From a virus, in the IMG/VR virus record IMGVR_UViG_3300017783_000120, positions 1-31,199 of that record: a stretch of 31,199 bases of DNA; one strand, given 5' to 3'. This document shows positions 1 to 31,199 of this stretch, one piece after another (positions within the stretch are counted from its first letter, which is position 1; each line of letters begins with the position of its first letter). Below the pieces are notes generated by a model. It did no database searches. It had not been told where the DNA came from and saw only the letters and a program-made list of their open reading frames with translations. The position numbers and the translations under genes were made by a program.

Positions 1-244
1 ATGTCCCTAGTAAAAAAATTATGGGTACGTACGCGAGACCCCCTTCTTTTTGCGATGTTCCGCTTTCCTCGCCACACATTTTGCCCCCCTCATAACCCCA
101 GAACAATGGAACATTGGAACATTACTTTTATTACAAGCACTTACAGCCACCACCAACGGAACATTACGGAACTTTACCCATACACCACGATAGCTAGGGA
201 CTTTACCTCATACACTACGCTATACAACCATAGGTCACGAAAAC
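1..244. other. Gene-free left leader with short repeats
   Basis: No convincing gene is present. An open frame from base 1 to 258 has no ribosome binding site in the style used by the real genes and its translation is low-complexity and Thr/His/Tyr-rich. The stretch holds several copies of GGAACATT or its inverse TGTTCC (near 56, 107, 115 and 158) and an approximate tandem repeat at 171-222. It lies just upstream of the strong promoter at 245-273, so it may carry operator or replication-origin elements. That role is inference from position only. Confidence 0.5.
171..222. repeat. Imperfect tandem repeat, two copies of about 22 bases
   Basis: Copy 1 (171-192) and copy 2 (200-222) share ACTTTACC, then CATACAC, then ACG, with one inserted base and two or three substitutions. 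Period is about 29-30 bases. Position upstream of the early promoter suggests a protein-binding element or iteron, but two degenerate copies are weak evidence. Confidence 0.4.
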
Positions 245-273
245 TTGACATTTGCTAAGTTATATGTTATAGT
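245..273 (+). promoter_or_regulatory. Sigma70-type early promoter
   Basis: TTGACA at 245-250 is a perfect -35 box. After a 17-base spacer comes TATAGT at 268-273, five of six matches to the -10 consensus. Transcription would start near 280 and run into the rightward operon that begins at 351. This is the best promoter-like sequence in the window and fits host RNA polymerase driving early phage genes. Confidence 0.8.
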
Positions 274-280
274 CATATCA

Positions 281-300
281 GTTGTCAGGTAATCGACAAC
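281..300. promoter_or_regulatory. Inverted repeat at the predicted transcription start
   Basis: GTTGTC at 281-286 and GACAAC at 295-300 are perfect inverted arms separated by 8 bases. The repeat begins about 8 bases after the -10 box, so it would lie at the start of the transcript. It could be an operator for a repressor or a 5' hairpin in the leader RNA. Confidence 0.5.
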
Positions 301-320
301 GTGACTAGCAACAATCAATC

Positions 321-335
321 GTAGTGATTCACTAC
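321..335. repeat. Palindrome GTAGTG-ATT-CACTAC, site 1
   Basis: Exact 6-3-6 palindrome in the leader, 15 bases before the ATG at 351. It is the first of seven exact copies in the rightward arm and the one closest to the early promoter. Confidence 0.85.
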
Positions 336-350
336 AGAAACGGAGACAAC

Positions 351-563
351 ATGGCAAAGCGTACAGTAACCTGTCAAGCTTGCGGCGAGCAGTATGACTA
401 TCGTCGTCGGCAACTAGGCTACAATTTCTGCCTAGACTGCGGAGACTTCAAAGCGGCACAAGTCCGTTCGTCATGGTGCATTGCACCTATCGCTCACAAG
501 CAAGGGGCAACCCTTGTCACTAACAAAGCCGATTTACTCGGTCTCAACAAGTATTCAAACTAG
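351..563 (+). CDS. Small zinc-ribbon-like phage protein
   Basis: A 70-residue protein with two CxxC pairs, CQACG near residues 8-12 and CLDCG near residues 27-31, the pattern of a small zinc ribbon. The rest is basic near the finger (several Arg) and shows no other domain. The start at 351 is chosen because it follows a good GGAG at 342-345; an upstream ATG at 324 would put the site-1 palindrome inside the gene and has no comparable ribosome binding site. It is the first gene after the early promoter. Such small zinc-binding proteins in early phage operons often bind nucleic acid or host factors, but the specific role cannot be read from the sequence. Confidence 0.75.
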   Translation: MAKRTVTCQACGEQYDYRRRQLGYNFCLDCGDFKAAQVRSSWCIAPIAHKQGATLVTNKADLLGLNKYSN

Positions 564-579
564 GTCAATGGAGGACAAC

Positions 580-1494
580 ATGAACGCAATGGATACAACA
601 ATCGAGAGTAGTGAAACACTACCAAACGAAGCACCAACACTCGCATCATCAGCGATGCTAGTCGAGGTCAACATATCTAACTGGACTGGTCGTAAGAAAG
701 ACAAAGCAGCGTCGAAAGATGTGACCACTAGAAACAACGCGAACGATGGTGTCGCGTCTGTCCACAAAGCATTACTCGCAGACAGCAATAACTTGCGAGC
801 GATCCAACAACACGTGACAGCAACTCGTGCCGCGCATGCTCACATGACAATGCCATGGTCGAACTCTGGCTTGCGTCTGTTACCGACAGCGCAGTACTTC
901 AAGTATCAACAGACCATGACCGATATGCAGAACGAGTTCGAGCGATTGATTACTGAGTTCATCAACACCTACAACGATGAGGTGGTCAACGTACAGATGA
1001 AGCTTGGCGACTTGTTCTCACGTGAGGACTATCCCACTACAGGAGATCTGGAGCGTAAGTTCGGGTTCAGTATCAACTACATGCCGCTACCAGATGCAGG
1101 TGATTTTCGTATCGACATTGGCAACGAAGCACTTGCCGAGGTCAAGCAGCAATACAGCGACTTCTACACCAAGCAGTACAGCACAGCTATGAATGATGTG
1201 TGGACACGTCTGCACAAGTCGCTCACCAGTATGTCGGAACGTCTGGACTACACAGACAAAGAAGACAAAAAGATTTTTCGAGACACGTTGGTTACTAACG
1301 TCACTGATATGATCGAACTGTTACGTGTGTGTAACGTGACAGGATCTAGTCAAATGACAGCCATGGCTAACAATCTCGAAGAAGCCATGTCGGGTGTAAC
1401 GCCTGACGCATTGCGCGAGGATGATTACTTTCGCGCCGAAACCAAAGCAGCGGTGGATGATGCGATCAAAGCACTACCATCACTTGATATATAA
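580..1494 (+). CDS. DUF3150-like phage protein upstream of MoxR ATPase
   Basis: A 304-residue, mostly helical, acidic protein with no enzymatic motif that I can see. Length, helical character and position directly before a MoxR-type ATPase and a VWA protein resemble the phage family known as DUF3150, whose function is unknown; this assignment rests on context and general resemblance. ATG at 580 is preferred over an in-frame ATG at 568 because GGAGGACAAC directly precedes 580 and matches the start context of neighbouring genes. The second GTAGTG palindrome lies inside codons 10-15. It may be a substrate adaptor or partner of the ATPase encoded next (20-base gap). Confidence 0.7.
   Translation: MNAMDTTIESSETLPNEAPTLASSAMLVEVNISNWTGRKKDKAASKDVTTRNNANDGVASVHKALLADSNNLRAIQQHVTATRAAHAHMTMPWSNSGLRLLPTAQYFKYQQTMTDMQNEFERLITEFINTYNDEVVNVQMKLGDLFSREDYPTTGDLERKFGFSINYMPLPDAGDFRIDIGNEALAEVKQQYSDFYTKQYSTAMNDVWTRLHKSLTSMSERLDYTDKEDKKIFRDTLVTNVTDMIELLRVCNVTGSSQMTAMANNLEEAMSGVTPDALREDDYFRAETKAAVDDAIKALPSLDI
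608..622. repeat. Palindrome GTAGTG-AAA-CACTAC, site 2
   Basis: Exact copy inside the coding region, 28 bases after the start codon at 580. It encodes part of a Ser/Glu/Thr-rich stretch, so the protein sequence is unlikely to be what maintains it. Confidence 0.85.
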
Positions 1495-1514
1495 TCGTCT
1501 ATGGAGGACAACAA

Positions 1515-2606
1515 ATGACTAATCAAGCAAAACAAATGTACGCACTAGATCTAGACCAGTGCATGGAACTAATCAAAGCGGTTGGCAACAGCCGTACCGT
1601 ATTGCTGCAAGGTGATATGGGTACTGGCAAATCGTCTATGCTTTACGAGATTGCAAAGCAGACAGGCTTCAAGCCGATATACTTTGATTGCACCACGAAA
1701 GATCTAGGTGACATGATGATCCCATCGCTACAGTCTATCGAAGAAGATGGATGCGTTCGGATGATACCTAACGAAGAGTTGGGCGTTCATCTCGACGAGC
1801 CAGTGATTGTCAACATCGACGAGTTCGGTAAAGCCAATCCATCGGTCAAGAACGGTATGCTGCGTCTCATGTTGGAGCGCAAAATTGGTAGTTATTCACT
1901 ACACCCAGACAGCATTATCTTTGCGACGACAAACAAAGGTAGCGAGGGAGTTGGTGATCTATTGCCACCACACGCACGGAATCGTTTGACTGTGGTGCAA
2001 ACACGTAAGACCAATCACATGGACTGGATTGAATGGGGTATCAACAACGGTATTGATGCAACCTTACTTGGTTGGGTCAAAGACAATCCACAGTTGATGG
2101 CATCGTTCGAGGACGTGAAAGACCCAGACGAGAACCCATACATCTTTCATCCGCAGCAGCAACGAGCAGCGTTTGTTACACCAAGATCTCTTCACGCGGC
2201 ATCGGACATTCTCAAACAGCGGGAAGCGTTCGACGATCAGACATTGACCGCTGCGTTGATGGGTACGATTGGTGATCGTGGCGCGATGGATCTTATGTCG
2301 TTTGTCAAACTGGCAGATCAGTTGCCTAGTTTGCAGTCGGTCAAAGATGATCCGAAGAATGCCAAAGTCCCTGACAGTGCTGCCGCTATCTGTATGGTTG
2401 TGTACAGAACTCTGGCTGCGTTGGAGAAAGACTGGCTCAACGCATGGATGGATTACTTGCCACGTCTCGACACCGAGGCGCAAGCGTTGTTCGCTAATGG
2501 TGTTCGCGCACCGAAGTACAGCAAGCAAGCGATGGTCATGCAGAACAAGAAGTTTACAGAGTGGGCGATGAAGAACAGCCACTTGTATTCAGCAGACAAG
2601 AAGTGA
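1515..2606 (+). CDS. MoxR-family AAA+ ATPase
   Basis: A 363-residue AAA+ ATPase. Walker A is GDMGTGKS at residues 33-40, Walker B is VIVNIDEF at 97-104, sensor 1 is FATTN at 136-140, and candidate arginine fingers are in HARNR at 153-157. The order and spacing fit the MoxR/CobS-like branch, which usually acts with a von Willebrand A (VWA) partner to remodel or load metal into protein complexes. Here the VWA partner is two genes downstream (2815-4056), supporting the assignment. MoxR/VWA pairs occur in marine phages, but their phage function is not established. The start follows GGAGGACAACAA. A one-mismatch copy of the GTAGTG palindrome lies at 1888-1902. Confidence 0.9.
   Translation: MTNQAKQMYALDLDQCMELIKAVGNSRTVLLQGDMGTGKSSMLYEIAKQTGFKPIYFDCTTKDLGDMMIPSLQSIEEDGCVRMIPNEELGVHLDEPVIVNIDEFGKANPSVKNGMLRLMLERKIGSYSLHPDSIIFATTNKGSEGVGDLLPPHARNRLTVVQTRKTNHMDWIEWGINNGIDATLLGWVKDNPQLMASFEDVKDPDENPYIFHPQQQRAAFVTPRSLHAASDILKQREAFDDQTLTAALMGTIGDRGAMDLMSFVKLADQLPSLQSVKDDPKNAKVPDSAAAICMVVYRTLAALEKDWLNAWMDYLPRLDTEAQALFANGVRAPKYSKQAMVMQNKKFTEWAMKNSHLYSADKK
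1888..1902. repeat. Degenerate palindrome copy, one mismatch
   Basis: GTAGTT-ATT-CACTAC differs from the exact motif by one base in the left arm. It lies within the MoxR gene and may be a decayed or weak site. Confidence 0.45.
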
Positions 2607-2614
2607 GGTGAGTG

Positions 2615-2815
2615 ATGAAAAAGTATAGAGTAGGGGTTCACTACCAAGAGGGCGCTGTTCTAACTGTTTTAGCAGACAGTCCCGAACAAGCAAAAGAAAG
2701 AGCTGAAGAAATGTTGGATGATACCAAAGCTGATTATCCATTTTCCATGTTCGAGAACAAAATAGTACACCGTGAAACTGCGGTGACTGATATAAAAGAA
2801 GAGGAGAACAACTAA
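2615..2815 (+). CDS. Small conserved-type phage protein
   Basis: A 66-residue protein with a beta-rich N-terminus followed by a helix rich in Glu/Ala/Lys (SPEQAKERAEEMLDD near residues 23-37) and an acidic tail. No family is recognised. A GTG at 2612 is also possible, but ATG at 2615 has better spacing from GAGGTG at 2605-2610. Its stop codon overlaps the start of the VWA gene in TAATG (2813-2817), so it is translationally coupled to that gene and sits between the ATPase and its presumed partner. It could be a small accessory subunit of that trio. Confidence 0.65.
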   Translation: MKKYRVGVHYQEGAVLTVLADSPEQAKERAEEMLDDTKADYPFSMFENKIVHRETAVTDIKEEENN

Positions 2816-4056
2816 TGTTTGTAACAAATCTAACAGAGGAGCAGCGGCTTGCAAAAGCCGTTGTTGCTATCATGGGCAGTCCCAAGTATACAGCGTTGGC
2901 AGGCGTGTTGATGATCGGTGATCGGACGATAACGGATGATCCAATGATCCCAACCGCTTGCACGAACGGACGTGACGAGAAGTATGACCGTACATTTGTA
3001 TCGAAGCTAAACGATGCAGAGCTACGCTTTCTTATCCTTCACGAAGTATACCACAAGTTGTTCAAGCATCTGCACATCTGGCGACATCTGTATGATGAAG
3101 ATCCAGACCTAGCTAACCGAGCAAACGACTATGTTATCAACATCAAACTCGTTGACGACAACGGTGATGGGTTCGCAACCATGACAGGCGAGTTGTCCAA
3201 TGGGTGTCTCGACGAGAAGTATCGTGGTATGGACAGCGCACAGGTATACAACTTGCTACGTAAACAACCACCCAAAGGTCAAGGTGGTGAAGGTGGTGAA
3301 GGCGGCAGCGGTGGTGGTAGTGGTTCACTACCAGAAAACGGACAGCAGCCGTTTGACGATCACGATTGGGATGGTGCGAAAGAACTAACAGCCGACGAGA
3401 AGCGTGAACTAGCACGTGACTTGGACGAAGCTATCCGTCAGGGTGCGTTGGTTGCAGGCAAGATGGGCAGCGGTGGTGATCGTGACCTTGAAGAATTGCT
3501 ACAGCCACAAGTCGATTGGCGCGAGGCATTGCGTGAGTTCATTCAAGATACGTGTGCAGGCAGTGACTACAGTACGTATCGCAAACCAAATCGTCGATAC
3601 TTGTCGGCAGGCATCTACATGCCAAGCGGTGTGACTGAACAAGTCGGTGAGTTGATACTGGCTATCGACACGTCTGGATCTATCGGCAGTAACGAGTTGT
3701 CAGCGTTCTTGTCTGAGGTCAAAGAGATATGTGATACGGTACATCCCGACGGGGTTCGCGTCTTGTATTGGGACACACAGATCTGTCGTGACGAGAAGTA
3801 TGACGTTGACCAGCTCGATACCCTTGTCAAGTCAACTAAGCCCGAAGGCGGTGGTGGTACGGATGTGACATGCGTCACCGATTACATTCGTGACAACGGC
3901 ATCAATGCCCAAGCTGCAATCGTGCTAACCGATGGTCACTTGTACGGCGGTTGGGGTCAGTGGACGATGCCTGTGCTCTGGACAATCTTGGACAATGACC
4001 GAGCCAAGCCAGACGTGGGTAAAACTGTCAATATCAAGTCGAGGGACATGACATGA
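2815..4056 (+). CDS. VWA-domain protein with HExxH metallopeptidase-like N-terminus
   Basis: A 413-residue protein with two recognisable parts. The N-terminal part carries HEVYH at residues 76-80 in a hydrophobic helix, the zinc-binding HExxH signature. The C-terminal part is a VWA domain: MIDAS DTSGS at 285-289, threonine in GGTD near 348-350, and LTDG at 371-374. A Gly/Ser-rich linker (about 155-171) separates them. This architecture matches the DUF2201 family of putative metallopeptidase-VWA proteins that pair with MoxR ATPases. The conserved metal ligands suggest an intact protein. The third exact GTAGTG palindrome lies in the linker-coding DNA. Substrate and role in infection are unknown. 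Confidence 0.85.
   Translation: MFVTNLTEEQRLAKAVVAIMGSPKYTALAGVLMIGDRTITDDPMIPTACTNGRDEKYDRTFVSKLNDAELRFLILHEVYHKLFKHLHIWRHLYDEDPDLANRANDYVINIKLVDDNGDGFATMTGELSNGCLDEKYRGMDSAQVYNLLRKQPPKGQGGEGGEGGSGGGSGSLPENGQQPFDDHDWDGAKELTADEKRELARDLDEAIRQGALVAGKMGSGGDRDLEELLQPQVDWREALREFIQDTCAGSDYSTYRKPNRRYLSAGIYMPSGVTEQVGELILAIDTSGSIGSNELSAFLSEVKEICDTVHPDGVRVLYWDTQICRDEKYDVDQLDTLVKSTKPEGGGGTDVTCVTDYIRDNGINAQAAIVLTDGHLYGGWGQWTMPVLWTILDNDRAKPDVGKTVNIKSRDMT
3317..3331. repeat. Palindrome GTAGTG-GTT-CACTAC, site 3
   Basis: Exact copy, extended by one further G/C pair on each side, lying mid-gene in DNA that encodes the Gly/Ser linker of the VWA protein. It is more than 800 bases from the nearest upstream start codon, which argues against a role restricted to translation initiation. 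Confidence 0.85.
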
Positions 4057-4145
4057 TGGACTGGCAGGATAAACTAATCTTGGTGTTCACAGCGATACTT
4101 GTTGCTGTGTTCACCGCAGGAATACAACTTGGTTGGTGGATGTAA
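4053..4145 (+). CDS. Thirty-residue single-pass membrane protein
   Basis: A short frame starting in ATGA overlap with the stop of the VWA gene (ATG 4053-4055, TGA 4054-4056). The 30-residue product has a charged start (MMDWQDK) followed by about 20 hydrophobic residues ending in GWWM, a textbook single transmembrane helix. The overlap with the previous stop, the tight 12-base gap to the next start, and the hydrophobic composition make it a probable real gene. It could anchor a protein complex at the inner membrane; no family is recognised. Confidence 0.6.
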   Translation: MMDWQDKLILVFTAILVAVFTAGIQLGWWM

Positions 4146-4157
4146 AGGAGAACAACA

Positions 4158-5228
4158 ATGGCACTAACATGGACAAATTTTGCAAGCTTCAAAGATGTAG
4201 TGAAACACTACGAAAGTATCAAACCGCTTGTATCTAAACTTCACAAGCGTGAGGACGACATCAGACCTATCGGTGATCGTAACCGTAAATGGGAGCGTAT
4301 CGTCAAGATAAGCCGAAACTGCTACGCATTGAGCGATGGGTATCACGAAGGTGACGACAAGTTCTTGTCCTATGGGATACATGAGTACGACTACAAGACT
4401 AAGACCAGAACCACCCATTGGGACAGGCTTGGTAAGATGGAGTACTATGCACCGATTGTGTGGCGCAAGCACAAGGATGGGACTGAGACAGTTCAGATAC
4501 GAAACTGTATTGGTGACAACAGTCACTATTCTATGGGTCGCTATGCGTTCTTGGAAAGACACGTCCCAAGAAGCATGCAGTTTATCATGGGTCACAGCGC
4601 GATGCAGTATGTAGAAATAGAAGGCAAGAAGCACTATCTAGCTAAATGCAAGACTGTGCCGCGTGGGTACTACAGACAATTTAAAGAGGCTACGTACTTT
4701 AAAGAGTGGATGCAGACTACAGATGATAACTCTGCGTTGGTGTTCACTAGGGACGGGAGTGAATTGCCCTATACTGGTTGGATACATGACCCAACAACTG
4801 GCAAGTCGTTACCACAAAAGCCAAAGGTAAACAAAGAACTAAAGGCGAAGTACAAAGAAGCTATCGACAAGTTCTTTGAGTGGGGCATGACAATGTCACC
4901 TCTGCTACCATTGAGCCATGAGTACAATCAGGACAAGGCGTATGAACTACGTAAACATTTTGGGAGCGTAGATTATGTAAGCGATGAGTTCACACCGACA
5001 CGTGCACGTGAGATACTGCGTAGCCCTAATCATCCGATGCGTCTTAACTATTGGATTTTGTTTGCAAGCTCGGTGGCAGATCACAACTACTCTCAAGACG
5101 CAGGCGGGTGGGAGTATACCTATCCAGTACAACACGTTGAGACAAAGGAGCAATTACAAAGAATAAAAAGTAAATTCAATTCATTCATCAATACAAACGC
5201 AGGCTTTAAAACAAAGCCGAAACAGTAG
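4158..5228 (+). CDS. Unrecognised phage early protein (356 aa)
   Basis: The product is rich in Tyr, Lys, His and Trp and looks globular, with no membrane segment, signal peptide or catalytic motif that I can assign. The start follows GGAGAACAACA with good spacing. The GTAGTG palindrome occurs twice in relation to this gene: inside codons 14-18 (4197-4211) and overlapping its stop codon, where the TAG of GTAGTG is the stop (5226-5228). The gene lies in the early operon between the MoxR/VWA trio and a second unrecognised protein. A host take-over or anti-defence role would be typical for this position but is only inference. Confidence 0.75.
   Translation: MALTWTNFASFKDVVKHYESIKPLVSKLHKREDDIRPIGDRNRKWERIVKISRNCYALSDGYHEGDDKFLSYGIHEYDYKTKTRTTHWDRLGKMEYYAPIVWRKHKDGTETVQIRNCIGDNSHYSMGRYAFLERHVPRSMQFIMGHSAMQYVEIEGKKHYLAKCKTVPRGYYRQFKEATYFKEWMQTTDDNSALVFTRDGSELPYTGWIHDPTTGKSLPQKPKVNKELKAKYKEAIDKFFEWGMTMSPLLPLSHEYNQDKAYELRKHFGSVDYVSDEFTPTRAREILRSPNHPMRLNYWILFASSVADHNYSQDAGGWEYTYPVQHVETKEQLQRIKSKFNSFINTNAGFKTKPKQ
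4197..4211. repeat. Palindrome GTAGTG-AAA-CACTAC, site 4
   Basis: Exact copy 39 bases inside the gene that starts at 4158, encoding the residues VVKHY. Its distance from the start codon resembles site 2 (28 bases inside its gene). Confidence 0.85.
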
Positions 5229-5239
5229 TGAAACACTAC
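5225..5239. repeat. Palindrome GTAGTG-AAA-CACTAC, site 5
   Basis: Exact copy at the junction of two genes. Its internal TAG is the stop codon of the 4158 gene, and the next start is 18 bases downstream. Confidence 0.85.
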
Positions 5240-5257
5240 GGAAATGGAGAACAATAA

Positions 5258-6142
5258 ATGAAACAACTACGTATAGAACTAATGAGCGAGATACGAAAAG
5301 ATACTCATGGGTATACTCATCCTGTTGGTCTGATGGATTTTGCACATGAAGTCGAGCAGAAGACTAAGTATCTTACTTACTCAAAAGATCATCTTTCTAA
5401 GTGGGTGTATCGTGAGAGCGACAGCTTTCCCATGGGATACATAGCCTACAAGGACATTCGAGAAAATACAGCAAGTGATGATGATCCGAAGTATATCGTC
5501 TATTCGCCGAACATACACAACGGCAAGTATTCGTATGGTGATAGAATGCACTCGGCACAGGCAACAACTAGAGGGAAGGCGGTCAAGAACGCCGTGACAT
5601 ATCTACGTGCTTTGACAGTGCCACAAGTTGTTGAGATAACTAAAGATACTTGTAGAAGAAAGGCAGCTACTCAAACTGATGATCTGCGTAACGATGTGAG
5701 GAAGAAGGCTGATAGTGTCCTTGAGGACATGTTCAGTACGTACAAGTACGACAAGCCGAATGCGTTGCAAGTCGAACTGAAGCACATGGTTGAGTCGGGG
5801 CATGAGTTTCTCAACAAGGAACTAGGTCAGCAGCTAAAAGAAATCTTCACTGGGTTTGACGAGTTCAAAGAGGCGAGGCAAAACAATTCAGATACGTTTC
5901 TGTTTATCGAGGCGTATCAGTCATTTGGTCAGAACAAGTTTAGGTGTGCACCTGTTGATCTGCGTGGGTACGGGGACGAAGTGGTGAAACGTGAGTTGCA
6001 AACTATACGTGGCGAAGACGACTTGCCCGAAGATATCAAAGGCAAGTTGGCAGTGTTGGGTATGGTGGACGTCGAGCACTATGTTGATGGTGTTGGGTAT
6101 CGTGCAGCCGAAAACATATTCTACCTACGAGGTGAATTGTGA
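5258..6142 (+). CDS. Unrecognised phage protein with C-terminal AVL/VDG module
   Basis: A 294-residue soluble-looking protein, Lys/Asp/Tyr-rich, with a predicted helical middle region. The last 40 or so residues (DLPEDIKGKLAVLGMVD, then VDGVGYR) resemble the C-terminus of the next protein (6139-6396), which has D-P, AVL-M-D and VDGIG-R in the same order. A similar short C-terminal module is common in phage proteins of unknown role. The gene starts after GGAGAACAATAA and ends in overlap with the next gene (GTGA), so the pair are translationally coupled. Confidence 0.75.
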   Translation: MKQLRIELMSEIRKDTHGYTHPVGLMDFAHEVEQKTKYLTYSKDHLSKWVYRESDSFPMGYIAYKDIRENTASDDDPKYIVYSPNIHNGKYSYGDRMHSAQATTRGKAVKNAVTYLRALTVPQVVEITKDTCRRKAATQTDDLRNDVRKKADSVLEDMFSTYKYDKPNALQVELKHMVESGHEFLNKELGQQLKEIFTGFDEFKEARQNNSDTFLFIEAYQSFGQNKFRCAPVDLRGYGDEVVKRELQTIRGEDDLPEDIKGKLAVLGMVDVEHYVDGVGYRAAENIFYLRGEL

Positions 6143-6396
6143 ATGACGGTCTATCACGAAACTATACGATATACCGTGTAAATTTCCCTGATGGTAAAGA
6201 AAATGTAGAAATTGTATGTTTTGGTATGGAATGTCTTGACACGTCAGTAACGGGACACTATATGAATATACGAGACACACCGAAGTGGGTGCAAGAAAGG
6301 ATCGCTGTCTTATCTATGCTAGACATACCATCGTTATCAGTTGATGGGATCGGTCAACGTATAGAAAGACACGTATACTGGTTGTACGCAGATTAG
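6139..6396 (+). CDS. Small protein paralogous to the C-terminus of its neighbour
   Basis: An 85-residue protein starting with GTG that overlaps the previous stop (6140-6142), preceded by GAGGTGA. An N-terminal beta-rich segment (YTIYRVNFPDG) is followed by the same module seen in the upstream protein: D-P, then AVL-M-D, then VDGIG-R and an aromatic end. This suggests a partial duplication, or two genes sharing a mobile domain. Its TAG stop (6394-6396) directly abuts palindrome site 6. Function unknown. Confidence 0.7.
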   Translation: MNDGLSRNYTIYRVNFPDGKENVEIVCFGMECLDTSVTGHYMNIRDTPKWVQERIAVLSMLDIPSLSVDGIGQRIERHVYWLYAD

Positions 6397-6411
6397 GTAG
6401 TGTTTCACTAC
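6397..6411. repeat. Palindrome GTAGTG-TTT-CACTAC, site 6
   Basis: Exact copy immediately after the stop codon of the 6139 gene, and just before a GAAA-tetraloop hairpin (6419-6440). It opens a 70-base intergenic stretch ahead of the nuclease gene. Confidence 0.85.
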
Positions 6412-6418
6412 TATTTGA

Positions 6419-6440
6419 CGGAGGCGAGAAATCGCCTCTG
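6419..6440 (+). promoter_or_regulatory. RNA hairpin with GAAA tetraloop
   Basis: GAGGCGA at 6421-6427 pairs with TCGCCTC at 6432-6438 around the loop GAAA, and the stem can extend by G-U and C-G pairs to 9 bp. GNRA loops are exceptionally stable in RNA, which suggests selection as RNA. No T-tract follows, so it is not a standard terminator; it may protect or process the message upstream of the nuclease gene, or bind protein. Confidence 0.65.
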
Positions 6441-6466
6441 TCGATGCCAGTTCCTACGGAGGGTTT

Positions 6467-6757
6467 ATGACACCAGAGGCAAAAGTAAAAAAGAAAGTGG
6501 TCGCCGTGCTTAAACAGCATAAAGCGTATTACTTCTATCCAGTGACAGGTGGCTATGGGCGCAGCGGTGTGCCTGATGTTATCGCGTGTTACAATGGATG
6601 CTTCATCGGTATCGAATGCAAAGCAGGAACTAACAAACCTACGCCACTACAACAAAAGAACTTGGACGATATCCAAGCAGCAGGTGGCGTTTCATTAGTT
6701 GTCAATGAGGACAACATTTCAATTGTAGAGAAAACTCTACTCAACATGGAGAAGTAA
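6467..6757 (+). CDS. VRR-NUC domain nuclease
   Basis: A 96-residue stand-alone VRR-NUC protein of the PD-(D/E)XK nuclease superfamily. Visible catalytic residues are Glu4 in the first helix, GVPD at residues 34-37 and IECK at 49-52, followed by a Gln-containing helix (PLQQKNL). Length is normal for phage stand-alone VRR-NUC enzymes, which are thought to act as structure-specific endonucleases in replication or recombination. The start follows GGAGGG at good spacing. It is followed after 4 bases by the RAMP-like gene, so the two are almost certainly one transcriptional unit, although VRR-NUC genes are widespread in phage replication modules and need not be functionally linked to that gene. Confidence 0.9.
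   Translation: MTPEAKVKKKVVAVLKQHKAYYFYPVTGGYGRSGVPDVIACYNGCFIGIECKAGTNKPTPLQQKNLDDIQAAGGVSLVVNEDNISIVEKTLLNMEK
6725..6740. repeat. Variant palindrome GTAGAG-AAAA-CTCTAC
   Basis: A perfect 6-4-6 inverted repeat near the 3' end of the nuclease gene. It resembles the GTAGTG-NNN-CACTAC family but has a changed third arm pair and a four-base centre. It may be unrelated, or an RNA hairpin ahead of the RAMP-like start. Confidence 0.4.
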
Positions 6758-6761
6758 CATC

Positions 6762-7532
6762 ATGGCTGTCAAGAAATCAGCAGTTGATAATAATAATATT
6801 CAAATTCACGAACTAAAACAGGGCGAGATCAAGCTACGCATGATTGGTCAAACACCGCTTTACTTTAATAGTATGGGATCAAAAGCTATGCGTGATTTGT
6901 TAGCAGGGGCGCGTAAGAAAACCGCTGCCGACAAGCAAGCTATTAAACACAATCCCGAAGTTGAATATAAAGAGACTATGTATATAAAGAAGGATGGGGA
7001 TACGGCTTTGTATTTCCCTGCCGCAGGGGTGAAGGGTGCTATGGCTACCGCAGCATTGGAAACCGAAGGTATCAAGAAAACATCTGTGCAGCGTTTAATT
7101 TTTCTTCCACAGTCAAAAATACAAGTATGGGGTAAGCCTTATCTCAAAATGGACATTGTCCGATCTGCCGATATGAACAGGACGCCAGATGTGCGTACCA
7201 GAGCGTATCTACCAGAATGGTGTTCGGAGATTACAATCCGTTTTGTGACACCAACTTTGAGTAAACAAGGCATCATATCACTACTTGCAAACGCAGGTCA
7301 GATCGTTGGTATAGGTGACTTCCGTCAGGAAAAGGGTCGTGGATCTTTTGGAACGTGGACAGTTGCGAGTGCCGATAACATGGCTGATTGGCAGCAAGAA
7401 GCGTGGGACAATATCACCGCACAGTCACGCGAAGTTCAAGAGTTAGCTATCGATTATCCAGAATATGCTGATCTTGAAACTTCTGAGTTGATGGAGTTTA
7501 TGCAAGAAGAACGCATCAAACGTGCGGCTTAA
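6762..7532 (+). CDS. RAMP (Cas7-like) fold candidate, RNA-binding protein
   Basis: A 256-residue protein with features of RAMP-superfamily RNA-binding proteins: an early beta-strand (IKLRMIGQTPLYF, residues 23-35), a PAAGVKGAMATAA segment at 86-98 comparable to the conserved 'P-x-S-x-K-G-x-R' turn and helix of Cas7/Cmr4-type proteins, and a Gly-rich loop GIGDFRQEKGRGSFG at 183-197 resembling the RAMP signature loop. The C-terminus is acidic and helical. Similar phage proteins are generally annotated only as hypothetical; the RAMP reading is my inference from motifs and needs structure comparison. No other Cas protein or CRISPR array is present. It starts 4 bases after the nuclease stop, behind GGAG, and is followed by a UUCG hairpin and the punctuated pentamer array, which is its most likely partner. 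Confidence 0.6.
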   Translation: MAVKKSAVDNNNIQIHELKQGEIKLRMIGQTPLYFNSMGSKAMRDLLAGARKKTAADKQAIKHNPEVEYKETMYIKKDGDTALYFPAAGVKGAMATAALETEGIKKTSVQRLIFLPQSKIQVWGKPYLKMDIVRSADMNRTPDVRTRAYLPEWCSEITIRFVTPTLSKQGIISLLANAGQIVGIGDFRQEKGRGSFGTWTVASADNMADWQQEAWDNITAQSREVQELAIDYPEYADLETSELMEFMQEERIKRAA

Positions 7533-7557
7533 ATTTTGTATGGTAAAGCTACGGAGA

Positions 7558-7575
7558 GGGGCGGTTCGCCGCCCC
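7558..7575 (+). ncRNA. UUCG-tetraloop hairpin heading the repeat array
   Basis: GGGGCGG-TTCG-CCGCCCC is a perfect 7-bp G/C-only stem closed by a UUCG loop. It begins 26 bases after the stop of the RAMP-like gene and ends 8 bases before the first array unit. No T-tract follows, so it is unlikely to be a simple terminator. It would make a strong 5' cap or processing boundary for a transcript containing the array. It is the most stable simple hairpin I found in the window. Confidence 0.75.
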
Positions 7576-7583
7576 AATCACGG

Positions 7584-8107
7584 GTTACGGCGGTTGAGGC
7601 GGGGTGCGTTAAGCTATGGTCAGGTAGGGCGCGGTCGGGTGTGTCGGGTTATGGCGGTTGCGATTAGGTTGGATGAGGCACGGCGAGTTGTGTTATGGCG
7701 AGGCGGTTGTGTTAAGATGTGTTGTTGTAAGGTCGGTTCGGCGTAGTCTGGTGCGTTTTGGCGAGGCGGTTATGGCGGTTGAGGTAAGACGAGGTGAGGC
7801 GCGGTGGGGTATCGTAAGGCGCGGCGCGGCAAGGCAAGGCGGTTACGGCGGGGTAAGGCGCGGCGCGGTGAAGTACGGCGAGTTGTGGTATGGCGGTCAA
7901 GGCGAGGTGATGTGCGTTACGGTTAGGTTGGGCGCGGTTGGGCAAGGCGGTCAAGGCGCGGCGAAGCGAGTTAAGTTTTGGTCGGGTGGGTTACGGAGTG
8001 GTGAGGCAAGGCGGTCGGGGCGCGGTCGGGCGGGGTCAGGTTCGGTTCGATTTGGCAAGGCGGTTCTGGTGAGTCGGGGCATGTTTCGATTGGTCACGGC
8101 TAGGCAA
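7584..8107 (+). repeat. Punctuated G-K-Y-N-N pentanucleotide array, candidate non-coding RNA
   Basis: The whole stretch divides into five-base units of form G-[G/T]-[C/T]-N-N. By hand count of 96 units, base 1 is G in 91, base 2 is G or T in 88 and base 3 is a pyrimidine in 94; bases 4-5 vary freely. Units are grouped in blocks, each closed by the tetramer GGCG (10 copies, first base at 7589, 7653, 7702, 7765, 7774, 7838, 7892, 7946, 8010, 8059), and every block begins GTT or GTC. Blocks: 7593-7656 (12 units), 7657-7705 (9), 7706-7768 (12, one unit, GTGC, lacking a base), 7778-7841 (12), 7842-7895 (10), 7896-7949 (10), 7950-8013 (12), 8014-8062 (9), 8063-8107 (9, no closing tetramer). One-unit blocks sit at 7584-7592 and 7769-7777. 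The strand is strongly G-rich (31 G, 12 C, 10 A, 7 T in 7801-7860). Open frames here lack ribosome binding sites and probably persist only because A-poor DNA has few stop codons. Confidence 0.85.
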
Positions 8108-8118
8108 TTAAATATAAA
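8090..8118 (+). promoter_or_regulatory. Possible promoter at the end of the array
   Basis: TTGGTC at 8090-8095, a 17-base spacer and TATAAA at 8113-8118 form a plausible sigma70 promoter with a weak -35 box. It would restart transcription for the genes from 8144 after the G-rich array. The AT-rich stretch right after the last array unit supports the -10 element; the -35 box lies inside array units, so it could be chance. Confidence 0.35.
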
Positions 8119-8143
8119 CAAGTAGCTGTATATGGAGAACAGA

Positions 8144-8665
8144 ATGGCTAAATTTAATAAGAAGACTAAGCAGAAAATTATTGATGCTTATTTAAACGAT
8201 ACTGGTAGAAATACGTTTGTGCCAGAAGAGTTTGTCACGTGGTTGGCTGATAAGCCAAATCACATTGCTTATAAAGCTTTTCATGGACAGGATGAACATC
8301 TGTTGTGGCAAGCGAAGTTACAGTTAGCGCGGCAGTTTGTGTCGGGCTTGCGTATTGTGGTGAAAGAAACAATTGTACCGAGCGAGGTGCAAAACATAGA
8401 AGTGGTAGAAACACCTGTCGATAGGTCTGTGGAATACCCTGCTATGATCTCAAGAACCAGTACCCGAAGGAAGGGTGGTGGTTACGATTTCTTTGATCCA
8501 GATAGCAAGCATGATCATGAGGAGTTGCGTAAGCAGGCAGGCATCGCGCTTGCGGCATGGCTCAATAGATTTCGTGGGTGTGCAGAACATATCAATCTGG
8601 ATTTAACACCAGTCGAAGAACTTGTGCATGCGTTGCGTGATGACAAACCAATCGCAGCAGAATAG
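8144..8665 (+). CDS. Unrecognised phage protein following the array
   Basis: A 173-residue protein with a Lys-rich N-terminus (MAKFNKKTKQKI), a helical middle with several Trp, a basic patch STRRKGGG near the centre, and an acidic C-terminus. No family is recognised. ATG at 8144 is preferred to one at 8132 because GGAGAACAG lies between them and matches the start context of other genes here. As the first gene after the array, with basic patches suitable for nucleic acid binding, it is a candidate second protein of an array-associated system, though it may simply belong to the downstream operon. Confidence 0.7.
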   Translation: MAKFNKKTKQKIIDAYLNDTGRNTFVPEEFVTWLADKPNHIAYKAFHGQDEHLLWQAKLQLARQFVSGLRIVVKETIVPSEVQNIEVVETPVDRSVEYPAMISRTSTRRKGGGYDFFDPDSKHDHEELRKQAGIALAAWLNRFRGCAEHINLDLTPVEELVHALRDDKPIAAE

Positions 8666-8789
8666 CATACCACAAGAACTAGCCCTGTTTCTTAGTGAGA
8701 TGGGGCTAGTCGAAGAACGTGAAGAGGTGCAGCGAGAAGAGCATGTTGCTTGGTTGCCCTCTTTCGATGGAGAAGAACCACCTTTTTAG
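8640..8789 (+). CDS. Small acidic protein (49 aa)
   Basis: A short frame beginning at ATG 8640, overlapping the end of the previous gene by 26 bases, and ending at TAG 8787-8789, 9 bases before the next start. The product is acidic, with a predicted amphipathic helix (PQELALFLSEMGLVEEREEV) and the C-terminal end EEPPF. It fills an otherwise empty gap in a tightly packed operon, which supports it being real. It also contains an 8-bp inverted repeat at the DNA level. Function unknown. Confidence 0.5.
   Translation: MTNQSQQNSIPQELALFLSEMGLVEEREEVQREEHVAWLPSFDGEEPPF
8678..8710 (+). promoter_or_regulatory. Eight-bp inverted repeat within a small gene
   Basis: ACTAGCCC at 8678-8685 pairs with GGGCTAGT at 8703-8710 across a 17-base loop. 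There is no following T-tract. It could form a moderate RNA hairpin affecting expression of the small gene or its downstream neighbour. Confidence 0.35.
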
Positions 8790-8798
8790 GAGCAGAGG

Positions 8799-9047
8799 AT
8801 GTTTAAACTATTTTACACGTTGCTAATTATTGAATACGTTGTTGAGAATCAAGATGTAGCGACAAGTGTCATATTTCCTAGTGAGCACGAATGCTACGAA
8901 GCTATGGGCGATGGGGTTTTAGATGATCTATATGACATACTTGCAGACACATATGGCAAAGAGATCATGATGTATTGCAAGAGAACACCATTTACGTCTG
9001 GCATTCGAGAAATCATTAAGCCAAAGGTGAGACCAGATGGGGGATGA
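8799..9047 (+). CDS. Small phage protein with hydrophobic N-terminus
   Basis: An 82-residue protein starting after AGGAG with good spacing. The first 14 residues (MFKLFYTLLIIEYV) are hydrophobic, possibly a short signal or membrane anchor, though too short to be clear. The remainder is mixed alpha/beta with two Cys (near residues 33 and 67). It overlaps the next gene by 11 bases. No family is recognised. Confidence 0.65.
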   Translation: MFKLFYTLLIIEYVVENQDVATSVIFPSEHECYEAMGDGVLDDLYDILADTYGKEIMMYCKRTPFTSGIREIIKPKVRPDGG

Positions 9048-9225
9048 ATCACTAAGCCCTGCCCAGAAGTTTGAATATCGTTTTTTAAAACAACAGGTAA
9101 ACACGTTGGAAGAAGAGCGATATAGGTACGATGCCAGACCAAATATACAACAAGACTTGTATCGTGCGCGAGAAGAGTTAAAATCGTTTGTTTCTAAACT
9201 TAGAACGAACGGAGTTAAAATATGA
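9037..9225 (+). CDS. Small coiled-coil-like protein
   Basis: A 62-residue protein, strongly helical and charged (KQQVNTLEEERYRYDARP, then QQDLYRAREELKSFVSKL), suggesting a short coiled coil. It overlaps the previous gene by 11 bases and the next in an ATGA arrangement (9222-9225), so it is embedded in a coupled operon. No specific function can be assigned. Confidence 0.65.
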   Translation: MGDESLSPAQKFEYRFLKQQVNTLEEERYRYDARPNIQQDLYRAREELKSFVSKLRTNGVKI

Positions 9226-9425
9226 AGCGTTTCACAACTGTCGAAAAAGAATGGTTAGGGTATAAACGCAAACTAGCAAACAATAATATGAAGGTGTCGT
9301 TAGCAAAAGCACCGTGGCAGCAAGGAGAGCAGCATGACAAACATGACGAAGAAGGAAGAGAAGGTATGGGATTATCTTCTGAAAAACAGAAAAGCAGAAA
9401 ACGCAGAGGTAGCAAACGCGTGTGA
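9222..9425 (+). CDS. Small basic protein overlapping the next gene
   Basis: A 67-residue, very basic protein with ATG in ATGA overlap with the previous stop and GGAG at 9211-9214. From 9334 on it shares 92 bases with the next gene in another frame, which is unusually long for this genome, where overlaps are mostly 1-11 bases. The first 37 residues (MKRFTTVEKEWLGYKRKL onward) look ordinary, whereas the Lys/Arg-rich tail may be just what the other frame imposes. It is either a genuine overlapping gene or a once-shorter gene whose stop was lost. Confidence 0.5.
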   Translation: MKRFTTVEKEWLGYKRKLANNNMKVSLAKAPWQQGEQHDKHDEEGREGMGLSSEKQKSRKRRGSKRV

Positions 9426-9777
9426 CGTTGACATACACTTTGTAAAAAATCTTATATCACGGATTAGTTCAGAAAACTGGCGAGAAGAAGTGCCACTAAA
9501 GCAAGTCTGGGATCGTGCAAAGGTACTGGATACAGCTAAAGGTTATGTCACGAAAGATCGTGCAGCAGATCATGGCGACATGGAAGATAACTTTCAGCGC
9601 ATCGCTCTGTACTGGAACGCGCATCTTGGATTGATTGATTTTATAAAGACCGAAGATGTTGCAGCAATGATGGCACTACTAAAGATTGCTCGCATACATT
9701 CTAATCCCACACACATAGACAACTGGGTAGACGCCTGTGGGTACATGGCTTGCGGCGGCGAGGTCGTCAGTAAGTAA
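9334..9777 (+). CDS. DUF6378-like phage protein
   Basis: A 147-residue protein. The N-terminal half resembles a small helix-turn-helix (KKEEKVWDYLLKNRKAENAEVANACDV). The C-terminal half has the pattern HGDMEDNF, WNAHLG, DVAAMMALLKIAR, DNWVDACGYMA, which I recognise as the DUF6378 family found in many phages; its function is unknown. The start is chosen for the AAGGAG at 9319-9324. The stop overlaps the DNA polymerase start in TAATG (9775-9779), linking it to the replication operon. Confidence 0.8.
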   Translation: MTNMTKKEEKVWDYLLKNRKAENAEVANACDVDIHFVKNLISRISSENWREEVPLKQVWDRAKVLDTAKGYVTKDRAADHGDMEDNFQRIALYWNAHLGLIDFIKTEDVAAMMALLKIARIHSNPTHIDNWVDACGYMACGGEVVSK

Positions 9778-11603
9778 TGGATATCTATACTCTAGACTTT
9801 GAAACGTATTATGCCCAAGACTACTCACTGTCGAAGATGACAACTGAGGAGTATGTTCGGGACAGGCGATTTGAAGTTATCGGTCTTGCTATAAAAAAGA
9901 ACGACAAATCTACTAAGTATGTAAGTGACCCAGGCACAATCAAACGTTTACTATCACACATAAACTTCTCTGACTGTGCTATACTCTGTCACAATACCAT
10001 GTTTGATGGGGCAATACTTAGTTGGCATTACGGTATCAAGCCAAAGGCGTGGTTCGACACGATGTATATGGCACGTGCTCTGCATGGTGTAGAGACAAGC
10101 GCATCGCTAAAAGCAGTAGCCGAACGCTACGGTGTGGGCGTCAAAGGTAACGAGGTGCACAATGCCAAGGGCAAGCGCCGTGCCGATTTTACTGTGGGGG
10201 AGGCTGAACGGTACGGTGAGTATGCTAAGAACGATGTGGAACTAACCTACAAACTCTTTAAACTCATGGGGGCTAAGTTTCCCAAACAAGAACTGAAACT
10301 GATAGACCTGACCTTGCGTATGTTTATTGAGCCTACGCTTGATCTAGATCTGGGACTGTTGGAGCAGCACCTTGAAGATACGAGGGATCGTAAGGACAAG
10401 TTGCTACGTGATGCAAATGTCACCGACAAAAAAGATTTGATGTCTAATCAGAAGTTTGCAGATATGCTACGAGATCTTGATGTAGAACCACCCATGAAGA
10501 TCAGCGCCACGACAGGCAAGCAGACCTACGCCTTTGCGAAGTCTGACGAAGCGTTCAAAGAATTACAAGAACATGACGATGATCGGGTACAATCTCTGGT
10601 TGCTGCACGTCTGGGTAACAAAAGTACCTTAGAAGAAACACGTACAGAGAGGTTTATAGGCATCTCTAAACGTGGGCTGCTCCCTGTACCCGTAAGGTAC
10701 TACGCCGCGCATACAGGTAGATGGGGTGGGGCTGACAAGATCAACTTGCAAAATCTACCGAGTCGAGGACCAAATGCAAAGAAACTAAAGAAGGCAATCA
10801 TCGCACCCGAAGGCTACACAATAGTCGAGGCTGACAGCGCACAGATCGAAGCGCGAGTGCTTGCATGGTTCGCAGGTCAAGATGAATTGACTAATGCGTT
10901 TGCCAACGGCGAGGATGTGTATGTAAAGATGGCTTCTCGTATCTATGGATGTGCCGAAGAAGATGTAACTAAAGAACAAAGGTTTGTTGGTAAGACCACG
11001 ATCCTTGGTGCAGGGTATGGCATGGGGGCAGAAAAGTTTGCGGTACAGCTCAAGACGTTTGGGTTTGAAGTGCCACCTCATGAGTCACGCAGGATTATAA
11101 ATATCTATCGGGATGCTAATTATAAGATAAGCAAAGTATGGCGTGATGCTAATTATATGGTGCAGCAACTAGCAAACGGCAGAGCCGCACAGTTTGGTCG
11201 TAAAGGTATTGTCACTGTGGATGCAGCCAACAACGCACTTGTCATGCCTAATGGTCTCAGTATTTTTTACGAACAGTTGCATGCAGAGCAAGCCGAAAAG
11301 GGTTTGGAGCATAGCTATAAAACTCGTAGGGGGCGTACTAGAATATACGGTGGCAAGGTCATAGAGAACGTGTGTCAAGCATTAGCTCGTTGCATTATAG
11401 GCGAACAAATGCTAAGAATAAGTAAGAAATACAAAGTGGTGTTAACAGTACACGACTCGATTGTATGCTGCGTTCCTGATGACGAGGTTCTTCTAGCACG
11501 GCAGCATGTAGAGACTTGTATGAGAGCAACACCCGATTGGGCAGCAGGACTACCTATAGATTGCGAAAGTGGCATAGGTAAATCATACGGAGACTGTGAG
11601 TGA
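9777..11603 (+). CDS. Family A DNA polymerase with 3'-5' exonuclease
   Basis: A 608-residue replicative polymerase. The exonuclease domain shows Asp7/Glu9 in LDFET, the second motif near HNTMFDG and the third in YGEYAKNDVEL. The polymerase domain has motif A EADSAQIEAR (Asp353), motif B FVGKTTILGAGYGMG and motif C VHDSIVC (Asp560). There is no 5'-3' exonuclease domain, as expected for phage enzymes. The residue aligned with E. coli Pol I Phe762 is Leu410 (codon 11004-11006), a variant that viral ecologists have associated with slower replication and temperate-leaning lifestyles. Motif C reads HDS rather than HDE, a substitution seen in phage branches. It overlaps its neighbours by 1 and 4 bases. 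Confidence 0.95.
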   Translation: MDIYTLDFETYYAQDYSLSKMTTEEYVRDRRFEVIGLAIKKNDKSTKYVSDPGTIKRLLSHINFSDCAILCHNTMFDGAILSWHYGIKPKAWFDTMYMARALHGVETSASLKAVAERYGVGVKGNEVHNAKGKRRADFTVGEAERYGEYAKNDVELTYKLFKLMGAKFPKQELKLIDLTLRMFIEPTLDLDLGLLEQHLEDTRDRKDKLLRDANVTDKKDLMSNQKFADMLRDLDVEPPMKISATTGKQTYAFAKSDEAFKELQEHDDDRVQSLVAARLGNKSTLEETRTERFIGISKRGLLPVPVRYYAAHTGRWGGADKINLQNLPSRGPNAKKLKKAIIAPEGYTIVEADSAQIEARVLAWFAGQDELTNAFANGEDVYVKMASRIYGCAEEDVTKEQRFVGKTTILGAGYGMGAEKFAVQLKTFGFEVPPHESRRIINIYRDANYKISKVWRDANYMVQQLANGRAAQFGRKGIVTVDAANNALVMPNGLSIFYEQLHAEQAEKGLEHSYKTRRGRTRIYGGKVIENVCQALARCIIGEQMLRISKKYKVVLTVHDSIVCCVPDDEVLLARQHVETCMRATPDWAAGLPIDCESGIGKSYGDCE

Positions 11604-12271
11604 ACATAGCACCTTGGTCGTTTAGTAAAGCGAAAGCGTTTGAACAATGCCCTAAACAATTCTACCATGAGAAGGTTTTAAAACAGTATCCTGTTCAAGA
11701 AACAGATGCTATGCGGTACGGCACAGAGTTCCACAAGGCTTGTGAAGACTACATGGAATCAGGAATACCCCTTCCTAAAAAGTTTGATTTTATACAACAA
11801 ACTTTAGATGCGCTTAACGAAAAACGAGGCGTAAAGTTGTGTGAGCAAAAGTTAGGTTTAACCGCTGACCTAGAACCATGTGGATTTTTTGATAAACGTG
11901 TGTGGTTTCGCGGGATAGCTGACCTAGTAATCATAGACGTGTTGACAGGTGTTGCATGGGTTATTGATTACAAAACAGGCAGATCGTCAAAGTATGCTGA
12001 CAAAGGGCAGCTTGAGTTGATGGCTTTAATTATATTTAAACACTACCCACAAATAACAAGAGTGAAGGCAGGACTTCTTTTTGTCATAGCCAAAGGTTTG
12101 ATAAAAGCTGAGTATGAAATTGACTCAGAACCAAATCTTTGGGAGAAATGGTTAGGAATATATGGTAAGATGCAAAAAGCATTTGAGTCGGATGTATGGA
12201 ATCCACGCCCGTCTGGGTTGTGCAAACGTCATTGTCCAGTGCTTGAATGCGCTCACAATGGGAGAAACTAA
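11600..12271 (+). CDS. Cas4/AddB-like PD-(D/E)XK exonuclease with probable Fe-S cluster
   Basis: A 223-residue nuclease of the RecB/Cas4 type. His45, Asp108 in RGIAD, Asp123-x-Lys125 in DYKTG and Gln137 form the catalytic set. Cys17 (FEQCPKQF) together with three C-terminal cysteines in CKRHCPVLEC fits the Fe-S cluster of the Cas4/AddB group. Such phage enzymes process DNA ends for recombination or replication. No Cas1, Cas2 or CRISPR array is near, so it is read as a phage exonuclease, not a CRISPR adaptation protein. It starts with GTG overlapping the polymerase stop (11600-11603) and ends in TAATG with the next gene. Confidence 0.9.
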   Translation: MNIAPWSFSKAKAFEQCPKQFYHEKVLKQYPVQETDAMRYGTEFHKACEDYMESGIPLPKKFDFIQQTLDALNEKRGVKLCEQKLGLTADLEPCGFFDKRVWFRGIADLVIIDVLTGVAWVIDYKTGRSSKYADKGQLELMALIIFKHYPQITRVKAGLLFVIAKGLIKAEYEIDSEPNLWEKWLGIYGKMQKAFESDVWNPRPSGLCKRHCPVLECAHNGRN

Positions 12272-12561
12272 TGCCATACACTAAGACAAAGCGTCCTTAC
12301 AAGAAAGAATACAAACAACAGAAAGCCAGAGGCGAGCATGAAGATCGCATGGAACGCCAACGTGCCAGACGTAAGATGGATAAGAAAGGTGTAGATAAAA
12401 ATAAAAACGGCAAAGCCGATAAACGAGAAGGCAAGGACATTGCCCACAAGAAACCGCTAAGTAAAGGCGGAAAGAATAAAGACGGTGTAAAAGTACAAAG
12501 CCGCAAGAAAAATCGTGCAGCAGGTGGAGCTATGAGTAAGCCACCTAAGAAGAAGCGGTAG
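12271..12561 (+). CDS. Lys/Arg-rich protein with degenerate HNH-like segment
   Basis: A 96-residue, extremely basic protein. The segment KDIAHKKPLSKGGKNKDG resembles the start of an HNH nuclease finger (normally D-x-DH-x-x-PLSKGG-x-N), but lacks the leading Asp-His pair and the later conserved Asn/His, so nuclease activity is unlikely. Small proteins of this kind are common in phages and probably bind nucleic acid. The start at 12271 follows GGAG at 12261-12264 and overlaps the previous stop (TAATG). Its TAG stop (12559-12561) is supplied by palindrome site 7. Confidence 0.7.
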   Translation: MPYTKTKRPYKKEYKQQKARGEHEDRMERQRARRKMDKKGVDKNKNGKADKREGKDIAHKKPLSKGGKNKDGVKVQSRKKNRAAGGAMSKPPKKKR

Positions 12562-12572
12562 TGTTTCACTAC
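12558..12572. repeat. Palindrome GTAGTG-TTT-CACTAC, site 7
   Basis: Exact copy, extendable by one G/C pair each side, at the junction before the helicase gene. Its TAG is the stop codon of the upstream gene, exactly as at site 5. It is 13 bases ahead of ATG 12586. This is the rightmost copy I found. Confidence 0.85.
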
Positions 12573-12585
12573 CACGGAGAACAAC

Positions 12586-14121
12586 ATGAAGATAATTAGG
12601 GATAAGGCAATACTGCTGAAAGTCCGTAATCCTAAACAGATCACGACTGTAATCCCAAAGAGCAAGGAGTTGTCAATGAATGAAGTCGTTGTAAATTGGG
12701 GACTTGACGAAGCCCACACCCTACGTGGGTTAAATATAAACGTGCCGTCACCTATCACTAAACGTTATTCCTGGCCTGGACAGTATAAGCCGTTCGATCA
12801 TCAAAAGACTACAGCATCGTTTATGACGATGAACAAAAAGTCCTTTTGTTTCAACGAACAAGGCACAGGCAAGACCGCCTCTGCTATCTGGGCGGCTGAC
12901 TATCTTATGACGCAAGGCAAAGTAAATCGTGTGCTAGTGATATGCCCCTTGTCGATTATGGATAGTGCATGGCGTAATGATTTGTTTTCTTTTGCGATGC
13001 ACAGGAGTGTAGATGTTGCCCATGGCAGCAAGGATAAGCGCAAGAAAATTATAAACAGTGGGGCTGATTTTGTAATTATAAACTACGATGGCGTAGAGGT
13101 TGTCAAAGACGAGATAGCAAACGGTGGGTTTGATTTGTTTATTGTGGACGAAGCTACGCATTACAAAAATGCACAAACAAAGCGATGGAAAACACTAAAC
13201 AAACTGATCGGCGATAACGATTGGTTGTGGATGATGACAGGTACGCCTGCTGCACAAAGTCCAGTAGACGCCTACGGTCTGGCTAAATTAGTGAACCCTC
13301 TGTCTGTACCAAGATTCTTTGGGTCATGGCGTGACATGGTTATGTGGAAAGTCACTCAGTTTACATGGAAGCCTAAAGACACAGCAAAGGATACAGTCTT
13401 CCGAGCGTTGCAACCTGCAATCCGTTTTACAAAGGACGAATGTCTTGACTTACCAGACATGGTGTACACCAAACGGTTTGTAGAGATGACGAAGCAACAA
13501 CAGCAATACTATGAAATGCTGCGTAAAAGGATGGTTATGCAGGTGGCAGGAGAAGATGTTACAGCCGCCAATGCTGCGATTAATCTGAATAAGCTCCTAC
13601 AGATAAGTGCAGGTGCAGTGTACACCGATGATGGCGATACGGTGCAGTTCGATATAAAGAATCGATATCAAGCGTTGAAAGAAGTAATAGATGAAAGCAG
13701 TCAAAAGGTTTTGGTGTTTGTGCCTTTTAGACACGCTATTGATCTACTTACTGAGAAGCTTGCCAGGGACGGCGTAACGTCGGAGATCATACGAGGAGAT
13801 GTTTCTGCGAGTAGACGTACTGACATCTTTGCCCGCTTCCAACACGATCCAGATCCCAAAGTGTTAGTCATACAGCCACAAGCAGCAGCGCATGGAGTCA
13901 CGTTGACAGCAGCGAACACTGTTGTGTGGTGGGGACCGACATCGTCGCTAGAAACATACGCACAAGCAAACGCACGTGTTCATCGCTCTGGGCAGAAGCA
14001 TAAATGCACTGTGATACAGTTGGCAGGATCGGCTGCGGAAAAACGTATTTACCGTATGTTAGATGCTCGTATCAATATACATACAGAAATGATAAATTTA
14101 TACAAAGAAATACTTGACTAA
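12586..14121 (+). CDS. SNF2-type superfamily 2 helicase
   Basis: A 511-residue ATPase with complete SF2 motifs: Walker A EQGTGKTA at residues 91-98, DEAT at 188-191, TGTP at 218-221, and QPQAAAHGVTLTAANTVVWW followed by QANARVHRSGQ (motifs V and VI) in the C-terminal lobe. The RVHRSGQ ending is diagnostic of the SNF2 group. Compact SNF2 helicases of this length are standard members of phage replication modules beside family A polymerases, probably remodelling DNA or displacing proteins at forks. The start follows GGAGAACAAC. Its 3' end overlaps a possible promoter at 14114-14141. Confidence 0.95.
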   Translation: MKIIRDKAILLKVRNPKQITTVIPKSKELSMNEVVVNWGLDEAHTLRGLNINVPSPITKRYSWPGQYKPFDHQKTTASFMTMNKKSFCFNEQGTGKTASAIWAADYLMTQGKVNRVLVICPLSIMDSAWRNDLFSFAMHRSVDVAHGSKDKRKKIINSGADFVIINYDGVEVVKDEIANGGFDLFIVDEATHYKNAQTKRWKTLNKLIGDNDWLWMMTGTPAAQSPVDAYGLAKLVNPLSVPRFFGSWRDMVMWKVTQFTWKPKDTAKDTVFRALQPAIRFTKDECLDLPDMVYTKRFVEMTKQQQQYYEMLRKRMVMQVAGEDVTAANAAINLNKLLQISAGAVYTDDGDTVQFDIKNRYQALKEVIDESSQKVLVFVPFRHAIDLLTEKLARDGVTSEIIRGDVSASRRTDIFARFQHDPDPKVLVIQPQAAAHGVTLTAANTVVWWGPTSSLETYAQANARVHRSGQKHKCTVIQLAGSAAEKRIYRMLDARINIHTEMINLYKEILD

Positions 14122-14141
14122 GTAGTATAAGTTATTATATG
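14114..14141 (+). promoter_or_regulatory. Possible internal promoter in AT-rich intergenic stretch
   Basis: TTGACT at 14114-14119, then a 16-base spacer and TATATG at 14136-14141. The following bases to 14160 are almost all A/T, unlike the rest of the operon. A second early or middle promoter here would boost the single-stranded-DNA-binding and primase genes. The 52-base gap is one of the longest in this region. Confidence 0.45.
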
Positions 14142-14173
14142 TCAGATATATAAATATATAATGGAGAACACAA

Positions 14174-14563
14174 ATGGCGGTATCAGTCGAAGGGCTTACA
14201 AAAGCCTACATCAAAATACGTGATAAGCGTTCGGAGTTGTCTGCCAAATTCAAAGAAGAAGATGGTGATCTTGCTGAAAAGCAAGATAAGATTAAACGTG
14301 CCTTGCTAAAATACTGTAAAGAACAGGGCGTGGACAGTGTAAGAACTCCTGCGGGATTATTCTATCGCACTGTCAAACAACGTTACTGGACAAGCGATTG
14401 GGATTCTATGCACTCTTTTATTATGGAGCATCAAGTCCCTGAGTTTTTCGAGAAGCGTTTAAATCAAACCAATGTACGACAGTTTATAGAAGAGAATCCT
14501 GATTCGGTTCCCGCAGGTCTCAACGTAGACTCGGAGTACGTCATCTCTGTGAGGAAAAAATGA
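14174..14563 (+). CDS. Conserved phage protein of replication module (129 aa)
   Basis: A helical N-terminal half (VEGLTKAYIKIRDKRSEL, then LAEKQDKIKRALLKYC) is followed by a segment with TPAGLFYRTVKQRYWTSDWDSM and a NPDSVPAGLNVDSEY end. I recognise this layout as a widespread hypothetical phage protein found near SSB and helix-turn-helix genes. It has some resemblance in architecture (helical stalk plus globular end) to Gam-type DNA-end-binding proteins, but I see no decisive motif. The start follows GGAGAACACAA. It overlaps the next gene in ATGA (14560-14563). Confidence 0.75.
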   Translation: MAVSVEGLTKAYIKIRDKRSELSAKFKEEDGDLAEKQDKIKRALLKYCKEQGVDSVRTPAGLFYRTVKQRYWTSDWDSMHSFIMEHQVPEFFEKRLNQTNVRQFIEENPDSVPAGLNVDSEYVISVRKK

Positions 14564-14760
14564 ACGAAGATACACCATATGTTAACATTAATAAGGTTGC
14601 AGACTACTTCCAAGTATCTGTGTCAACCGTCCGTAAATGGATAAACAACGATTATATACCTGATAGCACATACATAAAAATCGGTGAGGTCTATAGGTTT
14701 AGACTGGATGATGTGGAGTCTGCGCTGTCAGAAGCAAGCAAAACAGGAACGGCTGAATAA
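14560..14760 (+). CDS. Excisionase-family (MerR-like) helix-turn-helix protein
   Basis: A 66-residue DNA-binding protein. VNINKVADYFQVSVSTVRKWINNDYIP is a helix-turn-helix of the excisionase/HTH_17 family, followed by the usual beta-hairpin wing (YIKIGEVYRFRLDDVESAL). Proteins of this family act as excisionases, transcription regulators or origin-binding factors. No integrase is visible, so regulation or replication control is more likely than excision. It is the only clear sequence-specific DNA-binding protein in the window and a candidate reader of the GTAGTG palindromes. It overlaps both neighbours (ATGA and TAATG). Confidence 0.85.
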   Translation: MNEDTPYVNINKVADYFQVSVSTVRKWINNDYIPDSTYIKIGEVYRFRLDDVESALSEASKTGTAE

Positions 14761-15467
14761 TGTCCAATATGGCATCTACTAATAACACTGTGCATCAGAT
14801 AACCTTGGGTGGTAAACGTTTTAGCAAGTCTGTAGACGGTGAACGCATTGGTGCTGTTGATAGTCCAATGAACGTAATAATAGTAAATGCCGCAAAGTTG
14901 GCTCGTACCTATTATAAAGATGAGTACGATCCAAACAGTCCATCTGCCCCAACATGTTGGTCGCCAGATACGCAAGTCCCATCCGTTGATGTGCCGACAA
15001 GTCAAAAACAGTCTGCTCGATGTATGGATTGTCAGCAGAACATCAAAGGATCAAGTGATGGCGGTGGTCGCGCTTGTAGGTTTTCTCAACGCCTAGCTAT
15101 CCTTCTGGAAGGGCAGATGGACACCGTTTATCAAATACGAATCCCTGCTACCTCTATTTTTGGCAACGCCAAGGATGGCAACATGGGCATGCAGGCATAC
15201 GCTAAATATCTTCATAAGCACAAGACACCATCGATAGCTGTGGTGACACAGATGCGCTTTGATGATAAAACTGATTCACCCAAATTGTTTTTCAAAGCCG
15301 TTCGTGCACTTGAAGAGCAAGAGCTTCAGATAGCTTTGAAGCAGAAGAGCAGCCATGCGGCAAGCATTGCTGCGCTACAAACCGTAGCGATTCCAAGAGA
15401 GGACGCTATAAATAAGTCTCCGTTTACGGCAGTAGACGGGTTTGAGTATAACAAAGGAGAAGACTAA
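14760..15467 (+). CDS. Cysteine-containing phage protein paired with SSB
   Basis: A 235-residue protein with four central cysteines: Cys in PTCWS, CMDCQ and ACRFS (about residues 60-105), a likely zinc site. The C-terminal half (IPATSIFGNAKDGNMGMQAYAKYL, then FKAVRAL) is typical of a conserved hypothetical that precedes SSB-type genes in marine phages. It might be a partner or paralogue of the single-stranded-DNA-binding protein: both genes have 235 residues and similar position, but I cannot show homology. It overlaps its neighbours by 1 base each. Confidence 0.7.
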   Translation: MSNMASTNNTVHQITLGGKRFSKSVDGERIGAVDSPMNVIIVNAAKLARTYYKDEYDPNSPSAPTCWSPDTQVPSVDVPTSQKQSARCMDCQQNIKGSSDGGGRACRFSQRLAILLEGQMDTVYQIRIPATSIFGNAKDGNMGMQAYAKYLHKHKTPSIAVVTQMRFDDKTDSPKLFFKAVRALEEQELQIALKQKSSHAASIAALQTVAIPREDAINKSPFTAVDGFEYNKGED

Positions 15468-16174
15468 TGGCAGAAGCCAAACCTATGCACTTAATTAAGA
15501 ACGTTACAGCTATGTATCCACGTCTGGATCAGACTTACAGATACGACAGAAACATCCCACCAAGGGGTAAAACTGTGCCTTGTGGCCCAACAGAAGAGAA
15601 TGCGAAGTATGAAATGGACTTCCGCATGACTGAGGCACAAGCAAAAGAGCTGTATAAAGCCATGGTAGCCGCATATAAAGAACAGGCGGCTTCTGATTGG
15701 CCTGCTATGCCCAAGCACACAGACGTGTTTGAGGTAGATATGGACGGTGGTTACATCGGTTCTGTACAGTTAAAAGGTCAGTATAAAGGCAAGGTAACAG
15801 AACCACCTTTGCATGTAGACGCAAAGAACAGGAAGTTACCGTCATCGTTTAAGCTTACTCATGGCAGCACTATAAACATAGGAGTTACTCTTGTGCCTTA
15901 TAGTATGAGTTCACACGGAGTATCGCTAAGAGTGAAAGCCGTGCAAGTACTGGAACTTGCTGAGAAGAAACAATATTCACCGTTTGAAGCACAAGACGGT
16001 TTCTCTGTAGAAGAAGATGATGCTTCAGCCGTGTTTGAAGATGTAATCGATTCTGCACCTGTTGAAGCAGATGAGATTCCCGAACCGAAGAAGGTCGCCA
16101 AAAAGAAAGAGGTAGCTGCTCCCTCTAACGAAGAGGGTGACCTTGCGGCTCTCGTTGATGACTGGGACGATTAA
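15467..16174 (+). CDS. Single-stranded DNA-binding protein (T7 gp2.5/DUF2815-like)
   Basis: A 235-residue protein with a beta-rich core up to about residue 165, then an acidic, Lys/Pro-spaced linker and the end LAALVDDWDD. The acidic aromatic-containing tail is the hallmark of phage and bacterial SSBs, where it recruits polymerase and helicase. Length and the core (KPMHLIKNVTAMYPRLDQ, SSFKLTHGSTINIGVTLVPY) fit the phage SSB group related to DUF2815. It lies between the presumed cofactor gene and the primase-helicase, as expected for a replisome cluster. Confidence 0.85.
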   Translation: MAEAKPMHLIKNVTAMYPRLDQTYRYDRNIPPRGKTVPCGPTEENAKYEMDFRMTEAQAKELYKAMVAAYKEQAASDWPAMPKHTDVFEVDMDGGYIGSVQLKGQYKGKVTEPPLHVDAKNRKLPSSFKLTHGSTINIGVTLVPYSMSSHGVSLRVKAVQVLELAEKKQYSPFEAQDGFSVEEDDASAVFEDVIDSAPVEADEIPEPKKVAKKKEVAAPSNEEGDLAALVDDWDD

Positions 16175-16218
16175 GAAGGTAAGGGGGAACTTCTTATCCT
16201 AATATTAACGAGAGAGTG

Positions 16219-16255
16219 TCGTGGTGAGGTAGACTCCTATCACACCTCACCACGA
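16219..16255 (+). promoter_or_regulatory. Twelve-bp perfect inverted repeat before the primase gene
   Basis: TCGTGGTGAGGT at 16219-16230 and ACCTCACCACGA at 16244-16255 form a perfect 12-bp stem around a 13-base loop, 20 bases before the primase start. It is followed by ATTCATTTT, too interrupted for a confident terminator. A second weaker hairpin (AAGAAG at 16173-16178 with CTTCTT at 16190-16195) lies just upstream. Possible roles are attenuation of the long primase gene, an operator, or replication-origin structure. Confidence 0.65.
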
Positions 16256-16275
16256 TTCATTTTGGAGCAGCAGCA

Positions 16276-19089
16276 ATGGAAACAACAGATTTTTTGGGGA
16301 GAGTACTAAGCGACAGCGGTCACTACTGCATGTTTGCCGCAAGAAGCAAAGATAAAAAAAGAATACAAAAATTTTATAGCACTATCGAAGAAGTAGAACG
16401 GGCTGCAAGTAAGTTTGATTCTGATGAGTTCGATGTATACTTTGCACTCAGTACATTCAAAGAACCCACAAACCGAAAGGGCGATAACGCACACGAGCTT
16501 AAATCCTTGTTTTTGGATTTAGATTGCGGTCCTTCAAAAGAATATCCCACGCAGCAAGCAGCAATCGAAGCGTTGCGTAGTTTCTGTAAACAACTCTCCC
16601 TGCCTAGACCTACAATGGTCAACAGCGGACGAGGTGTACATGTATACTGGAGCCTTACCGAAGCGGTTTCGGCAGAGGATTGGGTAAGCGCAGCAGAGAC
16701 ATTAAAGCAGGCTTGCGTTGATAACGGACTTCTTGCAGACCCTGCCGTGACAGCAGATGTAGCACGTATACTACGTGTGCCGAATACGCATAACTATAAA
16801 GGCGATCCACCTCTATCAGTAAGCTTGTTTGGTGTAGACCTGCCAGAACCTGTTGTCTTGTCTGAGTTTGTCGCCAAGCTTGGCGTATTGAAGCCAGTTA
16901 CCAACATAGACTTGGGTACAGATGCATTGTACGAAGCATATGCCGATAACTCAGAAAACGTTTTTAAAACGATTATAAAGAAGACCATCGAAGGACGTGG
17001 ATGCGAGCAGCTACGTTTTATAGCTACAAAACAGGAAGAAGTCAGCGAACCACTGTGGCGAGCAGGACTATCGATTACAAAGTTTTGTATAGATGGGGAC
17101 AAAGCAGCAGAGAGAATATCTGATAAGCATCCTGATTACAGCGAAGATATGATGCGTAAAAAGGTAGACGAGATAAAAGGTCCGTATACATGTGCACGTT
17201 TTGACGAGCTGAACGAAGGGGTATGCACAGAGTGTCCTTTGTGGGGTGAGATTAAATCGCCGATTGTGTTGGGCAAACGCATCAAAGCAGCACAGGGTTC
17301 AGCAACGGTATCTGCACCTGTTGCAGGTAAAAAACAAGATAGAGAGTTTGATATACCAGAATACCCGTCACCGTATTTTAGAGGGGTAGCAGGCGGCGTG
17401 TTTATGCGTAGCAGCAACGAAGATGGGGACATAGAAGAAGAGGTAATATACCATCACGATATATACATTACTCGTAGGTTGCATGACGAAGAGCTTGGCG
17501 AAACGTTAGTATTTCGACTACACTTACCAAGAGATGGTGTACGTCAGTTCAGTGTGCCGCTTACGCATGTGACCTCAAGAGAAGAGTTTCGTAAAAGCAT
17601 GGCGCGAGAGGGCGTAACTGCATGGGGAAGGAGTCTAGATAAGCTTATGGCATATACAACGAAGTGGGTCGATGAATTACAGAAAACATCTATGGCAGAC
17701 GAAGCACATAGACAATTTGGTTGGGTCGATGACGACATGGAAGAGTTTGTACTTGGAGATAAACTTATCACTGGTGCAGAGATTAGCTACAACCCCCCAT
17801 CATCTAAGACAGCAGGGCTGATAGATGCGTTTGAGCCAAAAGGCTCACGTGAGAAGAGCATAGACATGCTGAACTTTTACGACAAGGCAGGATGGGAGCT
17901 ACATCAATACATCGTTGGCGTCGGATTCGGCTCGCCTCTAATGGCTTTGACAGGGCTAAACAGCATGGCAGTGCATCTACATGGCGGCACAGGCGTAGGT
18001 AAAACAACCGCACAGATGGCTTGCTTATCTTTATGGGGCAACCCAGAAGATCTGATGAACGCCAAAGATGATACTCACAACGCTAGGATGAACCGTGGTG
18101 AGGTGATGCACAGCTTACCCCTGGTGTCTGATGAGATGACTAACATAACAAGCAGAGAGATGTCTGAGTATGTTTATCAAGTGTCAGGCGGACGTCAGAA
18201 GAACCGTCTCGCATCAAACGGTAACATAGAAAGAACTCGTGGTAAGCCTTGGCAACTGTTAGCTCTTAGCTCTGGGAACACCAGTGCATGGGAGATACTG
18301 AGTCGAGACAAAGCCATGCCGAAAGCAGAGATGCAGCGGCTGTTTGAGATACAAGTAAAGAAACTAATCAATGCTGTTGGTCAGAACGACGATACAACTG
18401 ATCTGTTTAATGAGTTGAAAAAGAACTATGGTTGGATCGGCCCAGAGTATACGCAGTGGGTGATAAACAACAAAGAAGAAGCCAAGCGCACCGTCGAGTC
18501 TGTCAAGCGCAGAATAGACGCTGCGGCAGGGCTAGGACCAGAAAATAGGTTTTGGTCAAACGGCAATGCTGTAATTCTTGCAGGGCTTATCATAGCTAAG
18601 AACCTTGGGTTTGTTAATTATGACGTGGGTGCTGTATATAAATGGGTGGTAAAAGAACTGATTATACGAAACAACTTTGTCAACGACATCGGCGCATCGG
18701 TATCCCAAACACTCAACAACTACTTGTCAGAGAACTACAACAACCTGCTGAAGATAGAAAGCACACAGGACTTGCGAGGCAAGAACGACAGTGGTCTGGA
18801 TCAGCTTGTACCTATTTCGGCATCGCCAAGGGGCTTCTTGGTTGCACGGTACGAGCCTGACACAAAACTGTTATTCCTACGTATCAAGCCATTTAGAGAG
18901 TGGTGTATAGATCAGCAGATAAACTACGCTAGTCTTGTGGACGATCTGAAAGATAAGCTGAACGCCAAGCGTATAAAGAAACGTTTGACTAAAGGCACAG
19001 ACTTTAATCTGCCACCAGACTGGGTGTTGGAGATGAAATTTGAAGAGCTAGATGAGGGCAGTGATGGATCAGAAAGTGATGAAGCTTGA
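16276..19089 (+). CDS. Fused primase (AEP-like) and DUF927 helicase
   Basis: A 937-residue bifunctional replication protein. The N-terminal domain has DLD at 81-83, SGRGVHVYW at 117-125 and ARILRVPNTHNYK at 163-175, the pattern of archaeo-eukaryotic-type primases. A Cys cluster with CTECPLW near residue 320 could bind zinc. The C-terminal DUF927-type helicase domain has Walker A GGTGVGKTT at 570-578, a DEM Walker B-like segment (LVSDEM) and ALSSGN as sensor. It synthesises primers and unwinds DNA at the fork. The start is preceded by GGAG at 16264-16267 and the stop overlaps the next small gene. Confidence 0.9.
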   Translation: METTDFLGRVLSDSGHYCMFAARSKDKKRIQKFYSTIEEVERAASKFDSDEFDVYFALSTFKEPTNRKGDNAHELKSLFLDLDCGPSKEYPTQQAAIEALRSFCKQLSLPRPTMVNSGRGVHVYWSLTEAVSAEDWVSAAETLKQACVDNGLLADPAVTADVARILRVPNTHNYKGDPPLSVSLFGVDLPEPVVLSEFVAKLGVLKPVTNIDLGTDALYEAYADNSENVFKTIIKKTIEGRGCEQLRFIATKQEEVSEPLWRAGLSITKFCIDGDKAAERISDKHPDYSEDMMRKKVDEIKGPYTCARFDELNEGVCTECPLWGEIKSPIVLGKRIKAAQGSATVSAPVAGKKQDREFDIPEYPSPYFRGVAGGVFMRSSNEDGDIEEEVIYHHDIYITRRLHDEELGETLVFRLHLPRDGVRQFSVPLTHVTSREEFRKSMAREGVTAWGRSLDKLMAYTTKWVDELQKTSMADEAHRQFGWVDDDMEEFVLGDKLITGAEISYNPPSSKTAGLIDAFEPKGSREKSIDMLNFYDKAGWELHQYIVGVGFGSPLMALTGLNSMAVHLHGGTGVGKTTAQMACLSLWGNPEDLMNAKDDTHNARMNRGEVMHSLPLVSDEMTNITSREMSEYVYQVSGGRQKNRLASNGNIERTRGKPWQLLALSSGNTSAWEILSRDKAMPKAEMQRLFEIQVKKLINAVGQNDDTTDLFNELKKNYGWIGPEYTQWVINNKEEAKRTVESVKRRIDAAAGLGPENRFWSNGNAVILAGLIIAKNLGFVNYDVGAVYKWVVKELIIRNNFVNDIGASVSQTLNNYLSENYNNLLKIESTQDLRGKNDSGLDQLVPISASPRGFLVARYEPDTKLLFLRIKPFREWCIDQQINYASLVDDLKDKLNAKRIKKRLTKGTDFNLPPDWVLEMKFEELDEGSDGSESDEA

Positions 19090-19291
19090 TGATTTGAACC
19101 CTGACGGGCTTCGGATCACAATAAACTGGGACGCAATGGACGTAGGGTCATCTATATTTGTACCCTGCATCAACACCGAAAAGGGTAAAAAACAACTAAA
19201 AAGTGTTGCAAAAATGAAAGCATGGGAATTTGAGGTGCAGATTTGTGTTGAAAACAAAAAACTTGGTTTACGTGCGTGGAGAACTATGTGA
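19064..19291 (+). CDS. Small phage protein at the end of the rightward operon
   Basis: A 75-residue basic protein with a beta-rich pattern (GLRITINWDAMDVGSSIFVPCI, then WEFEVQICVENKKLGLRAWRTM). Similar short proteins are common at the end of phage replication clusters, with no known role. ATG at 19064 is preferred over 19052 because GAGGG at 19054-19058 gives good spacing; a third ATG at 19079 is possible. It overlaps the primase-helicase by 26 bases. Transcription ends shortly after at the hairpins at 19305-19370. Confidence 0.7.
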   Translation: MDQKVMKLDDLNPDGLRITINWDAMDVGSSIFVPCINTEKGKKQLKSVAKMKAWEFEVQICVENKKLGLRAWRTM

Positions 19292-19304
19292 TATACTATA
19301 TCTG

Positions 19305-19325
19305 ACAACGTCCTCTAGATGTTGT
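19305..19325 (+). promoter_or_regulatory. Hairpin preceding the terminator
   Basis: ACAACGTC and GATGTTGT pair as an 8-bp stem with one G-U pair and a CTCTA loop. It is the first of two tandem hairpins after the last rightward gene and may help stop transcription or protect the 3' end. Confidence 0.45.
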
Positions 19326-19341
19326 TCTCCATTGTTATACT

Positions 19342-19370
19342 GACCCCTGCATCTTGTGGGGGTCTTTTTT
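19342..19370 (+). terminator. Intrinsic terminator of the rightward operon
   Basis: GACCCC at 19342-19347 pairs with GGGGTC at 19359-19364, followed directly by six T residues (19365-19370). This is a classic rho-independent terminator for rightward transcription. Its T-tract overlaps the stop codon of the leftward giant gene (19369-19371). Read leftward there is no T-tract, so leftward transcripts would need another signal. Confidence 0.85.
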
Positions 19371-22300
19371 AGTCTAGGTCGTATTCTTCTAAACTTTCTA
19401 GCATACCATCAGTGAAAGATACTCCACCGCGCATATTTTTAGAAAGTCTTAAAAATGATTTGAGCGATCTGCTTTTTGTCTCTGCTGTTATCAATTCATC
19501 TTTTATAAACGCTTCGGGTATGGATGCATTAAACTCAGCAATCAACTCGTCTACTCTTTGCACTTCTTCAAGGTCACCTTCACGCATCGCCATGTTACGT
19601 CTTCGTAAAAGCTTTGTGCGTTTGCTGTCTAGCGATGTTTGTTTACGTCTTTCGTTTTTGTTTATCTCAAGTCGCTGTATGTAGGATTGTGGTGCAAACC
19701 CTGCAAGCTGCATTGCCACATTATATGGATTGATGTCTTCGGTAATAGCATCTCCACGTCTAGTCGTTGCCCCCTCAGTCGCAAATCTAAAGGACTTCAT
19801 ACCGTTACGAACAGCCGCAGGAACCATAGATTCTACGCCTCTGTACCATTCACCCTCGTAAACATCACCTATACCACGCTCAATACTTAGCCCTACACCG
19901 ATTACTGGGCCTCCAAGTTGCTCTATCAATGTCCATAGATTACTTTGATCTTTGTCTATGATCGGTGCACGATAGAGCAGACTGTTCATTGAGATTCGAT
20001 TAGCTAGATCTATACCCAACATCTCATTAGCAAGCCCACCGTAAATACCTTCTCCTACGAACTTACGTGTAGCTGCCTCGAAGTCATCTTCATCATCATC
20101 TGCAAACATGTTGTAGAGTACACCTATTGCACCCATTAACGGCATACCACCAAGCCCTGCAAATATACCTGTAGAGATAAGAAAGTTACGCCCTGCTGCA
20201 CGTGCAACTTTTCTGTCATTAGCTATAGCTTGCGCTTCTTCACGAGAAACGTTCATGTCAGTCATTATTTTATCTATGTTAGTTGTGCCTGCCGACTCTT
20301 TAGCTAGTTTTGCCATCATATAGTATTTACTGATTGCAAATCTTTTGAAGAGAAACAGCACGTTACCGATTCCGCTTTGTGCTACGATTGGGCGACCTGC
20401 GGAAGCAGTTGCACCGAGAGTAAATTCTGTAGCATCTATAGCTTCTTGAGCTGCCTCACGATAGTCAGCTTCAGTAAGATCACCTTTTTGCCGTCTAAGT
20501 TTCTGTACTTCTAGTAGATATGCGGATACGAGTGTGGTCTCACGGTTAAATCTTTCTGAGTGATGAAACATAAAACTAGAAAATTTATTAAAAGTTTCTA
20601 GCGGTGCGCCTCTACCCATTTCCAGATTTTCTTGTGTCATGGACTGATTAAACTGTCCTTGATCTGTACCCATTTGAATTAGTATGTCACCACCATTCTG
20701 TTGTAAGATGGGAGGTAATTGACCCAGTTCGTAGTTAGCGATTGATTTACCAAACGCTCCCATGTTTACTTCTTGCTGAACAGGTTGTCCGTCAGGTCCA
20801 GTTACCATAACGGTTCTTGTTTTAGGTGCGCCCATAAATAACTTAGAAGCTGTGCCGAATGTTCTAGAAGTAGCACCTGCACCATGTTTTCCTGCAAGCA
20901 CAGGCATGGCACTCATGGCTACATCAAAGAATGTTATAGCTGCGGAAGAAAAGTTAAGCCCCATGGTATAGCCGAATCCAAGACTATTAACTATTTGAGA
21001 AGCACGATTTATGTCGGGACTTTGTGCAAACGTAGCTATTTGTGAGAGTTTACCCGCCATCATAGATGTGCGTGGGTCTTGATCGTACTTGCCACTCGTC
21101 AATTTGTTCTTAAACCCAACAAGCTCTGCGCTTGCTTTCATTTGCACAAGCTGCCTGTTTAAGTCACGACCCTTCTCTTTCATCATGGTATAGGCATCAA
21201 ACTCTGTGCCTCCCATACCAGTCGGTGTGGTATCTCCGATAAACCCACGTACATTCCCACGCTTACGAAAGCCCTGTAGAAAAGAACGCTCTGGCATGGC
21301 ATCTAATACAAGATCTATTACTTCACTCATTGCTTCTTTAGATACATTTGCACCATTTAGCGTGTCAAAAAGCTCGCCTACAAACCCAGGTGATGGGTTG
21401 TTCTCATACTCGAATCGTTTTGAAGCCGAAGTTATAGATGTTTCTTTGGCTCCTGCATTCTCCGCCGCCTGCAATGCTTGTGTCGCTTTACGCTCTGTAG
21501 CGTAGTATTCTACAAAGCGTTCTGGTCTCCCTGTGCTAGGGTCGGCTGCTTGATATGTTAGTCTATATGCCCCTTTACGCATCAAAGGGAAGTATGGTGT
21601 GATGGTGCCGCTTTGCTTTTGCATCATCTCCTGTATCTTAGCCATCGCCGACTTGCGCTGTTCTAAATTAGGGATTGTGGCCTTTAGACGTATGTCTAAC
21701 GCTTCCATTATCTCTTTGTATGTATCCTGAAAGTAATTACGCATCTGCCGATAGAACGCCTGCCCTTCAGAACCTAGCTTGTTGTACTCTGCTCTTAGTT
21801 GATCGTATTCCGCAGAACGCTCTTTGTCGTTACGAATGCCTTTCATATACTCTACATCAGTGCGTGACGGATCAACCTGTAGATAAGTGCTACGCGGTAT
21901 AAGGTTGTTTAATATCTGCGCTTTGTCTTTATTTTTACGTTGCCACTTGTGGAGATTGAAAAGAATCGAGTCTAACATTTCTGACTTTTTTCTTAACGAT
22001 CCACTCATTGTGTTTATTATAGTGTTGAGTTCCCTAGCAAACGGGATGAACTTCTTAGCTTTATCTGTCAAGATGTTTACAGGTAACGTGTTTAAGTACC
22101 AACTCCGCAGCGTTCGTGACGCTCCTTCGTTAAATATGACATCTGCGCTATCTGCAACTGAGGTACGGATACCTTCTGGTACAACGCTTGCTGCGCCTCT
22201 GGCTAAGTTCTTCGCTCCCGTCTTTGAGCCTGCTAACATCAGCATGGGTGCTGCTGCACGTGTGGCAGGAGATGGAGAAAGCATACCGTCTATGATGCGA

Positions 22301-25300
22301 TTAACTTCAGATAGGGCAGTAGGGGAGGGAGATGCGCCTAGTATTTTGCGAACAATCCGTTTTACTGCACCTGTAAATTTCTCCCAACCCGTTAGTCTAC
22401 CCCCATCTACCTTTATAAGAGCTAACGCACTTTGAAACTCTGGATTACTAAATGCTTCAGCAACAAACTCATCTAGGTTTGCCGTACCATACACTTCACC
22501 TAATTGCTCTCGCACGTTGTCAAATATTGTTTGTAGTTGCTTAGTCTCAGGCAGTGATGGGTTAGCTATCGATGCCGAGGTAGCTGCGTGGGTCATCTCA
22601 TGCAGTATAGTATGCACGTTCATCCCGTTGGTAGCATCGATAAAGATCGTATTTGTTTCAGGCTCAAACATCCCTGCACTGTTGCGCCCTGTTGTCTGTG
22701 ATAGATTATCAACCACTCGCACTTGCGTATCGCCTACAACAGCCCCTAGTTTAGCTGCAATCTCACGAATACTGTCTATTTGATTGGTTGTGGCTATGGC
22801 GTCTAACGCTCCACGTAAGTTGCCATTCATAAGTGCACTGCGTACACTGGGTAGTAGTGCAATATCTAGCCCATGCACTGCATCTGCATCTAGGTACAGA
22901 CCTAGCTGATAAGAGTAATTATAACCATCACGATACTCTTGTATCTGTGCAGGGGTCATCGTATCTATCTCAGCTTGTGTAAAATTTAATCCTTGTGGGT
23001 CACGTAAATAGTTTTTAAACGCACCTTCCAGATCAGGAATGATTTGTCTCTGCTCTGGCATTGCTTCGATTTGAGCAGGTATGCTTGCTACAAGCTTGTT
23101 TTGTTTTACAATCTCATCTACTTGCCGTTTATATGCTTTATCCTGAGCATCACGAATGTTCTTTGCTTCTTTCTTAGCTGCGCGACCCGCTTCGATTTCT
23201 TTGTCAGAAGGATTAAACTTAGATGTATCTTTACGTGCTCGTTGTGCGGCGAGGGCTATACGACTACTAGCTTCTTCTGACAAGTTAAGCTGCACCCACT
23301 TACGTGCGGCAAGAGCTTTGCTCTTTGTCATCCCTCTGTAAAAGTCAAACTCATCTGCATTATAGTTCTTTCTAACGTATTGAGTAGGACCAACGACTTC
23401 CATACCGCCTATTTCTTCTAGAGCATCTATAGGACGGCGAAACCTATCAAAAAATATTTTGGCGGCTTTAGCTTCTTCTGTTAGTTGATTTTTCTGAATA
23501 GAAAACAGGTTTAAAATAGCTTGTTTATCATCTGCGTTGGTAGGGTCAGATTCTTGACTCTCTAATTGCTGTTCTTCGTAGTATTGACGTGCAACGGCAG
23601 TAGCTCGACCTTCTTTATTATTAGCGGGTTCTAAAACAAAACGATCATTTAGAGCTTGCTGCGCTGCAACATTTAATTCTTGCTGCGCTTGCACATCCAC
23701 TTCAGGTGCAGCTTCTTGCGTTGTTTCTGTCCTAGGTACAGGCGGAATACCTTCAGGGATTACTTGTTCTGCGACTCCTGTTGTTTGTCCTAGTGGTACG
23801 GCTGCGCGTCTTAATGTATCTGGCTGTTCTCTTGTTGCCACAGCAGGTAACTCAGGATCTGGCACACTTGTTCCCACTCTTCTTTCGTCAGGTGGTGCAA
23901 GTTCGGTGGTATCCTGATCTCTACTTCTTGCCCGTCCCGTTCCTGCCACGCCAGATCCACTATCTTGAACGCCTGTTCCAGTTCTTCCTGTAGTAGTGCT
24001 ATCTCCTCCTGCATCTTCGACCTCCAATCCGTCTAAGAAGCCTTGTACCCCTTCTCTAGCTTCTGGTATGGAACTTATATTTGCATAGTTTCTAAGTTCG
24101 TCAAGAACTCCCTCATCAGATACTTTTTTACCAACCAGACTCTTTGCAGTACCCTCACGTCTAATTAACGCCTGTTTCGGTACGTTTAGACTAGCTAGAA
24201 AGTCGTCATCGATTGTTTGCTCTTCTGCGAACAACTCACCTTGTACTGGTTCTTTACCCACTTCAATCTGTTGACCAGTCTGCTCGCTCTTAATTGATGC
24301 GGCACGATCTCCTTCTGACTTATCTTTTAAATACTTATCTGCTGCTGCCGCTGCTTTCGCATCAGCCTTTTCTTTTTTTCGTGCTTGCTCGTTAACACCG
24401 TTTTGTGCTTCTTTACCTAGTGCATCTGCGGATACCGTGTCACCTGTTGTAGCTCCTGCTACAGCCGAATCCTCTGCGATCTCTTCTTTTGTTTTTTCCG
24501 CTTTACTCTTTTCTGGTTTGGGGTCAGCTTTGTTTCTAGCTTCTTTTTCTTGTGCTGCGGTAATTTCTGACTCTGCAAATAGCTCGCCTTGTGTTTGGCC
24601 CTTTTGTAACTGAGGAGTTGTTTGTGTGTCTTGTGTAACGTCGTCGCCCTGGCCACGGATCGTACCGTCTGTTTCGGTGTCTGGAGCACGTTCGCCTATA
24701 GCGCCAAATGTGGCTCGTGTACCACCACCGATAAGACCGCCTGCAATAGCTGCTTCACGATATTCTGCGATTGCATCATCACTATCTATAGGAAGCCCCG
24801 CCTGCGCTCGCTCCATCATCTGTTGACCGACTTCGGTTAAACCTTCAGTTGTAGCACCACTGCCTACACGTGAGGCTGTACGGGTAAAGATAGATTTCCC
24901 CAGGGAACGAAACGCGCCACCCAACAAGACCTTGTCAGCAATACCTTCAAGAGTCGCTTGACCAAATGTGGCTGCTAATGCAGATCCTACATCAACAGAT
25001 GCTTTCTTGCCTGCTGCTACCTCATCTTCCTGACGCTGAATGTTGTTACCAAACAAGATCGGTGCTGTGGCTGTACCTGCGGCTACCGCCCCACCAACAA
25101 AACCAGACAATCCGACAAGAGGGGCTGCGGCGGCTGCACCTAGACCGATACCAAGCTGCGGTATTTGCTCACCAACAACTTCTCCTGCATACTGCAACGC
25201 AGAACCTACACTATCTACGTCTGTTGACTGTAGCCTCTCAGGCTGCTCAAGGATTAACTCACCTAGCTCTTGTTGAGCGCGTTCTTCTAAACCCTCGCCA

Positions 25301-25593
25301 TAGTCTTCAAGAAATCCTAGCCCAGTCTTCTCACCAATAGTGCCTAGTGTCTCTCCGATAGCACCTTTTACTTGTTTCTTACCACGAGCAAAACCACGAC
25401 CTATAGCCGTGCCATCATCAAATTCTTCAGGGGGTTCGCCAAAAGCATCTTCGTAAGCATCGGCAATCTCTAGTCTATCACGCTCTAAAATTTGCGCCAT
25501 CTTGGCAAATTCATTGTCTGAAGGCACTTCTCCTGCGATAGTAAAATTATAGCCTTGTCCTGTTCGAGGATCGATATATTGATAACTACCCAT
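19369..25593 (-). CDS. Giant internal-virion/polyvalent protein with HExxH metallopeptidase motif
   Basis: A 2074-residue protein, the largest in the window. The N-terminus is followed by a Gly/Ala hydrophobic segment (about residues 145-190) and a long low-complexity Gln/Glu/Lys-rich region (about 300-690). HEMTH at about 998-1002, with DEFVAEAF some 50 residues later, is a zinc-metallopeptidase signature. Towards the C-terminus, FLFKRFAISKYYMM (about 1735-1750) recalls the PLxRFG-type region of large polyvalent phage proteins, and a hydrophobic Gly-rich helix follows. The family travels with the virion and enters the host with the DNA; here it probably combines ejection with proteolysis. 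ATG at 25593 is preferred to TTG at 25599 for spacing from AGGA. Confidence 0.8.
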   Translation of the reverse strand: MGSYQYIDPRTGQGYNFTIAGEVPSDNEFAKMAQILERDRLEIADAYEDAFGEPPEEFDDGTAIGRGFARGKKQVKGAIGETLGTIGEKTGLGFLEDYGEGLEERAQQELGELILEQPERLQSTDVDSVGSALQYAGEVVGEQIPQLGIGLGAAAAAPLVGLSGFVGGAVAAGTATAPILFGNNIQRQEDEVAAGKKASVDVGSALAATFGQATLEGIADKVLLGGAFRSLGKSIFTRTASRVGSGATTEGLTEVGQQMMERAQAGLPIDSDDAIAEYREAAIAGGLIGGGTRATFGAIGERAPDTETDGTIRGQGDDVTQDTQTTPQLQKGQTQGELFAESEITAAQEKEARNKADPKPEKSKAEKTKEEIAEDSAVAGATTGDTVSADALGKEAQNGVNEQARKKEKADAKAAAAADKYLKDKSEGDRAASIKSEQTGQQIEVGKEPVQGELFAEEQTIDDDFLASLNVPKQALIRREGTAKSLVGKKVSDEGVLDELRNYANISSIPEAREGVQGFLDGLEVEDAGGDSTTTGRTGTGVQDSGSGVAGTGRARSRDQDTTELAPPDERRVGTSVPDPELPAVATREQPDTLRRAAVPLGQTTGVAEQVIPEGIPPVPRTETTQEAAPEVDVQAQQELNVAAQQALNDRFVLEPANNKEGRATAVARQYYEEQQLESQESDPTNADDKQAILNLFSIQKNQLTEEAKAAKIFFDRFRRPIDALEEIGGMEVVGPTQYVRKNYNADEFDFYRGMTKSKALAARKWVQLNLSEEASSRIALAAQRARKDTSKFNPSDKEIEAGRAAKKEAKNIRDAQDKAYKRQVDEIVKQNKLVASIPAQIEAMPEQRQIIPDLEGAFKNYLRDPQGLNFTQAEIDTMTPAQIQEYRDGYNYSYQLGLYLDADAVHGLDIALLPSVRSALMNGNLRGALDAIATTNQIDSIREIAAKLGAVVGDTQVRVVDNLSQTTGRNSAGMFEPETNTIFIDATNGMNVHTILHEMTHAATSASIANPSLPETKQLQTIFDNVREQLGEVYGTANLDEFVAEAFSNPEFQSALALIKVDGGRLTGWEKFTGAVKRIVRKILGASPSPTALSEVNRIIDGMLSPSPATRAAAPMLMLAGSKTGAKNLARGAASVVPEGIRTSVADSADVIFNEGASRTLRSWYLNTLPVNILTDKAKKFIPFARELNTIINTMSGSLRKKSEMLDSILFNLHKWQRKNKDKAQILNNLIPRSTYLQVDPSRTDVEYMKGIRNDKERSAEYDQLRAEYNKLGSEGQAFYRQMRNYFQDTYKEIMEALDIRLKATIPNLEQRKSAMAKIQEMMQKQSGTITPYFPLMRKGAYRLTYQAADPSTGRPERFVEYYATERKATQALQAAENAGAKETSITSASKRFEYENNPSPGFVGELFDTLNGANVSKEAMSEVIDLVLDAMPERSFLQGFRKRGNVRGFIGDTTPTGMGGTEFDAYTMMKEKGRDLNRQLVQMKASAELVGFKNKLTSGKYDQDPRTSMMAGKLSQIATFAQSPDINRASQIVNSLGFGYTMGLNFSSAAITFFDVAMSAMPVLAGKHGAGATSRTFGTASKLFMGAPKTRTVMVTGPDGQPVQQEVNMGAFGKSIANYELGQLPPILQQNGGDILIQMGTDQGQFNQSMTQENLEMGRGAPLETFNKFSSFMFHHSERFNRETTLVSAYLLEVQKLRRQKGDLTEADYREAAQEAIDATEFTLGATASAGRPIVAQSGIGNVLFLFKRFAISKYYMMAKLAKESAGTTNIDKIMTDMNVSREEAQAIANDRKVARAAGRNFLISTGIFAGLGGMPLMGAIGVLYNMFADDDEDDFEAATRKFVGEGIYGGLANEMLGIDLANRISMNSLLYRAPIIDKDQSNLWTLIEQLGGPVIGVGLSIERGIGDVYEGEWYRGVESMVPAAVRNGMKSFRFATEGATTRRGDAITEDINPYNVAMQLAGFAPQSYIQRLEINKNERRKQTSLDSKRTKLLRRRNMAMREGDLEEVQRVDELIAEFNASIPEAFIKDELITAETKSRSLKSFLRLSKNMRGGVSFTDGMLESLEEYDLD

Positions 25594-25604
25594 ACTCAAA
25601 CGTC

Positions 25605-27434
25605 CTATGTCGTTAGATCAAAGTCTTTAATTCCGCCTGTAGTACCTGCTGTATTAGACGCTATATTTGCTCCTATCTGACCACTATACATCCTAGTAAA
25701 TTCATCTCTTAGGGCTATCGCTTCTTTTAAATCGCGCATAGCAGCAACCTGATCTGCTTGAGTGGTTGCATTTGCTAGGACATCTCTTGCCTCATTCACT
25801 CTAGCCTGCGCGGCTGTCAACGCTGATGCGGTAATTGCAGGGTCTTTCTTTCGGAGCATCGCTGCCGCCAATGTTGTTTGATTTCTAGCATCAGCGATGC
25901 CTAGTTGTGTTTGCAATTTAAGCATATCTGTCTCAAATGCGTCTTGGCCCTTCTGTGCTGCTTGCAATGCTTTTAGTCCTGCTTGACCACCTTTAGCAAC
26001 ACCCTGACCAAAAGTTGCAGCAGGCCCCATCATAGCAAACCCTGCTTCTGCTAGTGCCAACCATTTATTTTGTTCTGATCTTTTCTTTCGATCTGCTAAT
26101 AAATTAGCAATTTGTGATTCTACAGAACCAAAACCTGAGTCTATTTTATCTATGTCGTCATCTACACCATCTGTTTCATCTGTAGCTATGGGCGGCATTA
26201 CAGAACTAGGATCTACAGGCATTTCTGGTATAAATTGTTTTGTTTCTTTTGGAGAAGTATCCACTAATCCTTCATACCCTCCAGTAATGTTTGGAGGAAT
26301 ATTTTGATCGGATGTAAATAGCTGATCCGCACCTGAATCTGTTGCAAGAGTCGTTTTTATTTGTTCTGCTCTTCGCAAGAACCTTTCCATTTCATTACGA
26401 CTATCTTCAGGAACATATGGGTTTTTAAGCGCATTTTGCACGTCCATTATATCTTTATTAATTGGATTAATAGCTTCCTCATAATCTGATAGGTTAGCTA
26501 TTTTTTCAGCTTCTCTTATTATACTGTCGGGATACAATCCAGTATCTTCTATTTCTTTTAAAGCGTCTGTGCCCTGCACAGCAGCGGCATCTACAATACT
26601 TTGTCCTGTCTTGCCTGGAGTTTTGTAACTTGGATCAAGTCTTGGATTGCCAAGTGGACCCATAATATAAGGTTGTTCTAACTCAATACCCTGATTTTCT
26701 GCTGTCGCTGAAATATTCCCTCCAGTTTGAGTAACTGCAATTCTTTCTTGTAACTTTTGAAGTTGATCCGCAGCCGTTGCTACTTCTGGAGGTGAAGAAT
26801 CAGGATCGTTTATAACGCCAAGAAGCCTGTCAATCTCTTCTTGTGTGGGATCTCTTTCCATACGTTTAGCACGTTCAGCATCATCTGCTTGCTGCATGCT
26901 TTGTAACAATGCATCTGTATCGTTTCCAAAAGAACCTGAAGCAGTAGGGAAAGGTAAAAAAGTAGGAGACCGAGAATCACGATCTCTCATAGAATCTTGC
27001 GCTAAAAAGTCATCTAGGTCTGGGCTTACACGACTGCCAATAGCGGTATCAATAGAACGATCTGGCTTTTCTGCCCCCAAAACACTTCTCAAATAATCTA
27101 GAAAACCACCTTCTGCCATGGGCTGTGCTGCACGTGTCGGCTGCATCGGCATGGCTTGAGCTAATCCTGTGTCCTGCGCCACGTTTGTCTTCGGAGCCAT
27201 AGCACCTGCCATTGCCATTAGACCTTCTTGTGGCACTCCTGCACCTGTAATCATCTCTTCTGCTACAGTCGGCATGTCGGCTGCTTCTCGACGTTTGAAA
27301 TCATCACGCATACGCTTACGTCTTTGTAACTCACCTAAGACTAAAAACTGTGGTGCAGACCCTGATCGAAAAGCCTCCATTAATCCATTGTCTGATACGT
27401 CTTTTAGGTCTTCTTGAAGATCAATTATACTCAT
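25605..27434 (-). CDS. Probable internal virion or ejection protein (609 aa)
   Basis: An acidic, Gln/Ala/Asp-rich protein. The N-terminal segment (GLMEAFRSGSAPQFLVLGELQRRKRMRDDF) resembles the start of ejection-associated proteins found in marine podoviruses. The middle is low-complexity, and the C-terminal third is a predicted long helix containing a Gly-rich hydrophobic part (WLALAEAGFAMMGPAATFGQG). No enzymatic motif is visible. It begins in ATGA overlap with the gene upstream and is followed after 11 bases by the giant protein, so the two are likely co-assembled in the virion. Confidence 0.7.
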   Translation of the reverse strand: MSIIDLQEDLKDVSDNGLMEAFRSGSAPQFLVLGELQRRKRMRDDFKRREAADMPTVAEEMITGAGVPQEGLMAMAGAMAPKTNVAQDTGLAQAMPMQPTRAAQPMAEGGFLDYLRSVLGAEKPDRSIDTAIGSRVSPDLDDFLAQDSMRDRDSRSPTFLPFPTASGSFGNDTDALLQSMQQADDAERAKRMERDPTQEEIDRLLGVINDPDSSPPEVATAADQLQKLQERIAVTQTGGNISATAENQGIELEQPYIMGPLGNPRLDPSYKTPGKTGQSIVDAAAVQGTDALKEIEDTGLYPDSIIREAEKIANLSDYEEAINPINKDIMDVQNALKNPYVPEDSRNEMERFLRRAEQIKTTLATDSGADQLFTSDQNIPPNITGGYEGLVDTSPKETKQFIPEMPVDPSSVMPPIATDETDGVDDDIDKIDSGFGSVESQIANLLADRKKRSEQNKWLALAEAGFAMMGPAATFGQGVAKGGQAGLKALQAAQKGQDAFETDMLKLQTQLGIADARNQTTLAAAMLRKKDPAITASALTAAQARVNEARDVLANATTQADQVAAMRDLKEAIALRDEFTRMYSGQIGANIASNTAGTTGGIKDFDLTT

Positions 27435-28474
27435 CCTGTCAGCCCCCTATAAAGACCCAACGCCGAAATACCTGCACCGAGAGCCGATGACAGTGGGTTG
27501 TATGCCTGCATACGTTGTACATCTACGTTTGGCGTCACGGGCATACCTCTCAGAAGTCCTGCTATGCGCTCATACTGCTGTGCAGGGAACTCTCTCTGAC
27601 GTACAAAGTCTTCGTAAGACAGGTCGAGACGAGCCTGATCTTCTGCACGTATGTCACGACCAATAGTGTCAAGTAGCTGTGCACCTTGTATATCAGCAGC
27701 GCGTTGACGTTCTCCTAGACTGGCTAGACCTGCACCCATATTAGCAAACTGTTGCCCCATGCCGCCTAGCTGACTTGCTGCGCCTAATGCTGCTTGCTCG
27801 CCTGCAAGTCTTTGACCTATGCCAAACTGTCGATCTGCACGATCAGCCTCGAACTGACGAGATGCTTGTTCAAACGCCTGTTGCTGACCCATAGCTTGTA
27901 TATCACCAAGCTGTCTCTGTAACCCTTCTTGTGCCAAGGCATCAACAACGCCTCTACGTGAACCACCAAATGCACCTGCGCTTACAGCATCTGCATCTCT
28001 TCCTGCTTGAGATCTGTCAAAATCTGTTCTTGCTTGTCGCTTCTGGACGTCCACAACGTTCTGCATATATGGAGACATATACTGCTGTACTGCACCACCT
28101 GTAAAAGTTGTAGGATCGTATTGCCCTGCACCTCTAAGCCTACCCACTGCTTGATCTGTATACCCAATACCACGACCAGTAGCAGACATACCTAGTCTAC
28201 CTGCTTGCTGTGCTTCTGGCATACCTGCGATACCTTGTTGAGCAATACCTCGTGTCATGGCACGAGATGCACCTATATCGCCGTACATATTGGACGAGCT
28301 TAATCTTTCCCCAGGATATGGTTGGTAGGTAGATTGTCCTGTATAGGGGTTAAACGGTAGAAGGGCATCTTCAGCACCCTGCAAGACCCGACGAAAGTAC
28401 GGATCAGCGTACTCAGGTAAACTCGTGGTACGTGTCGTAGTATCTGTAGGTATTTGCTGACTGCCTTTGCCCAT
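27431..28474 (-). CDS. Gln/Ala-rich virion protein (347 aa)
   Basis: Contains an N-terminal Pro/Tyr-rich stretch (SLPEYADPYFRRVLQGAEDAL) and a long helical region rich in Gln, Arg, Ala and Gly (about residues 120-300), typical of internal core or tail-associated proteins of short-tailed phages. The C-terminus is hydrophobic (SSALGAGISALGLYRGL). Position between a GNAT-like small protein and a large ejection-type protein supports a structural role. The start is preceded by a GGAG 7 bases upstream. No specific family name can be assigned. Confidence 0.7.
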   Translation of the reverse strand: MGKGSQQIPTDTTTRTTSLPEYADPYFRRVLQGAEDALLPFNPYTGQSTYQPYPGERLSSSNMYGDIGASRAMTRGIAQQGIAGMPEAQQAGRLGMSATGRGIGYTDQAVGRLRGAGQYDPTTFTGGAVQQYMSPYMQNVVDVQKRQARTDFDRSQAGRDADAVSAGAFGGSRRGVVDALAQEGLQRQLGDIQAMGQQQAFEQASRQFEADRADRQFGIGQRLAGEQAALGAASQLGGMGQQFANMGAGLASLGERQRAADIQGAQLLDTIGRDIRAEDQARLDLSYEDFVRQREFPAQQYERIAGLLRGMPVTPNVDVQRMQAYNPLSSALGAGISALGLYRGLTG

Positions 28475-28475
28475 C

Positions 28476-28889
28476 TTATAACTCCATTCGGTAAGCTATG
28501 TACTCAGGATAGAATCCATATTTTTTCAACGCTCTACCCCAACCTTTTCTTCCATAGCCCTCTAGATGGCTACAGTCTAACTCATTTGCGTAACGCTTCA
28601 TAGTATCAATCAACTGATCTTCCCATTCTTTCATCTGCGTTCCGCCTACCCAGTCTAAGGCCAGTGCTTTACGTTGAGGATATATTATAAGTCTTGTAGT
28701 AAATGCAGCTACTATTTTGTCGTCGTCATCTAATACAACCCAAAGAACGTAAGTACCATCAAAAACACCATCTAGTATATCTATTACACTTGTTTTGTCT
28801 TTGACTGTCTTTACAGCCCTGTTTAATATCTCTTCAACATCCTTCCATACACGGCCCACTGCCTTTTCAGGCACTAAGCTAATTCTCAC
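28476..28889 (-). CDS. GNAT-like virion-associated protein (T7 gp13-like size and position)
   Basis: A 137-residue protein starting with GTG directly abutting the previous stop (TAAGTG). The pattern VLWVVLDDDDKIVAAFTTRLIIYPQRKALALDWVGG, then KRYANELDCSHLEGYGRKGWGRALKKYGFYPEYIAYRMEL, fits an acetyltransferase (GNAT) fold; the last part resembles the acetyl-CoA-binding end but a clear R-x-x-G-x-G/A loop is lacking. Size and location before internal virion genes match T7 gp13, which has a similar fold. Enzyme activity is doubtful; a structural or assembly role is likely. Confidence 0.65.
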   Translation of the reverse strand: MRISLVPEKAVGRVWKDVEEILNRAVKTVKDKTSVIDILDGVFDGTYVLWVVLDDDDKIVAAFTTRLIIYPQRKALALDWVGGTQMKEWEDQLIDTMKRYANELDCSHLEGYGRKGWGRALKKYGFYPEYIAYRMEL

Positions 28890-30047
28890 TTATCCCACCA
28901 TTTGTTCAAGTTTCTTCGGTGCATCCTCTTCAGCACGGTTAACAATATCAAGAAAGCCACCACCGTATGCTTTTTCTAGTGCATCAGTAGTTTTCTTTCT
29001 CAGCACAAACTCTCCATCAGACAACAGGACATCTTGTTCTCCTTCAAGTGTCGCAGGAACCATATCGTCAACCCCAGAACCATCTCCTGGGCCTTCGACC
29101 ATTCCCTGTTCGCCTGCTGCAAAGCGTTCTACAGTCTCATCAAACTCTCCAGACTGTACCTTATCGACAAGGTTGCGTAGTGCTTCCTCACCGTATTTCA
29201 TAACAAACATAGCCAAAGCCATTTCAGCTTCTTCTTCAACTATCATCTCTTTTATCGCTAAGATAGCATTCATAATGAGGTCTTTTTCATTTATGCCTGC
29301 CTCTTCCATCATTGCATCAGCGTCGGCTTCGGCTTCGCCACCTTCAGCTAGAGCCATTATGCCACCATCTGCATACGTGTATGGGTATTGTGGGGTACTT
29401 CCGTCAGGACGTGGCATACGTCTGTAGTTAAAATAATTTGCCTCTCCAAACCCACCTGCATATGGATTAGGGTTAAGCGTTCGTATCATCGGATTCGGCA
29501 AAGGAGGTCTTGTTTCCGTATCTCCACTGTCTGCTGCACGGTTCTCGTACCCCTGCTGCATCATCTGCATATCGGTCATAGTCTGACCTATCATCCCAGG
29601 CATAAAACCTTGCTGCGCCGCAGTAAACGCACCGCCTTTAGTAGATCCTGGGGTAGTGCCGAAAGGCATAGCTGCACTTGCTGTCTCTGTGCCAAGAAAT
29701 TTAGTGGCTAAATTAGACGGATCACCCGCTACAACAGAGGTCGCAGAAGGGCTTGGGGCGGTTATACTTTGTATAAACCCAGGTTTTGTTGCTGCTTCTG
29801 CGCCTTGTGCTGCGTTAATTGCGTTTGTGCTAGTCGAGCCAGACAGACCACCAAGTACTTTACCACCAAGAAATGACGCCATACCTGTTTGTATGCCTTT
29901 GCCTATGTCTCCTGTCTGCACAAACGATCCTAGCCCTGCACCGATCCCTGCTAATGCGGGTACTGACATTGCACCAAGAGTAGCGCCAAGTGCACCTGTA
30001 CCTGCTAGTGCGGGTAATCCTATGCTAAATAACAGTGGCAGAACCAT
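28890..30047 (-). CDS. Virion protein with Gly/Ala-rich N-terminus and LSDGEFV C-terminal domain
   Basis: A 385-residue protein. Residues 1-75 are Gly/Ala/Leu-rich and hydrophobic, possibly membrane-interacting during DNA ejection. The C-terminal part has a long acidic helix (about 235-290) and then VLLSDGEFVLRKKTTDALEKAYGGGFLDIV, a short domain I recognise from many marine phage structural proteins (LSDGEFV plus G-G motif), function unknown. The start follows GGAG. Its stop abuts the GTG of the next gene, so the virion genes 30047-19369 form one leftward operon. Confidence 0.7.
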   Translation of the reverse strand: MVLPLLFSIGLPALAGTGALGATLGAMSVPALAGIGAGLGSFVQTGDIGKGIQTGMASFLGGKVLGGLSGSTSTNAINAAQGAEAATKPGFIQSITAPSPSATSVVAGDPSNLATKFLGTETASAAMPFGTTPGSTKGGAFTAAQQGFMPGMIGQTMTDMQMMQQGYENRAADSGDTETRPPLPNPMIRTLNPNPYAGGFGEANYFNYRRMPRPDGSTPQYPYTYADGGIMALAEGGEAEADADAMMEEAGINEKDLIMNAILAIKEMIVEEEAEMALAMFVMKYGEEALRNLVDKVQSGEFDETVERFAAGEQGMVEGPGDGSGVDDMVPATLEGEQDVLLSDGEFVLRKKTTDALEKAYGGGFLDIVNRAEEDAPKKLEQMVG

Positions 30048-30099
30048 TTACATCTCCAAAACTTATACAAACTCTAACATCAAAAGTCTAAACTGGCAA

Positions 30100-30708
30100 T
30101 TATGTTAACCATCCATATATCTTCTTAGTCTCTTCTTTACGGTGTTTTAGTCCGTTATAACCACCGTTTACTCTTTTCGTGATGGTTTTTATCGTCTCAT
30201 CATTGACGCCTTCATCACATATGCCCCACAACTTGTTTCTGTGAAAGAACCATATGGCACTTTCTATAGGAAATTTAGAGGCAACGAGATCAGGATCTTC
30301 CATTACTTCAGGCAAATCCATATCCGCTGCAAACTGAGAATAGTTATTTTTGCCCGTACATTGTAAAAATCCACGACCTCTCCACAAGTAGCCCTGTCCA
30401 TCATTGCCCATTCTGTCACCGTATACACGGTCAGCCAATGCTTGTGGGTTACGGGCACAGCTTGCAGCATCGCTCTCTGTTCTAAAGTATTTACCAAATA
30501 CCGCTAGTATAGACTCTTTACTGTAGTTTAAGTTTTCTTCTACATACCTAAACGTACCACTCTCGTGCACAAGTTGCCCAAGAAAATGCGCTCCACGCTC
30601 TGGATTCAGAGCATAGTGATGGCAAATCTTTGTTGCAGTGTTAGGGCCAAATGCACCGTCAGGTGTAGCCCCTACTTTTTCTTGTAGTGTTTTTAGTGCT
30701 TCACTCAT
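30100..30708 (-). CDS. GH19 endolysin
   Basis: A 202-residue glycoside hydrolase family 19 lysozyme that degrades host peptidoglycan at the end of infection. The N-terminal 30 residues (LQEKVGATPDGAFGPNTATKI) form a short peptidoglycan-binding repeat. The catalytic domain shows HES at 48-50 with Glu49 as probable acid, a second Glu in YVEENLNYS, and the conserved GRGFLQCTGKNNY (about 111-123) where many relatives read GRGL-x-QLTG. No signal peptide is present, so release depends on the holin encoded two genes upstream. It overlaps the upstream small gene by 8 bases. Confidence 0.9.
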   Translation of the reverse strand: MSEALKTLQEKVGATPDGAFGPNTATKICHHYALNPERGAHFLGQLVHESGTFRYVEENLNYSKESILAVFGKYFRTESDAASCARNPQALADRVYGDRMGNDGQGYLWRGRGFLQCTGKNNYSQFAADMDLPEVMEDPDLVASKFPIESAIWFFHRNKLWGICDEGVNDETIKTITKRVNGGYNGLKHRKEETKKIYGWLT

Positions 30709-30970
30709 TTACAACCTCTTTTGATCCACAGACACGTTCGTAGACCATGTCAGAGGTGTAACTCTCCGCCCACTTGTTTTCTGTAAAGGTACAGAAGTGC
30801 CACAAATCATTTACGTCTGCGTTAAGTAGCTCAATAATATCTTGTTGTGCAGATACTGTTCCCTCAAGATGCTCAATGTCATGAACCATTCCAGAGATAT
30901 ACCAGACCAACGCCACTAACTGCACAGCCATGGCAAAGACAAGAGCAACAGGTATTTTTAAATCTGTCAT
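30701..30970 (-). CDS. Single-pass membrane protein of lysis cassette
   Basis: An 89-residue protein with one N-terminal transmembrane helix (about residues 7-27, VALVFAMAVQLVALVWYISG) followed by a helical soluble segment (DIEHLEGTVSAQQDIIELLNADVNDLW) and two Cys. Topology and position between holin and endolysin fit an inner-membrane spanin or lysis accessory protein, but the coiled-coil part is short and no outer-membrane partner gene is visible. The start overlaps the previous stop (TAATG). Confidence 0.65.
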   Translation of the reverse strand: MTDLKIPVALVFAMAVQLVALVWYISGMVHDIEHLEGTVSAQQDIIELLNADVNDLWHFCTFTENKWAESYTSDMVYERVCGSKEVVNE

Positions 30971-31188
30971 TATCTCCTCTTAAAGAAAGCTGTTGCCCCA
31001 CGTATTCCAAATGACGCTGATATGGCGATACCTAAACTGTAAAAATACCAGTCTGGGGCTTTGGAGAGTTGTTCAAAACCACGATCAACCCAACCCTCTG
31101 CACCTGGAATCCAACATAAAATCAATGGGATAGACAAAATAATTACAAACCATTCGTCCTTCCAACTCGATTTAGAACCCTCTGCCAT
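30970..31188 (-). CDS. Holin, likely GTA-type 3TM family
   Basis: A 72-residue protein with a charged start, a hydrophobic helix (WFVIILSIPLILCWIPG, about residues 13-29) and a second helix (YFYSLGIAISASFGIRGATAF). The pattern KDEW, then IPLIL, then DWYFYSLGIAISASFGIRG resembles the alphaproteobacterial gene-transfer-agent/phage holin family (GTA holin 3TM). Holins form inner-membrane pores that release the endolysin encoded downstream. The start at 31188 is supported by GGGAG 6 bases upstream, at the window's edge. The match to this family hints at an alphaproteobacterial host. Confidence 0.75.
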   Translation of the reverse strand: MAEGSKSSWKDEWFVIILSIPLILCWIPGAEGWVDRGFEQLSKAPDWYFYSLGIAISASFGIRGATAFFKRR

Positions 31189-31199
31189 GTTGCGCTCCC

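Follow-up and report, generated by a model that had tools for sequence, protein, structure and literature searches.

VIPR, an RNA-guided system reported only recently, is presumed to predate CRISPR. It combines a RAMP protein, Vipr, with vrRNAs made up of 9–16 YNNGG repeats (PMC13142463, bioRxiv 2026.04.26.720920). Competing phages are the targets: the NN letters of these repeats recognise double-stranded DNA while skipping 1 nt per step, usually the wobble base (PMC13142463). DNA binding and repression have been demonstrated for Escherichia phage SUSP1 only, the locus of which contains four arrays, one upstream and three downstream of vipr (PMC13142463). We analysed a marine phage genome, an uncultivated virus record of 31,199 bases from IMG/VR (the window), and conclude with a probability of about 0.94 that it carries a phage VIPR system whose Vipr guides would silence morphogenesis genes of rivals, a reading made in the absence of transcript, RNP or silencing data.

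The product of the gene denoted vipr (Table 1) matches PHROG 4652, a family of unknown function, at 2e-14. PHROG 4652 in turn matches the Vipr protein of SUSP1 at 1.4e-96 and gp39 of Gordonia phage UmaThurman at 1.1e-53. Comparison of the gene family with five Vipr proteins by hhalign gave a probability of 99 (E 4.6e-18), and the top PDB profile hit of the product is 36pp, the SUSP1 Vipr (E 0.005). The best 50 Foldseek matches, obtained with an AlphaFold model of low confidence (pLDDT 62), are all CRISPR effector RAMPs. No family for this product was found in Pfam and NCBIfam, and tblastn places it at only ~27–29% identity to the Gordonia proteins. As judged by profile and fold matches, the gene encodes a Vipr-family RAMP. 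PHROG 4652, labelled as of unknown function, is thus the family of Vipr, and matches to it offer a means of locating VIPR loci. Directly 5' of vipr lies a small endonuclease-like gene (6467–6757, phrog_93), with a relative in 40 of the 87 loci analysed, which possibly belongs to a replication module and not to VIPR. The window also contains two neighbouring genes (4158–6142; 356 and 294 aa) for which no PHROG or accepted Pfam family was found, and a gene pair (1515–4056) encoding an AAA ATPase and a DUF2201 (metallopeptidase-like/VWA) protein.

A simple five-state periodic HMM placed a GKYNN array downstream of vipr, and detected no further array of at least 40 nt on either strand of the window. 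When the same HMM was applied to the SUSP1 locus as a blind positive control, it returned exactly four arrays, one 5' and three 3' of vipr, matching the preprint. The lag-5 identity of the window array is 0.466, compared to 0.317 ± 0.019 in 1000 dinucleotide shuffles (z 7.9). Runs of four units, GKY(NNGKY)x3, occur 29 times, while dinucleotide shuffles gave a mean of 0.3 ± 0.6 and a maximum of 3. The pentamer consensus is nearer G(.95)-K(G.68, T.25)-Y-N-N. The region is intergenic, with a strong G skew and a regular 5-bp spacing. Rfam contained nothing up to E 1 across 6500–8700, and no near-match to the window was found in phage DNA.

Table 1 Features of the VIPR locus in the window (NN, variable letter pairs in reading order).
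Feature	Position	Strand	Remarks
vipr, Vipr-family RAMP (Cas7-like), 256 aa, glycine-rich loop GIGDFRQEKGRGSFG	6762–7532	+	Assigned from PHROG, hhalign, PDB profile and Foldseek
Leader hairpin GGGGCGG-UUCG-CCGCCCC	7558–7575	+	Between vipr and array
Putative vrRNA guide array, GKYNN units	7582–8105	+	Lag-5 and HMM statistics; array in 87/87 homologous loci
Putative guide module 1	7592–7655	+	NN = GA GG GC AA AT CA AG GC CG GT GG AT
Putative guide module 2	7656–7704	+	Common to L009 and L011; NN = GC TA TG GA AC GA GT AT GA
Module 3, irregular	7705–7767	+	63 nt with internal slip
Remnant, 9 nt	7768–7776	+	Flanked by two delimiters
Putative guide module 4	7777–7840	+	NN = GA AA GA GA GC GG AT AA GC GC AA AA
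Putative guide module 5	7841–7894	+	Common to L009; NN = AC GG AA GC GC GA AC GA GT AT
Putative guide module 6	7895–7948	+	NN = AA GA GA GC AC TA TG GC TG AA
Putative guide module 7	7949–8012	+	NN = AA GC GA GA AA TT CG GG AC GT GA AA
Putative guide module 8	8013–8061	+	NN = GG GC CG GG CA TC TC TT AA
Last putative guide module	8062–8105	+	Without closing delimiter
Accessory gene (vap-like), 177 aa	8132–8665	+	Conserved 3' of array

Homologues of vipr were collected from viral contigs (335 contigs in all, 80 kept), and 87 non-redundant loci were analysed. All 87 contain an array that adjoins vipr on the same strand, with none on the opposite strand. In a collection of cellular genomes the vipr family was found on two short MAG contigs only, hence the clade looks essentially viral. 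Of 29 loci with individually folded leaders, nearly all have a comparable GC-rich hairpin at the junction of vipr and array, with sequences that differ between loci. It may act as an insulator, as a processing signal or as a 5' end; no usable covariation count could be obtained for it, as the alignment of the divergent leaders was too poor. The accessory gene is present in 80 of the 87 loci, and the remaining seven contigs stop within or right after the array. Its product is weakly related to the accessory gene products gp41/gp52 of the Gordonia/Mycobacterium VIPR loci (hhalign E 1.5e-5, probability 79) and aligns with its counterpart from cyanophage Cy-LDV1 at E 1e-3 (hhalign). No similarity to SUSP1 vap1 was seen, Pfam and NCBIfam searches returned nothing, and a structure model of moderate quality had no PDB match. 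These observations bear on a first-pass annotation of the window, which had described a pentanucleotide array beside a RAMP-like gene and a UUCG hairpin and had taken homologues without arrays as grounds for refuting its reading. The RAMP-like features are confirmed by the PHROG, hhalign, PDB profile and Foldseek matches, the hairpin is present, and the excess of four-unit runs over shuffles establishes the array as real, within slightly adjusted bounds. With all 87 loci positive, that reading is not refuted.

Several further arrays were observed among the relatives. A second array is located 3' of the accessory gene in three G+C-rich relatives (L016, 3791–3974; L017, 1769–2118; L018, 5199–5315). 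In phage UmaThurman a 313-nt GGYNN array lies immediately 3' of the Vipr homologue gp39 (L024, 4354–4666); the GenBank protein gene gp40 annotated over this array is almost certainly a false gene call. Mycobacterium phage Saal has an unannotated punctuated array upstream of its Vipr homologue, overlapping the annotated start (L186, 2618–2865), and unannotated punctuated arrays are found beside the Vipr homologue of Cy-LDV1 (L188, 3583–3766 and 4364–4524).

The window array displays a second level of order. Its pentamers are punctuated by GGC/GGTYNN, which amounts to a single 4-nt unit GGCG followed by GTYNN, and hence to a -1 slip of the register. The modules between these delimiters have lengths of 9+5n, the regular window modules being 49, 54 or 64 nt long. 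Across the 87 loci modules are mostly 39–64 nt, and a length of 4 mod 5 is found in 521 of 620 modules. Regular window modules contain 9–12 NN pairs each, compared with mostly 7–12 across the clade. Modules abut directly and lack a structured 3' tail per guide, the sole hairpin seen being the one upstream of the array. From this organisation we read the window array as a set of some ten RNA guides, with the guide role inferred in the absence of RNA data. The NN letters of module 8 are identical in L009 although one K base differs. The irregular module and the adjacent 9-nt remnant (7705–7776) resemble guide decay or recombination.

The target code was examined in the clade by two tests. In the first, 272 module sequences were compared under skips of 0–3 with 0.9 Mb of their own loci, arrays masked, and perfect matches occurred under skip 1 only. 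The second made use of 78 contigs outside the guide definition, fetched via the capsid gene of the target and comprising 1.56 million positions on both strands. Under skip 1, four modules matched these contigs without mismatch and a further four with one, while no module reached one mismatch or fewer under skips 0, 2 or 3. Shuffling of the unit order gave no perfect match (0/816) and 2/816 with one mismatch, and reversed guides reached neither level.

The matched genes were identified from Pfam, with the exception of the tail protein, which is our own reading of the sequence. The L047-type module matches the gene of the terminase small subunit (TerS) at 22/22 letters, and the L038 module that of the large subunit (TerL) at 19/20. 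For the major capsid gene, the L031/L054 module agrees at 16/16 letters, and with at most two mismatches in 78/78 contigs. A module from L013/L026, close relatives of the window, matches a major tail protein-like gene at 18/18 in 30 contigs, on the antisense strand. The skipped base coincides with codon position 3 in five genes (TerS, TerL, capsid, tail and AAA_24), while a few weaker matches (1–2 mismatches) could not be assigned to the wobble register. Guide-target matches end at the module ends, and since they stop there, the delimiter appears to bound the guide. It should be noted that some modules are homologous, so that the independent target genes number about five, and that the first capsid match steered which 78 contigs were taken, a selection that has no bearing on the TerS, TerL and tail matches. 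At the level of sequence matching, modules of the clade thus address rival phage genes under a 1-nt-skip code, and the likely victims are the packaging, capsid and tail genes of other phages. Some members of the targeted capsid group (L109, L110, L113, L162, L180 and L182) carry VIPR-like arrays of their own, which suggests mutual targeting.

The guide letters also follow a codon register. Over 295 modules, NN usage correlates with sense codon positions 1–2 with r 0.90, as against 0.10 or less for any other frame, and a six-frame mixture assigns 85% of modules to the sense, wobble-skip frame. The seven regular modules of the window score -2.55 nats per NN, compared to -2.77 for a uniform model and -2.89 with the letters swapped. 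This statistic renders guide letters recognisable and decodable from sequence alone.

For the window's own guides, viral contigs were scanned for exact matches to modules 2 and 8, to modules 5 and 6 over their full length, and to the inner ten NN of module 7. Module 2 matches at 18/18 letters in two near-identical contigs (L101/L102) from a single large phage, where the match lies within an ORF reading AYWDTEVME and is in codon register. For a pattern of 18 letters we estimate roughly one hit by chance, in a collection of unstated size, and this match, being about at chance level, is a candidate target only. Modules 5, 6, 7 (inner ten NN) and 8 had no exact match in the viral collection, and no convincing second match to the module 2 target contig was found among other modules of the window clade. 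L106, a contig with the module 2 candidate target, contains at 14330–16993 a gene for an AAA ATPase and, after it, one to which PHROGs assigns the label HNH endonuclease.

We propose that the array yields a + strand transcript and that guides would be released one per module, each bounded by the one-base-short unit GGCG/GTYNN. While the delimiter is seen directly, its cutting is inferred; if guides are indeed cut there, their processing would be unlike that of the tailed SUSP1 guides. Vipr subunits would line the RNA, one per pentamer, gripping G-K-Y and exposing NN, a stoichiometry that is likewise inferred. The NN pairs would then read double-stranded DNA as NN-x-NN-x, with one base skipped at each step. 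Positioned on terminase, major capsid and major tail genes, the complex is predicted to block transcription, such that a competitor sharing the host cell could not assemble. The target code and codon register can be read from the letters, whereas the repression of rivals' morphogenesis genes is an inference. Guides would mostly be of the sense strand and in codon register, and with the skipped base at the wobble position, synonymous changes would offer a rival no escape. The first-pass annotation had envisaged a RAMP protein that holds the constant G-K-Y and presents two variable bases, which is the VIPR mechanism reported for SUSP1 (PMC13142463); for this locus, both transcription and the assembly of an RNP are inferences. 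Its pentamer register and the idea of presented bases stand, while the division of the array into separate guides and its addressing of DNA targets were both overlooked. Its suggestion of a new RNA-protein system does not hold, VIPR having been posted in April 2026 (PMC13142463).

It is conceivable that the RNA guides are aimed at RNA rather than DNA, as RNA is bound by the type III CRISPR proteins to which fold matching relates the RAMP. Most matched guides share the sense of the target mRNA, however, making pairing impossible, and double-stranded DNA binding has been shown for SUSP1 (PMC13142463). As a sense guide is unable to pair with its own mRNA, DNA is favoured as the target and, for such guides, would have to be the target; we consider RNA targeting very unlikely. 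Alternatively, the array itself could function as double-stranded DNA, either as a row of protein-binding sites or as a replication or packaging signal. Its G skew, 5-bp spacing, intergenic position and lack of an Rfam match would all be compatible with such an element. This leaves unexplained why the array always adjoins the Vipr and accessory genes and why its modules hold codon-register letters of other phages' genes, and we give the DNA element hardly any credence.

The same letters speak against a functionless degenerate satellite maintained by replication slippage and recombination. Phages with near-identical Vipr do swap, gain and lose array modules quickly, and between homologous modules NN is conserved neither more nor less than K/Y (Fisher p 0.30), as might be expected of a satellite. 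Yet the register is retained throughout this turnover, and register and punctuation persist in the 87 loci across 61–100% Vipr identity. Furthermore, only a single rule brings the NN letters into agreement with genes of other phages, and these letters follow codon positions 1–2. Slippage predicts neither target matches nor codon-register letters, and the satellite reading is thus contradicted and barely tenable. A repetitive protein-coding gene, in the form of a 155-aa TTG ORF at 7658–8125, can effectively be dismissed. The frame is open for 155 codons in this contig alone and closed in nine relatives, where the longest stretch per frame is 27–97 codons; the -1 slip at every delimiter scrambles the frames, and the ORF has no family match. 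A VIPR guide array directed at DNA is therefore the reading we retain.

Compared with Class 1 CRISPR-Cas (types III and I), the VIPR locus shares a RAMP-fold backbone protein, a row of guides in an array and a periodic protein-RNA register. VIPR differs in its 5-nt rather than 6-nt step and in gapped, not near-continuous, pairing, and the window contains no repeat-spacer array and no cas1/cas2 or other cas genes. An assignment to CRISPR-Cas was rejected given the absence of identical repeats with unique spacers in the window, and of any cas family among the proteins scanned.

The SUSP1 system, VIPR type II (PMC13142463; KT454805), has in common with the window a Vipr-family RAMP of PHROG 4652, GGY/NN pentanucleotide guides and a phage-borne minimal locus with an accessory gene; with the clade of the window it also shares a 1-nt-skip code with the skip at the wobble base, and targets in competing elements. 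In SUSP1 the four vrRNAs stand apart from one another and from the vipr-vap pair, and each bears a structured 3' tail. In contrast, the window has one tail-less array of ~ten guides, split by the short unit and located between vipr and the accessory gene; its second base is often T (GTY), and the accessory protein is unrelated. A SUSP1-like type II locus was rejected, as per-guide 3' tails and vap1 similarity are both absent.

UmaThurman, Saal and Cy-LDV1 each share with the window a Vipr homologue, a continuous array punctuated by a 4-nt unit and a related accessory gene. Their delimiter is GGCA/GGY as opposed to GGCG/GTY in the window, and in Saal the array is upstream of vipr, unlike that of the window. 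It is possible, at slightly below even odds, that the window represents a distinct VIPR architecture. Its head-to-tail, tail-less guides are split by GGCG/GTYNN only, with about ten swappable guides per phage, and clade guides are in codon register against morphogenesis genes of another group, some members of which bear VIPR themselves. The tail-less, delimiter-punctuated layout could be one of the 'staggered arrays' of the preprint or could be distinct from them (PMC13142463). The locus and its relatives (335 contigs of the viral collection) allow the code to be tested independently, from sequence alone, in a distant clade, and show what separates neighbouring guides in continuous arrays. As punctuated GGCA arrays with related accessory genes occur in actinophages and a cyanophage, the window phage groups with the punctuated arrays and not with type II. 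On homology and array structure, the locus is accordingly a member of VIPR, neither of the SUSP1 type nor a new kind of system.
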